NCBI GenBank assembly: GCA_902773995.1 | Contig: CACYGL010000017.1 | Location: 1-64,000 of the forward strand | DNA: 64,000 nt | Origin: an uncultured Coriobacteriaceae bacterium | Lineage (GTDB): Bacteria; Actinomycetota; Coriobacteriia; Coriobacteriales; Atopobiaceae | Direction of reading: 5' to 3' | Shown here: one piece after another, positions 1-64,000 of the stretch | Layout: each line of letters starts with the position of its first letter | Position numbering within the stretch: the first letter of the stretch is position 1 | Notes under the pieces: generated by a model | What the model saw: the letters and a program-made list of their open reading frames with translations, nothing else | What the model was told of the DNA's origin: nothing | Database searches by the model: none | Program-made: the position numbers and the translations under genes

Positions 1-62
1 TTCTGCTTGTGATATCTTTCTTTTAGACAAAGAGAAGGAAACACAGTTTGCACACATGCGTA

Positions 63-149
63 GCGGGATTGATTTGCCGGGCAGTGGGATTGATTTACCT
101 GGTAAATCAATCCCGCGTGGAATCGAAATACCGGGCAACTTAATCCCGC
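63..149. promoter_or_regulatory. Nested inverted repeats upstream of DeoR-family gene
   Basis: An exact 14-bp inverted repeat lies at 86-99 and 101-114 (GGGATTGATTTACC and its complement around one T). It is flanked by outer arms at 63-79 and 133-149 that are near-complements of each other and repeat the same GGGATTGATTT half-site. The block ends about 20 bases before the start codon of the regulator at 169. The repeated half-sites suggest an operator, possibly for autoregulation; a cruciform or attenuator is an alternative. Confidence 0.5.
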
Positions 150-168
150 ACCCCGCGAGGAGGACCAC

Positions 169-945
169 ATGAGCGAGTTCGCAGAGGAGAGGCGCGCGGC
201 AATTCTCTCGATGCTCGAGAGAAACTCGTCCGTGCAGGTTGCCGAGGTGGCCGACGCTCTGGGCGTATCCCGCGTCACGGCGCGAGCAGACCTCGACGCC
301 CTTGCGCGCGACGGAAAGTTGCGTCGCACCCACGGCGGCGCGGTCTCGCTCTCGCGCACTCTCACGGTGTCAATCCAGGACCTGCGAGTCAACGTGAACG
401 TCGAGGCAAAGCGCGCCATCGCCCGCGTTGCCGCGACGTTCGTGCAGCCGGGCCAGTCCGTGCTCGTGGACACGGGCACCACGGGCCTCGAGCTCGTGCG
501 CGCCCTTGGCGAGAGGGGCGAGGTGACCATCGTGACGGCAGACCTCACCATTGCAGACTACGTTGACCGCTCGATGCCCTCCGCCGAGGTGGTGCTCCTG
601 GGCGGTGCGCTGCGCAAGGGCCACCGCTACACATCTGGGGCCGTGGCCGTCTCGGCGCTCTCGATGCTTCGGCCTGACGTTGCCTTTGTGTGCCCAACGG
701 CCTTTGCCCCTGGCCGCGGCTTCATGACCGGCTACGAAGGCATGGCGGAACTCAAGCGAGCATTTCTCGCCTGCGCGGGCATGACCTGTGTGCTCATGGA
801 TGCAAGCAAGGTGGGGGCCCATGGTCTCTTCTTCTTTGGCGATGTGGGCGACGCCGACATCATAGTGATGGAAAAAGACCCCGAGGGAGCCGTTGCCGGC
901 TGTCTCGGGGACGTTTCCACTCGGCTGGTGCTTGCGGGGGAATAG
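169..945 (+). CDS. DeoR/GlpR-family transcriptional regulator
   Basis: A 258-residue protein with the DeoR plan. The N-terminal winged helix-turn-helix (about residues 6-57) contains VSRVTARADLDAL and ends in RRTHGGAV. The C-terminal sugar-phosphate sensor domain carries the phosphate-loop stretch VDTGTTGLELVRAL (about 100-113) and LMDASKVG near the end, both typical of the family. A GCGAGGAGG ribosome site lies just before the ATG. It converges on the PfkB kinase gene with only 16 bases between them, and it adjoins the amino-sugar PTS locus, so it probably senses a phosphorylated intermediate of that pathway. The inverted-repeat block upstream could be its own operator. The specific ligand cannot be read from the sequence. 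Confidence 0.9.
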   Translation: MSEFAEERRAAILSMLERNSSVQVAEVADALGVSRVTARADLDALARDGKLRRTHGGAVSLSRTLTVSIQDLRVNVNVEAKRAIARVAATFVQPGQSVLVDTGTTGLELVRALGERGEVTIVTADLTIADYVDRSMPSAEVVLLGGALRKGHRYTSGAVAVSALSMLRPDVAFVCPTAFAPGRGFMTGYEGMAELKRAFLACAGMTCVLMDASKVGAHGLFFFGDVGDADIIVMEKDPEGAVAGCLGDVSTRLVLAGE

Positions 946-961
946 GACAGGCGTCTGGAGT

Positions 962-1894
962 CTATGCCACACGCTCCACGTGGGTGCCGTCCATGAGCCC
1001 GCGCGCGACCTCCATGTCAAAGTGACCGGTCGAGGCGGACATGCAGTTGGCGCTTGCGCAGGCCATCGCATAGCGCAGCTGCTCGGCTGGCTTCAGGCCG
1101 CGGGCCATGGCAACGGCAAAGGCGCCAACCATGGTATCGCCAGCGCCCACGGGGTTCACGACCTCGATCTTGGGGGCAATCCCGCGGAAGGTCCCCTCGT
1201 CGCACGCCATCACGGCGCCGTCGCCACCGAGCGAGACCACCACCTGCGCGATGCCGCGCTCGTGGAGCTCGCGGGCCGCGCCGATGACCTCGTCCACCGA
1301 GGAGACCTTGCGGCCAAGGATCTGGCCAATCTCATCGGTGTTGGGCTTCACCATGGTGGGCAGCGCGTCGATGCTCGCCTTGAGCGTGGCGCCGGAGGTG
1401 TCGAGGATGCACGGCTTGCCCTGCGAGCGGACCAGCTTGATGAGACGCACGTAGGTGTCGGCGGGCAGACCCTTGGGGAAGCTGCCACTCATAGTGACTA
1501 CGTCCGCGCGCGCAACGAGCGAGACGAGCCGCTCCTCGAGGGCAGCGAGCTCCTCAGGCGTTACCTCGCGGCCGGGCTCGAGGAACTCTGTGGAAAGCCC
1601 ATCGGGCTCGAGCACGTTCACGCAGCAGCGCGTCTCGGTTGCTACTTCGACAAAATCGTGGGGAATGCCGTCGCGGTCGAGCAGCTCACAGAGGAGGCGT
1701 CCGTTGTTGCCACCAACAAAGCCAGTCGCGAGGACCTCCTCGCCGCATGTGGCAACAGAGCGCGACGCGTTGAGGCCTTTGCCGCCCGCGTTGTCGATGC
1801 ACTCTGCCACGCGCATGACGGTGCCGCGCTCGAGGGTGGAAGAGATGCGGTAGGCCTTGTCGATAGAGGTGTTGAGCGTAACGGTGAGAATCAC
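962..1894 (-). CDS. PfkB-family sugar-phosphate kinase (1-phosphofructokinase/tagatose-6-phosphate kinase)
   Basis: About 310 residues from a GTG start preceded by AAGGAGG; an upstream in-frame extension has no ribosome site and is not conserved-looking. It has the ribokinase/PfkB fold signatures: N-terminal NTSIDKAYRI, AGGKGLNASR (about 36-45) for substrate binding, and NPVGAGDTMVGAF near the C-terminus, with GAGD supplying the catalytic Asp and anion hole. This is the LacC/FruK subgroup that makes hexose bisphosphates with ATP. Next to an AgaS/NagA/PTS locus, the likely job is phosphorylating tagatose-6-phosphate to the 1,6-bisphosphate for an aldolase; a class II aldolase lies at 32514. 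FruK activity cannot be excluded. It is transcribed away from the PTS genes across a shared control region. Confidence 0.88.
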   Translation of the reverse strand: MILTVTLNTSIDKAYRISSTLERGTVMRVAECIDNAGGKGLNASRSVATCGEEVLATGFVGGNNGRLLCELLDRDGIPHDFVEVATETRCCVNVLEPDGLSTEFLEPGREVTPEELAALEERLVSLVARADVVTMSGSFPKGLPADTYVRLIKLVRSQGKPCILDTSGATLKASIDALPTMVKPNTDEIGQILGRKVSSVDEVIGAARELHERGIAQVVVSLGGDGAVMACDEGTFRGIAPKIEVVNPVGAGDTMVGAFAVAMARGLKPAEQLRYAMACASANCMSASTGHFDMEVARGLMDGTHVERVA

Positions 1895-2272
1895 GATGCT
1901 CCTCCTTGCAATTCTGGGGTGCAAATTAGATACCAGTTCCTGAAAGAATAACTCCGACAAAGGTTAGTTTGTCTGTTGGTAACAACCACTGGATATACCA
2001 GAAATCTACGACATCTATGCGAGAATTTATCTGTCAAGACATGCTGGTATTTTCAAATTAGTACCACTACCTGCGATAACGTGCCGTGACCGATATGATT
2101 TCCGCCGCGAACGGCATTCATCGAAACATAACCATTTTTTCTCTGGACTAAATGCGGAGGTCTTGTAAAGTGGCCTTAGTTGACGACGGGCGTAACAAAG
2201 AGGTTCCCTCCCGGAACCAAAAGTCTTCTAACCTGAGTTCCGTGATGAAGACACCGTCAGAGGAGGATGCGC
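1895..2272. promoter_or_regulatory. Divergent control region between PfkB kinase and first PTS operon
   Basis: This 378-base AT-richer stretch separates the kinase gene (minus) from the PTS genes (plus) and must carry both promoters. It contains the hexamer palindrome GACAAA-GGTTAG-TTTGTC at 1956-1973, a plausible operator. I could not place -35/-10 boxes with confidence. No convincing small gene is present. Confidence 0.4.
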
Positions 2273-2704
2273 ATGGTCGGATTTGTGCTCACTGGTCACG
2301 GGGACTTCTCCGTGGGACTCGCAAGCTCCGTCAAGATGATCGCTGGCCCGCAGGAGGAGTTCGACGTCATTCCGTTCCACGAGGACGAGGCGGGCGAGTT
2401 CCCGCAGCAGCTTGCCGACGCCATCGCGGCCTCTTCCGAGCGCAACGACGGCGTGATTGTCTTTTGCGACCTCATGGGCGGCACCCCCTTCAACCAGGCC
2501 ATGATGAACACGCAGGTAGTCCCCGGCGTCGAGGTTGTCGCAGGCACCAACCTGCCCATGCTCCTCGAGGTCCTCACCACCCGCACGCCCGAGTCCACCA
2601 CGCAGGAGCTTGTCGACTGCGCCGTCGAGGCGGGCAAGCAGGGCGTTGTCCACATGGTCCTCTCCGTTGACGACGAGTCCGACTCCGACGACCTGGGCCT
2701 GTAA
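2273..2704 (+). CDS. PTS mannose-family EIIA component
   Basis: About 143 residues. It begins MVGFVLTGHGDF, in which H9 is the phosphoryl-accepting histidine of the Man-family EIIA domain; the conserved DLMGGTPFN loop follows near residues 66-74 and GTNLPML near 96-102. It takes phosphate from HPr-His-P and passes it to EIIB in the cytoplasm. The second of two closely spaced ATGs is chosen because AGGAGG at 2261-2266 abuts the first ATG (2267) but sits six bases from the second. Its stop overlaps the next start (TAATG). It is the first gene of the amino-sugar PTS operon. Confidence 0.93.
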   Translation: MVGFVLTGHGDFSVGLASSVKMIAGPQEEFDVIPFHEDEAGEFPQQLADAIAASSERNDGVIVFCDLMGGTPFNQAMMNTQVVPGVEVVAGTNLPMLLEVLTTRTPESTTQELVDCAVEAGKQGVVHMVLSVDDESDSDDLGL

Positions 2705-2985
2705 TGGACTTCTGGCAGAGCGTCCTTTCCGCCTGCGCGGCGCTGCTCATCCTCATCGCCATCATGGGCGTCGTCTATGCGATCTACAGTGCGGTGAAGG
2801 CCAAGAAGCAGAAGGCCTACTTCGCAGAGCTCCATGCCAGCCTCAGGAAGGGGCAGCGCGTTGCCTTCGCAGGCGGGCTGTACGGCAAGCTGGTGCGCGT
2901 TGGCGAGGAGACCTGCGACGTCGAAGTCAAGTCCGGCGCGGTCATCGAGGTCTCGAGGTACGCGATTCAGGAGATTTCGAGGTAG
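2704..2985 (+). CDS. YajC-like small membrane protein in PTS operon
   Basis: A 93-residue protein with one N-terminal membrane helix (about 5-30, ending YAIYSAVKAKKQK) followed by a compact domain with LRKGQRVAFAGGLYGKLVRV and AVIEVSRYAI. This is the architecture of YajC, the small accessory subunit of the SecDF translocase complex. It overlaps the EIIA stop codon and lies before EIIB, so it is translationally coupled to the PTS genes. YajC-like genes are known in some other Man-family PTS operons for host-glycan sugars, for example in streptococci. Here it probably has a transport- or membrane-linked role rather than being the main housekeeping YajC; that role is unproven. Confidence 0.75.
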   Translation: MDFWQSVLSACAALLILIAIMGVVYAIYSAVKAKKQKAYFAELHASLRKGQRVAFAGGLYGKLVRVGEETCDVEVKSGAVIEVSRYAIQEISR

Positions 2986-3077
2986 CGCACACCGCCCGCC
3001 TGGGCTGGTTCGTTCTAGTCGAGAAGGAAAACCCTCGCCCGCATGACGCGGGCGGGCACGAGAAAGGGGAAGCAAGC

Positions 3078-3527
3078 ATGGCTGAGCCCAACATTCTTCT
3101 TACCAGGATCGACAACCGCCTGATTCACGGCCAAGTCGCCACCCAGTGGACAAGCTCCATTGGCGCGAACCTCATCCTTGTTGCCAACGATGACGTTGCA
3201 GCCAACAAGATGCGCCAGAAGCTCATGGACATGGCCGCCCAGAAGACCATCGATGTCATCCACAAGGCTGCCGCCCGTCAGCACATCTTCCTTATCGTCG
3301 AGAATCCCGAGGATGCGCTGCGCCTGGTCAAGGGTGGCGTGCCCATCAAGAAGCTCAACATTGGCAACATGCACATGTCCGAGGGCAAGCGCCAGGTCGC
3401 AACCTCCGTTGCCGTGAACGACGAGGACGTTGCTGCCTTCCGTGCGCTTCAGGACGCGGGTGTGGAGCTCTCGATCCAGCGCGTGCCCAGCACGCCGGTC
3501 GAGCCTACGTCGAAGCTCTTCGAGTAG
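3078..3527 (+). CDS. PTS mannose-family EIIB component
   Basis: A 149-residue cytoplasmic EIIB of the Man family. It starts MAEPNILLTRIDNRLIHGQV; H17 in the LIHGQV motif is the phosphorylated histidine. The VANDDVAAN stretch (about 34-42) and the LNIGNMHMSEGK stretch (about 93-104) match the fold, although the usual LNIGGM is LNIGNM here. It hands phosphate from EIIA to the sugar carried by EIIC/EIID. A GAAAGGGGAAG ribosome site precedes the ATG. It sits between the YajC-like gene and EIIC. Confidence 0.93.
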   Translation: MAEPNILLTRIDNRLIHGQVATQWTSSIGANLILVANDDVAANKMRQKLMDMAAQKTIDVIHKAAARQHIFLIVENPEDALRLVKGGVPIKKLNIGNMHMSEGKRQVATSVAVNDEDVAAFRALQDAGVELSIQRVPSTPVEPTSKLFE

Positions 3528-3652
3528 CCCCCTAGCGCTTTTCGCAACAACTTAGTTTGGTCGTGCGCACCCGTGAGGGACGGGTGCTGACGATAGCTCT
3601 ATCTCTATCCGTGGCACGTGGTACTAGGAACCATAGGAAAGGAGGAACAAGG

Positions 3653-4364
3653 ATGGAATACTCAGCTCTCCAGGTGATCTTGGTCTTCAGTGCAGACCGG
3701 CCTCATCGTTGGTGGCACGTACCAGCTCATGACGATTGGTAACATGCCAATCGGAGGTGCCCAGCCGCCTAACGCGGTTGTCGGTGGCATCATGGCAGCC
3801 ATTCTGGCAATCACCCTCAAGCTTGACCCGAACGCTGCCGTCGCTACCGCTATTCCGTTCTCCCTGCTTGGCCAGTACGGCGTCACCCTGATCTTCACGA
3901 TCATGTCGCCGCTCATGTCCAAGTGCGACCAGTACGCCGCTGAGGCTAACCCCAAGGGCATCGAGCAGATTAACTACCTCTCGATGTGCCTGCTCGGCCT
4001 CATCTTTGGCGTCGTCGTCACCCTGTTCTTCATCGGCGGCCAGGCGGTCGGCTCCGCCGTCGTCGCCGCCATCCCCAAGTGGCTCAGCAACGGCCTCTCT
4101 GCAGCCGGTGGCATGATGCGCTTCGTCGGCTTTGCCATCCTGCTCAAGTTCATGATGAACCGCGACATGTGGGGCTTCTACTTCATGGGCTTTGGCCTCG
4201 CGATCATCGTCTCTGGTATCTCCAGCCTGGCGACCCCGGCCCTCTTGATCCTTGCCCTTATCGGCTTTGGCTTCGCCTACTGGGACTACCAGCAGAACAC
4301 CGAGCTCAAGGGTTCCGTTGCCGTTGCTGCTGACACCGATGGAGGTGAGGAAGATGGCATCTAA
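3653..4364 (+). pseudogene. PTS mannose-family EIIC, internal deletion and frameshift near 3689
   Basis: A strong AAAGGAGG precedes the ATG at 3653. The first 12 codons (MEYSALQVILVF) are a normal EIIC start. At 3689 the frame changes by one, and translation resumes from 3690 as VQTGLIVGGTYQLMTIGN, the conserved stretch that normally lies about 45-50 residues into the protein. Roughly 35-37 residues, covering the first membrane helix and following loop, are missing. The rest (to 4364) is an intact EIIC with several membrane helices and ends by overlapping EIID. EIIC forms the sugar channel with EIID. As written the operon would make no full EIIC, so this is a recent lesion or a sequence error. 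Confidence 0.8.
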
Positions 4365-5451
4365 TGAGACCACTCAGGCCGTCAATCGTTTCGAGGGCGT
4401 GACCGAATACCAGAACCTCACACCCGCCGCCGACCTCGACCAGAAGACGCTCAACAAGATGGCGTGGCGCTCCTGCTTCCTGCAGGCGTCCTTCAACTAC
4501 GAGCGCATGCAGTCCGCAGGCTGGCTCTACTCCATCCTCCCCGGTCTCGAGAAGATCCACGCGGATAACAAGGAAGACCTCGCGCTCTCGATGACCCACA
4601 ACATGGAGTTCTTCAACATCCACCCGTTCCTCGTCACCTTCGCCATGGGCATCATCCTTTCCATGGAGCAGAAGAAGGTTGACATCCCCACGATCCGCGC
4701 CGTCCGCGTCTCCCTCATGGGCCCGCTCGGCGGCATCGGCGACGCCATCTTCTGGATGACCCTCGTGCCTATCCTGGCCGGCATCACCTCGAACATGGCC
4801 ATCGCAGGCAACATCTTTGGTCCCATCCTGTTCCTCATCGTCTTCAACATCATCCAGTTCGCGCTGCGCTTCGGCCTCATGAACTGGTCCTACAAGATGG
4901 GCATGAACGCGCTTGACACCCTCATGGAGCACATGAAGGCGTTCACCCGCGCGGCCTCCATCCTCGGCGTCTTCGTCGTTGGCTGCCTCACCGTCACCAT
5001 GGGTGGCACGCAGATCAACCTCACGATTCCCAACGGCACCACGCAGGCCTACGTCGCGCACACCGCGACCGTCCCCACCGAGGACGTGAGCAAGTTCGAG
5101 GTCATCTCCAAGGACTCCGACGGCACTACGCTCTCCGGCATGGTTGACGCTGCGGGCAACCCGCTGGCCACCACCGACGCAGACGGCAACGCTGTGACCG
5201 CTGGCGCCACCGACCTCGGCAACGGCATGAGCGAGGTCACCTACATGGAGACCGTCACCTCGCCCGTCAACGTCGACATCGCCAAGATCCTCGACAGCAT
5301 TTGCCCCAAGCTTGTCCCGCTCGCGCTGGTCATGCTTCTGTACTACCTGTTCTCTAAGAAGAACTTCACCCCCATCAAGGGTATTGTTCTCGTGCTCATC
5401 ATCGGTATTGTTGGTGCCGGCTTCGGCATTTGGCCGAGCATCTGGGGCTAA
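4354..5451 (+). CDS. PTS mannose-family EIID component with extended extracytoplasmic loop
   Basis: A 365-residue EIID, against about 270-300 for the family and 276 and about 290 for the two other copies here. The N-terminal cytoplasmic part has FLQASFNYERMQ and the conserved SLMGPLGGIGDA loop (about 128-139). After the membrane helix ending near residue 210, about 90 extra residues rich in Thr, Asp, Asn and Gly are inserted before the C-terminal helices. The start overlaps the end of EIIC by 11 bases, with GGAGGTGAGG as ribosome site. The protein forms the membrane channel with EIIC. Sequence around the insert is otherwise normal and in frame. Confidence 0.92.
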   Translation: MASNETTQAVNRFEGVTEYQNLTPAADLDQKTLNKMAWRSCFLQASFNYERMQSAGWLYSILPGLEKIHADNKEDLALSMTHNMEFFNIHPFLVTFAMGIILSMEQKKVDIPTIRAVRVSLMGPLGGIGDAIFWMTLVPILAGITSNMAIAGNIFGPILFLIVFNIIQFALRFGLMNWSYKMGMNALDTLMEHMKAFTRAASILGVFVVGCLTVTMGGTQINLTIPNGTTQAYVAHTATVPTEDVSKFEVISKDSDGTTLSGMVDAAGNPLATTDADGNAVTAGATDLGNGMSEVTYMETVTSPVNVDIAKILDSICPKLVPLALVMLLYYLFSKKNFTPIKGIVLVLIIGIVGAGFGIWPSIWG

Positions 5452-5471
5452 GCCCTACAATGGTCGCGTAC

Positions 5472-5493
5472 CCGGGGCGGCCCGCCGCCCCGG
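5472..5493 (+). terminator. GC-rich hairpin after EIID
   Basis: A perfect 9-bp stem (CCGGGGCGG with CCGCCCCGG) and 4-base loop lie 20 bases after the EIID stop. There is no clear T-run, so it may be a weak terminator or an mRNA-stabilising end rather than a full stop before the GntR gene. Confidence 0.4.
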
Positions 5494-5591
5494 ATGCCGG
5501 CTTGCCGGCGCAAACGCGCTACAGGCTTTAGTGCAACAGGCGGCGCGGGTACGCTTACGCGTGCTCGCGCCTTTTTCAGGACGGTGACAAC

Positions 5592-6278
5592 ATGACCCCC
5601 ATCTCGCGAAAGCAGCCGCTCTACGACCAGCTCGTCGACCTTCTCCACGAGAAGATTGAGAACGAGATGGGTGCCGGCGACATGCTTCCCTCCGAGCGAG
5701 AGCTCTGCGAGACGTACGGCCTCTCGCGCACGACCGTGCGCCTGGCCCTTGCGGAGCTCGAGCGCCAGGGGTTGGTCACCAGGCAACACGGCCGAGGCAC
5801 CTTTGTCTCGGAATCGGTGCGCGAGGCGACGAACCTCATGGGCACGTACAGCTTCACCGAGCAGATGAAGAGCATGGGGAGGGTCCCCACAACAGTGGTG
5901 CTCGAGTTCGATACCATAGGCGACCCCGTTATACGCATGAAGCGCCTGCGCGCCGCCGATGGCATCCCCATGATGGTCGAGCGCACCTACCTGCCGGCGT
6001 CCGAGTTTCTCGGCCTCTCCCGGAGGGACGTGGAGGCACAGCCGCTCTACGACATCATGGAGAAGGTCTACCACGAGACTATCCGCGTGGCGGAGGAGGA
6101 GTTCTGCGCAAGCGTTGCCCGCAAGGACGACGCGGAGCTTCTCGGCATCGGCGAGGCTGCCCCCGTGCTCAAGCTCTACCGCACCACCTTCAACGTGAAG
6201 AACACGGCCATCGAGTACACCAGGAGCGTTGCTCGAGCCGACCAGTTCAGATACAAGGTCTCACACTATCGGGGCTAG
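5592..6278 (+). CDS. GntR-family regulator with UTRA domain
   Basis: A 228-residue HutC/GntR-type repressor. The winged helix domain (about residues 8-76) has LPSERELCETYGLSRTTVR and LVTRQHGRGTFV. The UTRA effector domain follows, with MVERTYLP and the C-terminal YTRSVARADQFRYKV typical of amino-sugar-phosphate sensors such as NagR and AgaR2. It lies between the PTS genes and agaS/nagA and is the likely local repressor, responding to a phosphorylated amino sugar. A DeoR gene stands at the other end of the locus, so two regulators may act on the same pathway. Confidence 0.92.
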   Translation: MTPISRKQPLYDQLVDLLHEKIENEMGAGDMLPSERELCETYGLSRTTVRLALAELERQGLVTRQHGRGTFVSESVREATNLMGTYSFTEQMKSMGRVPTTVVLEFDTIGDPVIRMKRLRAADGIPMMVERTYLPASEFLGLSRRDVEAQPLYDIMEKVYHETIRVAEEEFCASVARKDDAELLGIGEAAPVLKLYRTTFNVKNTAIEYTRSVARADQFRYKVSHYRG

Positions 6279-6303
6279 GGAAGGCCCCCGAGAGGAGAAG
6301 AAC

Positions 6304-7433
6304 ATGTTCGAGAAGGACGAGGCGACGCTCACGTCGATGGGTGCCCAGATCACCACCAAGGAGATCATGCAGCAGCCGGACCTGTGGGAGGGCACGCTTA
6401 AGATCTACGAGGACAACCTCGGGGCCATCGAGGACTTTCTCGCCAAGGCACGTGCGCTTGGTGGCGCCCGCCGCACCCGCGTGATCTTCTGCGGTGCCGG
6501 TACCTCTGCGTACGTGGGAGACACCCTCGTGCCGTACCTGCGCCACGTGGGCGACAACGAGTCCTTCGAGTTTGCGCCCGTCGCCACCACAGACGTTGTC
6601 TGCGCACCTCTCGACTACGTGCGTCCCGAAGACCCCACCGTCATGGTCTCGTTCGCGCGCAGCGGCAACAGCCCCGAGAGCATGGCGGCCTACGAGCGCG
6701 TGGGGCAGGTCGCCAAGGACCTCCTCTACCTCAACGTGACCTGCGCCCCCGAGGGCAGGCTCGCCCAGGAGTCCAAGGATGACGAGCGCGCCCTCACGCT
6801 GCTCATCCCTCGCGCAAACGACAAGGGCTTTGCCATGACGGGCAGCTACTCCTGCATGCTGCTTCTCTCGGCGCTTATCTTTGACCAGGCCTCCATCGAG
6901 GACAAGCGCGCCTGGGTTGCCCGTGCCGCCAAGATGGGCCGCGAGGTTGTGGCCCGCGAGCCCGAGGTCAAGGCGTGGCTCGATCGCGACTTCGACCGCG
7001 TGACGTACCTGGGCTCCGCTTCCCTCTCTGGCCTGGCCCGCGAGGCGCAGCTCAAGATCCTGGAGCTGTGCGCCGGTCGCATCGCTACGTCGTTCGACTC
7101 CTCGATGGGGTATCGCCACGGGCCCAAGTCCTTCGTGAACGGCAAGACCCTCGTCTTCGACTTTGTGAGCAACGATCCCTACACGCGCCAGTACGACCTC
7201 GACATTCTGAACGAGATCAAGGGTGATGAGATTGCCCTGGCTACGGTGGGCATCCAGCAGCGTACTGGCAGCGACTTTGCGGGCGAGAACTTCTCGTTTG
7301 ATGGCGACGTGCTTCTCCCCGAGGTCTACCTTGCCCTGCCGTACGTGATGTTCGCGCAGACGGTTGCCATCAACGCCTCCATCAAGGTTGGCAACACCCC
7401 CGACACCCCGTCGCCCACCCGTTCAGCATGTAG
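6304..7433 (+). pseudogene. agaS: AgaS-type SIS-domain isomerase/deaminase, small deletion and frameshift near the 3' end
   Basis: A double SIS-domain protein like AgaS, which acts on galactosamine-6-phosphate (deaminase/isomerase) to give tagatose-6-phosphate. The first SIS domain has FCGAGTSAYVGDT (about 61-73) and SFARSGNSPES; the second has YLGSASLSGLAREAQLK and SSMGYRHGPKSF. The frame is open to VGNTPDTPSPT at 7419, where the family continues with about 12 residues ending GVTI before HPF. Here the shifted frame reads HPFSM and stops at 7431-7433. About 12 residues are therefore missing. In the original frame translation would run on into about 150 unrelated residues. Start chosen at 6304, with AGAGGAG upstream. 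Confidence 0.8.
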
Positions 7434-7440
7434 TCCTGCT

Positions 7441-7491
7441 TCGGTGCGGGGGGCCTTGGGTATACCTTTGTTAACTAATTCCCCGCACCGA
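7441..7491 (+). other. Intercistronic inverted repeat between agaS and nagA
   Basis: Arms of 11 bases (TCGGTGCGGGG at 7441-7451 and its exact complement at 7481-7491) enclose an AT-rich 29-base loop. Without a T-run it is more likely an RNA-processing or stability hairpin than a terminator. Confidence 0.45.
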
Positions 7492-7517
7492 GGGCTTTGG
7501 CCCTGGAAGGAGAGATC

Positions 7518-8647
7518 ATGGCAACGTATGCGGTCCACGCCGCCCACTTTGTTCTCCCCGGTAGGCTCACCGGAGAGGGCTACCTCACCATCACCGACGG
7601 TCGCTTTGGGTCCTTCTCGACCGAGAAGCCTGACTGCGAGATTGTCGACTACGCGGGTGCCTATGTGGGCGCCGGCCTGGTTGACACCCACATCCACGGC
7701 TTCCACAACCACGCCACCACCGACATCGACCCCGCTGGCATCAACGATGCAAGCGTGGCGCTCCCACGTTCACGGATTCCGTCGAGAACATCGGCAACCA
7801 GTGCGAGACCATCGCCGATGCGGTGGACGAGCGCGACGAGGGCTTTGTTGGTGCTCGAATCCCGGGCATCTACCTTGAGGGGCCCTTCTTTACCGAGAAG
7901 CACAAGGGCGCGCAGAACCCCAAGTACCTCGTGCCGCCCTCGTACGACGACTTTGCCGAGTGGCAGCGCAGGGCGCGCGGCCTCATTCGCAAGAGCGCGC
8001 TTGCTCCCGAGTACCCCGAGGCGCCCGAGTACATCTCGCGCCTTGCTGCAGAGGGCGTGGTGACCGCGCTTGGTCACTCCGACGCCACGTACGATGAGAG
8101 CATCGCTGCCGTTGATGCTGGTGCCACCGTGTTCGTGCACACCTACAACGGCATGCGCGGCCTGCACCAGCGCGAGCCGGGCGTGCTTGGCTGCGCCATG
8201 ACCACGGACGAGACGTACGCCGAGCTCATCTGCGACGGCCATCACGTGCAGCCCGCCGCGTGCGCGGCGCTCGTGCGCGCCAAGGGTTGGGACCACGTGG
8301 TTCTCATCACGGATTGCCTTGCCTGCGGTGGCATGCCCGAGGGCAACTACATGAGCGGCGGCCTGCCCGTCGTAATGAAGGACGACCTCTGCTACCTTGC
8401 CGACATGAGCAGCATCGCTGGGTCTGTCCTCACGCTTGCCAAGGGCGTGAAGAACATGGTCGACTGGGGCATCGTGACGCCCGAGCAGGCCATTCGCATG
8501 GGCAGCGAGATCGCGGCGCGCTCGGTGGGCGTGGATGACGTCTGCGGCAGCATGCTGCCCGGGCGCAACGCGGACTTCAACGTCTACGCGGCCGACATGT
8601 CGCTCACGGCGACCTACGTTGGCGGCAAGCTGGTGCCTGTGGCGTAG
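7518..8647 (+). pseudogene. nagA: N-acetylglucosamine/galactosamine-6-phosphate deacetylase, deletion and frameshift near 7764
   Basis: Starts at the ATG 7518 after GGAAGGAGAG. The first 82 residues include DTHIHGFHNH (about 55-64), the metal-binding HxH of the amidohydrolase fold. At about 7763-7766 the frame shifts and resumes as PTFTDSVENIGNQ, then continues to 8647 with YLEGPFF, ALGHSDATYDE, VHTYNGMRGLHQREPG, ICDGHHV and ITDCLACGG, all NagA landmarks. The segment normally linking the two (an ARRGTTTW-like stretch of about a dozen residues) is absent, so both residues and frame are lost. It would remove acetyl groups from the imported amino-sugar phosphate before AgaS acts. The joined parts are close to normal family length. 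Confidence 0.82.
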
Positions 8648-8741
8648 GTGCGGCGGCGCGCTCCTTCTCGTCCTGCGGCGCACCTTCTTCTCGCCACGCG
8701 GCTCCAGAAGGCCCGCTTTTGACAAGATTTCCGCTACAGCT

Positions 8742-8780
8742 GCGGCCTCGGCGTCAATTTGGCGCCGGGGCCGCTTTCTT
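8742..8780 (+). terminator. Probable terminator of amino-sugar operon
   Basis: A 12-bp GC-rich stem with one mismatch (arms 8742-8753 and 8763-8774) is followed by TTTCTT. It lies about 95 bases after the nagA stop and closes the locus. Confidence 0.65.
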
Positions 8781-8859
8781 ATTCGTAGTGGCGGTCGCGG
8801 GCCGGCTCTTGGGATCTTGGTAGAGGTCCCGAACGTGCGCCCGAACGGGTTCTCTCAGG

Positions 8860-8960
8860 AAACCTGCGGGTTAATAGCAATCCTTTAAGGCGTGGCAAGG
8901 TCCCAGCCTGAGGCTTTTCTCAGCGACGCATTCTGCTAACTGCTATTAAGTCGCAGGTTT
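8860..8960. repeat. Intergenic palindromic repeat, family 1, copy A
   Basis: Terminal arms AAACCTGCGGGTTAATAGCA (8860-8879) and its complement with two mismatches (8941-8960) enclose 61 bases. The same arm consensus, AAACCTGCGGCTTAATTGCA, recurs at 14589-14687 and 42636-42736, always between genes. It resembles a REP/MITE-type element with no coding capacity. Confidence 0.75.
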
Positions 8961-9060
8961 GGGGGCGAGGGGGTCGCGCCGGGGGCGAGGGGGTCGCGCC
9001 GGGGGCGAGAGGGCCGCGCCGGGTGCGAGAGGGTCGCGCCGGGGGCGAGGGGGTCGCGCC
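8961..9060. repeat. Five tandem 20-bp repeats
   Basis: Five head-to-tail 20-base units of consensus GGGGGCGAGGGGGTCGCGCC. Units 1, 2 and 5 are identical; units 3 and 4 have two or three changes. The array begins exactly where repeat copy A ends. No gene or CRISPR structure is associated with it. Confidence 0.9.
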
Positions 9061-9124
9061 GGCTGCGAAACAGCCGCTCGAAGAAACGGCGCGCAGCATT
9101 GCAACAGCTGCCCTCCCTAGACGA

Positions 9125-9156
9125 GTACCCCCCGGCACCTGGGGTGCCAGGGGGTA
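9125..9156. other. Strong GC-rich inverted repeat downstream of DUF6591 gene
   Basis: Arms GTACCCCCCGGCACC (9125-9139) and GGTGCCAGGGGGTAC (9142-9156) form a long hairpin about 20 bases beyond the stop codon of the minus-strand gene. It could terminate that gene, though no T-run follows in its direction. Confidence 0.5.
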
Positions 9157-9178
9157 CTGCGATGCGGTCTCGTCTTTG

Positions 9179-10279
9179 CTACTGCTGGATTTGCACGCCT
9201 GCGTCGATAAGGCGCTTGCTCACACGGGCTTGAACCTCGATGTAATACGCGTCGTCTGCGTCGCTGAGCGTGCTCTCGTCGACGTCGGATATGCGCTTGG
9301 CCCAGTCGGTCTCCTGCTGAACGAGGTCGGTGTAGTCCGCGAGCATGCTCGCCTGGTCGACGGCGTCTGCGTCGGTATACTTGACCATGAAGTCACAGTA
9401 CTTGTTCATGAACTCCTCGTAGGAGTCCATCGTCTCCTTGAACTCCGGGGTTATGAGCGACGAGTCCGCCGTCGTGGAAGAGTCTGTCGAAGCAGAGCTA
9501 GACGCCGCATCGCTTCCGGCTGAGCTTGCGTCTGAGATGTCGACCCAAATAGACACAACGTTGGCACCCCTGTAGTCGATGCGCAGCTTGGCACCGTCGG
9601 CGTTACTTGCCTCATAGTAGATGTCGCCACTACGGTAGTCGACGTTAAAGCCTGCGTCCTTGCACTGGGTGACGTATGCCGAGAACGCATCCTTATCCAT
9701 ATCCCCAACGTTTACCTGGTAGACCTCTGAGCTGTCCTGGACGATTGACCCCTCTGTGGACGAGGGGGCCGGGACCAGCGATCCCGGACCGCTCGTTGGC
9801 CAGGTGATGGTTGCCATCTCATCGGGTGCGTCGAGAGATACCGAAAGCTCCTCCTTGCTCTCGTAGTAGTAGAGAGACAACTGGTAGCCTTCCTCGTTGA
9901 AGGCTTTATAGGTAGAGCCATTCAACCCTCCCTCGACCGTGAAGCCTTTCTCCTTGCAGGCGTCAACGTATCCTGAGTAGTCGCTGCCCGAGTACTTTGC
10001 TAGCGTCGCGGAGAATCTGCTATCAGAGTTGTAGTCAACTTTGCCTCTGTCGGTCCCTGGGTCGGGGAGCATCGTCGCAAGTCCGCTCGTTGGCCATTCC
10101 AACTTTGAGTTCTTTGCGTCGCTTGATCCGGAGTTACAGCGAGCAATAGCAAAGATTGCAATCAGCGCGACAACGACAATCAGAACGATCTTGCCCTTTC
10201 CGCCCCTCTTTCCTTTGGGGACTCCACCACCGGACGATGCCCCAGAACCGTCTGCGCCATCGGCTCTCTCCCATTCCAT
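9179..10279 (-). CDS. DUF6591-type membrane-anchored protein with duplicated domain
   Basis: A 366-residue protein. A Gly/Ser/Lys-rich cytoplasmic tail is followed by one membrane helix (about 30-46, IVLIVVVALIAIFAIA), so most of the protein lies outside. Two tandem copies of the same roughly 90-residue domain follow: each starts WPTSG, has LxPxPxS/T, a conserved aromatic core and ends in a DUF6591-like YVxxCKxxGF stretch (YVDACKEKGF, then YVTQCKDAGF). A Ser/Thr/Asp-rich linker leads to a helical C-terminal segment. DUF6591 has no known function. It is transcribed away from the zinc-ribbon/SPFH genes across a region with paired TCAGTTG palindromes, suggesting shared control. Confidence 0.82.
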   Translation of the reverse strand: MEWERADGADGSGASSGGGVPKGKRGGKGKIVLIVVVALIAIFAIARCNSGSSDAKNSKLEWPTSGLATMLPDPGTDRGKVDYNSDSRFSATLAKYSGSDYSGYVDACKEKGFTVEGGLNGSTYKAFNEEGYQLSLYYYESKEELSVSLDAPDEMATITWPTSGPGSLVPAPSSTEGSIVQDSSEVYQVNVGDMDKDAFSAYVTQCKDAGFNVDYRSGDIYYEASNADGAKLRIDYRGANVVSIWVDISDASSAGSDAASSSASTDSSTTADSSLITPEFKETMDSYEEFMNKYCDFMVKYTDADAVDQASMLADYTDLVQQETDWAKRISDVDESTLSDADDAYYIEVQARVSKRLIDAGVQIQQ

Positions 10280-10365
10280 GGATGCCCCTTTCTCGTGCTT
10301 GAACTTGGGTTCATTGGATTGCGCAACTGCTGTATCAATTCTGAGAAGGGACGCTGGCCATTACC

Positions 10366-10380
10366 TCAGTTGCCAACTGA
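10366..10380. promoter_or_regulatory. Candidate operator site 1 (TCAGTTG-N-CAACTGA)
   Basis: A 15-base palindrome, TCAGTTGCCAACTGA, in the divergent region. With site 2 it forms larger inverted arms (10360-10380 and 10397-10417) that match in 20 of 21 positions. Confidence 0.65.
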
Positions 10381-10396
10381 ATTCCGCGACCGGTTT

Positions 10397-10411
10397 TCAG
10401 TTGTCAACTGA
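10397..10411. promoter_or_regulatory. Candidate operator site 2 (TCAGTTG-N-CAACTGA)
   Basis: TCAGTTGTCAACTGA, 31 bases (about three helical turns) from site 1, which would put two bound dimers on one DNA face. It lies about 85 bases before the zinc-ribbon protein start at 10498. Confidence 0.65.
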
Positions 10412-10497
10412 GGTAATTCTCGACGTGCTTCCTAAGATTGGTCATGTCGGTTCTCTGGCTCATGCTGGGGCAAGCTCGTCCGACTTCCGAGGTGACC

Positions 10498-11103
10498 ATG
10501 AAGTCCTATAACCTTGACCAAGGGGAGTACGTTGTTCTGCAATGCAGCGACGTCGGTCTCATGAATGACGGGAGCGTAGACCCCCTCGAGGAGGTTGTGC
10601 TCACAAACAAGCATTTGATTCTCGTGGCAAACGTTTTCGAAGGTGTCTTTAGGTCCTCTCGTTACCTCAAACGGCTCCCACTCGAGCAGGCGCTCGATGA
10701 CATGGGGGTTCCGCGTACTGCCGTGACAAAGGTCCGCGACAACTACCTCCTCAATGTGGCCTTCGAAGACGAGACCATCTCGCTGTGCTTCTCTGGTCTC
10801 TCTGGTGGCTCTGCAACCGCCGCGAGACGCTGGGAGCGCGCCATCGCAAACGCCGCTGTGGGCGACCTGGACGGCATTGACGCGGGCAGCGAGTTGGGTG
10901 ACACGGTAGGAGATCTGTTGGAGGAGACCAAGGGTGCCGTTGGTGCCCTGTTTGGTACTGCCGGGCAATCACGCAAGAAAGCCGAGCAGTACCAACGGCC
11001 AATCTCGGTCACCAAGCGCTGCGTGGGGTGCCATGCGCCAATCGTTGGGCGCAAGGGAGCCGTAGTCACCTGCAGCTATTGTGACACCAAGCAGACGCTC
11101 TAA
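10498..11103 (+). CDS. Zinc-ribbon protein with N-terminal PH-like domain
   Basis: About 201 residues from the ATG at 10498; a longer in-frame start would run back towards the operator and has no ribosome site. The N-terminal part (about 1-110) is rich in beta-strand with VVLTNKHLILV and AVTKVRDNYLLNVAFED, which looks like a bacterial PH-type fold. The C-terminus is a four-Cys zinc ribbon, CVGCHAP and CSYCDTKQ, the form found in proteins that accompany SPFH proteins. A short helical linker (VGDLLEETKGAV) joins them. It lies 18 bases before the SPFH gene and the two are surely co-transcribed. Role inferred: partner or adaptor of the SPFH protein. Confidence 0.7.
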   Translation: MKSYNLDQGEYVVLQCSDVGLMNDGSVDPLEEVVLTNKHLILVANVFEGVFRSSRYLKRLPLEQALDDMGVPRTAVTKVRDNYLLNVAFEDETISLCFSGLSGGSATAARRWERAIANAAVGDLDGIDAGSELGDTVGDLLEETKGAVGALFGTAGQSRKKAEQYQRPISVTKRCVGCHAPIVGRKGAVVTCSYCDTKQTL

Positions 11104-11121
11104 ATCGCTGAGGAGAGGACC

Positions 11122-12294
11122 ATGGGCATCATTGACGCAGCGTTTGACTCCATTGGTGGCGTCTTTTCGGACCAATGGAAAGACGTTATCACCGCTGGCC
11201 ACTTTGACGAGCACACGCTCGTGACGCCCGGAATCCGCCGTGACCAGCAGAACGGGCGTGGCAACAACTACGGTGCCGAGGACATCCTCTCAAATGGCTC
11301 GGTAATCTATGTGCCAGAGAATACGGCGGCGTTCGTGTTCAGCCAAGCGGGCATCGAGCAGGTCATCACGACGCCAGGGGGCTATGAGTACCGCAATGGC
11401 CAGGCAACCGTCTTTGACGAGAAGGACCGTACCGAAAGTGGCCTCGGCACAATCTTCCTCAAACAGGCAGCCGAGAGAATTGGCTTTGGCGGCATGTCAC
11501 CCGACAGCAAGCGGGTTGCCTTCGTCAACCTGCGCGAGCTGCGCGGCATTCGCTTTGGGACGCATGGCCCGCTTGCGTACAATGACCTCTACTATGGTGC
11601 TGACCTCGAGATTTACGCCTATGGCATGATGAGCGTAAGAGTCTGCGACCCAACGCTTGCCATCCGCAACTTTGTGCCCGCCAACTGCTCATCGTACTCG
11701 CTCGACGACCCTCGCGCGCGCCGGCAGCTCACCGGCGAGTTCCTGACGTCGTTCGTGGCCGCGGTCAATGCGCTTTCCTCGACGTATCGCGTCTCGCAGC
11801 TGCCGTCGCAAACGGTGGCGCTTGGCGAGAAGATCCGCGAGGGAAGCGACAATGCCGGAACGTGGCCAACGCGCTTTGGCCTTGAGCTGGTGTCGGTTGC
11901 CATCGAGAACATCGAGTTCTCAGAGCAGTCGCGCGAGCTCGTGCGGCAGTTCTCCGAGAAGCGCATGGGCGTGCGAGCTTACGAGGACGTCTCTCAGCGT
12001 GCCGCAGACATCTCTGCCCAGCAGCTCATTGCGCAGGGGGTGAGGGACAACGGCCTGGGCGATGGCGGTGCGATGGTCTTTGGGATGAACCTCGCCGGGT
12101 CGCTTGACCCTAGGAACGCCTCGCTGGCAGGTACTCCAGCTGCGGCGGAGGGATCGCAGACAAAAGGCGAGCAGGACAAGTCCTCCATCGACTCCCAGGT
12201 GGAGACTCTCAAGAAGCTCAAGGAGCTGATTGATGCGGGCATTCTCACTCAGGAGGAATTCGACGCGAAGAAGCGCCAGGTCCTGGGGCTGTGA
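11122..12294 (+). CDS. SPFH-domain protein with C-terminal SHOCT motif
   Basis: A 390-residue protein. It resembles the 'virion core protein' YdjI-type SPFH family: N-terminal beta region with GSVIYVPENTAAFVFSQAGIEQVI, then an SPFH core (about 130-300) with ADLEIYAYGMMSVRV, and a helical stretch before the C-terminal SHOCT motif (about 355-390, LKKLKELIDAGILTQEEFDAKK). In Bacillus the relative YdjI belongs to a membrane-stress group that recruits PspA-like proteins. Here it is paired with the zinc-ribbon protein and converges on the Ser/Thr kinase gene. It likely forms a membrane scaffold. GAGGAGAGG lies before the ATG. Confidence 0.85.
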   Translation: MGIIDAAFDSIGGVFSDQWKDVITAGHFDEHTLVTPGIRRDQQNGRGNNYGAEDILSNGSVIYVPENTAAFVFSQAGIEQVITTPGGYEYRNGQATVFDEKDRTESGLGTIFLKQAAERIGFGGMSPDSKRVAFVNLRELRGIRFGTHGPLAYNDLYYGADLEIYAYGMMSVRVCDPTLAIRNFVPANCSSYSLDDPRARRQLTGEFLTSFVAAVNALSSTYRVSQLPSQTVALGEKIREGSDNAGTWPTRFGLELVSVAIENIEFSEQSRELVRQFSEKRMGVRAYEDVSQRAADISAQQLIAQGVRDNGLGDGGAMVFGMNLAGSLDPRNASLAGTPAAAEGSQTKGEQDKSSIDSQVETLKKLKELIDAGILTQEEFDAKKRQVLGL

Positions 12295-12320
12295 GGGGGC
12301 GGTCGCGCCGTGCGCCCCTC
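12293..12320. terminator. Bidirectional hairpin between SPFH and kinase genes
   Basis: Arms GAGGGGGCG and GCGCCCCTC lie between the two converging stop codons, which are only 26 bases apart. It could end both transcripts; no T-run is present. Confidence 0.4.
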
Positions 12321-13922
12321 CTACCAGGCAAGTGCGTGGACCTCGCAGGTCGCATAGTCTACCTGCTCGAATACGGGCACCTCAAAGGGCACGCTCGAGC
12401 CCTCTGCTGGGTGAGAGCTGAGGAAGTTGACGCCTCCGCCCACAATGTTTCCGGAGGCGTCGCGCAGGATGGCGGTGAGGCAGACCCCGTAATCGCTGCT
12501 CAGCAGCCTTGTCGTTCCGTCCTTCTCCAGCGTGACGGTGCCCGATACGGTGATTCCGCCGTAGCCGTTTGACCTGGCCGATACGTTCTCGGTCGAGAAC
12601 GAGGGAGCCGTGTCATCGGACAGGAGGTCCACAGAGGGCTTGACCGGCACGAACTCCACGCGTGTGGGCGTCGTTGAGCCGTCGAGGACGGTGCTTTGGT
12701 ACGCCGTCTCACCGGGGGCGAGGACGGAAAGGACCTGCTCGTCCGAGAAGAGGACGCTGCCATCGTCTGCGTAACCGGTGATGGTCACACTGGGATACGT
12801 AACCGTTCGGTCAGAGTTGTTCGTGAGCGAGTACTCGGCATATACGCTGCCGTTACTTGTCGACCAGTGTGACTCGCCAACAGAGAGGACGTCCGAGGCT
12901 GCATGGGTGTCTGTCTCGTCCGGCTGTTCAGTGACGACGGTTGTGTTGCCGCTTGCGCCCTGGGAACCGTTGGTCTTGTCGGCCACAAAGAAACGCATGG
13001 CGAGAAGCACCGCCACCACGGCAATGGCGGCAATAACGCACACAAGGGCGATTGTGCGTGCTCGCCTTGGCGCGGACGCGGGGTGTGCGTCTGCGGCACT
13101 GCGTGGTATGGCCGCGGTGGCCACAGTTGTGCCGTCCTTCTCGCCAGGCGCGTTGTGTAGCGCGCGCTCGAGCTCAGCCGCACTTTGATAGCGCGCACTG
13201 GGCTCGAACTCCGTTGCCTTGAGGACAACCAAGCGCAGGTCATCGGGCACGTCTGAGGAGGCAAGCGCCTGCTCGTAGCCCTCCTTGTCCTCGGGATGAA
13301 CGCCCGTGAGGAGGTAGCCCAGAAGCCGGCCGATGGAGTACACATCCGAGCGAGCGCCGGTCTTTGCGAATCCGTACTGCTCGGGAGCGGCAAAGCCCCA
13401 GGTCCCAAGCTGGTCTTCATTTCCTTTGGCATCCTCGGAGCCAAGCCTCGCAATGCCAAAGTCGATCAAGTGAGCGCCGTCGGCGGCAACCACCACGTTT
13501 GAGGGGGTGATGTCGCGGTGCACGATGTCGTGGGCATGCAGCTTCGAGACGGCCTGGCAGACCTCGCCAACCAGGTGTCGGGCCTTTGCGGCGTCCAGCT
13601 TCCCGCGACTCTCGACGAGCTGCTCCAGGGTTTCGCCGGGAACGTAGTCGTAGACGACGATGAACTCATCGGGCATCTCGTACGTTGCCTCGATGTGGGG
13701 GAGGCGCGCACAGTCAATCTCGGGGAGCGCTGCCCAGACGCCACGGTGGGCACGCGATGCGGGGATGCGCTTGCGCACAAAGGGACCCGTACCGTCCAGG
13801 GTGACAAGCTCGGTTATGCCTCCCTGCCCATGTGCGAGAACGCGCTCCACGTGGTAGGAGTCATCAACGCTCATTGCATGCATTACCTGGTCGTCGTTCA
13901 AGCCCTTGGTCCCATCCCGCAC
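12321..13922 (-). CDS. Membrane-anchored serine/threonine protein kinase with extracellular domain
   Basis: About 533 residues (a start at M14 or M17 is also possible; no ribosome site is strong). The Hanks-type kinase domain has GQGGITELV as P-loop (about 32-40), a Lys in FVRKRIP, the catalytic loop HRDITPSN (135-142), DFG at 154-156, APEQ near 179-182 and DVYSIG. A membrane helix spans about 291-311. The outside part (about 312-533) is a predicted beta-rich domain with VTYPSVTITGYADDGS that may sense envelope or solute signals. It converges on the SPFH gene, and an operator-like palindrome lies about 75 bases upstream. It probably phosphorylates partners in this module. Confidence 0.88.
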   Translation of the reverse strand: MRDGTKGLNDDQVMHAMSVDDSYHVERVLAHGQGGITELVTLDGTGPFVRKRIPASRAHRGVWAALPEIDCARLPHIEATYEMPDEFIVVYDYVPGETLEQLVESRGKLDAAKARHLVGEVCQAVSKLHAHDIVHRDITPSNVVVAADGAHLIDFGIARLGSEDAKGNEDQLGTWGFAAPEQYGFAKTGARSDVYSIGRLLGYLLTGVHPEDKEGYEQALASSDVPDDLRLVVLKATEFEPSARYQSAAELERALHNAPGEKDGTTVATAAIPRSAADAHPASAPRRARTIALVCVIAAIAVVAVLLAMRFFVADKTNGSQGASGNTTVVTEQPDETDTHAASDVLSVGESHWSTSNGSVYAEYSLTNNSDRTVTYPSVTITGYADDGSVLFSDEQVLSVLAPGETAYQSTVLDGSTTPTRVEFVPVKPSVDLLSDDTAPSFSTENVSARSNGYGGITVSGTVTLEKDGTTRLLSSDYGVCLTAILRDASGNIVGGGVNFLSSHPAEGSSVPFEVPVFEQVDYATCEVHALAW

Positions 13923-13994
13923 GTTGGCACAACTGCCGGCTTGCGCGTAAGGACCGGCTTCTATGCATGATATGCAACCCGGGATGGGCGCTCC

Positions 13995-14009
13995 TCAGTT
14001 GGCAACTGA
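13995..14009. promoter_or_regulatory. Candidate operator site 3 (TCAGTTG-N-CAACTGA)
   Basis: TCAGTTGGCAACTGA lies between the XRE gene stop (14014) and the kinase start (13922), in the kinase promoter region. It matches sites 1 and 2 except for the central base and links the kinase to the DUF6591 and SPFH promoters 3.6 kb away. Confidence 0.65.
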
Positions 14010-14013
14010 AAAA

Positions 14014-14511
14014 TCATTGGGTGGGCGAGGACGACTGCCTGACCGGATGGCTGCCGGCCTGCCCTGCACGCAGGGGGCCGGTGTGGAAGAGGGTCTGCTC
14101 GCCCAGGCTCCACAGTTCGTCGTCCGTGGCGGAGCGATCGAAGCCGTGGTCGATGCACCAGATGATGATGGCGTCTCGGCGCACCTTGGGCCACAGCTCC
14201 GATACGCCAGACAGGCGCAGGAGCCGTTGCGTCTCGCGAAGCGTGCAGCGCATGCCCAGGGCAAGCATGATGGCATGGTCCCTGCCGGGGCGGCTCTTGC
14301 CGGCAAAGATGTCGTAGACAACGGTGCCGTTAAGACCGGAGGCGCGTACGACCTCGGCGCGCTTCATGCCCTTTGCGTCGAGAAGTTCTCGCAGATATTG
14401 AGGGAGGTCGCGATTGACAGTGGAGTCCGGTTTGCCAAGGTAGGTCTCTACGCTTGGCGCCGCCAGGAGGCGGGCGAGAAGATCCTCTGTCAGTCGTTCC
14501 TTGCTGGCCAT
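14014..14511 (-). CDS. XRE/HTH-type DNA-binding protein
   Basis: A 165-residue protein. The helix-turn-helix domain (about 34-100) reads LPQYLRELLDAKGMKRAEVVRASG, followed by a recognition helix region (VVYDIFAGKSRPGRDHAIMLALGM). A second helical region (about 105-150), with RDAIIIWCIDHGF and ELLWSLGE-like helices, resembles short XRE proteins often encoded next to Ser/Thr kinases. GGGAGGAAC precedes the start. It is upstream of, and on the same strand as, the kinase with 91 bases between. It is the nearest candidate to bind the TCAGTTG palindromes, or could be a kinase substrate; both are inferences. Confidence 0.78.
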   Translation of the reverse strand: MASKERLTEDLLARLLAAPSVETYLGKPDSTVNRDLPQYLRELLDAKGMKRAEVVRASGLNGTVVYDIFAGKSRPGRDHAIMLALGMRCTLRETQRLLRLSGVSELWPKVRRDAIIIWCIDHGFDRSATDDELWSLGEQTLFHTGPLRAGQAGSHPVRQSSSPTQ

Positions 14512-14588
14512 GCGTTCCTCCCGTCTTCGAGCAGCTGGGTAGCCTGCGGCTGAGGCAATCGTACGCCTCCATGGCCGCCCCCGATTGA

Positions 14589-14687
14589 AAACTGCGGCTT
14601 AATTGCAGTTAACCACCTGTGGTCGCGAGAGAATCCGCAGGCAGATAGCTTGCGTCTTGATTGTGGGGTGCAATTAAGCCGCAGGTT
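14589..14687. repeat. Intergenic palindromic repeat, family 1, copy B
   Basis: Arms 14589-14607 (AAACTGCGGCTTAATTGCA) and 14669-14687 are complements with one mismatch around about 61 bases. The spacing and arms match copies A and C. It lies between the XRE gene and the DeoR gene. Confidence 0.75.
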
Positions 14688-14734
14688 GCGGTGGAAGCAA
14701 CTTCTTGGAGCCGTCCGAGGTGGGGCGGTGCGCG

Positions 14735-15544
14735 CTAGAGACCAGCTGTCTGCCGTACCACCTCGACCACCCGCGCGCGGCCACCGTCAACGCGCGCAGC
14801 CTCTGCCACAACGTCGCTGGGATCTGTATCCATAATCACAAGGTCAACGTTGCCTGGCTGGGCAAAGGGAACAAACAGCCTGCTTGCGCCGACCTTAGTT
14901 GCATCCATGAGGATGATTACCTTGCTGGCGTGCTTCATGAACTCCTTCTTCGCGTCGGCGGTCACCTGCCGCTCCGCGAGGAAGCCCAACCTTCTCTCAA
15001 ACCCGTCAGCGCCGAGAAAAACCTTGTCAACATGGGTTCCTACCAGCGATGCGGTGAGATAAGGGCCATAGAGGTGAAACCCTCGCCCGAGGATGCCGCC
15101 CGTACTGATTGGCGTCGTATTGGGGAGATGCTGCTGGATATAGTTGAGGGCTGCCGGCTCGTCAGAGATTACCGAGACGTCCTTCTTCTTGTCCAAGCTT
15201 CGGATGAGAGCAAGTGTTGTGCTCCCAGATCCAACAAGGATGGTCTCCCTGTCGTGAACGAGTTCGGCGGCGGCGAGTCCGATGGCGTCCTTCGCCCTCA
15301 CATTTCTGCGGATGCGTGTGGGTAGGCTTGGTACCACAAGCTCACGCATGGGGACAGCGCCACCATGGATGCGCTTGAGCTTGCCCTCGTGCTCGAGTTC
15401 GGTGAGATCTGTTCGTATTGTTACTGTCGAGACGGATAGCTCGGCGCTTAGATCCGAGACAATCACTTCGCCTTTTTGCGAAAGTATCTCAAGGATTCGC
15501 TTCTGCCGTTCCTCGGCAGCCATCCTTTGCGAGTAGTCTGTCAT
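14735..15544 (-). CDS. DeoR/GlpR-family regulator of second PTS locus
   Basis: A 269-residue DeoR regulator. The helix-turn-helix (about 12-63) has VSTVTIRTDLTELEHEGKLKRIHGGAV; the sensor domain has ILVGSGSTTLALI (about 102-114) and ILMDATKVG. It is transcribed divergently from the second PTS operon, the usual placing for a local repressor that senses a phosphorylated sugar made by that operon. It is only moderately like the DeoR protein at 169, so the two control different loci. Confidence 0.92.
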   Translation of the reverse strand: MTDYSQRMAAEERQKRILEILSQKGEVIVSDLSAELSVSTVTIRTDLTELEHEGKLKRIHGGAVPMRELVVPSLPTRIRRNVRAKDAIGLAAAELVHDRETILVGSGSTTLALIRSLDKKKDVSVISDEPAALNYIQQHLPNTTPISTGGILGRGFHLYGPYLTASLVGTHVDKVFLGADGFERRLGFLAERQVTADAKKEFMKHASKVIILMDATKVGASRLFVPFAQPGNVDLVIMDTDPSDVVAEAARVDGGRARVVEVVRQTAGL

Positions 15545-15803
15545 TGGGCGACCTCCAACCCCCGTTTCTGTACGGAGACATTACGCATAGCGGAGAATGC
15601 GCTCATGGGGAATGAAACAACGTAAATATGTAGTACCACAAGTTATCTGCGCGATACACCCGGCGTTCTACCAGCGGAGTTTACGCGTCTGAGTGGTTTT
15701 ACGACCAGGACACTTTCCATTGCTTTCGTTTTGCAACCATTTACCGAAGTGAAAATACCGCTCAACACTCCTTGGGAGGTTTTACTCGCCCTCAGATTCT
15801 CAT
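15545..15803. promoter_or_regulatory. Divergent control region of second PTS locus
   Basis: About 260 bases, AT-richer than the flanks, between the DeoR gene and EIIA. It must hold both promoters and the DeoR operator. A CTTGGGAGG ribosome-like site lies at 15771-15779, about 25 bases before the first in-frame GTG. I did not find a convincing long palindrome. Confidence 0.35.
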
Positions 15804-16238
15804 GTGGATATGATACATCAAATGGTAAATATTCTGTTAGTCACACATGGTGAGTTTGCTCAGGGTATAACATCAGCGCTTACTCTTATCATGGGAGAGG
15901 CGAAAGGATATGCAACGGTATCACTGAATATCGGGCAGTCCCCTGATTCATTTCTCGAGGAGCTTTCCAATAAGGTTCACTCTCTTTACGAAGATTCTGA
16001 AGGCAGCGGGGTGCTTGTGCTCACTGATTTGTTCGGTGGTACCCCGTGCAACTGCATTGCTCGCATCATGAATGAGATGGGAACCGAAAAGGTTCGCTGC
16101 GTGACCGGCCTAAACCTCCCCATGCTTATCGAAGCAGTAAGCGACCGAGATGAGCAAAACCTTGCGCAACTCGAGGAGACGGCGCTTGCCGCCGGTGGTA
16201 AAGGAATGGTCAGTCTAGCTGAGAAGATCTTCGGCTAA
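15804..16238 (+). CDS. PTS mannose-family EIIA component
   Basis: About 144 residues from GTG 15804; ATG 15822 gives MVNILLVTHGEF, which aligns better with family starts, so the true start is uncertain. The active His is in VTHGEF (residue 9 from 15822). LTDLFGGTPCNC and GLNLPMLIEA are the other family landmarks. The gene is AT-richer than the rest of the locus. It accepts phosphate from HPr and passes it to the EIIB encoded at 18889. EIIC follows about 100 bases later. Confidence 0.9.
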   Translation: MDMIHQMVNILLVTHGEFAQGITSALTLIMGEAKGYATVSLNIGQSPDSFLEELSNKVHSLYEDSEGSGVLVLTDLFGGTPCNCIARIMNEMGTEKVRCVTGLNLPMLIEAVSDRDEQNLAQLEETALAAGGKGMVSLAEKIFG

Positions 16239-16341
16239 GCCACACGTACAACCAAACTTGAGAGGGGGACCCAAGGCGATCAAGGGCTGGCCGAAGGCTG
16301 CACTTTTTTGTTCTGAATCTGCTGGGGCGTGTAAGTAGAAG

Positions 16342-17106
16342 GTGAGAGTAGTGATAGTACAAGCCATTCTTGTTGCACTCATCACGACCTGCTGCACTTG
16401 GTGGTTTAGCCACGTCGTTACGAGGACCTGGCTGTACCCGCTATGGTCAGGCTTTCTCGTTGGCCTGGTGCTTGGAAAGCCCGTTGAGGGCATGATGATT
16501 GCTGCGGCAATCAACCTGCCCTACGTTGGCTTCATCACGGCCGGCGGCTCCATGCCTGGCAACCCGCAGTTTGCAGGTCCTGTTGGCACGGCGCTGGCAC
16601 TTGTGTCCGGGCTCGACGTGAACTCTGCAACCACGGTGGGCGTCATTCTTGGCAGCGTGACAATCATGGTGTGGACCGCCTACATGTCCATCAACACGCT
16701 GTGGGTCCACATGGCCGAGGACTTCCTCAACAAGGGCAACATTCGTGCCATGAGGATGTGCAACTACATTCCGTCGTTCTTTGTCTCGTTCATACTCAAC
16801 GGCATACCCGCCATGCTCGTGGTGCTCTATGGCGCTCCGTTTGGCGAGTGGTTCCAGACCTTCCCGCAGTGGATCGTCGATGGCTTTGGTATCGTCGGTG
16901 GCCTCATGCCTGCACTTGGTATCGCAATGCTGCTTCAGTACCTGAACAAGCCCAAGCTGATGCCGTTCTTCTTCCTTGGCTTCGCGCTTGCCGAGTTCAT
17001 GGGCCTCACCACGATGATGGTCACGTTCATCGCAGCACTTGTCGCAATCCTGCTCTACAACTACCAGTCCGATAGCACCAAGAAGCTGACTGGGGGCGAG
17101 GCATAA
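16342..17106 (+). CDS. PTS mannose-family EIIC component
   Basis: A 254-residue integral membrane protein of normal EIIC length. It has an N-terminal helix (VQAILVALITTCC), then LVGLVLGKPVEGMMIAAAINLPYVGFI, the conserved EIIC core, and further helices. The start is GTG at 16342 or, with better ribosome-site spacing, GTG 16351. It forms the sugar pathway through the membrane with EIID, whose ATG overlaps its stop (TAATG). Its intact N-terminus shows what is missing from the copy at 3653. Confidence 0.9.
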   Translation: MRVVIVQAILVALITTCCTWWFSHVVTRTWLYPLWSGFLVGLVLGKPVEGMMIAAAINLPYVGFITAGGSMPGNPQFAGPVGTALALVSGLDVNSATTVGVILGSVTIMVWTAYMSINTLWVHMAEDFLNKGNIRAMRMCNYIPSFFVSFILNGIPAMLVVLYGAPFGEWFQTFPQWIVDGFGIVGGLMPALGIAMLLQYLNKPKLMPFFFLGFALAEFMGLTTMMVTFIAALVAILLYNYQSDSTKKLTGGEA

Positions 17107-17936
17107 TGGCGCTCTCGAAGAAGACACTCGTCAAGAACTGGCTGCTCACCTATTCGTCCGAGACTTGCTACAACTACGAACGACTCCAGGGCCTTGGCAA
17201 CACGAACGCGTTCGTGCCGGTCATCCGCGAGCTATATCCCGAGGATAAGCAGGCCGAGGAGCTCAAGAAGTACCTGGTGTTCTATAACACCGAACCCTCT
17301 TGGATGGGCACGATCATCAACGGCATCACCTGCGCCATGGAGGAGAAGAGGGCCGAGGGCGCGGACATCTCCGCCGATGACATCATGCTGATGCGCTCCT
17401 CGCTCATGGGCCCCATGGCAGGCATTGGCGACACCGTCTCGCAGTCGATTGCCTACCCCATCCTCGCTGGCATCTGCATCCAGCTTGCCCTTGCCGGCAA
17501 CTTCGCTGGCCCCATCATCTTTGATGTTGGCTACAAGATTCTCCAGCTTACCTGCGGCTACAACATGTACATGCTGGGCTACAAGAAGGGCCGCGACGCC
17601 ATCGTCGACCTGCTGCAGAGCGGCATCATCAATAGAGTCCTCGACGCGGTCTCCATCGTTGGCCTCATGGTCGTTGGTTGCATGACCGTTGGCAACGTCA
17701 AGGTCGACCTCTCCTGGCTCGAGTTTGACTGGACCAACGAGCTTGGTACCGTTTCGCTCAACCTGCAGACCGGCGTCTTTGACGCGCTGCTCCCGGGCCT
17801 TCTCCCGCTCCTTGTGGTTCTTGGAACCTGGGCGCTCCTGTCCAAGAAGCAGGTAAAGCCCCTCACGATGGTGCTGATCATCTTCCTGGTTGGCTTTGCC
17901 CTCGTGGGCATCAAGGCTCTCATGGGCCTGTACTAG
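17106..17936 (+). CDS. PTS mannose-family EIID component
   Basis: A 276-residue EIID. Landmarks are SSETCYNYERLQ (about 17-28), FYNTEP, SSLMGPMAGIGDTV (about 98-111) and several C-terminal helices. Unlike the EIID at 4354 it has only a short outside loop (VDLSWLEFDW). It is translationally coupled to EIIC. A strong inverted repeat lies about 70 bases after its stop. Confidence 0.93.
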   Translation: MALSKKTLVKNWLLTYSSETCYNYERLQGLGNTNAFVPVIRELYPEDKQAEELKKYLVFYNTEPSWMGTIINGITCAMEEKRAEGADISADDIMLMRSSLMGPMAGIGDTVSQSIAYPILAGICIQLALAGNFAGPIIFDVGYKILQLTCGYNMYMLGYKKGRDAIVDLLQSGIINRVLDAVSIVGLMVVGCMTVGNVKVDLSWLEFDWTNELGTVSLNLQTGVFDALLPGLLPLLVVLGTWALLSKKQVKPLTMVLIIFLVGFALVGIKALMGLY

Positions 17937-18007
17937 ATCGTCTCTGGCTACCACGCGAGACATGCAGCGGTAAGCCTCCAGTACGAAGCAAGACAGTGTA
18001 CGTGCGG

Positions 18008-18054
18008 GTGCCCTCCTGTCCGAACAGCCATGTCCAAGTGGGACAGGAGGGCAC
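18008..18054 (+). terminator. Long hairpin between EIID and epimerase genes
   Basis: A perfect 14-bp stem (GTGCCCTCCTGTCC at 18008-18021 with 18041-18054) and 19-base loop. With no T-run it may act as a partial terminator or a processing/stability element that sets the PTS-to-enzyme ratio. Confidence 0.5.
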
Positions 18055-18148
18055 GCTACCCAGGCCCCCGCAGCGCTTGCACCGCGACGAGGGCTCGGTA
18101 CAAGTATGAGCCTTTTGCCGCTCGCGGCGGGCTCTTCAGGGGGTTGAC

Positions 18149-18832
18149 ATGGGAAACAAGAAGGATGTGGACATCTACCCCTCGGTAATGTGCTGCAAGC
18201 CGTGGGACCTTGAGGCCTACGTGCGCGCCTTCGAGGAGGCGGGTGTTGCCGGGATTCACTTTGATGTGATGGATGGGCATTACGTGCCAAACATCATGCT
18301 CGGCTCGGAAGACTTCAAGGCAATCCGACAGCTTACGGACCTCTCGATTGATGTCCACATCATGGCTACCGAGCCAGAGCGCTTTGTCCCGTATTTCGAC
18401 CTCCGCAAGGGAGACTCGCTGAGCTTCCATCCCGAGGTTTCCCTCCAGCCGTATCGTCTGCTCGAGAGCCTTCGGGCCATGGGCGTTTCCGCGGGCCTTG
18501 CCCTAAGTCCGGGCGTGCCGGTGAGCTATCTGGAGGAATGCCTCGACGTTCTCGATTTTGTCATGGTCATGGCTGTGAGTCCGGGATTTGCCGGTCAGAA
18601 GATGGTTCCCGACCATCTTGACAAGCTGCGCAGGATTTCCGAGATAACCTCTCGAGCAAAGCACCCGATAAGCATTGTGGTAGACGGCAACACGACGCCT
18701 TCGAATGCCAGGCACATGCATGAGGCAGGTGCCACGGGGTTTGTGGTTGGTACCTCCTCGCTCATTCAGGGTGGTCCTAGCGCATTTTCAGAGAAGTACA
18801 GGGCCTACCAGGCCGAGATTGTACGAGCGTAG
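18149..18832 (+). CDS. Ribulose-phosphate 3-epimerase-family protein
   Basis: A 227-residue TIM-barrel epimerase. It has the family metal and catalytic landmarks: PSVMCC near the N-terminus, HFDVMDGHYVPN (about 37-48), SFHPE, MAVSPGFAGQKM (about 144-155) and VVDGNTTPSN with the catalytic Asp. The family interconverts pentulose or hexulose phosphates at C3. Its place in a PTS operon, rather than in pentose-phosphate genes, suggests a special substrate such as a hexulose-6-phosphate (AlsE-like). A second member lies at 27569. Confidence 0.88.
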   Translation: MGNKKDVDIYPSVMCCKPWDLEAYVRAFEEAGVAGIHFDVMDGHYVPNIMLGSEDFKAIRQLTDLSIDVHIMATEPERFVPYFDLRKGDSLSFHPEVSLQPYRLLESLRAMGVSAGLALSPGVPVSYLEECLDVLDFVMVMAVSPGFAGQKMVPDHLDKLRRISEITSRAKHPISIVVDGNTTPSNARHMHEAGATGFVVGTSSLIQGGPSAFSEKYRAYQAEIVRA

Positions 18833-18888
18833 TAGTACGCATTTGTCACACGACAAATTGGGCCCGACAACCAAAGGAGAGCAGAGCC

Positions 18889-19374
18889 ATGAGCGTGAAG
18901 AACCTTGTGTTTACCCGTATCGACGATCGTCTTATCCATGGCCAGGTTATGACGGCATGGATCCACCAGTTCCCGGAGTGCGCTCACATCATGGTTGTTG
19001 ACGACCAGGTGAGCAAAGACCCGTTCATGACCAAGATGTTCCAGCTGTTGCTCCCCGAGGGAACGACCATCGAGACGCTCTCGGTGGATGATGCGGCCCC
19101 CAAGCTGAAGGAGGGCCTCCCTCAGCAGACCATCCTGTTGGTGAAGTTCCCGCTCACCATCAAGCGCCTGGTTGATGCCGGCGTCGACATTGACTTCGTG
19201 AACATTGGCGGCATGGGCATGTCGGCTGGCAGGAAGAAGTTCTACAAGAACATTGCCGCCTCACCCGAGGAACGAGAAATCTTCAGGGAGCTTGTTGCCA
19301 AGGGCGTGAAAGTTGAAATCAGGATCGTACCCGCGAACAACGCCGTAAGCGTCGAGGGGCTGCTCAAGAAGTAG
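18889..19374 (+). CDS. PTS mannose-family EIIB component
   Basis: A 161-residue EIIB. It begins MSVKNLVFTRIDDRLIHGQVM, with H17 as the phosphorylated residue; VVDDQVSKD and FVNIGGMGMSAGRKKFYKN are conserved. CAAAGGAGAG precedes the ATG. It is separated from EIIA/C/D by the epimerase gene, an unusual order, but is the only EIIB in this locus. Confidence 0.93.
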   Translation: MSVKNLVFTRIDDRLIHGQVMTAWIHQFPECAHIMVVDDQVSKDPFMTKMFQLLLPEGTTIETLSVDDAAPKLKEGLPQQTILLVKFPLTIKRLVDAGVDIDFVNIGGMGMSAGRKKFYKNIAASPEEREIFRELVAKGVKVEIRIVPANNAVSVEGLLKK

Positions 19375-19495
19375 GCCTCCCCATTCCGTGCGCGAAGGCG
19401 ACTGTGAGCGAGCAACAACGACTTCGAAAGATGGGAATGACGCACATATGGACTTCTCACGATATCTCTCGCCATCTGCGTACCACGAAGGAACG

Positions 19496-20551
19496 ATGAA
19501 GGCATGCAGACTCCACCGCATTGGCGAGTTCACCACCGATGCCGTCTCGATTCCCAAGCCCGTCGGTGAGCAGTTGCTGCTCAAGGTGGAGGGTTGCGGG
19601 GTTTGCGGCTCGGACATCCCAAGGATTTTCAAGCTTGGTACCAGCAAGCAGCGTTACCCCCTCACCATTGGGCATGAGTTCGGTGGCACCATTGTTGAAG
19701 TGGGGGAGGATGCGGACAAGAACCTTGTGGGGAAGCGCGGGGCGATATTCCCTTGCATACCGTGTAGGAAGTGCGACGCGTGCCTTTCGGCCAACTATGC
19801 CATGTGCGAGGACTACGACTACCTTGGGTCGAGAAGTGACGGCGGCTTTGCCGAGTACTGCTTGGTACCTTCTGCGTGGCACTTCGTCCCATCGACAAAC
19901 CCGGACACACCCGGCGAGGCCCTTGCCATGACCGAGCCGTGCACGGTTGCGCAGCACGCCGTGAGGAAGGGCGGGGTTACCGCCGGCATGAACGTCCTCA
20001 TCATGGGAGCTGGGCCCATCGGAATCATGGCCGCTCGCTGGGCAAAGCTCTTTGGGGCGTCGGTGGTTCTCTCCGAGATCGTCGAGGAAAAGTGCGAGTT
20101 TGCCCGCGCGCATGGGTGCGAGGTCATCGACTCCAAGGAGGTCGACCTTGTTGAGCGCGTGCGCGAGCTTACGCACGGCAGGGGTGTTGACGTGGCCATC
20201 GAGGGCACTGGCAGCGGGTCTGGTCTGGGACAGGCCATCGAGTGCACGCGTACCTTTGGGACCGTTGTGATGATGGGCAATCCTGCGAGCGATACCACCA
20301 TCAAGCTGGCGCAGCACAGCCAGATTCTGCGCAAGGAGCTGAGCCTTAAGGGCATCTGGAACTCCCACTACGCAGACACGCCCATCAACGAGTGGCACTA
20401 CACCGTGCGCATGCTCGACGAAGGCAAGATGCAGGTCACTGACCTCATCACCCACAAGAGCTCGCTGGACGGGCTACCCGCGCTTTGCTCGGGAATCAAC
20501 GATCGCTCGATTCTCATCTGCAAGGCTATGTACGTGCCGGAGGCAGAGTAA
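19496..20551 (+). CDS. Zinc-dependent polyol/sugar-phosphate dehydrogenase (MDR family)
   Basis: 351 residues from the ATG with GAAGGA upstream; longer in-frame starts lack a ribosome site. It is a medium-chain dehydrogenase: catalytic zinc ligands C37 (GVCGSD) and H60 (GHEFGG), a structural zinc lobe with C90, C93, C96 and C104, and the NAD-binding IMGAGPIGIMAA. It resembles galactitol-1-phosphate and sorbitol dehydrogenases. In this PTS operon it most likely oxidises a phosphorylated polyol to a ketose phosphate, or the reverse. Its stop overlaps the start of the SIS gene. Confidence 0.88.
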   Translation: MKACRLHRIGEFTTDAVSIPKPVGEQLLLKVEGCGVCGSDIPRIFKLGTSKQRYPLTIGHEFGGTIVEVGEDADKNLVGKRGAIFPCIPCRKCDACLSANYAMCEDYDYLGSRSDGGFAEYCLVPSAWHFVPSTNPDTPGEALAMTEPCTVAQHAVRKGGVTAGMNVLIMGAGPIGIMAARWAKLFGASVVLSEIVEEKCEFARAHGCEVIDSKEVDLVERVRELTHGRGVDVAIEGTGSGSGLGQAIECTRTFGTVVMMGNPASDTTIKLAQHSQILRKELSLKGIWNSHYADTPINEWHYTVRMLDEGKMQVTDLITHKSSLDGLPALCSGINDRSILICKAMYVPEAE

Positions 20552-21111
20552 TGGCTGGGAGGGACTCGACAGCCCTTGTCCTCAAGGAGCTTGGAGAGAC
20601 CCTCCCATCTATTGATGACGCGCAGCTAGATTGCCTTGTCGACGAGCTAATGGTGCCTGGGCGGCGCGTCCTTGTGATGGGCGTAGGGAGGATGCTCATC
20701 TCGCTTAAGGCGTGGGTCAAGCGCCTGAAGCACCTGGGGATTGACATCAACTATGTGGGCGACGAGACCGAGATGCCCGTACGCGAGCACGACCTTGTGC
20801 TTATCGGGTCAAGCTCGGGGGAGAGCAAGCTGCCCGCCGAGATAGGTCGTATTGCCCGCGAGAAGGGCGCCGACGTCTTCTACATTGGGTGCACGCCTGG
20901 GAGCACGATTGATTCGCTCGCCTCAAACCGTCTTCTTCTTCGTGGTCGCACCAAGTTTGCGGGCCCTGGGGAGTATGCGTCCAAGCAGCCCATGTCCACC
21001 CTTGTTGAGCAGGAGCTTTTTCTCCTTGGCGACATTGTTGCTCTGGAGATAATGGGGCGTATGGGTTGGACCGAGAAAGACGTCAAGGATCGTCACGCTA
21101 ACTTGGAGTAA
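20551..21111 (+). CDS. SIS-domain sugar-phosphate isomerase (6-phospho-3-hexuloisomerase-like)
   Basis: A 186-residue single-SIS protein. GVGRMLISLKAWVKRLKHLG (about 47-66) and LIGSSSGESK (about 85-94) form the phosphate-binding site, and the short length with MSTLVEQELFLLGDIVAL matches 6-phospho-3-hexuloisomerase (HxlB/PHI) relatives. That enzyme turns a 3-hexulose-6-phosphate into fructose-6-phosphate. Together with the epimerase and dehydrogenase it suggests a route through an unusual ketose phosphate. The start overlaps the dehydrogenase stop and the stop overlaps the next gene (TAATG). Confidence 0.8.
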   Translation: MAGRDSTALVLKELGETLPSIDDAQLDCLVDELMVPGRRVLVMGVGRMLISLKAWVKRLKHLGIDINYVGDETEMPVREHDLVLIGSSSGESKLPAEIGRIAREKGADVFYIGCTPGSTIDSLASNRLLLRGRTKFAGPGEYASKQPMSTLVEQELFLLGDIVALEIMGRMGWTEKDVKDRHANLE

Positions 21112-21752
21112 TGGAGCAGACCATGGACTTTTCTGGCATGATGGGCAGGCTCAAGGAGATGGTTCCCAAGCCGCGTCCCGAGGTGAATCTGAGCTTTGAC
21201 GAGTACGTTGACGTGCTGTATGGGATTGTTGAGCAGTGCGCCAATGATGTTTGCCAGAGCGATGAGGTGCATGGTCTTTGCTCTGACGGCGCTGACGAGA
21301 CGTGCGTGCGGGCGAGGGAAGTTGGCGTGTGGCAGGTTGTGCTGCTCTCGGCAATGAAGCTCTGGAACTCGAGCGGGCGCTTCAAGGACAAGGTCAAGGA
21401 GGCCCTTGAGGACGAGATGATTGCGAGAGTCATCTCGGGGCTGGGCCTTTCCGACGAGGATGCCGAGACGTTTCGAGGCAGCTACTTTGATACGGCGGCA
21501 AGGCTTGCAAACGGCGGCAATCAGGGAAAGATGACCGACGAGCAGCGTTATGCCGTGCAGGTTATTGCGCTAATGCGGGGTGCGCTTTCTGCCGGATACG
21601 ACGGTGCGGAGGATGCGCTCAATGCCGCAACGGAGAAGTCCTCCATGCGTGTGTTGAACATGGAGCGCATGGTGGTTCACTTGGCGCAGTCGTCGGTGGT
21701 AGACGGCAACACTGCGCTCATGAAGCGTCCGCGATTTTTCGTGGCTCAGTAA
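21111..21752 (+). CDS. Unrecognised protein at end of second PTS operon
   Basis: A 213-residue, mainly helical and soluble protein that I do not recognise. It has no signal peptide or membrane segment. Notable stretches are LSFDEYVDVLYGIVEQCANDVC, three cysteines in the first 65 residues, and a C-terminal part with DEQRYAVQVIALMRGA. It overlaps the SIS gene start-stop (TAATGG) and ends at a strong hairpin, so it belongs to this operon. It may be an enzyme subunit or a regulator for the pathway; nothing in the sequence decides this. Confidence 0.75.
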   Translation: MEQTMDFSGMMGRLKEMVPKPRPEVNLSFDEYVDVLYGIVEQCANDVCQSDEVHGLCSDGADETCVRAREVGVWQVVLLSAMKLWNSSGRFKDKVKEALEDEMIARVISGLGLSDEDAETFRGSYFDTAARLANGGNQGKMTDEQRYAVQVIALMRGALSAGYDGAEDALNAATEKSSMRVLNMERMVVHLAQSSVVDGNTALMKRPRFFVAQ

Positions 21753-21767
21753 ACGAGTACATTTCCT

Positions 21768-21814
21768 GACCTTCCGGCGTCTCTCATCCCCCCTTGGAGG
21801 GGCGCCGGAAGGTC
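21768..21814 (+). terminator. Terminator hairpin of second PTS operon
   Basis: A perfect 12-bp stem (GACCTTCCGGCG at 21768-21779 with 21803-21814) with a 23-base loop, 15 bases after the last stop codon. The T-run is poor. Confidence 0.6.
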
Positions 21815-21829
21815 CGTTCCCGATGCAAT

Positions 21830-22222
21830 CACTTTGGCAACCCGGACGAGGTGCAAGACGACGTGCTCCGCGTAACGCAGAAGCAGACGAGCAGCTAGGG
21901 CAGGCAGGCGCCGGATGGCATCGTCATCACCGTTGTGGTCCCCACGACGGTTGAGCTTGCATCCGTTGACGCTACGACGGGCCTTAGCAGCGTCGACCTG
22001 CAGGGCGTCGAGGCAGCGCGCGCCGATGTCTCTTCCCAGATGGGCGATGTCAGCGTGAGTGGGGTCGACCTCTCCAGCGCAACGCTTGAGCTCTTCGTGG
22101 ACATGGGACAGATCACGCTTGACGGAAGCGCGGTCTTCTCGGGTACAGTGGTGAGGGGCACTGGCGAGAAGGTCCTTGCGGCCAGCGCCCAGATGGGAGA
22201 CGTTAACGTGACCGCCTTGTAG
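21830..22222 (+). pseudogene. Remnant of a DUF4097-like gene
   Basis: The open stretch from 21935 reads VELASVDATTGLSSVDLQGV, then repeats of the SSQMGDVSVSGV / SAQMGDVNV type, which is the beta-solenoid pattern of DUF4097/LiaF-like proteins. In the same frame the sequence continues upstream through a TAG at 21896 into DEVQDDVLRVTQKQTSS, also DUF4097-like. No start codon with a ribosome site serves the 95-residue 3' part. I read it as the decayed end of a longer, possibly membrane-linked gene; a short functional gene starting at GTG 21935 is less likely. Confidence 0.55.
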
Positions 22223-22248
22223 CGCAGGCGAACGTGGACGGGGGAGAC

Positions 22249-23067
22249 ATGCCGGGACGAACCAAACTCATTCTTTGCGACATCGATGGGACGATTCTTC
22301 CCAAGGGGCACCCCCAGGTCTCTGCGCGCACGATACGGGCATTCCACGCGGCGCTCGATGCGGGGTTGGTGATTGGGCCGGCAAGCGGCCGTGGCATCGA
22401 CTGGATCCCGCCCTTCTTTGGTGGGGATACCGCCTGTTGCGCTACCTGCCTCGCAACCAACGGGCTGCAGGTCTACCTCAACGGCAAGCTGGTCCATGAG
22501 GAGCGCCAGCCTCATGCCGCGCTTGTCCGCCTGGCCACGATGCTCGCGGACGTGCCGCGCTCTGGGATGCTCTGCTTTGACGGCGGCACGCCGCTGCTGG
22601 TGGCCGGCAGCCGAGAGGATCTGAGGCGTCCCTTCCCTGCATATGCCGAGACGTGCATACCGGTCGACGCCGTGCCGGACGTGGTGGTCAAGGCCAACGT
22701 GTTTGTCGACACAGACGAGGCCGGTACGCGCGCGCTCCTCGCGCGGGCGGCGCGCGAGGTGCCCGAGCTGGATCTGGACTACGCACACGTGGGCTTCTCC
22801 AACGTGATGCCCCACGGCTACAACAAGGGCTCCGGTGCGCGCATGCTGTGCGAGCTGCTCGGCATTGACACGGACGAGGTCGTGGTCTTTGGCGACGCCG
22901 GCAACGACCTGCCGCTCTTCTCGGTGGTGCCCAACTCCGTGGCGGTTGCCAACGCCCAGCCCGAGGCGGCGAGCGCGGCTCGCTGGCACATTGGCTGCTG
23001 CGAGGACGACGCTGTAGCCGCCGCAATCGAGGCCCTCGCTGCCGGTGAATGGCCCTTCTCGGCGTAG
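22249..23067 (+). CDS. HAD-superfamily (Cof-type) phosphatase
   Basis: 272 residues, from the ATG with GGGGAGA upstream. It has the HAD motifs: DIDGTIL near the N-terminus with the nucleophile Asp, PASGRG for motif II, a conserved Lys in VVVKAN or the following cap, and GDAGNDLPLF as motif IV. The cap domain is of the Cof/type IIB form, so likely substrates are sugar phosphates or other small phosphates. It is followed by intergenic repeat family 2. Confidence 0.9.
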   Translation: MPGRTKLILCDIDGTILPKGHPQVSARTIRAFHAALDAGLVIGPASGRGIDWIPPFFGGDTACCATCLATNGLQVYLNGKLVHEERQPHAALVRLATMLADVPRSGMLCFDGGTPLLVAGSREDLRRPFPAYAETCIPVDAVPDVVVKANVFVDTDEAGTRALLARAAREVPELDLDYAHVGFSNVMPHGYNKGSGARMLCELLGIDTDEVVVFGDAGNDLPLFSVVPNSVAVANAQPEAASAARWHIGCCEDDAVAAAIEALAAGEWPFSA

Positions 23068-23096
23068 GATCGCCCCCGCGTGCCGCCCGCTCCTCG

Positions 23097-23174
23097 TTCT
23101 TTATCGGTTTTTGAGAAGTTGGACCAATGTTTCCGCAGGTCGCTGAAATCGAAATTCTCAGATACCGATAAAGA
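23097..23174. repeat. Intergenic palindromic repeat, family 2, copy 1
   Basis: Arms TTCTTTATCGGTTTTTGAGAA (23097-23117, cut by one base in other copies) and 23154-23174 are complements in 19 of 21 positions, with 36 bases between. A divergent second copy lies at 36142-36220. Confidence 0.65.
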
Positions 23175-23234
23175 ATGGTGGAGAAGGGGGCGAGGAGGAA
23201 GAGCTACCATGGCCCCAATGTGACTGGAGGCGCC

Positions 23235-24725
23235 ATGGTTGTCCTTGTTCTCGTCTTGGTAGTCATTCTCGTGCTGCTCGTTGTCTGCGTTGCCCGCGCG
23301 GCGGCGATGAAGCCCACGCTCCCAGCCGGCTCGCCCATCGACGCAGGCGGCTATCACGCTGGCGACGCGGAGGTCGAGCGCTTCCGCACGCTGCTGCGCA
23401 TTCCCACCGTCTCGCGCGACGACCCGGCCAAGCTTGTTCGCGAGCCCTTCGACCGCTGGGTGCCCACGCTCCAGCGCCTCTATCCGCGCACGTTCCAGGC
23501 GTTCGAGCTCACCCGCATCGACGAGTACGGCATCCTCATGCGCTGGCCGGGGCATGACTCCTCGCTGGCGCCCGTCGTGATGATGGCCCACCACGACGTG
23601 GTGCCCACGGACGGCCAGGAGTGGACGTACCCGCCCTTTGCGGCCGAGGTCCATGACGGCCAGATCTGGGCCCGCGGCACGCTCGACAACAAGCTCTGCT
23701 TCTGCGGCTGCATGGAGGCGTTCGAGCACCTGCTGGCCGAGGGCTACGTTCCGCCGCGCGACATCTGGTTCTTCTCGTCCTGCCGCGAGGAGACCTCTGG
23801 CCCCACGGCTGACAATGCCGTGGCGTGGCTGCGCGAGCACAACGTGCATCCTTGCATGGTCCTCGACGAGGGCGGCGCCGTTGCTACCGGTGTTCCTCTG
23901 GGCGTGACCTCGCCCATGGCCATGGTGGGCGTCTCTGAGAAGGGTCATGTGGACGTCACCGTGACGGCGCATGGGACGGGCGGGCACGCGTCCGCGCCCT
24001 CGAACAACGATGCAACGCGCCTTCTTGCCCGCGCGACAGAGCGCATCTGCGCCCATCCCGGAAAGCCGCAGGTGGCAGATGTCGTCACGGCCATGCTCCA
24101 GGAGCTTGCTGCCCGCGGCAGCTTTGCCTATCGCATCATCTTTGCAAACATGTGGCTCTTCCGGCCGCTGGTGGGGCGCATCCTTGCCGCCGGCGCCGAG
24201 ACCGGTCCCATGGTCCGCTCGACCTACGCGCTCACGCAGCTGCAGGGCTCGCCCGCGAGAAACGTCCTGCCGCCCGAGGCCACGGCCAACCTCAACGTGC
24301 GCGTGGCCCCGTTCGAGGACGTGAGCGCCGCGCTTTCTCGCGCTCGCGCTCAGGCTGCCGAGGAGTGCCGCGCGTCCGGTGTTGCCCCAGATGCCGTAAG
24401 CGTGGAGATTGCCGAGAACAGCCTGGTCAACGAGCCCTCGCCCTTCTCGCCGCACGACGACGCGCAGTTTGACTACATCCGTCGCTGCGTCGCCGGTGTC
24501 TATCCCGAGGCAGGCGTGTGCCCCTACGTGCAGACCAGCTGCTCGGACTCGCGCTCGTTCACCAAGATCTGCGACCATGTGTACCGCTTTGCCGCCTTCA
24601 TCTACACGCCCACGGCGCGCGGGCTTATCCACGGAGCAAACGAGCGCATTCCGGTTGACGACTACAAGCGCGGCGTGGAGTTCTACGTGGCGTTTGTTCG
24701 GGGGCTTGACCAGCTGAAGGCATAA
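23235..24725 (+). CDS. Membrane-anchored M20-family metallopeptidase
   Basis: 496 residues from the ATG with CTGGAGG upstream. A single N-terminal membrane helix (about 2-22) is followed by an M20 catalytic domain with MMAHHDVVPTDG (H120 zinc ligand), GTLDNK (D151 bridging zinc) and CREETSG (E185 base, E186 ligand), then a lid domain with GTGGHASAP. The C-terminal YVQTSCSDSR and IHGANERIP complete the site. Relatives include PM20D1-like and carboxypeptidase-S-type enzymes that cleave N-acyl or dipeptide bonds. The helix suggests action at the membrane. The MFS transporter gene follows after 60 bases. Confidence 0.9.
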   Translation: MVVLVLVLVVILVLLVVCVARAAAMKPTLPAGSPIDAGGYHAGDAEVERFRTLLRIPTVSRDDPAKLVREPFDRWVPTLQRLYPRTFQAFELTRIDEYGILMRWPGHDSSLAPVVMMAHHDVVPTDGQEWTYPPFAAEVHDGQIWARGTLDNKLCFCGCMEAFEHLLAEGYVPPRDIWFFSSCREETSGPTADNAVAWLREHNVHPCMVLDEGGAVATGVPLGVTSPMAMVGVSEKGHVDVTVTAHGTGGHASAPSNNDATRLLARATERICAHPGKPQVADVVTAMLQELAARGSFAYRIIFANMWLFRPLVGRILAAGAETGPMVRSTYALTQLQGSPARNVLPPEATANLNVRVAPFEDVSAALSRARAQAAEECRASGVAPDAVSVEIAENSLVNEPSPFSPHDDAQFDYIRRCVAGVYPEAGVCPYVQTSCSDSRSFTKICDHVYRFAAFIYTPTARGLIHGANERIPVDDYKRGVEFYVAFVRGLDQLKA

Positions 24726-24785
24726 GGAACGCAACCAAGGCCTGCTGCGTCGCCTTCCGGCGTTGCCAGGACGAGAGGAGCCAAG

Positions 24786-26120
24786 ATGGCCGAGAAGAAG
24801 CAGGGCACGACGCCCAAGCAGAAGATTCCCTTCGATTGGAAGCGCTGTGCGATTGCCTCTCTTCCCTTTATGGGGATGATCTCGTTCTGGCAGGTCTTCG
24901 ACGGTCTGGTCCCCAAGATGCTTACCCAGACCTTTGGTCTCTCCAACTGGCTCACCGGCGTTGTGATGGCGCTCGACAACGTGTTTGGCCTGTTCCTTCT
25001 CCCGTGGTTTGGCATCCTCTCCGACCGCTGCCGCTCGCGCCTGGGAAGAAGGACCCCCTTCATCCTGGCCGGATCTGCCGTTGCAGCAGTCTCCGTACCG
25101 CTCATCGCCGTGGCGAACAACCTGGGAAGCCTGCCGCTGCTCATCGCAATGATCCTGGTGACCCTGGTTGCCATCTGCTCGTATCGCACCGCAACCCTGG
25201 CGATCGTTGCGGACATCACGCCGCGCCCGCTACGTACCAAGGGTGACTCGGTCGACAAGATTGTGGGATACGCGGGCACGGGCGTCATGTTGGTGGCCAT
25301 CTCGGTTCTTGTCCCCTCGGTGGCTAGCCCGGACTACGTGCCGGTCTTCCTGCTGCAGGGTATCGTGATTGCCGCGGCGGCCGTGGTCTATCGCGTGCTT
25401 CTCAACGAGCCCAAGTCTGTGGCAAAGATGCATGAGGAGAGCCTTGCCATGGGCATCAAGGAAGACTCGATCGATACGGATGACGACGCCGAGCAAGGCA
25501 AGGAGCGCGTGACCGACCCGGAGCTCGTGCGCTCGATTGCCCTGCTCCTTGGCGCGGTCTTCTTCTACTACATGTCCTACAACGCCATGACCACTAACAT
25601 CTCGCGTTACGCGTCCGATTTCTTCTCGATGCTTGGCGGCTCCTACGCAATCATCAACATTGTTACCATAGCGGGAGGGCTTCTCTCGTACGTTCCGGTG
25701 GCCAACCTCTCCCTCAAGGTGGGCAGGAAGCGCGTTGCCCTCGTTGCCGGCTTGGTGATGACCATCTGCCCGGCCATCATGTGGCTCTTTCCGTCGTTCA
25801 CGCCCCTCTACTATGTGCTCTTCCTGCTCATGGGCGCTTCCCTTGGCGCTGTTGACCTGTGCGTGTATCCCATGATCCTTGAGGGCTGCAGCTCCAGGAG
25901 CGTTGGCCGCTACTCGGGCTATTACTACACGGTGAGCATGGCGGCGCAGGTCGTGACGCCCATTCTTTCCGGCCTGGTTATGGACGTGGCCGAGTCCCAG
26001 CTCTTCCTCTACATCACCGTGATGGGGGCGGCCATGTGCGTCTTCATCGCCCTGGCAAAGCACGGCGACTCGATTCTTGCGGACGAAATCCTGAGGCGCG
26101 AGGCCAGCTCTACAGAGTAG
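24786..26120 (+). CDS. MFS transporter (GPH/SLC45-like sugar carrier)
   Basis: A 444-residue carrier with about 12 membrane helices. The N-terminal half has DNVFGLFLLPWFGILSDRCRSRLGRRTPF (shown here in part as DRCRSRLGRRTPF), the MFS loop 2-3 motif, and the arrangement fits glycoside/pentoside or SLC45-type carriers. A charged central loop (about 210-240, DDDAEQGKE) separates the two halves. GAGAGGAG precedes the ATG. It may be co-transcribed with the M20 peptidase; a peptide or amino-acid substrate is possible as well as sugar. Confidence 0.86.
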   Translation: MAEKKQGTTPKQKIPFDWKRCAIASLPFMGMISFWQVFDGLVPKMLTQTFGLSNWLTGVVMALDNVFGLFLLPWFGILSDRCRSRLGRRTPFILAGSAVAAVSVPLIAVANNLGSLPLLIAMILVTLVAICSYRTATLAIVADITPRPLRTKGDSVDKIVGYAGTGVMLVAISVLVPSVASPDYVPVFLLQGIVIAAAAVVYRVLLNEPKSVAKMHEESLAMGIKEDSIDTDDDAEQGKERVTDPELVRSIALLLGAVFFYYMSYNAMTTNISRYASDFFSMLGGSYAIINIVTIAGGLLSYVPVANLSLKVGRKRVALVAGLVMTICPAIMWLFPSFTPLYYVLFLLMGASLGAVDLCVYPMILEGCSSRSVGRYSGYYYTVSMAAQVVTPILSGLVMDVAESQLFLYITVMGAAMCVFIALAKHGDSILADEILRREASSTE

Positions 26121-26263
26121 GGTACGGGCGAAAGGCATTTAGTTTGTAGGGGGCATGCTCGAGACAATTTGGCAGTGCGTAATCCCTGTATAGGGGGAGG
26201 TGATGCTGTTAGTTGCTGCGGTCAATGGCCAGAGAACATATCCCTCTTATGCCGCTCGTTCAA

Positions 26264-26998
26264 TTATGCCCTCTGCAATACCGATACCAAAACGTATTTG
26301 TTTGCAGGCAGCCAGATATTACCCCACTCCGTCGACGTGTTGTCTTCGAGGTAGCAGACCTGATCGATGTTGAGCACGGGTGCGGATTCATCACACGCCA
26401 GTAACTCGCCGCGCAGTTTTCCAGCAATCCTTGCGCCATATCGGACTTTTGCATATCCAAGCTTCTTTCCGGATGCCTCCTCAATGGCGCCATATAGAGT
26501 TCTCTTGGAATAGTCAAACTTGTCGATACCGGGACAGGTCAGCATGTTGATGCGGCTCTCCATGTACAGCAGCGGGCCCTCTTCCGTTGAGCGAACACGC
26601 CTGAGATAGTAGATGGGAGAGTTAAGCGGTACGCCCAGGCGCTGTGAGCACACTTTATCTGCTGCAATTACCTCAGCTCCAACGACCTTGGTGGTAAAGT
26701 CAATACCTTGCATGCTCAATGATTCAGCAAACGAGAGAAGGCTATTTCCCGTCAAATGCTCGATGTTGGGCTTGATGACAAAGCTTCCTTTTCCTTTGAC
26801 TTTTGTTATAAGCCCCTCGTTCACTAGGAGCTGAATGCCCTTCTGAACCGTACCTCGGCTAATTCCAAATTGGAGCATAAATTGATGCTCGGAGGGGAGC
26901 CTTGTTCCCTCCGGCCATTCTTGCGAATAAACCTTATCTCGGATGTAGTCTGCAAGCTGAACGTGCAGCGAAGGGGCGGCATCTGAGGATTGATCCAT
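26264..26998 (-). CDS. GntR-family regulator with UTRA domain (third PTS locus)
   Basis: A 244-residue GntR/HutC regulator. The HTH (about 10-78) has LPSEHQFMLQFGISRGTVQKG and LITKVKGKGSFV; the UTRA domain has YLRRVRSTEEGPLLYMESRI and the C-terminal pattern around residues 215-240. It is divergent from the third PTS locus with a small membrane protein gene between, and is the likely repressor, binding the TTGACCAT-like sites near the epimerase and EIIA genes. The gene is AT-richer than most of the window. Confidence 0.9.
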   Translation of the reverse strand: MDQSSDAAPSLHVQLADYIRDKVYSQEWPEGTRLPSEHQFMLQFGISRGTVQKGIQLLVNEGLITKVKGKGSFVIKPNIEHLTGNSLLSFAESLSMQGIDFTTKVVGAEVIAADKVCSQRLGVPLNSPIYYLRRVRSTEEGPLLYMESRINMLTCPGIDKFDYSKRTLYGAIEEASGKKLGYAKVRYGARIAGKLRGELLACDESAPVLNIDQVCYLEDNTSTEWGNIWLPANKYVLVSVLQRA

Positions 26999-27078
26999 GG
27001 CATATCACTCGTTCCGCTTGGATGCCCAATGCCCTTTGCGCACGGATGTGGCTGCTTTAGAACAACGGGCGGCAATTA

Positions 27079-27465
27079 CTAAAACATCTCTGATATCGCC
27101 CATATTATAAGCGCCGCTCCTCCGACAAACAAAAGCAGGATAGTGAGGCCATTAATCCCCAGAAAAGTCGCATGAAATGCGTTGTAAAGACCGCGTTTCC
27201 ATGTCTCTCCAGGAAGGGTATTAATTCGCACAACAATAACGCATGCGCGGATGGCGTAGACAATTACGGCAATTCCAATTGCAATGCGTGCAACCCCCAA
27301 TACGAGGGTCTGCTGTGCGAAAGAACGAATGTCTATGTTGAGAATGCTCGGGAACACGTATGCAAGCAAAGCGATGATGAGAACCGAAAGGAATAGATAG
27401 CCAGAACCTCTCTGGATGTTCTTTCTCGATGTCTCGGGGTTCTGCTTAGTGCTTTTCGCGCTCAT
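27079..27465 (-). CDS. Small membrane protein, unknown function
   Basis: A 128-residue protein with three predicted membrane helices (about 23-42, 55-78 and 100-123) and a positively charged N-terminus. I recognise no family. It lies between the GntR regulator and the epimerase, on the regulator strand, and ends about 80 bases before it. A TTTCCTCCGCTT (ribosome site in reverse) precedes the start. It may be part of the regulator transcript or linked to the third PTS. AT-rich like its neighbours. Confidence 0.7.
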   Translation of the reverse strand: MSAKSTKQNPETSRKNIQRGSGYLFLSVLIIALLAYVFPSILNIDIRSFAQQTLVLGVARIAIGIAVIVYAIRACVIVVRINTLPGETWKRGLYNAFHATFLGINGLTILLLFVGGAALIIWAISEMF

Positions 27466-27526
27466 TTTTCCTCCGCTTATTGATTACTAATTGATGTACA
27501 TGTTTACCAGAATCTAGGTAGATATA

Positions 27527-27540
27527 ATTGTCCATAAAAT
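27527..27540. promoter_or_regulatory. Candidate GntR site (ATTG-T-CCATAAAAT)
   Basis: ATTGTCCATAAAAT sits about 30 bases before the epimerase start. The near-identical ATTGACCATAAAAAT is at 28266-28280 and a reversed copy, TAATGGTCAA, at 28347-28356. Three hits around two start sites suggest an operator for the local GntR regulator. Confidence 0.4.
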
Positions 27541-27568
27541 AGTAGTCAAGTATTGGAGGATTTGGCAA

Positions 27569-28249
27569 ATGGTGAAAATAGCTCCCTCACTGATGAATAT
27601 GAGCCTGCTCCAAGTTGAGCACGACCTGTGCGTGCTGGATCCAATAACAGATTTGTACCATGTTGACATCATTGATGGCCACTATGTTCCGAATATGTGT
27701 CTGACGCCCCACTTTATCGCCCAGATACGCCCTGTCACACCCAAGCCTATCGAGGCACATCTGTATGTAGATGGAATCGACAAAGAGTTTATTGATGTAT
27801 GTATTGATGCTGGTGCATCGCTGCTGACTCTTCCGGCGGATGGAGTTGGACGTTCGATCCACCGGTTCTGCGACCACATTCACAAGCGAGGCGCAAAGGT
27901 GGGCGCGTTTATTAATCCATCTGATCCCGTTGACATCGTTTCGTCTTACGCGGCAGAGCTTGACTCTCTCCTCGTGCTTTCCGTTGACCCGGGTTTTACT
28001 GGACAGAAGTTCATTGAGGGAACCTACGACAGGATTGTTGAGGCCAAGGCGTTGCGTGCTAAGGCTGGGGCTCATTACGAGATAGCAATTGACGGAGGAT
28101 GCAACGCGACGAACTATCGCCTGCTTATAGAGGCTGGGTGTGATGTCTTGAATCTTGGGCGCGGGCTCTTTGATAATGGCGATTCCCTCGAAGACTCGGT
28201 GCGTCGTACCTATGAAGAGATTAGGGCTGCTGCGCGTGAGTCAGCTTAG
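27569..28249 (+). CDS. Ribulose-phosphate 3-epimerase-family protein (third PTS locus)
   Basis: A 226-residue epimerase-fold protein with PSLMNM, YHVDIIDGHYVPN (about 31-43), SVDPGFTGQKF (about 138-148) and the catalytic AIDGGCNATNY. It differs clearly from the epimerase at 18149, so each locus has its own. It opens the third PTS operon after TTGGAGGA at a good distance. Probable role: C3 epimerisation of the imported sugar phosphate or a later ketose phosphate. Confidence 0.88.
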   Translation: MVKIAPSLMNMSLLQVEHDLCVLDPITDLYHVDIIDGHYVPNMCLTPHFIAQIRPVTPKPIEAHLYVDGIDKEFIDVCIDAGASLLTLPADGVGRSIHRFCDHIHKRGAKVGAFINPSDPVDIVSSYAAELDSLLVLSVDPGFTGQKFIEGTYDRIVEAKALRAKAGAHYEIAIDGGCNATNYRLLIEAGCDVLNLGRGLFDNGDSLEDSVRRTYEEIRAAARESA

Positions 28250-28410
28250 CCATCTGTTTCGAACTATTGACCATAAAAATGAAGTCAATCAATCCGTCTG
28301 CCTTTAATAACATACCGCTTGCCTTATTCAAAACATGACTACGAAATAATGGTCAAGAATACTGCCTGTAGCAATGGAGCTGATTGGATTCATTTGAGGG
28401 AGGTGTAGGA
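28250..28410. promoter_or_regulatory. Intergenic region before EIIA with candidate GntR sites
   Basis: About 160 AT-rich bases between the epimerase and EIIA. It contains ATTGACCATAAAAAT at 28266-28280 and the inverted TAATGGTCAA at 28347-28356, likely binding sites for the GntR regulator, so the PTS genes may have their own promoter. Confidence 0.4.
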
Positions 28411-28833
28411 ATGGTAGGAATCGTTGTGGCATCGCACGGATCGTTGGCGACTGGGATGCTCGATGCTCTTGAGTTGCTTAGTGGGGAGCAGAAGGCAATA
28501 CGGGCAATTGGGCTTCAGCGTGGAGATTCCCCTGACACATTCGTCGCCAAGGTCGAAGAGGCCATTAATGCTGTCGACGAAGGTGACGGGGTTCTGGCTT
28601 TGGTCGATTTGTTTGGTGGTACTCCCTCTAATGCTGTTGCCCAGCTGCTCGCGCGTGATGACCTGAATGCTGTGGCCGGGGTTAACTTGCCAATGCTGCT
28701 TTCGGTAGTATTCGCTCGTGACGAGATGGATCTCAAAGAGCTCACTGAGGAAGCAGTTCGCGCGAGCTGTAACAGCGTGGTCGACATCCGACACAAGCTG
28801 TTCGACACGAATGACGATGAAGAAGAATTTTGA
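28411..28833 (+). CDS. PTS mannose-family EIIA component
   Basis: 140 residues from the ATG preceded by GAGGGAGG. It begins MVGIVVASHGS, with H9 phosphorylated; LVDLFGGTPSNA and GVNLPMLLSV are conserved. The C-terminus ends in an acidic run. Its stop overlaps the region of the EIIB start. It is the cytoplasmic phosphate carrier of the third PTS. Confidence 0.92.
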   Translation: MVGIVVASHGSLATGMLDALELLSGEQKAIRAIGLQRGDSPDTFVAKVEEAINAVDEGDGVLALVDLFGGTPSNAVAQLLARDDLNAVAGVNLPMLLSVVFARDEMDLKELTEEAVRASCNSVVDIRHKLFDTNDDEEEF

Positions 28834-28849
28834 TGTGATTGGGGCTACT

Positions 28850-29344
28850 ATGCATGCAACTGGCATGGACAACGTTCTTCTAACGCGTGTTGATGACAGG
28901 CTGGTCCATGGTCAAGTCATGACGTCCTGGCAGAAGGCCACTGGCGCTAATAAATTTATGGTGGTCGATGACGAGGTCGCAGCCAACGACCTCATGAAAA
29001 CAGTGCTCAAGGGTGTCGTGCCTAGCAACGTAAAGCTTGGCGTGTTTACGGTTCAGAAGGCCGTGGATAGGTTGGTCAAAGGGTTTAAGCCTACTGACAA
29101 GGTAATCATGCTGGTTAAGACCCCGCTCACAATTCTTAGGCTTTCTGATGCGGGCATTGACTTTAATTCCCTCAACATTGGCGGCATGGGTATTAGCGGA
29201 AGCCGCAAGACCTTCTACCAGAATATTGCTTGCTCTGACGAAGAGGTCGACGCCATGCGCAAGCTTATTGATAGGGGCTGCAAAATCACCATTCAGATTG
29301 TTGCTGACGATCCCAAGAAGGATGTCGCAGAAATTCTGAAGTAG
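28850..29344 (+). CDS. PTS mannose-family EIIB component
   Basis: 164 residues from ATG 28850; GTG 28835 is possible and would couple it to the EIIA stop. It reads MHATGMDNVLLTRVDDRLVHG, with H20 as the phosphorylated residue, then VVDDEVAAND and LNIGGMGISGSRKTFYQN. It passes phosphate to the sugar at EIIC/EIID. EIIC follows after 43 bases. Confidence 0.9.
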   Translation: MHATGMDNVLLTRVDDRLVHGQVMTSWQKATGANKFMVVDDEVAANDLMKTVLKGVVPSNVKLGVFTVQKAVDRLVKGFKPTDKVIMLVKTPLTILRLSDAGIDFNSLNIGGMGISGSRKTFYQNIACSDEEVDAMRKLIDRGCKITIQIVADDPKKDVAEILK

Positions 29345-29387
29345 GTCTCATGGGTCTTTTTCGTTGAGAAGGTAGGTGCTTGTTTCT

Positions 29388-30236
29388 ATGCAAATCACCT
29401 TGTTGCAGGCATTTCTCGTTGGTGTTGTGTATTACATGGGCTTTGTCGGAACTCCATGGCTCATCGGTTGTCTGGGAAGCCTTTCCACGATTCAGAAGCC
29501 TTTGGTTGCAGGCGTACTTGTTGGTTTTATCCTCGGGGATCCGGTGCAGGGCTGCATCATCGGCGCTGCCGTCCAGATGCCCTTCATTGCCTACATCTTT
29601 GCGGGTGGTGCCCAGCCCAATGACCCTGGTCTTGCTGGTACTCTCGGTGTCGCGCTGGCGCTTGCAGCTAACCTTGAACCAGAGGCCGCAGTTGCGATTT
29701 CCGTTCCAATCGCCCTTGTTGGCACGATTGTTAACGTTATCCGCATGACGCTGGATGTTACGTTTGTTCACATGATTGACCGTGCTTGTGAAAAGGGGGA
29801 TATGAAGCAGGCGGTCTTCCTTCACATCGTCCCTCCGCAGATTCTTTGCTTTGTCCTCTGCGTTGTTCCCGTTACCCTTGGTTGTTACTTTGGCGTTGAT
29901 GCTGTCAATGGCATCATTCAGGTCATGCAGGGCCGTCCCCTCTACACGCTCGAGGTCATCGGCGGCATCCTTCCTGCACTCGGTATTGCAATGAACCTCC
30001 GTACGCTCGATCGTCCCGGTACCCTCATTTGGTTCGTGTTTGGCTTCATCCTCAGCGCGTATCTCGGCCTTGGCGCAATGCCCATCGCAATCATCGGCTT
30101 CGTCATCGCCTTCTTCTACGTTCAGCTCGAGACGAAGGCCGAGGAGGGACGCGGTGCGGCAGCTCCTCAGATTGCCGCAACTTCAGCGTCGACTTCCAGA
30201 GTTGCCTCTGATGACTCCGATGACGACTTTGAATAG
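29388..30236 (+). CDS. PTS mannose-family EIIC component
   Basis: 282 residues from ATG 29388 (GAGAAGGTAGG upstream). The intact N-terminus has the first helices and then GFILGDPVQGCIIGAAVQMPFIAYIFAGGAQP (key motif GDPVQGCIIGAAVQ), about 50 residues in. Several more helices follow and a charged, Ser/Ala-rich tail of about 35 residues. It forms the third PTS channel with EIID. Confidence 0.9.
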   Translation: MQITLLQAFLVGVVYYMGFVGTPWLIGCLGSLSTIQKPLVAGVLVGFILGDPVQGCIIGAAVQMPFIAYIFAGGAQPNDPGLAGTLGVALALAANLEPEAAVAISVPIALVGTIVNVIRMTLDVTFVHMIDRACEKGDMKQAVFLHIVPPQILCFVLCVVPVTLGCYFGVDAVNGIIQVMQGRPLYTLEVIGGILPALGIAMNLRTLDRPGTLIWFVFGFILSAYLGLGAMPIAIIGFVIAFFYVQLETKAEEGRGAAAPQIAATSASTSRVASDDSDDDFE

Positions 30237-30248
30237 GGGATGATAGTA

Positions 30249-31118
30249 ATGGCAGAAGAAACTAAGAACGTTGCAGCTATGCCCAATACCGAAGGTCATC
30301 ACCTCGACAAGCGCGATGTTTCCCGTGCGTGGTTCAAGTGGGTTTGCCTTTCTAACACGAACTATAACTACGAGCGTCTGATGGCATCTGCACTCCTTGC
30401 CTCCTTCTCTCACATTCCTGACAAGCTCTACCCTGGAGATGAGCAGAAGCGTATCGAGTTCATGAAGCGCCAGATGGAGTTCTACAATACAGAGCCCCAC
30501 TTTGGCTGCATCATCAACGGCCTGGCACTCTCAATGGAAGAGGAAATGGCTAACGGCTCTGCCGTGACTCCGGAGGCCATTACTGCAGTCAAGACTGGTC
30601 TCATGGGCCCGTTCGCAGGCATCGGCGACACGCTTTGGCAGGGCACGCTTACGCCCATTCTGCTCGCAGTGGCTATGCCCCTTGCAACGCAGGGCAACCT
30701 GCTCGGTCCCCTGCTCTACATCATCCTGATGTACGCCATCATGCTCTTCATCTCGCACTTTATGTTCTTTACCGGATACAACTCCGGTAAGGAGGGCATC
30801 GAATCCATGATGGCCTCTGGCTCCATCAAGCGACTGATTGCAACGGCTTCCACCATGGGTGCTATCGTCCTCGGCTGCCTCGCAAATAGCTATGTGACCT
30901 GCACTTCGTATCTGCAGATTCCCGTTGGCGAGGGCTATATTGACCTGCAGGCAACGCTCGACTCGATTCTCAAGGGTGGCGTGCCTCTCGCAATTACCCT
31001 GCTCACTTGGTACTTGCTCAAGAAGAAGAACATGAACTCTACAGTCGTTCTTCTTATCTTGGTTGCCATTGGCGTCGTACTCGGAGCAACCGGTCTCTTT
31101 GGCGGTACTGCTGCCTAG
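30249..31118 (+). CDS. PTS mannose-family EIID component
   Basis: About 289 residues (ATG 30240 also possible; GGGGA spacing favours 30249). Landmarks are NTNYNYERLMA, FYNTEPHFG, KTGLMGPFAGIGDTL and C-terminal helices ending GATGLFGGTAA. No large loop insertion. A hairpin follows at 31132. Confidence 0.92.
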   Translation: MAEETKNVAAMPNTEGHHLDKRDVSRAWFKWVCLSNTNYNYERLMASALLASFSHIPDKLYPGDEQKRIEFMKRQMEFYNTEPHFGCIINGLALSMEEEMANGSAVTPEAITAVKTGLMGPFAGIGDTLWQGTLTPILLAVAMPLATQGNLLGPLLYIILMYAIMLFISHFMFFTGYNSGKEGIESMMASGSIKRLIATASTMGAIVLGCLANSYVTCTSYLQIPVGEGYIDLQATLDSILKGGVPLAITLLTWYLLKKKNMNSTVVLLILVAIGVVLGATGLFGGTAA

Positions 31119-31131
31119 CGATTTTCATTGT

Positions 31132-31162
31132 GCCCGGCTTTGGAGAACGTCCAGAGCCGGGC
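31132..31162 (+). terminator. Hairpin between EIID and TIM-like gene
   Basis: Arms 31132-31144 and 31150-31162 (GCCCGGCTTTGGA type) pair over 13 bases with one G-U. No T-run follows, so it probably gives partial termination or mRNA stability while the enzymes downstream are still read. Confidence 0.5.
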
Positions 31163-31221
31163 GCTTGATCCCTAGAAGCACCAGAACACTGCTCAATTAT
31201 CTTTAGGACGGACATATCCTT

Positions 31222-31926
31222 ATGGAAAAAATTGTTCTCAAGCGACCGTTTTTCGTCGTAAACCCCAAGTCGTATCTGTACGGTGAGAAGCTTCGCAGGC
31301 TCGCGCGCAAGACGGATGAGCTCTGCGAGCGCTATGGCTTTCAGTCGCTGTTCACGGCACAGCTGATCGATCTTGCGTGGGTTGCCGACAATTGCCCGCA
31401 CCTCATTCCCTGCGCGCAGGCCATGGAGAGCCTCAAGCCTGGTCGTGGCATGGGTCACATTCTGCCGGAGGCTCTTGCCGCTGCCGGTGTGCGCGCCACG
31501 TTCCTCAACCACGCCGAGAACCCCATGACGGTGGGCGAGCTCGCCAAGACTATCGTGCGCGCTCGGGAGGTGGGCATCCTGACCTGTGTCTGCGCTGACT
31601 CCGTCGAGGAGGCCCGTGCCATCGCCGAGCTTCACCCGGACATCATGACCTGCGAGCTCAACAGCCTTATCGGCACTGGTCATATTGCCGGGGAGGACTA
31701 CATCCGCGCCTCCACCGAGGCCGTCAAGTCCGTCTCTCCCGAGACCATGGTGCTGCAGGCTGCCGGCATCTCCACGGGTCAGGATGTCTACGACGCCATC
31801 TACTACGGTGGTGACGCCACGGGCGGCACCTCCGGCATCGTCTGCGCCGAGGACCCCGAGGCGAAGCTCGAGGAGATGTTCGAGGCGCTCGATCGCGTCC
31901 GCTCCGACATCCAGAGGGAGGCCTAG
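31222..31926 (+). CDS. Triosephosphate isomerase-like protein
   Basis: A 234-residue TIM-barrel protein. It has TIM-like active-site landmarks in altered form: VVNPKSYLYGEK in place of NWKMN (Asn and Lys kept), FLNHAENPMT in place of the GHSERR loop (His kept) and CELNSLIGTGHIAG in place of the Glu loop. Such distant TpiA relatives occur in sugar operons, where some act on four-carbon ketose phosphates (EryH-type). It is probably not the main glycolytic TIM. YjbQ follows with 2 bases between. Confidence 0.8.
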   Translation: MEKIVLKRPFFVVNPKSYLYGEKLRRLARKTDELCERYGFQSLFTAQLIDLAWVADNCPHLIPCAQAMESLKPGRGMGHILPEALAAAGVRATFLNHAENPMTVGELAKTIVRAREVGILTCVCADSVEEARAIAELHPDIMTCELNSLIGTGHIAGEDYIRASTEAVKSVSPETMVLQAAGISTGQDVYDAIYYGGDATGGTSGIVCAEDPEAKLEEMFEALDRVRSDIQREA

Positions 31927-31928
31927 CC

Positions 31929-32450
31929 ATGACAGTGTACAAAGGGCTGGTGAAGGTCGAGACGCTCGCTGGCAAGCCGACCTACGTCGACGTCACCAAG
32001 GAGGTTGCGGACATCGTTGCCCAGAGCGGTATCAAGGAGGGGGTGGTCAGCTGCATCTCCTGCCACACGACCTGCGCAGTGTACTCTCAGGAGTTCGACC
32101 ATGACATGACCCCTGCGGGCGACACCTTCATGCAGGCGGACCTCTCCGACGGTCTGGACAGGGTCTTCCCTGAGCAGCACGATTGGAAGACTTACCGTTA
32201 CCCAGGCCTTCGCCACTTCGAGGAGGTCGAGAGCTGGCCTAACGCGGGGGCGTACCTCCCCGGCGGCGATCGCACTTTGCTCTGGAATGGGGATGCGCAC
32301 CTTCGCTCAGTCCTCGTGGGCAGCAGCCAGACCTTTGAGGTTGCCGACGGCAAGCTCGAGATGAATGGCCTTGCGAGCATCTTCTTCGTCGACTTCGACC
32401 GCACGCGCGAGCGTACCCGCAAGCTTCGCGTGGTGGTGATGGGGGAGTAA
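31929..32450 (+). CDS. YjbQ/UPF0047-family protein
   Basis: A 173-residue YjbQ-type protein, a little longer than the usual 130-140, with CISCHTTCAVYSQEFDHDM near the middle, where the family has a conserved His/Asn/Glu site. Family members show weak thiamine-phosphate-synthase activity, but the true role is unknown. It is tightly packed between the TIM-like and aldolase genes, suggesting it works in the same pathway; this placement is unusual. Confidence 0.82.
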   Translation: MTVYKGLVKVETLAGKPTYVDVTKEVADIVAQSGIKEGVVSCISCHTTCAVYSQEFDHDMTPAGDTFMQADLSDGLDRVFPEQHDWKTYRYPGLRHFEEVESWPNAGAYLPGGDRTLLWNGDAHLRSVLVGSSQTFEVADGKLEMNGLASIFFVDFDRTRERTRKLRVVVMGE

Positions 32451-32513
32451 CAAGGCCGCACGATGCCCATTCACGAAACGCAGTAGCCTTCAAATGAAAG
32501 CGAGACAATCAGT

Positions 32514-33389
32514 ATGCTTGTAAACCTTCAGGACATATGCGCTGTTGCCGAGCAGAACAACATGGCAATTGCGCAGTTTGATACCCCTAGCCTTGAGGCG
32601 TTGCGCGCAGCGCTAGACGCTGCCGAGGAGCTTGGGTACCCGGTTATGATTGCTCACGCCGAGGGCCACGAGCCATTTGTTCCCCTCGATGTCATTGGTC
32701 CGACAATGGTCCAGCTTGCCGAGAAGTCGAGCGCCATGGTTTGCGTGCACCTTGACCACTGCGAGAACCTCTCTTACATGAGACGCGCGCTTGAAATGGG
32801 CTTCACTGGCGCAATGTTCGACGGGTCGTATCTTCCGTATGAGAAGAATGTCGAGATGTCGCAATATGCTGCGCAGATGTGCGCAGAGTTCAATGCAGGA
32901 CTTGAGTGTGAGCTTGGGTCCATGGGCTCTCGTGAGGCTGGCGTCCGTCCCGAGGGCGGCACCGCAGAGGAGTCCGGTGCCATTTACACGAATCCGGGGC
33001 AGGCATCTGACTTTATCGCGAGCACGGGGCTTGATGCGCTTGCATGCTCCTTCGGTACCGTCCATGGTCTCTATAAGGGCGAACCCCACCTTAACTACGA
33101 CGTGCTCACAGAGATAAGGAAGAAGAACAAGATTCCTCTTGTTATGCATGGTGGCTCAGGCGTTTCGGACGAGGATTACGTCAAGTCGATCAATGCGGGT
33201 ATTCGTAAGATTAACTACTATACCTACGGCGTGGTTCGTGCCGGTGAGGCTGTTCGTACCATCGTCGACTCCTCCGCGGGCAAGCCAGTGTATTGGCATG
33301 ATATGACTATGGCTGCTTATGATGCCATGTACAACGACTTTAAGAAGACCATGATGGTGTTCGCCAACGGAGCAAAGCCCATCGCCTAA
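32514..33389 (+). CDS. Class II fructose/tagatose-bisphosphate aldolase-family protein
   Basis: A 291-residue zinc aldolase of the Fba/GatY/KbaY family. HLDHCEN gives the catalytic Asp (D81) and first zinc His (H82); ELGSMGSREAG, FGTVHGLYKG and VMHGGSGVSDEDY complete the metal and phosphate sites. It would cleave a ketose (bis)phosphate to triose phosphates. It closes the third PTS locus before a strong terminator. It could also serve the PfkB product from the first locus. Confidence 0.9.
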   Translation: MLVNLQDICAVAEQNNMAIAQFDTPSLEALRAALDAAEELGYPVMIAHAEGHEPFVPLDVIGPTMVQLAEKSSAMVCVHLDHCENLSYMRRALEMGFTGAMFDGSYLPYEKNVEMSQYAAQMCAEFNAGLECELGSMGSREAGVRPEGGTAEESGAIYTNPGQASDFIASTGLDALACSFGTVHGLYKGEPHLNYDVLTEIRKKNKIPLVMHGGSGVSDEDYVKSINAGIRKINYYTYGVVRAGEAVRTIVDSSAGKPVYWHDMTMAAYDAMYNDFKKTMMVFANGAKPIA

Positions 33390-33432
33390 CCTCGTGGTTC
33401 GTATTTCTATTCTGTATAACGCCAAGGATTGA

Positions 33433-33478
33433 ACGCCGTAGACGACCAGTGCAAATTGGGCGTCTACGGCGTTTCTTG
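33433..33478 (+). terminator. Terminator of third PTS operon
   Basis: A perfect 12-bp stem (ACGCCGTAGACG, 33433-33444 with 33461-33472) followed by TTCTTGTT, about 45 bases after the aldolase stop. Confidence 0.75.
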
Positions 33479-33659
33479 TTGTCCTCCGACTTTGCTTGTT
33501 AGTTTTTTGACAGGGGGCATAGCATCACCACGACAGTGGATATAAGGCACTGTTAGCAGGCTGCACCCCACGCTACGGTTGACAAATCGCATGAGATTTG
33601 TCGCGGGGAGAAATGTCGTTGCCTTCCGAGTGCTATGACTAACCATTTAGCGTTCTTCT

Positions 33660-33699
33660 CCTACCCATAATCTACCCAACTGGGTAATATATGGGTAGG
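33660..33699. promoter_or_regulatory. Nested palindromic operator before AlbA_2-type gene
   Basis: Outer perfect arms CCTACCCATA (33660-33669) and TATGGGTAGG (33690-33699) enclose a second palindrome, TACCCAACTGGGTA (33673-33686). Four TACCCA half-sites lie within 40 bases, 12 bases before the gene start. This looks like an autoregulatory operator. Confidence 0.6.
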
Positions 33700-33711
33700 A
33701 GAGGGGCTGCC

Positions 33712-35118
33712 ATGAGGGAAGACGAGTATACCGAGTTTAAGCGTGAGCCAACCAAACAGATTGCCCGTGAGGTAATTGCTTTCACGAACACCCATGGTGG
33801 GACTTTGTATGTGGGAGTTGACGATGACGGCACGCCGGGTGGGATATCTGACGTTGACGCCGCAATGCTTGCCGTGGTCAATTCAATCAGAGACTCCATC
33901 ACTCCGGACGCAACGTCTCTCTGCCATGTTGATGTTATGTCGGACGAAGAGTGCATGAACTTGTTCGGCAGTAGTCCAAAGGTAGGCTCTATTGTGCGCC
34001 TGACAATAGATGAGGGGAGAAGGAAGCCCTATTGCCTTGCGCGAAAAGGGCCTGTGCCCGAGGGCGTATTTGTTCGAGAGGGACCTTCGACTGCCTCCGC
34101 AGATTCGGGTCGAATCCTCGAGATGATTATGGAGTCGAGCCAAATCTCGTTTGAAGACCTTCCGGCGGGGGAGAGCGACCTCACATTTGATGCCTTGGCT
34201 AAGTCTTTCTCAGTAGCCAAGCTTGAACTGGGAGCGCGCCAGATGAGGACGCTTGGCCTGAGAAATAGTGATGGTGCGTACACCAATCTTGGCCTCATGC
34301 TGTCGGACCAATGCCCTTTCTCCTTTCAGCTGGCCTCTTTTCAGGGCACTGACGTGCGCATTATCAAGGATCGAAAGATTCTTGAGGGCAGCGTTCTCTC
34401 GCAGCTCGACCAGATATTCGACTACCTCGAGTTTAGGAACGAGACTAGTGGGGTCATTACGGTGCCCTACAGGATCGAGACGCGGAGCTATCCAGATGAT
34501 GCTCTACGCGAGGCAGTCCTCAACATGATCATGCACCGTGACTACGGATCTCCCGCCATAAACAAGGCAAGCGTTTTCGATGATCGCATTGAGTTCATGA
34601 CCGCTGGCGGCCTTGCCCGGGGAGTGCGAATGGACGAAGTGACAAACGGCACGTCCGTCTGCCGCAATCCTAGGCTGGCTAACGTGATGTTCCGCCTTGG
34701 GATGGTCGAGGCATATGGGATGGGGCTGCCGCGCATCTTTGCGGCGTACGCGGGACAGCGGGTCAAGCCCGTGGTCGAGGTCTCCGCTCACGTGTTCAAG
34801 TTGACGCTCCCAAACCTCAATTACGTGCGCGAGCATGGTGTGCCGCCTTGGGCAGAGGAAGGATCTCTCGTCCCCATGGGCGGAGTCCCCAGAACCATGG
34901 AACAGGTTCCCGGCCCGCGCGCCATGCGCCCAGGGGATTCCATTCACATGGTGATGAACATCGTGGAGTCCAATGGGAGCATTACGCGCATAGAGGTTGA
35001 GAAGGTCCTTGGCGTTTCGAGGTCCAGTGCCGGAAGGCTGCTTGAGGGACTCGTGCAGGAGGGCAAGCTCAAGAAGGTGGGATCCGGACGCTCAAGTGCG
35101 TATGCCATCGTGGCGTGA
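33712..35118 (+). CDS. AlbA_2/Schlafen-type DNA-binding regulator
   Basis: 468 residues from the ATG with GAGAGGGG upstream. The N-terminal AlbA_2 domain (about 5-125) has EYTEFKREPTKQIAREVIAFTNT and GGTLYVGVDDDG. A middle domain is of the ATP-binding HATPase_c_4 type, with EAVLNMIMHRDYG and IEFMTAGGL. A C-terminal winged helix (about 405-468) has ITRIEVEKVLGVSRSSAGRLL. Such proteins are putative transcriptional regulators. The four-site palindrome directly upstream supports autoregulation. It is monocistronic; the neighbours show no clear target. Confidence 0.85.
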   Translation: MREDEYTEFKREPTKQIAREVIAFTNTHGGTLYVGVDDDGTPGGISDVDAAMLAVVNSIRDSITPDATSLCHVDVMSDEECMNLFGSSPKVGSIVRLTIDEGRRKPYCLARKGPVPEGVFVREGPSTASADSGRILEMIMESSQISFEDLPAGESDLTFDALAKSFSVAKLELGARQMRTLGLRNSDGAYTNLGLMLSDQCPFSFQLASFQGTDVRIIKDRKILEGSVLSQLDQIFDYLEFRNETSGVITVPYRIETRSYPDDALREAVLNMIMHRDYGSPAINKASVFDDRIEFMTAGGLARGVRMDEVTNGTSVCRNPRLANVMFRLGMVEAYGMGLPRIFAAYAGQRVKPVVEVSAHVFKLTLPNLNYVREHGVPPWAEEGSLVPMGGVPRTMEQVPGPRAMRPGDSIHMVMNIVESNGSITRIEVEKVLGVSRSSAGRLLEGLVQEGKLKKVGSGRSSAYAIVA

Positions 35119-35198
35119 CGCCATTAGCCACTCCTTATGGTGCTATTGTTGCCCGTGGTTAACCCCGCAACCCCTACGGTATCAGGAAGGGCTTTGTT

Positions 35199-36110
35199 AT
35201 GTCCATGCCAGCTACGCTCGCCCTGCAGATACTCGTCATGTTTATGCTGGTGGGCGTGGGGTTTGCGATGTTTCGCGCCGGCAAGATCACCATGGAAGGC
35301 AACCGCACCATCGGCAACATCCTTGTGTACCTATCGCTGCCTTGCGTCATTGTGAAGGGGCTCATGGTCGAGCGCACGGCGGAAAGCGTCCTTGCTCTGG
35401 GGCTCTCCGCGCTCATGGGGTTTGCCGCCCTTCTCGTCTCCGCGCTTGTCGCGCGCCTCGTTCTGCGCGATGACGCCATTGGCAACTTTGCGGCGACCTT
35501 CTCAAACCCCAGCTTCTTTGGGATTCCGCTGGTCGTGTCGATTCTGGGCCAGGAGCCCGTGTTCTACATGACCGCCTACATTGCGTTTATGAACCTGGGG
35601 CAGTGGACCTATGGCGTATCGCTGCTTTCGGGCGAGCGGGGGAGGGTGTCGCTGCGCTCCCTGGTGCGCTCGCCGTTCATGGTGGCAACGCTCATTGGTC
35701 TCGTGCTGTTTACGACCCAGCTGCAGCTCCCCGGCGTGGTTACGAGCTGCCTGGATTACATTTCGGCGCTTAATACGCCGCTGGCCATGTTTGCCATAGG
35801 GGTCTACCTGGCGCAGTCTCACCCGACGGACATGATTCGCCGGGCAGGCCTCTACAAGGTTGCCTTGGCTCGTCTGCTGCTGACGCCGCTTGTCACGCTG
35901 GCGCTGCTGAGCCTGCTTCCCGCCTCGATGCTCGACATGAAGCTTGCGATTCTGATTGCGCAGGCGTGCCCGGTTGGACTTAACGTGGCGGTGTATGCCC
36001 AGCTCCACGATGCCGACTACGTCTATGCGGTAGAGACCGTCGTGGTCTCGGTGCTGCTCTCACTGGTCTCGATACCCCTGGTGGTGGGCTTGGCGCAGCT
36101 GGTGTGGTAG
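35199..36110 (+). CDS. AEC-family (auxin efflux carrier-type) transporter
   Basis: A 303-residue protein with about ten membrane helices, the length and hydrophobic pattern of the AEC family, which includes malate and other organic-acid permeases. NPSFFGIPLV and QACPVGLNVAVYA are family landmarks in the two inverted halves. TCAGGAAGG lies upstream of the ATG. It probably exports or imports an organic acid. Repeat family 2, copy 2, follows. Confidence 0.88.
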   Translation: MSMPATLALQILVMFMLVGVGFAMFRAGKITMEGNRTIGNILVYLSLPCVIVKGLMVERTAESVLALGLSALMGFAALLVSALVARLVLRDDAIGNFAATFSNPSFFGIPLVVSILGQEPVFYMTAYIAFMNLGQWTYGVSLLSGERGRVSLRSLVRSPFMVATLIGLVLFTTQLQLPGVVTSCLDYISALNTPLAMFAIGVYLAQSHPTDMIRRAGLYKVALARLLLTPLVTLALLSLLPASMLDMKLAILIAQACPVGLNVAVYAQLHDADYVYAVETVVVSVLLSLVSIPLVVGLAQLVW

Positions 36111-36141
36111 GTCGCTGCGCCGCCCTTTCCCCGCCTTTCGC

Positions 36142-36220
36142 GTTCTTTATCGGCATTTGTGAATCTCTCGTCGCGTTTGCGCTGGTCGCGGGCACGGCGA
36201 GTCTCAAATACCGTTAGTGC
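36142..36220. repeat. Intergenic palindromic repeat, family 2, copy 2 (divergent)
   Basis: GTTCTTTATCGGCATTTGTGA at 36142 and, inverted, GAGTCTCAAATACCG at 36199 match the arms of the copy at 23097-23174 with several changes. Size and position, between two genes, are the same. Confidence 0.5.
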
Positions 36221-36264
36221 CTAAGCCTGCGTGGTGACACGCGGCGCGGCGGGCCCCGCCCACA

Positions 36265-37242
36265 TCAAAGGTGAGCGCTCGCTGCCGACAACAGCACTTG
36301 GGCATTGTTGTCGAGAATGTCGTCCGCATGCGCCACAAGGCGCCCGTCACTGGCGAGGAACTCCTGTAACCGCCGGGCGTTTTCCAGGGCCCGTGTGCGC
36401 GGTGTGAACGGGAAGTCGCTGCCAAATAGCACGTGGCTGGGGCTTGTGATGGTGAGTAGCAGCGGCAGCAGGTCGGGTACCGGATCTCCTGCCGTGTCAA
36501 ACCAGAGCCGCGCGAGATTGGCGGGCATGTCCACAGCGTCCATCATATGAGCCCTCTCGAGGATGGGCTGGGCGCCCTCGATGCGGCGCACGACGTTGGG
36601 CAGGAAGCTCCCGCAGTGGGGGACAACGATCTGCACGTGCGGGAACCGGCGGGGCACGTCGTGGGCAATCATGTTGAGAACGGCGCGCGTCGTGTCTGCA
36701 AGGAACTCGTAGAGCGGCGCGGGGCCCGCGCTGAACACCCCTTCTGCAATCGGCTCGGGACGGCTCGGGTGGATGAGACAGACAACGTTGTGGTTGCGTG
36801 TCTCCGCGGTGCGTTCGAGACGGTCGAAGAGCGGGTCGAGACGCCCGTCGCCGAGGTAGAGCCCACGGCTGTTGCTGGCGAGCTTGACGCCCAGGGCATC
36901 GAGGTTCTCGATTGCGCGCGCCGCCTCCGTGATAGCGGCATCGACGTCTGGCAGAGGCATGACGGCGCAGAAGCCAAAGCGGTTGGGATGGCGTGCGACC
37001 ACGCGGGCGGTCTCGTCGTTGAAGGCGCGGCAAAAGTCGGCTGACTCCTCTGCATTGCCAAAGTAGGGGTGCGGCGAGGAAAGGGAGAGGACCTGGTAGC
37101 GAATGCCCGCCTCGTCAAGAAAGGCGAGAGCGTCCTTCTCGCTCCAAGCGGGAAGCGGAAAGCCGTCCTCGCGGGTTGCGCCATGCGCTTCCAGGAGGTC
37201 GAGATAGCCCTTCGTCAGGATGTGTCCGTGGATGTCGATCAT
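36265..37242 (-). CDS. Amidohydrolase-family (ACMSD-like) metal-dependent hydrolase/decarboxylase
   Basis: A 325-residue TIM-barrel protein of the amidohydrolase_2 family. The N-terminal IDIHGHI gives the HxH metal pair, IVVPHCGSFLPN provides a conserved metal His, and LFGSDFPFTP near the C-terminus carries the catalytic Asp. Relatives include aminocarboxymuconate-semialdehyde and 6-methylsalicylate decarboxylases. The substrate is not evident from the neighbours. It converges on the AEC gene and is divergent from the pheST leader. Confidence 0.85.
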   Translation of the reverse strand: MIDIHGHILTKGYLDLLEAHGATREDGFPLPAWSEKDALAFLDEAGIRYQVLSLSSPHPYFGNAEESADFCRAFNDETARVVARHPNRFGFCAVMPLPDVDAAITEAARAIENLDALGVKLASNSRGLYLGDGRLDPLFDRLERTAETRNHNVVCLIHPSRPEPIAEGVFSAGPAPLYEFLADTTRAVLNMIAHDVPRRFPHVQIVVPHCGSFLPNVVRRIEGAQPILERAHMMDAVDMPANLARLWFDTAGDPVPDLLPLLLTITSPSHVLFGSDFPFTPRTRALENARRLQEFLASDGRLVAHADDILDNNAQVLLSAASAHL

Positions 37243-37502
37243 GAGGTGTTCCGCCTTTCGAGTGGCTTGCGGGCGCTACAGCTCGGGGTGGAAATGGGGT
37301 GCGCGGCGTCCGTCTCACATGATAGATGGAGGAAAGTCACGGGACGAGAAGGGCGCCCCGGCGGGGGTTTCGTACGCAGTTGGTGCGGGAAAGCGCCTTT
37401 GGGCGCCACCGGCCATTGCTCGCCGCCCCAGAATCGTGCAGAGCTTACGCCCGTTTCGCTCCGCTCTCCTCGTCGCCGCCCCATCGTGCTACCATGCCCC
37501 CT
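37243..37502. other. Intergenic region upstream of pheST leader
   Basis: About 260 GC-rich bases between the amidohydrolase start and the T-box leader. It should hold both promoters. I see no small gene and could not place promoter boxes. Confidence 0.35.
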
Positions 37503-37735
37503 AGGCAATGACGGAGAGGTTTGGTCGTCGCGTCGCCAGCGGACAAGAGATGGGGCTCACCGGCTGAGAGGTCCCAACCTCAAAGCGGGCCGCACGGCCA
37601 GCAAGTAGGGAAGCCGTAGGCCCCACGGCACGGGGCACAACGAGTGGGCGCGCGCGAGAGAAAACGCGCACGTCAATCAAGGTGGTACCGCGGAGACATC
37701 CGTCCTTGGGCAGCGTTGGCCCGGGACGGTTTTTT
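37503..37735 (+). promoter_or_regulatory. T-box riboswitch of pheST
   Basis: The leader has the T-box hallmark AAGGTGGTACCGCG (37679-37692), which binds the tRNA acceptor end, preceded by AATGACGGAGAG (stem I start) and AAGTAGG, and followed by a terminator hairpin (arms 37700-37711 and 37719-37729) with a T-run. Uncharged tRNA-Phe would favour the antiterminator and turn on pheST. I could not identify the specifier codon, so the Phe assignment rests on the genes downstream. Confidence 0.88.
37700..37735 (+). terminator. T-box terminator hairpin
   Basis: Stem CCGTCCTTGGGC with GCCCGGGACGG and six T residues, 25 bases before the pheS start. It is the alternative fold to the T-box antiterminator. 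Confidence 0.8.
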
Positions 37736-37759
37736 ATTGGCTTTGGAAAGGATTGCACT

Positions 37760-38827
37760 ATGGCGATGTCCGATGACCTCAAGTCCATTGAGGCGCAGGT
37801 AGAGGAGGGACTTAAGCGCGCTGAGACCATGGAGGCCCTGGAGGCGCTGCGCGTCTCCATGCTCGGCCGCAAGGGCAGGCTCACGGCCCTCATGCACACG
37901 ATGGGCCAGATCCCGCCCGAGGAGCGTCGCGTCATGGGGCAGATGGCCAACACCGTGCGCGCCAAGGTAGAGGCCGGCATCACCGCCCGCCGCGAGGAGC
38001 TGGCAAACGAGCTCCTGGAGCGCCGCATGGCCGCCGACGCCGTTGACGTCACGCTTCCCGGCCGCACGCTCTCGCCGGGCACGCAGCACCTCATCAACCA
38101 GATTCGCGAGGAGATTGAGGACATCTTCTGCGGCCTGGGCTACACCGTCGAGGATGGTCCCTACGTCGAGACTACCTACTACAACTTCACCGCGCTCAAC
38201 GCCCCGGAGGACCACCCCAGCCGCTCCGCGCGCGACACCTTCTACGTGGTGGACAACGCCCCCGAGGGCAAGGAGACCCACGTCCAGGGCGAGTCCGACA
38301 TCCTGCTGCGCACCCAGACCTCGGGCGTCCAGGTGCACACCATGGAGACCCACGAGCCTCCCATCTACATGATCTGCCCCGGCACCGTCTTTCGCCCGGA
38401 CACCGCCGACGCCAACCACCTGCCGCAGTTCACGCAGGTAGAGGGCCTTGTCGTCGACGAGGGCATCACCTTTGGCGACCTCAAGGGCACGCTCGACTAC
38501 TTCACCCGCGAGATCTTTGGCAAGGACCGCGCCACGCGCTATCGTCCGCACTTCTTCCCCTTCACGGAGCCCAGCTGCGAGGTCGACGTCTCCTGCGGCG
38601 TGTGTCACGGCAAGGGCTGCCGCTTCTGCAAGAACACCGGCTGGCTCGAGATCCTGGGCTGCGGCATGGTTGACCCCAACGTCTTCCGCTACTGCGGCAT
38701 CGACCCCGAGAAGTACACCGGCTTCGCCTTTGGCATCGGCGTCGAGCGCGTGGCCGCACTCCGCTACGACCTGCCCGACCTGCGCATGCTCATGACCGGC
38801 GACATGCGCTTCCTGAACCAGTTCTAG
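37760..38827 (+). CDS. pheS: Phenylalanyl-tRNA synthetase alpha subunit
   Basis: 355 residues from the ATG with GGAAAGGA upstream. The N-terminal coiled-coil arm is followed by the class II catalytic core: GRTLSPGTQHLINQ, TYYNFTALNAPEDHPSR (motif 1-2 area), RTQTSGVQ, FRPDTADANHLPQFTQVEG (motif 2 area) and GFAFGIGVERVAALRY (motif 3). A zinc-binding insert, CGVCHGKGCRFCKNTGW, is typical of some bacterial PheS proteins. The enzyme charges tRNA-Phe as an alpha2-beta2 complex with PheT. T-box control lies upstream. Confidence 0.97.
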   Translation: MAMSDDLKSIEAQVEEGLKRAETMEALEALRVSMLGRKGRLTALMHTMGQIPPEERRVMGQMANTVRAKVEAGITARREELANELLERRMAADAVDVTLPGRTLSPGTQHLINQIREEIEDIFCGLGYTVEDGPYVETTYYNFTALNAPEDHPSRSARDTFYVVDNAPEGKETHVQGESDILLRTQTSGVQVHTMETHEPPIYMICPGTVFRPDTADANHLPQFTQVEGLVVDEGITFGDLKGTLDYFTREIFGKDRATRYRPHFFPFTEPSCEVDVSCGVCHGKGCRFCKNTGWLEILGCGMVDPNVFRYCGIDPEKYTGFAFGIGVERVAALRYDLPDLRMLMTGDMRFLNQF

Positions 38828-38924
38828 GTCAGGGCAGCGATGGTGCCCGGGCGAGAAGCCCGCGGCAGGACGAGAAGAACCAGGGCGGCCGCACCAAGCC
38901 CGCCCAGAAGGGATTGCAGATACC

Positions 38925-41387
38925 ATGCGCGTTTCGTATGAGTGGCTCAAGGACATGGTGGACGTGCCCGAAGACCCCAAGGACCTGGTCAACGAGTACA
39001 TCCGCACCGGCACCGAGGTCGAGGGCGTCGAGCGCGTTGGCGCCGACCTCGACCACGTCTACACCGCCCAGGTGGTGAGCAAGAAGCCGCACCCGGACTC
39101 TGACCACATGTGGCTCTGCCAGGTCTCCGTTGGTGACAAGAACGTCGACGAGAACGGCAACCCCGTGCCGCTACAGATTGTGTGCGGCGCCCAGAACTTC
39201 AACGAGGGCGATCACATTGTGACCGCCATGATCGGCGCCGTGCTCCCCGGCGACGTGAAGATCAAGAAGTCAAAGCTCCGCGGCGTCGAGTCCTATGGCA
39301 TGAACTGCTCCGAGCGCGAGCTTGGCCTGGGCAACGACCACGACGGCATCATTATCCTGCCGCCCGACGCGCCCGTGGGCATGCTCTACACGGACTACCT
39401 GGGCAGCTCCGACACCGTGATTGACTGCGAGATCACCCCCAACCGTCCCGACTGCCTCTCCATGGTGGGCATGGCGGTGGAAACCTCGGCCGTTCTCGAC
39501 GAGGGCACCCACATCACGCTTCCCTCGATCAAGGAGGAGAAGGGCCCAGACGCCCACGACCTGGTGGACGTGCAGATCGACGACGCGGAGCTCTGCCCGC
39601 GCTACACCGCCCGCGTGGTGCGCAACGTGAAGATTGGCCCCAGCCCCGAGTGGCTCGCGCGTCGCGTGATTGCCGCCGGCTCCAGGCCCATCAACAACGT
39701 GGTGGACGTCACCAACTACGTGATGTACCTCACCGGCCAGCCGCTCCACGCCTTCGACCTGGGCAAGCTCCAGAAGCGTGAGGATGGCAAGCGCCACGTG
39801 GTGGTGCGCGCCGCGCGTGACGGCGAGCTTCTCACCACCCTGGACGAGAAGGAGCGCACGCTCACGCCCGACATGTGCGTCATCACCGACGGCGGCGAGA
39901 CGCCCATCGCCCTTGCCGGCGTCATGGGCGGCCTCAACTCCGAGATCGACGAGACCACGACCGACGTCCTGCTCGAGAGCGCGACCTTCTCGGCCGGCCA
40001 CACTTCCCGCACGAGCCGCAACCTTGACCTCATGAGCGAGGCCTCCATTCGCTACGAGCGCCAGGTCGACGGCGCTGGCTGCGCGGATGTCTCCAACATC
40101 GCCGCCGCCCTCTTCGAGGAGTGCTGCTCGGCTGAGGTCTGCCCGGGCATCGTGGACGTCTACCCCGCGCCCGTGCCCGCCCCTGTGATTACCATGCGCC
40201 CAGCCCGCGTGCGCGCGCTTGCCGGCGCGGACATCCCGGACGACTTCATGGTCGAGCGTCTCGGGCGCCTTGGCTGCAAGGTGGAGCCTGCCGAGAATGG
40301 CGCCTATACGGTGACCGCGCCCACCAACCGCCCCGACCTCACCCGCGAGGTCGACCTCATCGAGGAGGTCGTGCGCCTGTGGGGCGAGGGCGACATCACG
40401 CCCACGCTTCCCGCGGCGCGCAACCATGCCGGCGGCCTTACCGTTGACCAGCAGCGCATCCGCAAGATCGGTCGCACGCTTAGGGCCTGCGGACTCTCCG
40501 AGACCACCACGTACTGCTTTGCCGACGCCAACGACCTCTCCAAGCTTGGTATGAGCGAGGAAGGCCGCGGCATCCCCGTCAAGATCATCAACCCGCTCGT
40601 GGCCGACCAGGCCGAGATGCGCCGCTCGATCCTGCCCGGGCTTCTCCGCTCGGTGGCATACAACCTCGACCACGGCGTGGACGCGGTGGCGCTCTACGAG
40701 ATTGGCCGCGTCTTCTTTGGCCACGAGAACAAGAGCCAGCCCGACGAGCCCAGCTTTGTGTGCGGCGTGCTCTCCGGCCACCGCGACGACGAGTGGTGCC
40801 AGAAGTTTGAGGACTACGACTTCTTTGACGCCAAGGGCGTGGTGGAGCAGCTCCTCTCGGCGCTTCGCGTGACCAAGGTGCGCTTCAAGGTGGCGGACCC
40901 CCAGACCTACGGCTGGCTGCAGCCCGGCCGCGCGGCCGAGGTCTACGGCAACAAGGGCGAGCTCATGGGCTGGGTTGGCAACATCCACCCCAAGGCGCTC
41001 AAGGCATTTGGCGTCGACGCTCCCGTGGTTGCCTTCGAGCTCTCGGTGGAGTCGCTCCTGCGCCTGGCTCACCGCGAGCTGCCCTACGTCGACGTGCCCA
41101 CGCTCCCTGGCGTGGACGTTGACCTGGCCATCGTTGTCGATGAGTCCGTTACCTGCGAGCAGCTCGAGCAGCGCATCAAGAGCGCCGGCGGCAAGCTCCT
41201 CTCGGACGTGCGCCTCTTTGACGTCTACCGCGACCCCGTGCGCGTTGGCCTGGGCAAGAAGTCGATGGCCTTCTCGCTCACCTATCGCTCTGCCGACCAT
41301 ACGCTGACCTCCGAGGAGGTGGACCGCGCCCACAAGAAGCTCGTGGACAAGGTCTGCCGGGCCACCGGCGGAGAGGTCCGCGGCTAG
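38925..41387 (+). CDS. pheT: Phenylalanyl-tRNA synthetase beta subunit
   Basis: An 820-residue PheT of normal length. It has the N-terminal B1 domain (VSYEWLKDMVDVP), a tRNA-binding OB/EMAP domain (about 40-150, with IVCGAQNF and GMNCSERELGLG), the B3/B4 editing domain, the B5 and catalytic-like core (VDLIEEVVRLWGEGDI), and a C-terminal anticodon-binding FDX-ACB domain (LSDVRLFDVYRD). It follows pheS by 97 bases and shares its T-box control. Confidence 0.97.
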   Translation: MRVSYEWLKDMVDVPEDPKDLVNEYIRTGTEVEGVERVGADLDHVYTAQVVSKKPHPDSDHMWLCQVSVGDKNVDENGNPVPLQIVCGAQNFNEGDHIVTAMIGAVLPGDVKIKKSKLRGVESYGMNCSERELGLGNDHDGIIILPPDAPVGMLYTDYLGSSDTVIDCEITPNRPDCLSMVGMAVETSAVLDEGTHITLPSIKEEKGPDAHDLVDVQIDDAELCPRYTARVVRNVKIGPSPEWLARRVIAAGSRPINNVVDVTNYVMYLTGQPLHAFDLGKLQKREDGKRHVVVRAARDGELLTTLDEKERTLTPDMCVITDGGETPIALAGVMGGLNSEIDETTTDVLLESATFSAGHTSRTSRNLDLMSEASIRYERQVDGAGCADVSNIAAALFEECCSAEVCPGIVDVYPAPVPAPVITMRPARVRALAGADIPDDFMVERLGRLGCKVEPAENGAYTVTAPTNRPDLTREVDLIEEVVRLWGEGDITPTLPAARNHAGGLTVDQQRIRKIGRTLRACGLSETTTYCFADANDLSKLGMSEEGRGIPVKIINPLVADQAEMRRSILPGLLRSVAYNLDHGVDAVALYEIGRVFFGHENKSQPDEPSFVCGVLSGHRDDEWCQKFEDYDFFDAKGVVEQLLSALRVTKVRFKVADPQTYGWLQPGRAAEVYGNKGELMGWVGNIHPKALKAFGVDAPVVAFELSVESLLRLAHRELPYVDVPTLPGVDVDLAIVVDESVTCEQLEQRIKSAGGKLLSDVRLFDVYRDPVRVGLGKKSMAFSLTYRSADHTLTSEEVDRAHKKLVDKVCRATGGEVRG

Positions 41388-41420
41388 CGGGCTTTCCGCT
41401 CGCCGCAAGGACGCACGCAC

Positions 41421-42095
41421 GTGCCCAGCTGGAACATACATACCGCCCACGTCGAGCGGCTCCTTCGCGAGGAGGGGGCCGCTCGGCTGGGCGTGCGCGA
41501 CGTGAACGCCTTCCTGTTTGGCAACTTTCTGCCCGACATCTATGTGGGCTACATGGTGCCGGTTCCCGTCGCGCGCCTGCGTGACTACCGCGAGACGCAC
41601 TTTGCCGACGGCGGTGCCATTCCTTCCCCTAACTACCAGGCGTTCTGGGATCGCTTTGTTGTGGGTTGCGACGCGGAGGACGCCGGCTCCCTGCATGACC
41701 TGGTACTGGGCGCGTGGGCGCACCTGGTATGCGACTCCGTGTACAACACGCGCACGCGGGCGTACATAGACTCCATTGGCGTGAAGGCTGGCGACGTCAC
41801 CCGCATGCGCAAGCAGCGCGACTTTGCGCTCTTTGGGAGAACCTTTGATATCTCACTGCGTCCTCGCGTGACGCCCGAGCTCATTGCCGCCTGCGTCGCG
41901 TATCCGCAGTATCCCGTGGTCGAGGCGGACGTTCGCGAGGCAGTTGCCGTGGCGGGGCACATTGTGGACGAGAACCACGAGGGCCTTATCCGCAGCGTTC
42001 CCGCCTACGACCTGCTTACGCCGGAGTTCTTCTCGGCTGCGTCTGAGGAGGCCAATGCGACGATAGTGGCGGGGCTACTCGGACAGGCCTCGTAA
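41421..42095 (+). CDS. Zinc-dependent phospholipase C-like protein
   Basis: A 224-residue protein starting at GTG. It has the pattern of the small, mostly helical zinc-dependent phospholipase C/S1-P1-nuclease-like family: NIHTAHVERLL, NAFLFGNFLPDIYVG (Asp for metal), LGAWAHLVCDSVYN (His and Asp) and AVAVAGHIVDENHEGL. No signal peptide is visible, so it seems to be intracellular. It lies 33 bases after pheT and may be read with it. Function not proven. Confidence 0.7.
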   Translation: MPSWNIHTAHVERLLREEGAARLGVRDVNAFLFGNFLPDIYVGYMVPVPVARLRDYRETHFADGGAIPSPNYQAFWDRFVVGCDAEDAGSLHDLVLGAWAHLVCDSVYNTRTRAYIDSIGVKAGDVTRMRKQRDFALFGRTFDISLRPRVTPELIAACVAYPQYPVVEADVREAVAVAGHIVDENHEGLIRSVPAYDLLTPEFFSAASEEANATIVAGLLGQAS

Positions 42096-42298
42096 CTGAG
42101 CATTCTACCTGCGGCGTTACGTTTCACGTTGCCAATCTTGCACCCGTTGTTACCCGTGGTTCACCGTTCCGCAACCCGTGGAGACCACCATGGGAGAGGA
42201 ACGGCTGGGTCCCCCCGAACACCCGGCCGTCTCTCCCGTCCCTCGGTCTTCGAGGGACCCCTTCCCGGTGGCCGCGGCCCTAGACCGCGGCCATTCGC

Positions 42299-42330
42299 AT
42301 GAGACAAAGGGGACTGTCCCTTTGTCTCAT
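42299..42330. repeat. 13-bp perfect palindrome (ATGAGACAAAGGG)
   Basis: Arms ATGAGACAAAGGG and its exact complement flank a 6-base centre (GACTGT). It could be an operator or a REP-type element. It is unlike both repeat families described here. Confidence 0.5.
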
Positions 42331-42635
42331 CTGCGCCGGTGGCCGGTTAGCCAAGGCCAACCTCAGGATTCTCCGAGGCCTTTCCGCGGTCTTCTCTTTG
42401 GGTTTCTCCGAGGTTCCCTCAAGACTCTCTCCGAGGCCCCTCAGTTATTGAACGTTATTTCTCGCCAGAATCACATTTGGCCAGTTGGTCATGAAATGAC
42501 TCCGGAAAAACGCGCAATAATCTCGGCTCAATCCAGATTTCGGCTGGATGCCGACGTTGGCTGGATGCCGACGTTGACTGGACGCTGCAACAAGGGATTT
42601 GCAACCAGCCCTTGTCCCAACTTCGACCAACAGAG

Positions 42636-42736
42636 AAACCTGCGGCTTAATTGCAGTGCCGGCGAGAGCTCCAAGCCATCTACCTGCGGTTATTCTCGGG
42701 AGCTTCCACGTGAGACTTCTATTAAGTCGCAGGTTT
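42636..42736. repeat. Intergenic palindromic repeat, family 1, copy C
   Basis: Left arm AAACCTGCGGCTTAATTGCA (42636-42655); right arm at 42718-42736 is its complement with several changes near the inner end. A third ACCTGCGGTTATT half-site lies inside at about 42682. Overall length matches copies A and B (about 100 bases). Confidence 0.7.
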
Positions 42737-42920
42737 GCAGAAGGAAGGGGACGAGAAGCCCCTTCGGGTCAAGCAGCCGCGGCGGCTACGCGCTTCTCGC
42801 ACACCCCGTAAAAAACCGTTCACGTTTGTACAACGTTTATCGCGTATGGTTGAGTGGCTGGCACGGCGCCCCCTGGACGCCGTCCGCTTGGGCGTCCCGC
42901 CCACGACGAGAGGAGCAACG

Positions 42921-44252
42921 ATGAGCTGGTACGAGCCATCCTTTGTCTATCAGGTCTATCCGCTGGGGCTGTGCGGCGCGCCGCACGAGAACGACGGCGC
43001 CGTGGTCCCGCGCCTGCGCAAGCTCGTCGAAGACGGTTGGATCGACCACATGAAGCGCCTTGGGGTCACCTGCCTCATGCTCAACCCCGTCTTCCAGAGC
43101 CTCACGCACGGCTATGACACCACAGACTACACGACCGTCGACTGCCGTCTGGGCACCAATGACGACCTGCGCTTTGTTGTGGATGCGTGCCACAAGGCGG
43201 GCATTCGCGTGCTTCTCGACGGCGTCTTTAACCACGTGGGCCGCGAGTTCTTTGCGTTCCGCGACGTGCGCGAGAAGGGCCAGCAGAGCCGCTACGCCGG
43301 CTGGTTCAACATCGACTGGAACGGCAACAGCGAGTTCAACGACGGCTTTGGCTACGAGACCTGGGCGGGCGTCTCCACGCTCGTGAAGCTCAACCACGGC
43401 AACTTCGAGCTCAACGACTACCTGGCCGACGTCATCCGCGGCTGGGTGCGCGACTTTGACATTGACGGCCTGCGCCTGGACGTGGCCTACTGCCTTGACC
43501 GTGGCTACCTGGGCTACCTGCGCCAGATTGCCGACGGCATCTCGCAGGAGCGTGGCGAGAAGTTCGTGCTGGTTGGCGAAACCATGTTTGGCGACTACAA
43601 CCAGTGGATGGGCGACGGCCTGTGCGATTCGGTGACCAACTACGAGGCGTACAAGGGCCTCTGGTCGAGCTTCAACAGCGCGAATATGCACGAGGTGGCC
43701 TACGCGCTGGAGCGCCAGAGCGGCTCTCAGCCTTGGGACCTCTACACGGGCAAGCACCTGCTCGATTTTGTTGACAACCACGACGTGCCGCGCATTGCGA
43801 CCAAGCTGGATGACAAGCGCCAGCTCAAGCCGCTCTACGGGCTGCTGTTTGCCATGTGCGGGGTGCCCTGCGTCTACTACGGCAGTGAGTGGGGCATCGA
43901 AGGCGAGCAGCACTACGGTGACTACGAGCTGCGCCCCGCGCTCGACGCGCCGGAGTGGAACGACCTCACGGACTGGGTGGCCGCGCTGGCGCACGCGCGC
44001 GAGAAGAGCGACGCCATTGTGTGGGGCGACTACCACGAGCTGCAGTGCCAGCCGCAGCAGCTTGTCTTCCAGCGCTGCCACGGGGACGAGCGGGTCATTG
44101 TGGCGATAAATGCGTCGGCCGAGCCTGCCGTGGCGCATTTCGATGCTGGGTGCGGTCGTGCCGTCGACCTCATCACCGGCGAGCCGCACGACTTTGGAGG
44201 CGGCTCGGAGCTGGCGCCTTTCTCGGCGTACTGGTGGCTCTGCGAACGATAG
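42921..44252 (+). CDS. GH13 alpha-amylase-family glycosidase
   Basis: 443 residues with GAGAGGAG before the ATG and no signal peptide, so it is cytoplasmic. The four GH13 regions are present: DGVFNHVG (100-107), DGLRLDVAY with the nucleophile D187, LVGE with the acid E220, and FVDNHD (283-288). The protein lacks added binding domains and ends in a short beta C-domain. It likely hydrolyses or rearranges small alpha-glucans such as maltodextrin, or glucosyl glycerol-type sugars. No partner genes are near. Confidence 0.92.
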   Translation: MSWYEPSFVYQVYPLGLCGAPHENDGAVVPRLRKLVEDGWIDHMKRLGVTCLMLNPVFQSLTHGYDTTDYTTVDCRLGTNDDLRFVVDACHKAGIRVLLDGVFNHVGREFFAFRDVREKGQQSRYAGWFNIDWNGNSEFNDGFGYETWAGVSTLVKLNHGNFELNDYLADVIRGWVRDFDIDGLRLDVAYCLDRGYLGYLRQIADGISQERGEKFVLVGETMFGDYNQWMGDGLCDSVTNYEAYKGLWSSFNSANMHEVAYALERQSGSQPWDLYTGKHLLDFVDNHDVPRIATKLDDKRQLKPLYGLLFAMCGVPCVYYGSEWGIEGEQHYGDYELRPALDAPEWNDLTDWVAALAHAREKSDAIVWGDYHELQCQPQQLVFQRCHGDERVIVAINASAEPAVAHFDAGCGRAVDLITGEPHDFGGGSELAPFSAYWWLCER

Positions 44253-44285
44253 CGGACTGCCGACGCCCCGTCCCTCTCGCTAAAG

Positions 44286-44318
44286 AAAAAACCGCCCCGG
44301 GCGAGAAGCCCGAGGCGG
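44286..44318 (-). terminator. Terminator of pyruvate kinase gene
   Basis: Stem of 11 bp (44292-44302 with 44308-44318, one G-U) with a 5-base loop, followed on the minus strand by a run of T (plus-strand A run 44286-44290). It may also end the GH13 transcript. Confidence 0.8.
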
Positions 44319-44350
44319 CATGCAGCCTGCGAGAAAACAAAGCCCATACC

Positions 44351-45720
44351 CTACTGGACCTGCGCCACCATAGCCATGTTGGTGCTGGTGGTGTAGTCAC
44401 CCTGGCGCGGGGAGGTCTGCGGGTCGCCGGCGGTGATAACCACGATGTCGCCGGACTTCACGAGCTCGTTCTCCTTGGCAACCGTGAGGGCGTTGTAGAG
44501 CGTGTTGGAAAGCGAGCCCTGCTCGGTCGTCTTGAAGCCATAGACGCCCCAGTAGAAGCAGGTGCGACGGATGGCCTCCTCGCTCGGGCTCATGGCGTAG
44601 AGCGGGATGCGGGGACGGAAGTTGGACACGATGCGTGCGGTGCGGCCGGAGTGCGTGGGGCACAGGATGCACGTAGCGTCAACGCGGTCGGCCATCTCGA
44701 CGGCGGCAAAGCCCGTCGCGCCGTTCACGTTGCGAACGCCGCCGCGGTCGTGGTAGACCTTGCGCTCCTCGAGGTAGCGCTCGGTCTCCTTGGCGACAGC
44801 CGCCATGGTCTTGACGGCCTCCACGGGGTACTTGCCGGCAGCGGTCTCACCGGAGAGCATGACGCAGTCGGTGCCGTCATAGATGGCGTTGGCGACGTCG
44901 GCGACCTCGGCGCGCGTGGGGCGCGGGTTGCGGATCATCGAGTCGAGCATCTGCGTAGCGGTGATGACCGGCTTGTACGCGTTGTTGCACTTGCGGATGA
45001 TGGTCTTCTGGATGTGGGGCACCTCAGCCGCGGGCACCTCGACGCCCAGGTCACCACGGGCGACCATGATGCCGTCGGAGGCCTCGAGAATCTCGTCGAA
45101 GTTCTTGACGCCCAGCGCGCTCTCGATCTTGGGGAAGATCTGGACGTGAGGCGCGCCCATCTCGACGCAGATGTCACGAATCTGCTTGACGGCGGCACCG
45201 TCGCGGATGAAGGACGCAGCGATGGCGTCGATGCCCAGCTCGCAGCCAAACATGATGTCCGCGCGATCCTGGTCGGTGACAGAGGGCAGGCCAATGTTCA
45301 CGTTGGGAACGTTGACGGGCCGTCATCGATGAGGATGATGGAGCCCTTCTCGACCTCGTTGGGGAGGTTGAGGTAGTCGAGCGAGATGTGACCTGCGTTG
45401 CCGTGGAAGTCCTCGGTGGTGGGCTGGGCGGTCACCACGATGGTGTCACCGGTGTTGACGGTGACCTTCTTGCCATCCTCGAGAAGGCCGGTGCGGACCT
45501 CGGGGCCCTTGGTGTCGAGCATGATGGCCACGGGGATGCTCAGCTCTCCGGAGATGCGGCGCACGCGCTCGATCATCTGGCGGTGATAGTCGTGGCTGCC
45601 GTGGGAGAAGTTGAAGCGGGCGACGTTCATGCCGTTCTCGATGAGGGCGCGAAGGACGTCGTCGCTCTCGGTGGCGGGGCCCATGGTGCACACTATCTTG
45701 GTCTTCTTGCTAAATGCCAT
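44351..45720 (-). pseudogene. pyk: Pyruvate kinase, internal deletion and frameshift near 45317
   Basis: The first 134 codons read MAFSKKTKIVCTMGPATES, NGMNVARFNFSHG, MLDTKGPEVRTG and GSIILIDDG. Near 45317 the frame shifts, and translation resumes as VNVPNVNIGLPSVTDQD and continues to 44351 with the catalytic core: FIRDG, KIES (Lys and Glu), GIMVARGDLGVE, TQMLDSM and the CMLSGETAAGKYP stretch. In the family about 29 residues separate IDDG from GVN-P, and these are missing. Pyruvate kinase makes ATP and pyruvate at the end of glycolysis. Its loss in a sugar fermenter would be surprising, so a sequence error is likely. Confidence 0.85.
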
Positions 45721-45765
45721 TTTTCTCCTTTGCCTACTGTCCTCTTTGGTGCGATGTCTCTATGG

Positions 45766-46794
45766 CTAGCAGACGACGCTCCTGGGCACGAAGTCCGTGC
45801 CGTGAGCGAACGCCTGCGCGTTGTCGAGCGTCACGCGAGCGATCTCGCCAAGGGCCTCCTTGGTGAAGAACGCCTGGTGAGAAGTCATGACCACGTTGGG
45901 GAAGGAGCAGAAGCGCGCGGTGATGGAGCTGCCGAGAATCTCGTCCTCGCGGTCCTGGTAGACGTTGGCGTTCTCCTCCTCGTACACGTCGAGGCCCGCA
46001 GCGCCGATCTTGCCGGCGCGGATGCCGCGGATGAGTGCGTTGGAGTCGACCAGCGCGCCGCGTGCGGTGTTCACGAAGATGACGCCATCCTTCATCTTGG
46101 AGATGGAGTCGTCGTTGATCATGTGGTAGCTCTCCTCGTTGAGGAAGGCGTGCAGAGAGATGAAGTCCGCACGGTTGTAGAGCGAGTCGTAGTCGACCTT
46201 GCCATCCTTGACCTCGACGTACTCGTCGACCACGTGCTCCTCGTCGATGAGCTTCTGGTTGGGGTAGAGGTCGGCGCCGATGACGTACATGCCGAAGCCC
46301 TTGCAGATGCGGCAGAGGGCGGCGCCAATGCGGCCGGTGCCGATGATGCCAGCGGTCTTGCCGTGCAGGGTAACGCCGACAAGGCCGGTGAGGTCGAAGT
46401 TGTTCTCGCGGACGCGGATGTAGCCCTTGTGGATGCGACGGTTTGCGCAGAGGGCAAGGCCCATGGCGTGCTCGGCGATGGCCTCGGGCGAATAGGCGGG
46501 GACGCGGGTGACCTTCATGCCGAGGTCCTTGGCGACCTCGACGTTCACGGCGTCGAAGCCGGCGCAGCGCATGAGGACGAGCTTCACGCCAAAGCCAGAG
46601 AGGATCTCGAGGGTCATGGCGCCGCAGTCGGCGTTCACGAAGGCGCAGACCGCGTCATACCCACGGGCGAGGGGCGCGGTCATGGGGGTGAGGTTGGTCT
46701 CGGTGAAGTCGATCGTGACGTCCGGGTAGTCCTTGAGCTCCTTGGTGAAAGAATCCCTGTCATAGCTGGCGGTTCCATAGAACAGAATCTTCAT
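45766..46794 (-). CDS. D-isomer-specific 2-hydroxyacid dehydrogenase (D-lactate dehydrogenase-like)
   Basis: 342 residues from the ATG with GAGGAAAGGG upstream. The NAD-binding domain has IGTGRIGAALCRI (about 146-158); catalytic Arg in NTARGALVD, the Glu in GLDVYEEE and the His in TSHQAF are in place. The N-terminal MKILFYGTASYDR and the length match fermentative D-lactate dehydrogenases. It would recycle NADH by reducing pyruvate, fitting its place beside pyruvate kinase. Other 2-ketoacids are possible substrates. Confidence 0.9.
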   Translation of the reverse strand: MKILFYGTASYDRDSFTKELKDYPDVTIDFTETNLTPMTAPLARGYDAVCAFVNADCGAMTLEILSGFGVKLVLMRCAGFDAVNVEVAKDLGMKVTRVPAYSPEAIAEHAMGLALCANRRIHKGYIRVRENNFDLTGLVGVTLHGKTAGIIGTGRIGAALCRICKGFGMYVIGADLYPNQKLIDEEHVVDEYVEVKDGKVDYDSLYNRADFISLHAFLNEESYHMINDDSISKMKDGVIFVNTARGALVDSNALIRGIRAGKIGAAGLDVYEEENANVYQDREDEILGSSITARFCSFPNVVMTSHQAFFTKEALGEIARVTLDNAQAFAHGTDFVPRSVVC

Positions 46795-47102
46795 CGTTGC
46801 CCTTTCCTCGAGACCCTGTGGAATCAATCTCGCACGCTCTCACGTGCGGTCTTAGCGAAAGTTTACCGCATGGGACAGATGCCGTGGGGCATGCGGGGAC
46901 AAGTCCTTACGAATGAGATACGAGGGGGCTGCCTTACTAAAATCGTCAACGCGTCTGCTGGGGTTTGTCGCGCGCCTTCTCGGGTAAAATGGGTCGGTAC
47001 TAACCATGCGTCCGGCATGGCAGCCTTGGTGAGCCCTTGCCCTTCTGGGGAATTATGATCGGGCATCAATCTGCTGGGCGCCCATGACCCCAGGAGGAAG
47101 AA
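46795..47102. promoter_or_regulatory. Divergent intergenic region before P-type ATPase
   Basis: About 308 bases holding promoters for the dehydrogenase (minus) and the ATPase (plus). TTGTCG (46965) and TAAAAT (46985) resemble promoter boxes but are only 14 bases apart, so the match is weak. No gene seen. Confidence 0.35.
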
Positions 47103-49745
47103 TTGAAGGAGTACCTGCAGGAGTCTGCGCAAGTCGTCAAGGACGTTGCGTCTGACGACACCTATGGCCTTGCCCCAGAGGAGGCGGCTGCACGTCTCGA
47201 GAAAAACGGTCTCAACAAGCTCAAGGAGGCCGAGAAGGACCCGCTCTGGAAGCGCTTCTTCGCACAGATGGCAGACCCGATGATCATCATGCTCATCGTT
47301 GCCGCGGTCATCTCGGCCCTCACGGGGCTGGCGCAGGGCGAGGCGGACTTCGCGGACGTGATCATCATCAGCTTCGTCGTCGTGGTGAACGCGGTTCTCG
47401 GCGTGGTCCAGGAGTCCAAGGCCGAGGAGGCGCTGGCGGCGCTCCAGGAGATGTCTGCCGCCCAGAGCAAGGTCGTGCGCGGCGGCAACGTTGTGAGCGT
47501 CCCGTCCTCCGAGCTTGTTGTTGGCGACCTCGTGATCCTCGAGGCCGGCGACTCTGTGCCGGCGGACTGCCGCATCATCGAGAGCGCCTCCATGAAGATC
47601 GAGGAGGCCGCCCTCACCGGCGAGTCCGTGCCGGTCAACAAGATCGCCACGGTCCTCGACGTGCTCGAAGAGGGCAAGGACGTCCCTCTCGGCGACCGCA
47701 AGAACATGTGCTACATGGGCTCCACCGTGGTCTATGGTCGTGGCCGCGCCGTCGTGGTTGCCACGGGCATGGACACCGAGATGGGCAAGATCGCCGACGC
47801 CCTCACGCGTGCCGAGGACGAGGAGACCCCGCTCCAGAAGAAGCTCGACGAGCTCTCCAAGATCCTCTCCATCATATGCATCGTGATCTGCGCGCTGGTC
47901 TTCGCGGTCACCTGGCTCAAGCACGGCATGGGCTTCTTCGAGAACATGTCGCTCGTGCTCAACACGTTCATGGTCGCCGTGTCGCTTGCCGTCGCGGCCA
48001 TCCCCGAGGGCCTGGCGGCCGTGGTGACCATCGTGCTCTCCATCGGCGTCACCAAGATGAGCCAGCACAACGCCATTATCCGCAAGCTCTCCGCCGTGGA
48101 GACCCTTGGCTGCACGCAGGTCATCTGCTCGGACAAGACGGGCACCCTCACGCAGAACAAGATGACGGTCGTGCGCCACTTCACCGAGGACCAGGGCCGT
48201 CTCGTTCGCTGCATGGCACTCTGCTCCGACGCCAAGTGGGACCCCGCCCGCAACGACGCCGTGGGCGAGCCCACGGAGGCCGCGCTCGTGGCAGACGCAG
48301 CCAAGCTCGGCTTCACCTCCGGCGACCTCGACGCCGCCAACCCCCGCGTGGGCGAGGCGCCCTTCGACTCCGGCCGCAAGATGATGTCCGTCGTCAACAA
48401 GGCGCCCGACGGCAACTACATCCAGCACACCAAGGGCGGCCCCGACGTCATTCTCGCCCGCTGCACCAAGGTGCACACCGCCGAGGGCGACGTGCCCCTC
48501 ACGGACGAGTGGCGCCAGCGCATCATGGAGGCCAACAAGGCCATGGCCGACGACGCGCTTCGCGTGATGGCTGCCGCCCGCGTGAACTACGGCAAGACCG
48601 CGCCCACGGACTTCTCGCCCGAGGCGCTCGAGCACGACATGACCTTCCTCGGCCTCTGCGGCATGATCGACCCGGTTCGTCCCGAGGTCAAGCAGGCCGT
48701 GGCCGAGGCGCACTCCGCCGGCATGCGCGTGGTCATGATCACCGGCGACCACATCGACACCGCCGTTGCCATCGCCAAGGAGCTTGGCATCATCGTCGAC
48801 CGCTCACAGGCCATCACCGGCGCCGAGCTTGACCGCATGTCCGACGAGGAGTTCGCCAAGAACATCTCCAAGTACGGCGTGTACGCCCGCGTCCAGCCCG
48901 AGCACAAGACCCGCATCGTCGACACCTGGAAGAAGCTCGGCAAGGTCGTTGCCATGACCGGCGACGGCGTGAACGACGCGCCGTCCATCAAGCGCGCTGA
49001 CATCGGCGTTGGCATGGGCATCACGGGCACTGACGTCACCAAGAACGTGGCCGACATGGTTCTTGCCGACGACAACTTCGCGACCATCATCAACGCCTGC
49101 GAAGAGGGCCGCCGCATCTACGACAACATCAGGAAGTCGATTGCCTTCCTGCTCTCCTCCAACCTCGCTGAGGTCATCTCGGTCTTCGTGGCGTCTCTAA
49201 TCGGCTTCACGATCCTCGAGCCCACGCACCTCCTGTGGCTCAACCTCATCACGGACTGCTTCCCCGCCCTTGCCATGGCCATGGAGGAGGCCGAGCCCGA
49301 CATCATGGAGCGCGAGCCGCGCAACGCCGACGACGGCATCTTCGCCAACGGCATGGGCCTCGACTGCCTCATCCAGGGCGTCTTCATTGGTGCCCTCACG
49401 CTCATCTCGTACTTCATCGGCCTGAACATCGAGGGTGTGCCGCTGTCTGCCGTGCTGTCTGGTGCCGACAAGGGCCTCGACGGCATGACCATGGCGTTCC
49501 TCACGCTCTCAATGGTCGAGATGTTCCACTCGTTCAACATGCGCAGCCGTCGCCAGTCCATCTTCAAGCTGCCCACCCAGAACAAGTGGTTTGTGGTCAT
49601 CGAGACCCCGCTCGCCCAGGCCTTCGATTTCGCCGAGATCAACGCGTTCGAGTACGGCATTGCCATGCTGCTCGCCGCGGCTATCATCCCGCTGGTGGAG
49701 ATCTACAAGGCCATCATGCGTGCGGTCGAGAAGGGCAGGAACTAG
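47103..49745 (+). CDS. Calcium-transporting P2-type ATPase
   Basis: 880 residues from a TTG start with CCAGGAGGA upstream. It has the P-type ATPase plan: an N-terminal cation-ATPase domain, TGES (172-175) in the actuator domain, PEGL at 301-304 in a transmembrane ion site, the phosphorylated D344 in CSDKTGTLTQ, KGGPD and MTGDGVNDAPSIKRADIGVGMG in the P domain, and six C-terminal helices. The combination fits SERCA/PMCA-like calcium export across the cell membrane. RsgA follows after 6 bases. Confidence 0.95.
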   Translation: MKEYLQESAQVVKDVASDDTYGLAPEEAAARLEKNGLNKLKEAEKDPLWKRFFAQMADPMIIMLIVAAVISALTGLAQGEADFADVIIISFVVVVNAVLGVVQESKAEEALAALQEMSAAQSKVVRGGNVVSVPSSELVVGDLVILEAGDSVPADCRIIESASMKIEEAALTGESVPVNKIATVLDVLEEGKDVPLGDRKNMCYMGSTVVYGRGRAVVVATGMDTEMGKIADALTRAEDEETPLQKKLDELSKILSIICIVICALVFAVTWLKHGMGFFENMSLVLNTFMVAVSLAVAAIPEGLAAVVTIVLSIGVTKMSQHNAIIRKLSAVETLGCTQVICSDKTGTLTQNKMTVVRHFTEDQGRLVRCMALCSDAKWDPARNDAVGEPTEAALVADAAKLGFTSGDLDAANPRVGEAPFDSGRKMMSVVNKAPDGNYIQHTKGGPDVILARCTKVHTAEGDVPLTDEWRQRIMEANKAMADDALRVMAAARVNYGKTAPTDFSPEALEHDMTFLGLCGMIDPVRPEVKQAVAEAHSAGMRVVMITGDHIDTAVAIAKELGIIVDRSQAITGAELDRMSDEEFAKNISKYGVYARVQPEHKTRIVDTWKKLGKVVAMTGDGVNDAPSIKRADIGVGMGITGTDVTKNVADMVLADDNFATIINACEEGRRIYDNIRKSIAFLLSSNLAEVISVFVASLIGFTILEPTHLLWLNLITDCFPALAMAMEEAEPDIMEREPRNADDGIFANGMGLDCLIQGVFIGALTLISYFIGLNIEGVPLSAVLSGADKGLDGMTMAFLTLSMVEMFHSFNMRSRRQSIFKLPTQNKWFVVIETPLAQAFDFAEINAFEYGIAMLLAAAIIPLVEIYKAIMRAVEKGRN

Positions 49746-49751
49746 TCGTTC

Positions 49752-50951
49752 ATGGGCAAGCGCGCACTAAAGAAGGGTTCCCAGAAAAGTTCGCGCAAGC
49801 GTAGAGTCTCGAGTGCCGGCGGGTCCCAGCAGGGCCTGCCGGCCCTTTCTTCTCTCGCGGACCTGCCTGCCTTTGCCGAGCTCGCCCCGTCTGAGCGCCA
49901 AAGGAGCGCCTTTGGCGAGGCTGCGGCGCAGGCCGCGCGGGCTCTGGGCTGCAGCGTGGACGAGATGGCGCTTGGCTGCGTGGTGCGGCTAGACCGCGGA
50001 TTTCCTGCCGTGGTGACGGCAGACGCACTCTTCCGCGCGGAGTTCTCGGCGCACCTCACCAAGGGCGGCGACTCGCGCGTGGCCGTGGGCGACTGGGTCC
50101 TGGCGCGCGTGCCCGCAGGCCACGACATGGGCCTTATCCTTCAGATTCTTCCGCGTGAGAGCGACATTGCCCGTTGGCGAGGAGGCTCGCGCGGCGAGCG
50201 GCAGACGCTTGCTGCAAACGTGGGCGTGGTGCTTGTCGTCCAGCAGCTGGGTGCGGCGCCCATCTCGTGCGAGAGGATCGCGCGGTCCGCAGTGATTGCG
50301 CGCGACTGCGGCGCGGGGGTTGCCGTGGTCCTCACCAAGGCGGACCGCGCCCCCAGCGCTGTGCTGGCAGAGGACGTTGCTGCCGTGCGCGACGTGCTGG
50401 GCGAGGACTGTCGGCTTGTGATGACCTCCTCTGCCGGGAACGCAGAGTCAGAGCGTGCCGAGAAGGACGCCGAGGCCATGGGTGTTGCCTGGGGACCGGC
50501 TGCCGTGCGCTCGCTTGTGCCTGCGGGCACCGTTGCCATTGTGCTGGGGGAGTCTGGCGCGGGAAAGTCCACGCTGCTCAACGCCCTGTTGGGCCACGAC
50601 GTGCTCAAGACCGGCGCCGTACGCGGGTCAGATGACGCTGGCCGGCACACGACGGTCGCACGCCGCATGGTCTCGGTGCCAGGTGGCGGCGTGATTGTGG
50701 ACGAGCCTGGCTTGAGGAGCCTTCCCATCGTGGGTCACGAGCGCGGCCTTGCGGCGGTGTTCCCCGAGGTGGCGGATGCCGCGCGCGGCTGCCGCTTCTG
50801 CGACTGCACGCACACGCACGAGCCGGGATGCCGGGTGCGCGAACTTCTCTGCGAGGGACTCATCTCCCAGCGTCGCTACGACGCATATGTGGCACTGGCA
50901 GCCGAGATGCGCGAGAGCGCGCGGACGCTTGACCCGGATATCGTTCTGTAG
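49752..50951 (+). CDS. rsgA: Ribosome small-subunit assembly GTPase RsgA
   Basis: A 399-residue, circularly permuted GTPase. An N-terminal basic tail and OB domain (about 70-140) precede TKAD (G4, 195-198), then GESGAGKST (G1, 266-274), and VDEPGLR for G3. The C-terminal zinc site has CRFCDCTHTHEPGC. It helps late 30S subunit maturation. The basic N-terminal extension of about 50 residues is longer than in most homologues. Confidence 0.95.
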   Translation: MGKRALKKGSQKSSRKRRVSSAGGSQQGLPALSSLADLPAFAELAPSERQRSAFGEAAAQAARALGCSVDEMALGCVVRLDRGFPAVVTADALFRAEFSAHLTKGGDSRVAVGDWVLARVPAGHDMGLILQILPRESDIARWRGGSRGERQTLAANVGVVLVVQQLGAAPISCERIARSAVIARDCGAGVAVVLTKADRAPSAVLAEDVAAVRDVLGEDCRLVMTSSAGNAESERAEKDAEAMGVAWGPAAVRSLVPAGTVAIVLGESGAGKSTLLNALLGHDVLKTGAVRGSDDAGRHTTVARRMVSVPGGGVIVDEPGLRSLPIVGHERGLAAVFPEVADAARGCRFCDCTHTHEPGCRVRELLCEGLISQRRYDAYVALAAEMRESARTLDPDIVL

Positions 50952-50970
50952 CTGGGCTGCTGCGCTTGGC

Positions 50971-50993
50971 GCACGCCGCGTGACGCGGCGTGT
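50971..50993 (+). terminator. Hairpin after rsgA
   Basis: A 9-bp perfect stem (CACGCCGCG / CGCGGCGTG) with a 3-base loop about 20 bases after the stop. No T-run. Confidence 0.4.
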
Positions 50994-51309
50994 ACGCGCA
51001 GAACAGCGCATTTTTGATATGGGCTCTGTCGCGGAGCGCACACAATTCCTACACATTTAATTATAGGCTACCTGAGCTGCTCTAATGCGGCCGTCGGGCA
51101 GTGGTGGGCGTGCTTGTGGCATGCCTAGGCAATAACAGCAAATTGCAATTTTTCATAGCAAAATTCCCGCGATAACAACAAGATGTGACAGCTTCCTGCA
51201 AGAGAGGTGCCCGTACCTGGTAGCTCTTTCTTGGAAGGATGGCGGCGCGGGGCTTCTCCCACCGGACAATTTTCTCAGCCAGGACCGAAGGTTGGGAAAG
51301 GGGGAGCCC
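50994..51309. promoter_or_regulatory. Leader region of Tad pilus operon
   Basis: About 315 bases with an AT-rich patch at about 51130-51180, likely to hold the operon promoter. No gene or clear hairpin recognised. Confidence 0.35.
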
Positions 51310-52005
51310 ATGTCACGCCGCTTCAAGATCGTTCTCTCTGGGGCGTTTGCACTGCTCGCCGTTGTGCTGTGCCTGGCATACGGCGAGAGCGTGCGTGCGG
51401 AGGAGGAGTCGCGCCGCCAGGAGACGCTCACGCGCTATGGCGGCGAGGTGGTGAGCCTGGTGGTTGCCACGTCCCAGCTGGAGGAGGGCCAGGTCGTCTC
51501 GGCGGGCGATGTTGCCAAGCGCGACTGGGTCTCTGACCTGGTACCAGAGGGTGCCATCACGAACCTGGATGATGCCGTTGGCAAGAAGGTCACGGTTGCA
51601 GCTGCCTCCGGAGCGCCCCTCACCCAGCTCAACTTTAGGGAAACGGGTGCCGCTTTCGAGGTGCCACCGGGAAAGATTGCCGTCTCCGTTCCCATGGCAG
51701 ACAAGCTTGGCGTGGGCGAGGGTGTGGCTGCGGGCGACAGGCTTGTTGCCTACCGCGTGGCAGACGGCGCGGCGACGGTGCTTGCCAAGGAGGCAACGGT
51801 GCTCTCGGTGCCTGAGGGGTCGCGCTCGCTTGCATCGGGATCGCAGGCCATGACCGTTGCGCTTGCCCCGGCAGACGTGTCGAGCGTCCTGGCCGCGTCG
51901 GCTGAGGGCAGCCTTCGGTTTGGCCTTCCCGCAAGCGATGTCGATGGCGTTGAGGCGGGCGTGCCCGCAGCGCCAACAAAGGTTGACCAGGAGGTGGGCG
52001 AGTGA
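51310..52005 (+). CDS. cpaB: Flp pilus assembly protein CpaB/RcpC (SAF domain)
   Basis: About 231 residues from the ATG with AGGGGGAG upstream. A single membrane helix near the N-terminus (about 9-25) is followed by a SAF/CpaB domain with VVATSQLEEGQVVSAGDV and VPPGKIAVSVPMA. CpaB/RcpC proteins associate with the secretin or wall channel of Tad pili; in this Gram-positive-type setting it probably helps guide the pilus through the envelope. It overlaps the next gene at TGATG. Confidence 0.85.
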   Translation: MSRRFKIVLSGAFALLAVVLCLAYGESVRAEEESRRQETLTRYGGEVVSLVVATSQLEEGQVVSAGDVAKRDWVSDLVPEGAITNLDDAVGKKVTVAAASGAPLTQLNFRETGAAFEVPPGKIAVSVPMADKLGVGEGVAAGDRLVAYRVADGAATVLAKEATVLSVPEGSRSLASGSQAMTVALAPADVSSVLAASAEGSLRFGLPASDVDGVEAGVPAAPTKVDQEVGE

Positions 52006-53267
52006 TGGGACATGCGTGGAGCGTGCTGTGCCCAAAGGAGGAGCGCGCCGGGATGGTCAAGGCGCTCAAGGAGATAGACGACTTGGCGGAGTGCGAGTTT
52101 GCCCAGGATGCAAATGAGCTGCGGCGACGCATGGCAGAGTGCGCCAGCGGCGAGAGGTCCGCCCTTATCGGCCTCTCCAAGAGCGGTGTCTCGGACGTTA
52201 ACCTTGCGGCCGCCATTGTGTCTGACGGCCATGCCGAGAAGGTCGTGCTTGCGCTGCGGTCGCCCTCTGGGTCGCTGAGGTCCCGCGCCGCGAGGGCGGG
52301 CATCGACCTTGTAGTTGACCTGGACGGTGCGTCCCCTGCGCCGTCTGTGGAGATGGACGCCGCGCCGGTTCCGGAGCCCCTGCAGAAAAGCGATGGGGGT
52401 CGCATCTCGGCTGCTCCGGGACCGGCGCTGGCGCCCGAGGGGGCTCGCGCGCCCATTCTTACGTTCTGCTCGGGAAGAGGCGGCGTTGGTAAGACGTCGG
52501 TCGTGGCGTGCGCTGCGGTGGCAGCCGCCTCGTGGGGCATGAGAGTAGAGGTGGTTGACCTGGACCTCTCCTGTGGGAACCTCTACGCGATGCTTGGCCT
52601 TGCGCGTGGGACGGACCTCTCGCGCCTCTCGGCGGAAGACCTTGGGGACCCAGAGCGCCTGGAGAGGCTCGGCGCGCCGTGCGGCGAGCGCATCCGCGTA
52701 TGGGGGCCGTGCGAGCGCCCGGAGACCTCCGAGCTTGTCTCGGGGATGGTGCCTGAACTGCTGAGCATCCTTGCGCTTGGTGCCGACCTCGTGCTTATCG
52801 ATACGTCTCCCACGTTCTCCGAGGCGGTGGCGCTTGCCGTGCGCCAGAGCGACCGCGTGGTTCTCGTACATGACAGCCGGCCCGGTTCGCTGGCAGCGCT
52901 AGCCCGCACGAGTGGCCTTGCCGTGCGGCTGGGCGTTGCCCGAACGCGTATCGCCCGGTTGGAGAACCGCGTGGACGTGCGGGACAGGACAGACCCGGCG
53001 CTGGGCAGGGCAGAGGTGGGGCTCGAGGCTGCGCGTGCGTTCACGGCGCTCGATGGCGGGGACGAGGTTTCTGACTACCTGGGATATGGGGATGCGGCAG
53101 GCCTTTTGGAGGTGGGCTCGCCGTTTGCGGAGTCCGCTGCCGCCTGCCTGGCCCAGCTCCTCCAGGAGCTTGGGTCGCTCCCAGAGGCCGAGCCTGCACA
53201 GCGCGCTGCCCAGGGGCTTGCCCCGCGGCGCAGGGGTCTATTCCGGCGCAGGAGGGAGGCGGTCTAG
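52005..53267 (+). CDS. CpaE/TadZ-like ATPase
   Basis: 420 residues. The N-terminal receiver-like part (about 1-140) is followed by a MinD/ParA-type P-loop domain with CSGRGGVGKTSVVA (deviant Walker A), VVDLDLSCGN and VLIDTSPTFSEAVAL (Walker B). TadZ/CpaE proteins place the pilus machine at a site on the membrane. An Arg-rich tail ends the protein. Start taken at ATG 52005 (GTG 52002 also possible). The next start is directly after the stop. Confidence 0.87.
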   Translation: MGHAWSVLCPKEERAGMVKALKEIDDLAECEFAQDANELRRRMAECASGERSALIGLSKSGVSDVNLAAAIVSDGHAEKVVLALRSPSGSLRSRAARAGIDLVVDLDGASPAPSVEMDAAPVPEPLQKSDGGRISAAPGPALAPEGARAPILTFCSGRGGVGKTSVVACAAVAAASWGMRVEVVDLDLSCGNLYAMLGLARGTDLSRLSAEDLGDPERLERLGAPCGERIRVWGPCERPETSELVSGMVPELLSILALGADLVLIDTSPTFSEAVALAVRQSDRVVLVHDSRPGSLAALARTSGLAVRLGVARTRIARLENRVDVRDRTDPALGRAEVGLEAARAFTALDGGDEVSDYLGYGDAAGLLEVGSPFAESAAACLAQLLQELGSLPEAEPAQRAAQGLAPRRRGLFRRRREAV

Positions 53268-54593
53268 GTGTCTGTGCTCGAGATGGTCCGCGAGGAGGAA
53301 GCGCGGAGAGGGGCTGCCACAACGGAGGGACGCGACCTTCGCCAGCAGCGGTTGAGTCTCAAGAACGCCCTGGTGGAACGGTTGGGGCTCGCAACTATTG
53401 CCTCGATGCTCTCTACGGGCGATGCCACCCAGGCGCGCTCGGCGCTTGCCGTGACGTGTAACGCAATCATCAACACCGGGGGATACGAGGGCCTTTCACG
53501 CGAGGAGGTGGCGCGTCTCGTGCGCCAGGTGACGGACGAGATCTGCGGTCTTGGCCCCATCCAGCCGCTTCTCGAGGACGAGGATGTCTCCGAGATCATG
53601 ATCAACGGCTGCGATGCGCTCTTCTACGAGCGCGGGGGCGAGGTCTTCTCGGCACCGGCGGTGTTCGACTCGCCCGAGCAGATCATGATCGTAATCGACC
53701 GAATCCTGGCACCCCTGGGGCGAAGGCTCGACAGGAGCTGCCCCATCGTGAACGCGCGCCTTGCCAACGGCGACCGCGTGAACGCCGTGGCGGACTCGGT
53801 TGCCATCGGTGGGCCGGTGGTCACCATCAGGCGATTCTCCAACCGCATCACGTCGCTGGACACTCTGGTCGAGCTGGGCTCGCTGCCCGAATGGTACGCG
53901 CAGCTGCTGCGCTGGGCGGTGAGGACGCGAAAGGGGATAGCAGTTGCCGGAGGCACCGGGTCGGGCAAGACCACGCTCCTAAACGCTCTCTCGTGCGAGA
54001 TCGACCCCGGCGAGAGAATCGTGACCATAGAGGACTCCGCCGAGCTGCGCTTTGATGCGCATCCTGACGTGGTGAGCCTTGAGGCAAGGGGCGCCTCGAT
54101 TGAGGGGTCCGGCGAGGTCACGATTCGCGACCTGGTCAAGAACTCGTTGCGCATGCGACCGGACCGCATTGTGGTGGGGGAGGTTCGCGGCGAGGAGTGC
54201 GTCGACATGCTGGCCGCAATGACGACCGGACATGATGGCTCGATGACCACGCTGCACGCGGGCACCGCCGAGGAGGCCGTGCTTCGCCTGGTGCTCATGG
54301 CGCGCTTTGGGATGGACCTGCCTGCCGACATTATCGAGGAGCAAATTGCGTCGGCGCTCGACCTCATCGTGATGTCGCGGCGTGCTCCGGATGGGTCGCG
54401 CTACATAACCACGACGCACGAGGTTGGTTGGTCGAGAGGGGCAAAGTCGGTGGACCTTGTTGAGTGCGTTTCGTTCGACGTGGCGGACCGTTCCTGGAAG
54501 CTCGTCCGTGAGCCGGCGTTTGTGGCACAGGCGGTGTGCGACGGGATGCTCGACGAAGGCGAGGTGGAGCGATGGAGGTCTTCCTTCCGTTGA
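53268..54593 (+). CDS. tadA: Flp pilus motor ATPase TadA/CpaF
   Basis: 441 residues from GTG. It has the secretion-ATPase landmarks: SEIMINGCDALFYERGGEV, GGPVVTIRRF, AGGTGSGKTTLLNAL (Walker A), TIEDSAELR, and VVGEVRGEECVDMLAAMTTGHDGSMTTLHA (Walker B and His boxes; key stretch GEVRGEE). It powers pilin assembly with TadB and TadC. TadB starts 22 bases before its end. Confidence 0.95.
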   Translation: MSVLEMVREEEARRGAATTEGRDLRQQRLSLKNALVERLGLATIASMLSTGDATQARSALAVTCNAIINTGGYEGLSREEVARLVRQVTDEICGLGPIQPLLEDEDVSEIMINGCDALFYERGGEVFSAPAVFDSPEQIMIVIDRILAPLGRRLDRSCPIVNARLANGDRVNAVADSVAIGGPVVTIRRFSNRITSLDTLVELGSLPEWYAQLLRWAVRTRKGIAVAGGTGSGKTTLLNALSCEIDPGERIVTIEDSAELRFDAHPDVVSLEARGASIEGSGEVTIRDLVKNSLRMRPDRIVVGEVRGEECVDMLAAMTTGHDGSMTTLHAGTAEEAVLRLVLMARFGMDLPADIIEEQIASALDLIVMSRRAPDGSRYITTTHEVGWSRGAKSVDLVECVSFDVADRSWKLVREPAFVAQAVCDGMLDEGEVERWRSSFR

Positions 54594-55513
54594 CGGCTGC
54601 CGCCTGCGCGTTTGCGGCGGTGCGGGTACTTATCGCAAGCGGTGAGCGTGGCGCCAAGACTCTGGCGTCCCGGGCGCTCCGCGCGTGCGAGCGCTGGGTA
54701 GGTAGTCGCCTTGAGTCTCTGGGGCGCAGCGGCGTGGTGGCTGCGCTTCTCGAGGGCGAGGACTGGAGACAGGCGTCGGACGCCCTTGCCGCGCTTCCCC
54801 ATGAGGGCAGGCCAGGCTTGAGGAGGGAGCCTGCGTGCGCTGCGCTGCTTGCCGCTGGGGTGGGGATTGCCTGCGTGGGAGGCCTGCTCTTCCTCTCGCT
54901 TGTCTCGGCGCTCGTTCTTGCCTGTCTGGAGAGGATTGCCCTAGCTGCATGGCGCTCTTCGCGCGACCGACGTCGTGTGCATGAGGTATCCCAGGAGATG
55001 CCCGGCGTATTCCGGACGCTCTCCGTGGCGCTTGGCGCTGGCCAGACACTGGCCCAGGCTATCGAGTACGTGGGATCGCACGGTCATGGGCCGGTCTCTG
55101 CGGGCTTTGCGTCTGCGTCGCTGGGGCTTCGCTGTGGCGTATCGACAGAGGACGCGCTCGAGTCGCTTTCACGTACGCTCGATGCGCCGGGGATGGGGCT
55201 TCTCACCACGGCGCTCGTGATCTCCCATCGCACGGGGAGCCCGCTGCGTGACCTGCTCGCGCGGTCTGCCGCGCTCGTTGAGCGGCAGGGCGAGTTCGAG
55301 CGGGAGCTTGAGGTGAAGACGGCTCAGGTGCGCCTCTCTGCCCGCATCGTGTGCAGCCTGCCGTTTCTCATGGTGGCGCTTCTCGCCGTCATCTCGCCCG
55401 ACTTCCAGCGGGGCCTGCTCTCGCCCGTTGGGCTTGGCTCCGTTGCCGTGGCGGCGGCGCTCGACGCATTTGCGGTCCTTGTCATCAGGCGCCTCATGAG
55501 GGCGGTGCTCTGA
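54572..55513 (+). CDS. tadB: Flp pilus inner-membrane protein TadB
   Basis: 313 residues from ATG 54572, overlapping TadA. It has the TadB/GspF plan: membrane helices at about 1-20, 95-130 and 260-310 around a GspF domain (EMPGVFRTLSVALGAGQTLAQAI, HRTGSPLRDLLARSAALV). It forms the membrane platform with TadC. The stop overlaps the TadC start (TGATGG). Confidence 0.9.
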   Translation: MEVFLPLTAAACAFAAVRVLIASGERGAKTLASRALRACERWVGSRLESLGRSGVVAALLEGEDWRQASDALAALPHEGRPGLRREPACAALLAAGVGIACVGGLLFLSLVSALVLACLERIALAAWRSSRDRRRVHEVSQEMPGVFRTLSVALGAGQTLAQAIEYVGSHGHGPVSAGFASASLGLRCGVSTEDALESLSRTLDAPGMGLLTTALVISHRTGSPLRDLLARSAALVERQGEFERELEVKTAQVRLSARIVCSLPFLMVALLAVISPDFQRGLLSPVGLGSVAVAAALDAFAVLVIRRLMRAVL

Positions 55514-56166
55514 TGGTTGGCGTTTCGCTCATGGTGGCAAGTGCCTCCTGCGCGGTCCTTGCAGGGCTGCTGGTGGCGAGCGTGGCTGGGGATCATGGCC
55601 ATGGCGAGGCCCCTGCCGAGGGGTTGGAACGATGCGTGGCCACCACGCGAGAGGCGATTAGAGGCATCCCCGCCGTACGCCAGGCGAGGGAGCGAGAACG
55701 TCTTGCGCGCAGGAGGTCTGCCTGCCTGCGCGAGATGCCCACGCTGATTGACGTCCTCACCCTGGGGCTCTCGGCAGGTCTCTCGTTTGATGCGTCGCTC
55801 TCGCTCTACTGTGACCGCTACCAGACGGAGCTCTCCCAGGCGTTCTCGGAGGCCATGCTCAGCTGGAGGATGGGCGTCACAAGCAGGGAGGGGGCGCTCG
55901 AGGCGATGGCCTGCGAGCTGGGGGTTGACGCGTTGGCGCGCTTTGCCACGGTTGTGGGAGAGTCGCTCGACTTTGGCTCGCCGCTCGCATCTGCGCTGGA
56001 GGTGCAGGCGAAGGCCATCCGCGACGAGCAGCGGGCGCAGGTGGAGGAGGAGATCGAGAAGGCGCCGGTCAAGATGCTCGTCCCCTTGGGCGTCCTGGTT
56101 GTGCCGGCCATGCTTCTCGCGATTCTGGGGCCGCTGCTTGCCTCGGCGGCCTCGTTTGGAAGGTAG
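55513..56166 (+). CDS. tadC: Flp pilus inner-membrane protein TadC
   Basis: 217 residues. An N-terminal helix, a GspF/TadC domain with EMPTLIDVLTLGLSAGLSFDASL and a C-terminal helix (KMLVPLGVLVVPAMLLAILGPLL) are seen. It is shorter than TadC proteins of Gram-negative systems, as is common in Actinobacteria. The start overlaps the TadB stop. Confidence 0.88.
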   Translation: MVGVSLMVASASCAVLAGLLVASVAGDHGHGEAPAEGLERCVATTREAIRGIPAVRQARERERLARRRSACLREMPTLIDVLTLGLSAGLSFDASLSLYCDRYQTELSQAFSEAMLSWRMGVTSREGALEAMACELGVDALARFATVVGESLDFGSPLASALEVQAKAIRDEQRAQVEEEIEKAPVKMLVPLGVLVVPAMLLAILGPLLASAASFGR

Positions 56167-56194
56167 AAGGCGGTGCGAGGGAAAGGAGCGTCAC

Positions 56195-56392
56195 ATGACA
56201 TGGGAAAGCATGGGTCGAGAGGTACGCAAGGTGGCCGCAGGCACCCTCCACGACAATCGCGGGCAGGGCACCACGGAGTACGCGATTCTCGTTGGGGTCC
56301 TAGTGGTGATTGCCATTGTAGCCATCCTGGCATTCCGCGAGCGGGTCTCGCAGCTGTGGAGCGCCATAGCGAACGGCATCAACTCGCTGTGA
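56195..56392 (+). CDS. Flp-type major pilin
   Basis: A 65-residue Flp prepilin too short for many annotation filters. GAAAGGAG precedes the ATG. The prepilin site GQGTTEYAILVGVLVVIAIVAILA shows a Gly/Gln cut site, the Glu at +5 and a hydrophobic stretch. It would be cut by a prepilin peptidase not found in this window. The next start overlaps its stop. Confidence 0.85.
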   Translation: MTWESMGREVRKVAAGTLHDNRGQGTTEYAILVGVLVVIAIVAILAFRERVSQLWSAIANGINSL

Positions 56393-56871
56393 GAAAAAGA
56401 CGCGCTGTCCTTGTCGCTGCGGTGGTTGCCTGTGCGCTGGCGGCGTGCGTGGTGGTGCTTTCCGGCCGCGGGCAGACGGGCGGTCCGTTGCCTGCGACTA
56501 GAACGGGTGCAACTGGCGAGGAGCGCTTGGACACAAGCCCAGGCGAGGCGATTGAGGGCAAACCCGTCTCTTTGTCCGAGGATGCCGCGGAGGGCGAGAT
56601 GGATACCGGCTTGGCAGCTGCTGCCAACGGGGTGCCAGAGGCGGCAACCGAGCTTGTGTGCCAGTACGAGCAGCGAGGAGACTGCGTGCTCGTGAGGTCT
56701 GGGTACCTCGACCTCTCGGGCCGGGTCTGGAGCATGGTTGTGGAGGGATCGGGATGGGTCGACGTGTGCATAGTCCAGAGCGCGAGTGGTGGGACGAGCG
56801 AGACCAAGGTCATGCACATGGATGCCGCAGAGTGGGAGGCGTCCCTGGGCGAGCTTGGCCTTGGTGGCTAG
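56389..56871 (+). CDS. Small lipoprotein in Tad pilus operon
   Basis: 160 residues from a GTG that overlaps the pilin stop. The basic N-terminus MRKRRAVLVAAVVACALAAC is a lipoprotein signal, with LAAC as the lipobox. The mature part is acidic at first and then has a compact domain with ELVCQYEQRGDCVLVRSGYLDL (two Cys). No family recognised. Its position suggests a pilus-associated or wall-facing role, perhaps anchoring or assembly. Confidence 0.7.
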   Translation: MRKRRAVLVAAVVACALAACVVVLSGRGQTGGPLPATRTGATGEERLDTSPGEAIEGKPVSLSEDAAEGEMDTGLAAAANGVPEAATELVCQYEQRGDCVLVRSGYLDLSGRVWSMVVEGSGWVDVCIVQSASGGTSETKVMHMDAAEWEASLGELGLGG

Positions 56872-57062
56872 CCGAGGGCTCCGGGCAGTCCACGCTCGAG
56901 TATGCGCTGGTGCTGGTAGCGTTCCTCTCCATGGTCGCTGCCCTGGGGCTGGCGTGGCATGCGGCGCGTGACGGGACCCTCGTGCGCATGGCAACGGATG
57001 CGGCAACGCACCAGGCCTCGGGCGGAACGCTTGCCTGGCTCCAGGACCTCCTGGGGTTCTGA
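56832..57062 (+). CDS. Second pilin-like/minor pilin protein
   Basis: About 76 residues from GTG 56832, overlapping the lipoprotein gene by 40 bases; the start is uncertain because no ribosome site is clear. AEGSGQSTLEYALVLVAFLSMV carries a prepilin-type cut site (GQSTLEYAL with Glu at +5) and hydrophobic stretch. A short soluble part follows. Probably a minor pilin. Confidence 0.65.
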   Translation: MGGVPGRAWPWWLAEGSGQSTLEYALVLVAFLSMVAALGLAWHAARDGTLVRMATDAATHQASGGTLAWLQDLLGF

Positions 57063-57063
57063 G

Positions 57064-57555
57064 ATGGATCGCAGACGGTGGCGGGTAGGCCACATGGGCG
57101 AGGAGGGACAAGCAACGGTTGAGGCTGCCGTGCTCATTCCCACGGTGATGGTCGTGCTCGCGCTTCTCCTCCAACCGGCGATGCTCCTCTACACGCGTGC
57201 GGTTATGAGCGGGGCGGCTGCCGAGGGGGCCCGGCTCGCCACGACCGCAACGTACGACGAGGTGGTGTCTCTTGTCGACTCCTACGTGAGACGGAGGCTT
57301 AGGGCGGTGCCGGACGTTGCCTGCTTCCACGAGGGAGGGGCCGACGCCTGGGGCATTTCCGTCGAGCAGGACGGGAATCGCGTACGCGTCTGCGTTGTGT
57401 GCCATGCCCGGCCGTTACCGCTGATGGGGGTGACGGCGGGGCTGGTTGGACAGATGGATAGCGAGGGCGTGCTCCTCTCGGCCAGGGTCGAGCGCAGCAC
57501 GCGGGCCGAGTGGGTTGGGGGTGACTACGGTGATTGGATTGCAGCGTGGGGCTAA
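57064..57555 (+). CDS. TadE-like minor pilin
   Basis: 163 residues. MGEEGQATVEAAVLIPTVMVVLALLLQPAML shows a TadE-type prepilin segment (GQATVEAAVLIP, Glu at +5). The rest is a TadE-like domain with SGAAAEGARLATT. TadE/TadF pseudopilins help initiate or length-control the Flp pilus. Ends by overlapping the TadG-like gene. Confidence 0.83.
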   Translation: MDRRRWRVGHMGEEGQATVEAAVLIPTVMVVLALLLQPAMLLYTRAVMSGAAAEGARLATTATYDEVVSLVDSYVRRRLRAVPDVACFHEGGADAWGISVEQDGNRVRVCVVCHARPLPLMGVTAGLVGQMDSEGVLLSARVERSTRAEWVGGDYGDWIAAWG

Positions 57556-59623
57556 GGTGGCCGTATCCGGAACGGCGTCGAGGCAGGGCGGCTTGCGCCT
57601 GGGCCTCTCGCTCTTTCTGGATGACGAGGGCGGTTACACCACGGTCGCCGTGGCGGTTGCCCTGCTCGTGAGTATATCGCTGGTCTTTGCGGCCGCATCT
57701 GCGGAGTGGGTGATGGCGCGCTCGTACGAGGTCCAGCCTGTGGCAGATGCCGCGGCCATGGCCGGAGCAAACTCCGTGGCAGCCTATGCCACCATTGCCA
57801 GGGTGCTTGATGCCTGCGTGCTCAGCCTGGGACTTCTCGGCGTGACGGTCTTTGGGGCGGGTCTTGTGCTCTCGTGCATACCGGGTGCTGCAACCTTTGG
57901 GGGAAGCGTCTGTGATGCGGGAAGGAAGGTCCTCGATGCCCGGCGGGACTTCGCGAGAAGTGCATCGGAGGGCCTGGAGCGTCTGGAAAAGGTGCTGCCG
58001 GCGGTCGTGGTTGCAAACTCGGCCGCCTGCGTCGCGGAGAACGCGCGGGCACAGGGCCTGCCATATGTTGGCTGTGCCATTCCGTTTCCCGTTGAGTCGC
58101 AGTCGGACTTTTCGTCCCTTGCTGCCGAGATCTATTCGGACGAGATGGACAAGGATGCCGAGGAGCTGCGAGAGCTGTCGCAGCAGGCAGATGCTGCAAA
58201 GTCCCTGGCAGACGCGGCGCGCTTGCGTGGGTGGACAGCGGATTGCGGTGGGACCCCCTATTGTCTGGAAGAGCGCGCTACCACGCTTGCCAGCCTTGGG
58301 GGCGAGAGTAACCCGCACTACCCGAGTGAGGAGGGGTGGGGATTTGGCGTCCCCCTCCTGCGGGCGCGCGCCTATTACGCGGCGCGTGCGGTGCAGGAGA
58401 AGCCGCTCGACTCTACGGTTGAGGAGCTTACGAACTCCGCGGCACGGTCCGCCTTCTACGACTACGCGCTCGAGCAGGTGCGGGACGGAACCTACGAAGA
58501 GCATGAGGACGGTACGGTCCAGATCGACCTGCCAGACCTTCCGCATAACGTCGAAGAGACAAAGGCATCGAGTCTCTACACCGATGACCTCTGGCCCTGT
58601 ACCGGGGAGGAGGCGGGGACGGTGCTCCACTCGTCACCTGCGTGTCCGGGCGCAACTGGCTCCTCGGCGGGATGCGCGTCCCTCCAGGACCTCGATGCTG
58701 GGGCGGTAAAGAGGTGCGAGACATGCGGCATGGACCTTGCTGTCATGGGTGCGGTTGCCGCTGCGTCGACCTCGACGGACAACGGCTTCGAGCACTACTG
58801 GCGCGAGGTCGTGGCGGCATCTAAGGAGTATGAGGCCGCGCGCAACAAGCAGTCAGATGCCGAGAAGGACCTGCGCGACAAGGCGGAGGACGCGCGCGGC
58901 TCTTTCGAGCGCGCCGTGGACCAGCTCTCGGTCGTGCGGCCGCGCATCTGCCCGCCAGGAGCCTGGGGCTGCGTTGCCGTGGTCTCCAGGACTGAGGCGA
59001 CGACCGTTCCCACCGAGCTCACCGCCTCGTTTCTCTCCTCGGGGGAGCTCCCCGCGGGGTCTGCGGTCTCGGCGGCGGCGCTGGCGCCAGACGAGTCGAC
59101 AGCCGAGAACAACGTGCTTGCCAGCTTCTTTGACGGAGTCACGTCTCAGGGAACGGGCTCGGTGCTGGGAGGCGCCTTCGACGGCGTCTGCGAGCTCTGG
59201 GGGCGCCTGCTCGTGGGGTATGGCTCAAGGTACGATTCGGTCTCTGCCTCGGTGGGGGACTTTCTCGACAGGCTCGACAACGTGTTTGGCGGGACGGTGG
59301 GCTCGTGGCTGCGTGGCAAGATCAAGGAGACGGTCGCCGCCTGTGGCTTCGAACCCGTGGACATGAGGCTCATGAAGCCCGCGCTGGTGGGGTGGACTCG
59401 TGTGCTCGACCAATCCGGCTATGACGCGGCTGGCAAGGCGCGGCAGATGATTGAGGCGCTGCCTCCTGGGGCAAGCTCGTTCGACTTGGCAAAGACCTTG
59501 GGCGTCTGGGCGGCAGACTCCCTTGGCTACGGAGAGATCACTGTGGCGGAGCTCACCATTCCAGGGACGGACATCTCAATCCCTCTCACCATCAGGCTCG
59601 ATGACCTCTTGGAGGCATCATGA
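57530..59623 (+). CDS. Large TadG-like pilus protein with cysteine-rich region
   Basis: About 697 residues (GTG 57521 is an alternative; GGGGGTGA spacing favours 57530). An N-terminal TadG-like segment (DDEGGYTTVAVAVALLVSIS) is followed by a helical/coiled section (about 120-330), a Cys-rich patch with SSPACPG, AGCASLQD and RCETCGMD, and long Ala/Ser-rich C-terminal regions. It likely lies outside the membrane as an assembly or adhesive component. Its start overlaps TadE and its stop overlaps the next TadE-like gene. Confidence 0.75.
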   Translation: MIGLQRGAKVAVSGTASRQGGLRLGLSLFLDDEGGYTTVAVAVALLVSISLVFAAASAEWVMARSYEVQPVADAAAMAGANSVAAYATIARVLDACVLSLGLLGVTVFGAGLVLSCIPGAATFGGSVCDAGRKVLDARRDFARSASEGLERLEKVLPAVVVANSAACVAENARAQGLPYVGCAIPFPVESQSDFSSLAAEIYSDEMDKDAEELRELSQQADAAKSLADAARLRGWTADCGGTPYCLEERATTLASLGGESNPHYPSEEGWGFGVPLLRARAYYAARAVQEKPLDSTVEELTNSAARSAFYDYALEQVRDGTYEEHEDGTVQIDLPDLPHNVEETKASSLYTDDLWPCTGEEAGTVLHSSPACPGATGSSAGCASLQDLDAGAVKRCETCGMDLAVMGAVAAASTSTDNGFEHYWREVVAASKEYEAARNKQSDAEKDLRDKAEDARGSFERAVDQLSVVRPRICPPGAWGCVAVVSRTEATTVPTELTASFLSSGELPAGSAVSAAALAPDESTAENNVLASFFDGVTSQGTGSVLGGAFDGVCELWGRLLVGYGSRYDSVSASVGDFLDRLDNVFGGTVGSWLRGKIKETVAACGFEPVDMRLMKPALVGWTRVLDQSGYDAAGKARQMIEALPPGASSFDLAKTLGVWAADSLGYGEITVAELTIPGTDISIPLTIRLDDLLEAS

Positions 59624-60126
59624 GCGGCTTTGAGGTGGTGGCGGCTTGGCGCCGGCGGTGCCACAGGCGCGAAGGGATGCAATCCGGGCAGATGACCGTG
59701 GAACTTGCCGTGCTGGCGCCCGTGGTCATCGTGGTTGCCCTGATCGTGGCGAACCTCATGGAGTTTGTCGACGCCTGCGCGGCCTTTGACCGTCTGAGCT
59801 TGGACGAGGTCATTGCCGAGGGTGTCTCTCCCGCAGGCGAGCAGAACGTGACGGCATCCGTTGCTGCGGTCGAGGATGCGCTTCGCGCGGCGCTTGGCCG
59901 TGAGGGCTCCTGCGATGTCGAGGTGAGGGCAGAGCGCGTCTCGGCTGGGGAGGGCGTGGGCCTGCTCTCTGTGGCGCCCCTCCTCACGCGCTACACCTGC
60001 ACGTTGGTGTTTAGGCCGTGGCCCAGGGAGCTCCGGCTTCCGGGCATCACGTATTCCGCGCCGCTTGAGCTGCGGCACGAGCGGACGCTTGTCATCGATA
60101 GGTATCGTCCGGGGGTGGTGGTCTGA
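59620..60126 (+). CDS. TadE-like minor pilin (second)
   Basis: 168 residues from ATG 59620, overlapping the previous stop. MQSGQMTVELAVLAPVVIVVALIVANLM carries the TadE-type segment (SGQMTVELAVLAP). A soluble domain with CAAFDRLSLDEVIAEG follows. Two TadE-like genes in one operon suggest different minor pilins. Coupled to the DUF192 gene by TGATG. Confidence 0.82.
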   Translation: MSGFEVVAAWRRRCHRREGMQSGQMTVELAVLAPVVIVVALIVANLMEFVDACAAFDRLSLDEVIAEGVSPAGEQNVTASVAAVEDALRAALGREGSCDVEVRAERVSAGEGVGLLSVAPLLTRYTCTLVFRPWPRELRLPGITYSAPLELRHERTLVIDRYRPGVVV

Positions 60127-60548
60127 TGAGGTGGATGTTCGTCCAAATAGAGAGCCCGGCGGTTGAGAAGGACTCTCCCACACTGGGGTTCAGGGTTCTC
60201 TCGTCCTGGTTCGAGCGGCTTGTGGGGCTTCTCGGCACCGGGCCATCCGCCCAGCCCGTGGTGCTCATGAGGTGCGGTTCTATCCACACGTACGGGATGG
60301 CATATCCCATTGACGTGGCCCTTGTAGGCAGCCGCGGAGAGGTGCTTGCCTCTGAGCGGGCTCTGCCGCCATGCCGCGTCTTCTCCCATGCCGCGGCGTT
60401 CTGCGCCTTCGAGCGCCCGGCAAGTCCCTGCCCGTGGCCACTTGCGGGAGAGACGCTGCGCGTGACCTCGCTTTTGTTTGAGCCGGAGCGATCGGCGCAA
60501 CCGTGCGCTGCGCTTCCCGAGCCGGTGGGGGAGGTGGCTGGGTCATGA
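60126..60548 (+). CDS. DUF192-family protein
   Basis: A 140-residue DUF192 protein with VLMRCGSIHTYGMAYPIDVALVGSRGEVL, the family core with its Cys-Gly and Met-Pro-like motif. DUF192 proteins are small beta proteins of unknown role. Here it is in the middle of the Tad operon, overlapping genes on both sides, so it is probably linked to the pilus or its export. Confidence 0.82.
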   Translation: MRWMFVQIESPAVEKDSPTLGFRVLSSWFERLVGLLGTGPSAQPVVLMRCGSIHTYGMAYPIDVALVGSRGEVLASERALPPCRVFSHAAAFCAFERPASPCPWPLAGETLRVTSLLFEPERSAQPCAALPEPVGEVAGS

Positions 60549-61171
60549 AGGAGTACGCGACCAAGGTGTGCCCGCGTTGCGGCGAGGAGCTCTTTGCCGA
60601 CATGCGCGTCTGCTACGGCTGCCTTTACGAGTTTCCGCCCGCGAGGGACGTGACGGCACCGGCTAGCTCAACTGTGCCCAAGACGGAGGAGTCGGCTTCT
60701 GCCGCCGAGGAGCCCGCGCTGCCAGGGCTTGTGGAAGACGAGCCGTTCCTCTGGGATGCGGGACTGCCCCCTGCCGAGTCCGGCTGGGAGGATGACACGC
60801 TTGACCTCTCGGGCGTTGGCAATAAGGCAATCGCCACGGCTGCATCAAGCCCAGATACCCAGCCGTCCTCCCGTGAGGTGCTCTGCTGGGTGCGTACGCC
60901 CTCCATGGAGGTAAGGCTTCCCATACCCAATGAGGGCCTGGTCATAGGCCGTGATCAGACGTGCGACGTTGTGCTCCGCTCGCGTGCCGTGTCCCGCTCG
61001 CACGTTCGGATACTTCCCGCGCAGGATGGCGAGGAGGGCATGCGCGTCATAGACCTGGGGGCCACCAACCCCGCGATGTTCTCCGGGAGGGAGGTGAGGG
61101 GAGAGGTTCTCGTCCCCCTTGGCTGGACGGTCTCCATCTGTGGAGCCTTCGCCACGCCGGTGCGCGCCTAG
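60545..61171 (+). CDS. FHA-domain protein with N-terminal zinc ribbon
   Basis: 208 residues from ATG 60545. The N-terminus is a zinc ribbon (CPRCGEELFADMRVCYGC), then a Pro/Ser/Glu-rich linker, and a C-terminal FHA domain (about 118-208) with LVIGRDQTCDVVLRSRAVSRSHVRI, where the Arg and Ser-x-x-His bind phosphothreonine. It likely reads Ser/Thr phosphorylation for the pilus operon; the kinase at 12321 is one possible partner, but there is no direct evidence for this. Confidence 0.85.
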   Translation: MKEYATKVCPRCGEELFADMRVCYGCLYEFPPARDVTAPASSTVPKTEESASAAEEPALPGLVEDEPFLWDAGLPPAESGWEDDTLDLSGVGNKAIATAASSPDTQPSSREVLCWVRTPSMEVRLPIPNEGLVIGRDQTCDVVLRSRAVSRSHVRILPAQDGEEGMRVIDLGATNPAMFSGREVRGEVLVPLGWTVSICGAFATPVRA

Positions 61172-61244
61172 GCATGAGTCTTGCTCTGGTATTCTGGGAC
61201 CGCGATGCCACAAGGTCTTCCACAACCGTTCATTGGGGGATTCT

Positions 61245-63254
61245 ATGAGTAACCGGCACCCCGCCGGCGTCCTTAGGCGCCGTAGGCCTGCGCTTCTCGT
61301 GCTTCCGCTCCTGGTCATGCTCTTTGCTCTTGTGCTTGGCGTCACTCCCGCACATGCGGATGACTACAGCATGGACCAGACGGACATCGACGCGACGCTG
61401 GACACGTCGGGTGGTCTTACCGTGACCGAAGTGCGAACCTTCGACTTCAGCGGGGACTTCCATGGCGTCTACTGGGAGATTCCCAAGGGGGAGAACAGCT
61501 CCAACGGGCGCACGGTAAGCGTCCAGGTGCTGGATGCTGGCATTGTCGAGAACGGCAACGCCCGTTCCTTCACGCAGTCCAGCTCTGGCGCCAACGAGAC
61601 CTACTCCATCACGGACGAGGGCTCCTACCTGCAGATCAAGCTCTACTCCGCTCAAAGTGACACAACGGTGCAGTTCTACGTGTCCTATTTTGCCGACGGC
61701 ATAGCGACGCGTTGGTCGGACACGGGCGAGCTGTACTGGAAGTTTGTCTCTGACGGCTGGGATGTCGAGTCGCAAAACGTCACCTGCACCATCCACTTGC
61801 CCGTTCCGAGCGGAGAGTCCGTAGCGGGTGGTGACAACGTGCGGGCCTGGGGACACGGCCCCCTGGACGCGAGCCTTGCATTCGACGGGAACGACGTGGT
61901 CTATACCGTACCGGGCGTCGGCACCAGCGAGTATGCCGAGGCGCGCATCACTTTCCCGGCAAGCTGGATCTCCGATTGCCCAGAGACCTCGGGTACGGTG
62001 CTCAGCTCCATCCTTGCGGAGGAGCAGAAGAACGCCGATGACGCAAACGCGCGCCGCGCCGCGGCACGCGCGGCCGTGTATGGGGTCACAGGGCTCTGCC
62101 TTGTCGTTGCCGTGGCGACCATCGTTGCAACCGCCATCGCAAAGCGTCGCTACAAGACCTCGCACACTGCGCAGTTTGACGACAAATACTTCCGTGACGT
62201 GCCCACGGGCGACCACCCAGTTGTTCTCGCCATGCTCGCCACCGGCGAGGACCCCGGCCCCGACGGTCTCACCGCCTCGCTCATGCGCCTTACCGACGAG
62301 CATGCCGTGCAGCTTGACAAGGTCAAGGTGAGCAAGAAGAAGATGCTCGGCTCCAAGCAGTTCGATGACTACCGGGCATCGATTGTGGGGCCAATTCCCC
62401 AGGGGACCTTTGGCACGCCCGTGGAGTGCAAGTCCGCCAAGCGCGCGGATGAGGCTGCCGTGGAATTCCTCTTCCACCGCGTTGCGCGTAGGATACAGGC
62501 GCCTAACGACCCCTCATACACCGGAAGCGAGCCCGCCTTGTACTTCTCGGCCATCAAGAAGTACGCAAAGTCCTCGCCAGAGGCGTACTCGGACGCCTAC
62601 GAGTCCTGGCAGTCCTCGATCAGGGTTGAGTACCTCAAGCGCTTCGCGGGCAACGGTTCTCTCAAGGGGACGGGCCACGGGCTTGCCGTTGGGCTTAGTG
62701 CGTTCTCCATCCTTGCGGCATTCCTGGAGCTGTTCATTGTTGGCATCATGTTCGAGGCGGACATCCTTCTCGCGCTTGGCGTCACCGCGGTCTGCGGCGC
62801 AAGTGGCGGCATCTCGCTGTTCCTGCTTAGCGACAGGTTCTTCAAGGACATTAGTGTCGAGGGGGTCGAGACAAAGGCCAAGGTCCTGGCTCTCAAGCGC
62901 TGGCTCCAGGAGTTCACCCGCCTGGACGAGGCGGTGCCGAGCGACGTTATCCTCTGGAACCGCCTGCTGGTGATGGCGGTGGCGCTCGGCGTTGCGGACA
63001 AGGTCATCGAGCAGCTCAAGGTTGCCATGCCGGAGCTCATCGACGATCCGGACTTCATGCCGATTTACTACTGGTACTACATCGGCCAGCCGGGTGTGGG
63101 CTCTCCCGCGGATGTCTTCAGCGGTGCCATCCACGATGCTTCGGTGGCTGCGATTGCCAACTCGGTCGACGCAAGCGGCGGCGGCGGGGGAGGCGGCTTC
63201 TCCTCTGGCGGAGGCGGCGGCTTTGGCGGAGGCGGAGGTGGCGGCGCGTTCTAG
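61245..63254 (+). CDS. DUF2207 membrane protein
   Basis: 669 residues from ATG 61245 with ATTGGGGGA upstream. A Sec signal peptide (about 1-40, ending THAHAD-like PAHA-DDY) leads to an outside DUF2207 domain. A membrane helix (about 285-310) is followed by a cytoplasmic DUF2207 C-terminal part, two more helices (about 480-530) and a Gly/Ser-rich tail (GGGGGFGGGGGGGAF type). DUF2207 proteins are of unknown function. It is not overlapping the pilus operon but follows it directly. Confidence 0.88.
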   Translation: MSNRHPAGVLRRRRPALLVLPLLVMLFALVLGVTPAHADDYSMDQTDIDATLDTSGGLTVTEVRTFDFSGDFHGVYWEIPKGENSSNGRTVSVQVLDAGIVENGNARSFTQSSSGANETYSITDEGSYLQIKLYSAQSDTTVQFYVSYFADGIATRWSDTGELYWKFVSDGWDVESQNVTCTIHLPVPSGESVAGGDNVRAWGHGPLDASLAFDGNDVVYTVPGVGTSEYAEARITFPASWISDCPETSGTVLSSILAEEQKNADDANARRAAARAAVYGVTGLCLVVAVATIVATAIAKRRYKTSHTAQFDDKYFRDVPTGDHPVVLAMLATGEDPGPDGLTASLMRLTDEHAVQLDKVKVSKKKMLGSKQFDDYRASIVGPIPQGTFGTPVECKSAKRADEAAVEFLFHRVARRIQAPNDPSYTGSEPALYFSAIKKYAKSSPEAYSDAYESWQSSIRVEYLKRFAGNGSLKGTGHGLAVGLSAFSILAAFLELFIVGIMFEADILLALGVTAVCGASGGISLFLLSDRFFKDISVEGVETKAKVLALKRWLQEFTRLDEAVPSDVILWNRLLVMAVALGVADKVIEQLKVAMPELIDDPDFMPIYYWYYIGQPGVGSPADVFSGAIHDASVAAIANSVDASGGGGGGGFSSGGGGGFGGGGGGGAF

Positions 63255-63523
63255 CGTCGGCAGCTGCTAGGCTGCAGCTCCGCAGCTCAAGGCTTCGTGT
63301 CTACCCGGATTCTGGAACCCAACGAACTGCCCCGTCGCCGTACGACTTTGCGGTTCTCTCAGCTCCCTGGGCGCGCAACCTCGTGTAATCGAATATCATC
63401 AGAGCGGACTATGCAAGCGCTTGCCAAACGCCCCGGCGTATCGCGCGGGGCGTTTGGTGTGGACCTGGCAGTCGGGTGGCGAGGCGCCGCCCGTGCCGCC
63501 CGGAAGCGGGCGAAGGGAGAGCA
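63255..63523. other. Intergenic region before FprA gene
   Basis: About 270 bases. It has a CTGCAGCTCCGCAGC-rich patch near 63260-63290 and the hairpin at 63424-63457. No small gene supported. The FprA promoter should lie here. Confidence 0.4.
63424..63457. terminator. Perfect hairpin upstream of FprA gene
   Basis: A 12-bp stem (CCAAACGCCCCG, 63424-63435 with 63446-63457) and 10-base loop. It lies about 170 bases beyond the DUF2207 stop and 66 bases before the FprA start. No T-run, so it may be a terminator for upstream read-through or a leader element. Confidence 0.45.
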
Positions 63524-64000
63524 ATGTACAACGTGCGCATGATTGGCGAGGACACCTGGTGGCTGGGTGCGTCCGATCGCAGGATTCAGCTGTTCGAGAA
63601 TACCTACCCCGTGCCAAACGGCATGTCTTACAACAACTACCTCATCATGGACGAGAAGACCTGCCTGCTCGATGGCGTGGACGAAGCCGTCTCGCGCCAG
63701 TTCGAGGAGAACCTCGCGCACGTCCTCGACGGTCGTCCCTTGGACTACCTGGTGATCGACCACATGGAGCCCGACCACTGCGCCGTCATTCCCGACCTTG
63801 TCCGTAGGTGGCCGGACCTCAAGCTCGTGGGCACCCCCAAGGCGTTCGACCTTGTGCGCCAGTTTCACGGCTTTGACCCGGAGCCCCACGCCATCAAGGT
63901 AAAGGAGGGTGACACCCTCTCGCTCGGCCGCCACACGCTGCAGTTTGTCCTCGCCCCCATGGTCCACTGGCCGGAGGTCATGGTGAGCTACGACCAGCTC
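63524..64000 (+). CDS. fprA: FprA-family A-type flavodiiron protein (5' part only)
   Basis: The first 159 codons of a flavodiiron protein, cut off by the window edge. The start ATG follows AGGGAGAG. It reads WWLGASDRRIQLFENTYPVP and carries the diiron ligand motif HMEPDHC (H80, E82, D84, H85) typical of the metallo-beta-lactamase-like N-terminal domain. The flavodoxin domain lies beyond the window. FprA reduces oxygen to water, or nitric oxide, in anaerobes, so it suits a strict anaerobe. Confidence 0.9.
   Translation, partial: MYNVRMIGEDTWWLGASDRRIQLFENTYPVPNGMSYNNYLIMDEKTCLLDGVDEAVSRQFEENLAHVLDGRPLDYLVIDHMEPDHCAVIPDLVRRWPDLKLVGTPKAFDLVRQFHGFDPEPHAIKVKEGDTLSLGRHTLQFVLAPMVHWPEVMVSYDQL

Follow-up and report, generated by a model that had tools for sequence, protein, structure and literature searches.

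Conserved pairing of a TIM-like isomerase with YjbQ, often beside a class II aldolase, in a candidate sugar-phosphate module

Gene layout in the window

The window (the whole stretch of 64,000 nucleotides that was analysed) carries an operon-like run of genes, all on the + strand, extending from the ATG of an RPE-family gene at 27569 to the final base of an aldolase stop codon at 33389 (Table 1). The order is RPE/AlsE-like epimerase, mannose (Man)-type PTS IIA-IIB-IIC-IID, TIM-like isomerase, YjbQ and class II aldolase. The intergenic gaps measure 103 nt between IID and the TIM-like gene, 2 nt between the TIM-like gene and yjbQ, and 63 nt between yjbQ and the aldolase gene. Every part of the gene set listed by the first-pass annotation was upheld by Pfam and NCBIfam family searches, and the coordinates bear out the position given there for YjbQ, between the TIM-like gene and the aldolase gene. 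The same annotation counted this as a third PTS locus; two further Man-type PTS clusters were indeed found in the window, near 2.3–5.5 kb and 15.8–19.4 kb, making three. IIA, IIB, IIC and IID of the present locus each scored above the Pfam cut-off. The epimerase was placed in PF00834, and its best NCBIfam score was obtained with D-allulose-6-phosphate 3-epimerase (PRK09722, 217 bits, below the cut-off of 271). As TIGR01163 gave 155.5 bits (cut-off 212.6), AlsE or RPE equivalog status was not reached. Pfam and NCBIfam searches gave no match for the small predicted membrane protein encoded upstream; its homologues adjoin RPE or GntR genes in loci L054, L067-L069 and L084. GntR genes also stand beside the TIM–YjbQ pair in many Coriobacteriia loci.

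Table 1. Features of the locus, with positions in the window and family matches
Feature	Position	Strand	Family match
GntR/UTRA-family regulator, divergent	26264..26998	-	PF00392, PF07702 over cut-off
Small predicted membrane protein, 128 aa	27079..27465	-	no family
RPE/AlsE-like ketose-phosphate 3-epimerase	27569..28249	+	PF00834, 143.6 bits
Man-type PTS IIA (EIIA-man)	28411..28833	+	PF03610
Man-type PTS IIB (PTSIIB_sorb)	28865..29344 (searched as 28868-29344)	+	PF03830
Man-type PTS IIC (EII-Sor)	29388..30236 (start is a choice)	+	PF03609
Man-type PTS IID (EIID-AGA)	30240..31118	+	PF03613
Archaeal-type TIM-like isomerase	31222..31926	+	PRK04302 over cut-off
Long-form UPF0047 (YjbQ) protein, 173 aa	31929..32450	+	PF01894, 85.8 bits
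Class II aldolase (F_bP_aldolase), P6-phosphate ligands replaced	32514..33389	+	PF01116, 249 bits

Conserved residues of the three enzymes

The TIM-like protein matched the archaeal-type TIM model PRK04302 with 167 bits (cut-off 132), and its predicted monomer model (pLDDT 92.5) was superposed on 1hg3 with Z 33.1 and 1.3 Å over 219 residues. Catalytic K16, H97 and E145 were present in 87/87 sequences of a residue census and in 103/103 of a larger set. The family is thus akin to archaeal-type TIM (1hg3, 1w0m, 2h6r) in sequence, fold and catalytic residues. It differs in the substrate pocket, where the loop-3 motif, the strand-8 Leu and the phosphate-loop residues of archaeal TIM are not kept. 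In the window protein, R75-G76-M77 and T200-G201-x-T203 stand in for them: archaeal S/A-H-T is replaced by R75 (81/87), G76 (87/87) and M77 (82/87), Leu by G201 (87/87, and 103/103 in the larger set) and Ala by T203 (84/87). The changes at G76 and G201 are invariant across the 103 sequences. An ordinary TIM (306 bits) is encoded elsewhere in the same genome. The altered active site proposed by the first-pass annotation was therefore recovered in the substrate-site residues; a likeness to EryH, the known isomerase for four-carbon sugars, was not. The loop-8 residues of EryH (Phe and Arg) are absent from the TIM-like family, as judged against four TIMs from RpiB-paired loci and two canonical TIMs. 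The idea that EryH shares the Gly201 change was rejected, EryH having Phe there and Arg at a phosphate-loop position, against Gly and a TSG motif here. Since EryH is devoid of the Gly201 signature, the pocket change alone is not evidence for a C4 substrate.

The YjbQ protein shares the Pfam family (gathering score 27) and the fold of known UPF0047 proteins (TIGR00149, 'secondary thiamine-phosphate synthase'). It missed the TIGR00149 cut-off (63.5 versus 67.75 bits); a Shinella homologue scored 87.0. Its predicted monomer model (pLDDT 90.7) matched 1vph with Z 19.1 and 1.8 Å over 137 residues, and beyond UPF0047 proteins of unknown function the fold search returned nothing above Z 4.9. At least nine UPF0047 structures have been solved, with chains of 129–151 aa; the long form, which carries an insertion, measures 164–178 aa. 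Invariant His46, His124 and acidic residues are a further feature in common with UPF0047 proteins. UPF0047 genes were found in 10/14 control genomes, in bacteria and archaea. Cys49 was considered as a mark of operonic YjbQ: it is present in 24/24 aligned sequences, but other-type proteins (L213, L218, L229) show HTTC as well, and the mark was rejected; the motif was displayed for these three loci and for none of L212, L216 and L217. The thiamine-phosphate synthase label of UPF0047 refers to a weak side activity, and to our knowledge the family has no accepted physiological role.

The aldolase has the family score and the HLDH, ELG/EIG, VHG/AHG and HGGSG motifs of class II fructose/tagatose-bisphosphate aldolases (FbaA, GatY/KbaY). 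It differs from them, as do the other cassette aldolases, at the ligands of the second phosphate (P6), which we take to be Ser61 and Arg331 of E. coli FbaA. These were not kept in a motif census of 70 cassette aldolases: Ala takes the place of the usual Ser in 69/70, His stands at the neighbouring position in 65/70, and the C-terminal DPR/DPK is missing in 69/70.

Conservation of the TIM-like, YjbQ and aldolase genes

Locus counts were obtained by tblastn. A contig scan gave at least 504 relatives; 80 of these were retained. The set of 108 loci leans heavily to Atopobiaceae, Collinsella and Erysipelotrichaceae, relatives all being counted singly. Repeats (L041, L044, L045, L046, L048-L051, L055, L185, L189, L192-L194, as well as L037 and L038, which repeat L067 and L068), broken copies (L052, L053), a locus with a canonical TIM only (L191), a weak match to another family (L066) and the short loci L001-L035 lie outside this set. 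Five distinct places (L036, L039, L040, L042, L043) were also outside it, and all five have the TIM-like gene followed by yjbQ.

In 103/108 loci yjbQ lies no more than 7 kb from the TIM-like gene, and in 89/108 the two are within 250 bp of each other. A class II aldolase gene is nearby in 82/108 loci, and together with yjbQ in 79/108. The pair occurs in Coriobacteriia, Erysipelotrichia, Clostridia, Lactobacillales, Gilliamella and Shinella. The same gene run recurs in independent genomes, so the arrangement is not due to chance. PTS genes, of a type that varies between loci, are present in 81/108, and the full set regulator-IIA-IIC-IIB-aldolase-TIM-YjbQ was found on two conjugative plasmids (pLPCN-1 of L. 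paracasei, and one of E. faecium). AraD-family genes (22/108) and UroD-like genes (5/108) are further neighbours, whereas transketolase (2), transaldolase (1) and DhaK (2) are rare. Conservation elsewhere, which the first-pass annotation had made a check of its reading, held for the TIM-like, YjbQ and aldolase genes; the combination with the C3 epimerase and the Man-type PTS was confined to close relatives of the window's locus. RPE was near the TIM-like gene in just 13/108 loci, seven of them in an aldolase-free clade, and was rejected as a core part. The conserved core is thus the TIM-like gene with yjbQ, plus the aldolase gene in most loci, and RPE with the Man-type PTS is a local variant.

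The expectation that the locus would give YjbQ a context was borne out by a strong and specific setting beside the TIM-like gene. In the reciprocal view (29 UPF0047 places in 60 genomes), 16/17 long-form proteins and 0/12 others are encoded next to a TIM-like gene, which, with its length and its score on TIGR00149, sets the window YjbQ apart from known UPF0047 proteins. Exceptions are L116 (TIM-like without YjbQ) and L236 (YjbQ without TIM). In one Gat-PTS operon yjbQ accompanies KpsF-like and RPE-like genes, with no TIM, which points to YjbQ itself being a sugar-phosphate enzyme. The trees of the two proteins are correlated (mirror-tree r 0.65, against at most 0.16 in 500 shuffles); this is weak evidence, because both follow the species tree. 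For the clade analysis 103 of the 108 loci were used, the five without YjbQ being excluded. Clade I loci have an aldolase in 79/86 cases. Clade II (17/103 sequences) has none (0/17), and KpsF/PHI-type isomerases (9/17) and RPE (7/17) are found instead. PHI scored above its cut-off in L183, L184 and L186, and RPE in L186; a fructose-type PTS adjoins L183 and L186, and L190 has arabinose-isomerase-like and FGGY kinase neighbours.

A possible ketose-monophosphate route and its alternatives

Taken together, the genes probably form a sugar-phosphate module acting on something other than trioses. YjbQ could well be an isomerase or epimerase for sugar phosphates in this module, though the assignment falls a little short of an even call. 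Slightly more tentative is a PTS-fed ketose-monophosphate pathway in which the TIM-like protein and YjbQ perform successive carbonyl shifts, perhaps on a tetrulose phosphate. The Man-type PTS would import the sugar as a monophosphate. The chemistry of TIM, in which a carbonyl next to a phosphomethyl group migrates by one carbon, would be kept by the TIM-like protein, with a sugar of more than three carbons as its substrate (R-CHOH-CO-CH2OP <-> R-CO-CHOH-CH2OP); EryH/LerI catalyses this type of reaction on erythrulose 1-phosphate. YjbQ would follow with a second shift that takes the carbonyl further from the phosphate, the step that RpiB (EryI/DerI) carries out in known tetritol loci. Cleavage or synthesis of a ketose 1-phosphate (DHAP plus an unphosphorylated aldehyde) would fall to the class II aldolase, and RPE and the pentose-phosphate pathway would receive the product at the other end. 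We infer all these reactions and the substrate, the sequences being compatible with C4, C5 or C6. By analogy, tetrulose appears to fit the aldolase-linked clade best, C5 or C6 sugars being candidates too; tetrulose as the specific substrate is nevertheless doubtful. The aldolase would be odd in a tetrulose route, because formaldehyde would be its product. The C4 route leaves the clade II partners (KpsF/PHI-type, RPE, no aldolase) unaccounted for, the PHI matches above cut-off point to C6, and the AraD-family and UroD-like neighbours are unexplained in the proposed pathway. The scarcity of transketolase, transaldolase and DhaK neighbours, the loci that have one of the two proteins alone (L116, L236) and the confinement of the YjbQ fold matches to UPF0047 proteins also weigh against it.

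A carbonyl walk on pentuloses or hexuloses is rather unlikely. The carbonyl of a ketose 1-phosphate delivered by a PTS or a kinase would be shifted from C2 to C3 by the TIM-like protein and from C3 to C4 by YjbQ; with hexoses, PHI/KpsF would move it on. The outcome would be a ketose 5- or 6-phosphate, linked by RPE to the pentose-phosphate pathway. Such a walk would erase the original stereochemistry, so that 'wrong-handed' ketoses could be used. It agrees with the partners of clade II, including the PHI, RPE, fructose-type PTS and arabinose-isomerase-like genes listed above. However, YjbQ would have to act on 3-uloses, the aldolase of clade I would offer another way out without being required, and we know of no pathway of this kind. 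Less probable still is a second ordinary TIM for DHAP released by the aldolase, with YjbQ as an accessory in metabolite repair or a mutarotase-like function. The retention of all catalytic residues and the PRK04302 match as triose-phosphate isomerase are in its favour, but the invariant pocket changes, the ordinary TIM encoded elsewhere in the genome and the 17 clade II loci without a nearby class II aldolase argue against it. A natural formaldehyde cycle of the EuMP type, in which the aldolase would join formaldehyde and DHAP to erythrulose 1-phosphate, the TIM-like protein and YjbQ would lead to erythrose 4-phosphate, and transketolase and transaldolase would close the cycle, fits the three steps at the core of its synthetic counterpart, as set out in part of the description of that cycle (PMC10733421), and aldolases seemingly built for an unphosphorylated aldehyde, but is very improbable given that PTS genes in three-quarters of the loci (81/108) indicate an imported sugar and that no source enzyme for formaldehyde was noticed in the loci read. 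AI-2 degradation (LsrK/LsrF-like), considered for loci with FGGY and DhnA genes, was set aside; DhnA-type genes occur in 2/108 loci, and the LsrF model scored 114–115 bits (cut-off 297).

The ketose-monophosphate pathway is thus retained as the working reading. In its broadest form, YjbQ would be a sugar-phosphate isomerase, the TIM–YjbQ relay would link ketose-1-phosphates (DHAP aldolases) to ketose-5/6-phosphates or aldose-4-phosphates (RPE, PHI/KpsF, transketolase), and the aldolase-linked form found in PTS operons and on conjugative plasmids would supply the PTS route that is still missing for rare ketoses, e.g. tetruloses; that all of this holds jointly is unlikely. With the conserved three-enzyme cassette, UPF0047 acquires a definite candidate pathway and a small number of possible substrates, and the role of YjbQ therefore becomes directly testable by enzyme assay. 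If the reading is true, 'triose-phosphate isomerase' and 'fructose-bisphosphate aldolase' genes are probably misnamed in many gut and food genomes. The same three enzymes travelling together in gut and food bacteria point to an undescribed route of sugar breakdown. A passage of a 2025 paper on tetrose-eating bacteria calls a tetrose-specific PTS unreported and enigmatic (PMC12780249), and the cassette is a candidate for such a route.

Comparison with EuMP and erythritol systems

A survey of gene co-occurrence like the present one is asked for in the discussion of the synthetic EuMP cycle (PMC10733421). The cycle, as described in the sections consulted, would share with the cassette the logic of a DHAP aldolase, erythrulose 1-phosphate and erythrulose 4-phosphate isomerases leading to erythrose 4-phosphate; it is engineered, uses an RpiB-type DerI and has no PTS, the comparison being one of gene content alone. 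In erythritol loci, EryH (TpiA2/LerI) and EryI (RpiB/DerI) are likewise a TIM homologue adjoining a second small isomerase, and an excerpt of PMC5992420 presents them as consecutive isomerases on the route to erythrose 4-phosphate. The types of neighbours are shared: FGGY or DhaK kinase, dehydrogenase, TIM-barrel epimerase, transketolase or transaldolase, and class II aldolase. Among RpiB-paired TIM loci, known or annotated as such, L204 has an FGGY kinase, a glycerol-3-phosphate-dehydrogenase-like protein and a TIM barrel, L205 a transketolase and a class II FBA, and L206 DhaK/L, an SDR, FSA and a transketolase. Among TIM–YjbQ loci, DhaK occurs in L146 and L198, FGGY with an SDR and a TIM barrel in L198 and L199, and transaldolase with transketolase in L121 and L193 (= L141). 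No RpiB gene was found in the window's locus, where the second small enzyme is YjbQ. By analogy, the neighbours of the TIM–YjbQ pair mirror those of erythritol/erythrulose loci, and YjbQ would hold the place of RpiB (EryI). The differences are an archaeal-type TIM instead of a canonical one, YjbQ instead of RpiB, and uptake that is usually by a PTS, with minimal PTS sets that have no dehydrogenase.

The locus and its genome

Genes were assigned by family searches, and the coordinates that the first-pass annotation had proposed for the locus proved exact (table below). The draft genome is 2.2 Mb in size and 90.8% complete, and its nearest named relatives, among the matches listed, are Olsenella strains. 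An ordinary TIM is encoded on another contig of this genome (306 bits). Four RPE-family genes, four class II aldolase genes and three genes of the transaldolase/FSA family are also present. UPF0047 is single-copy, its only member being the YjbQ of the locus. The 128-residue protein may be a companion of the Man-type PTS. In most Coriobacteriia loci the Gat-type IIC is followed by the c7mem protein, which gave no match in an NCBIfam search and may be a companion of the Gat-type PTS.

Features of the locus, of its genome and of two comparison loci
Feature	Coordinates	Strand	Remarks
RPE-family gene	18149-18832		second Man-type PTS cluster of the window, between IID and IIB
GntR regulator			leftmost gene, divergent from the + strand run
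128-residue predicted membrane protein	27079-27465		between GntR and the + strand run; without family
Whole locus	27569-33389	+	in order: RPE/AlsE-like 3-epimerase; Man-type PTS IIA, IIB, IIC, IID; archaeal-type TIM-like protein; long UPF0047 (YjbQ); class II aldolase
Cassette-aldolase paralogue (61% identity)	L157:4358-5239		contig 33 of the window genome (G000); adjoins a GntR and a PTS-like gene; TIM and YjbQ both absent there
c7mem protein	L036:5067-5687		about 160-206 residues, homologues included
Gat-type PTS operon	L236:5073-8649		long-form YjbQ, KpsF-like isomerase and RPE-like gene

Conservation of the TIM-like and YjbQ genes

In whole-genome searches, 16 of 60 genomes (the window genome and its relatives) and 16 of 396 genomes of the window's phylum encoded the TIM-like protein. 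Two further samples, drawn from the phylum to which an Enterococcus genome belongs and from the class of a Gilliamella genome, had it in 12 of 398 and in 1 of 274 genomes, the one being that Gilliamella genome itself. A scan of species genomes gave at least 504 relatives, of which 80 loci were taken. Together with loci from the genome searches, further samples and plasmids, these formed a set of 108 loci. No more than 7 kb separate YjbQ from the TIM-like gene in 103 of them, and no more than 250 bp in 89. A class II aldolase was near in 82, and YjbQ and aldolase were both found in 79; the corresponding figures within the 80-locus set alone were 75/80 and 72/80. Another count on the 80 loci, with different seeds and a 6-kb limit, gave 75/80 and 73/80. 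Five loci were without YjbQ. In L086, L106, L113 and L123, the TIM-like gene has a contig end less than 2 kb away on one or both sides; L116 holds a true lone TIM-like gene, away from contig ends.

The TIM-like genes of L116 (57% identical) and L123 (53% identical) have neither YjbQ nor aldolase nearby. A divergent copy (L052, G007 contig 17; 38% identical) carries an in-frame stop amid kinase, aldolase and Gat-type PTS genes. The YjbQ gene is doubled within a single locus in L099, L102 and L190.

UPF0047 was then searched in the same 60 genomes and was found at 29 places in 22 of them, in two score groups. Sixteen of the 17 low-scoring genes (79-94 bits) adjoin a TIM-like gene, and none of the 12 high-scoring ones (110-148 bits) does. 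The sole exception among the 17 is in L236, an operon that, read by eye, has neither a TIM-like gene nor an aldolase. UPF0047 genes of the other type (142-143 aa) were seen by eye in apparent sugar operons (L211, L212 and L213 in G035, G020 and G012), in the company of an amidohydrolase-like gene plus one that resembles xylose isomerase or is of SIS type. From this context, a role of UPF0047 as a sugar enzyme may be more general.

The TIM-YjbQ-aldolase set is a real, conserved module, unnamed in the literature searched: no description was found in titles and opening abstracts, among the papers listed, of open-licence literature on YjbQ/UPF0047, its thiamine-phosphate-synthase label, PTS-galactitol/TIM/aldolase and erythritol/erythrulose phosphates. 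Recurrence of the set and a context for YjbQ, both anticipated in the first-pass annotation, were borne out. That annotation's inclusion of the C3 epimerase alongside this core was too broad, RPE being near 6/86 and 7/17 TIM-like genes in the two clades described below.

Clades, active sites and partner genes

In a tree, 103 TIM-like proteins fall into two groups (support 0.998): 86 with Asn14, the window protein among them, and 17 with Gly14. An aldolase is near 79/86 of the former versus 0/17 of the latter, and KpsF/PHI-type isomerases are near 2/86 versus 9/17. In three Gly14-clade loci the sugar isomerase is a 6-phospho-3-hexuloisomerase (197-208 bits, cut-off 160). The PHI/KpsF and RPE genes of this clade suggest that the two-step carbonyl shift proposed below might extend to longer sugars.

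The catalytic Lys16, His97 and Glu145 are invariant in the 103 sequences. In the last strand, Gly201 (matched by eye with the canonical strand-8 Leu) and Thr203 replace the Leu and Ala of archaeal TIMs. Arg75-Gly76-Met77 stands where these have Ser/Ala-His-Thr, Met77 aligning with the conserved Thr of canonical TIM in a profile alignment; in TIMs this loop extends into the site of the adjacent subunit. The pocket is thus altered and the TIM chemistry predicted to be kept, presumably on a longer substrate. The predicted structure (pLDDT 92.5) fitted 1hg3 with a Z of 33.1; its fit to 11ef, the solved Brucella erythrulose-1-phosphate isomerase (Z 23.8), was no better than its fit to ordinary TIMs.

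Among 70 aldolases (80-locus set plus window), 69 have Ala in place of the Ser of the second-phosphate site and 69 lack the C-terminal DPR/DPK motif. In class II aldolases both help to hold the second phosphate, so their loss suggests a ketose with a single phosphate as substrate. Such a ketose fits the product of a PTS lacking a second kinase.

PTS genes were near in 81/108 loci (Gat 69, Man 7, Gut 5 and fructose 3, a few loci being counted twice). Transporters and partners vary and the core is constant. The conjugative plasmids pLPCN-1 (L. paracasei) and pQL50 (E. faecium) carry a closed set of PRD regulator, IIA, IIC, IIB, aldolase, TIM and YjbQ; the three enzymes, with central metabolism, therefore probably suffice to confer a selectable trait. 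In Sporolactobacillus, YjbQ is followed by transaldolase and transketolase, which in Gilliamella share the TIM-YjbQ cluster. On Shinella megaplasmids, TIM-YjbQ is accompanied by an SDR, an FGGY kinase and a relative of IolO/psicose 3-epimerase with a TIM barrel; DhaK-DhaL is encoded at a distance of 7 kb. In L146, a DhaK-family gene lies 5' of aldolase-TIM-YjbQ.

NifS-type cysteine desulfurase genes were seen inside the PTS-aldolase-TIM-YjbQ loci L110 (453 bits to NifS), L118, L119, L120 and L122; four of the five loci also have UroD-like genes.

Proposed route and comparison with putative tetritol loci

The TIM-YjbQ set is probably a non-triose sugar-phosphate module. The TIM-like protein and YjbQ would perform successive carbonyl shifts, YjbQ acting as second isomerase in RpiB's stead. 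By analogy, YjbQ could be an isomerase or epimerase, a tentative assignment. A tetrulose is one possible substrate, at low probability; the four-carbon idea of the first-pass annotation is one of three live readings. Against the proposed route, all its reactions are inferred, telling neighbours are few (transketolase 2, transaldolase 1 and DhaK 2 of 108) and the AraD-family genes near 22/108 loci are unexplained by it. Furthermore, EryH lacks the pocket change of the TIM-like protein: its last strand also departs from that of TIM, though the residues found there are different ones.

Three TIM-RpiB loci, which from gene content we take to be tetritol loci, were compared: R. johnstonii (FGGY kinase, glycerol-3-P dehydrogenase, TIM barrel, TIM, RpiB), Listeria innocua (DhaM, DhaK, DhaL, TIM, RpiB, SDR, FSA, transketolase) and Roseibium (TIM, RpiB, transketolase, class II FBA). 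The TIM-YjbQ loci have the same neighbour classes, and YjbQ occupies the position of the RpiB that is paired with the TIM homologue in tetritol loci; YjbQ is therefore read as a candidate second isomerase. In Brucella, TIM-homologue and RpiB isomerases convert tetrulose phosphate to erythrose 4-phosphate, as described in PMC5992420, and PMC10733421 expressly asks that co-occurrence of these isomerases with an erythrulose-1-phosphate aldolase be studied.
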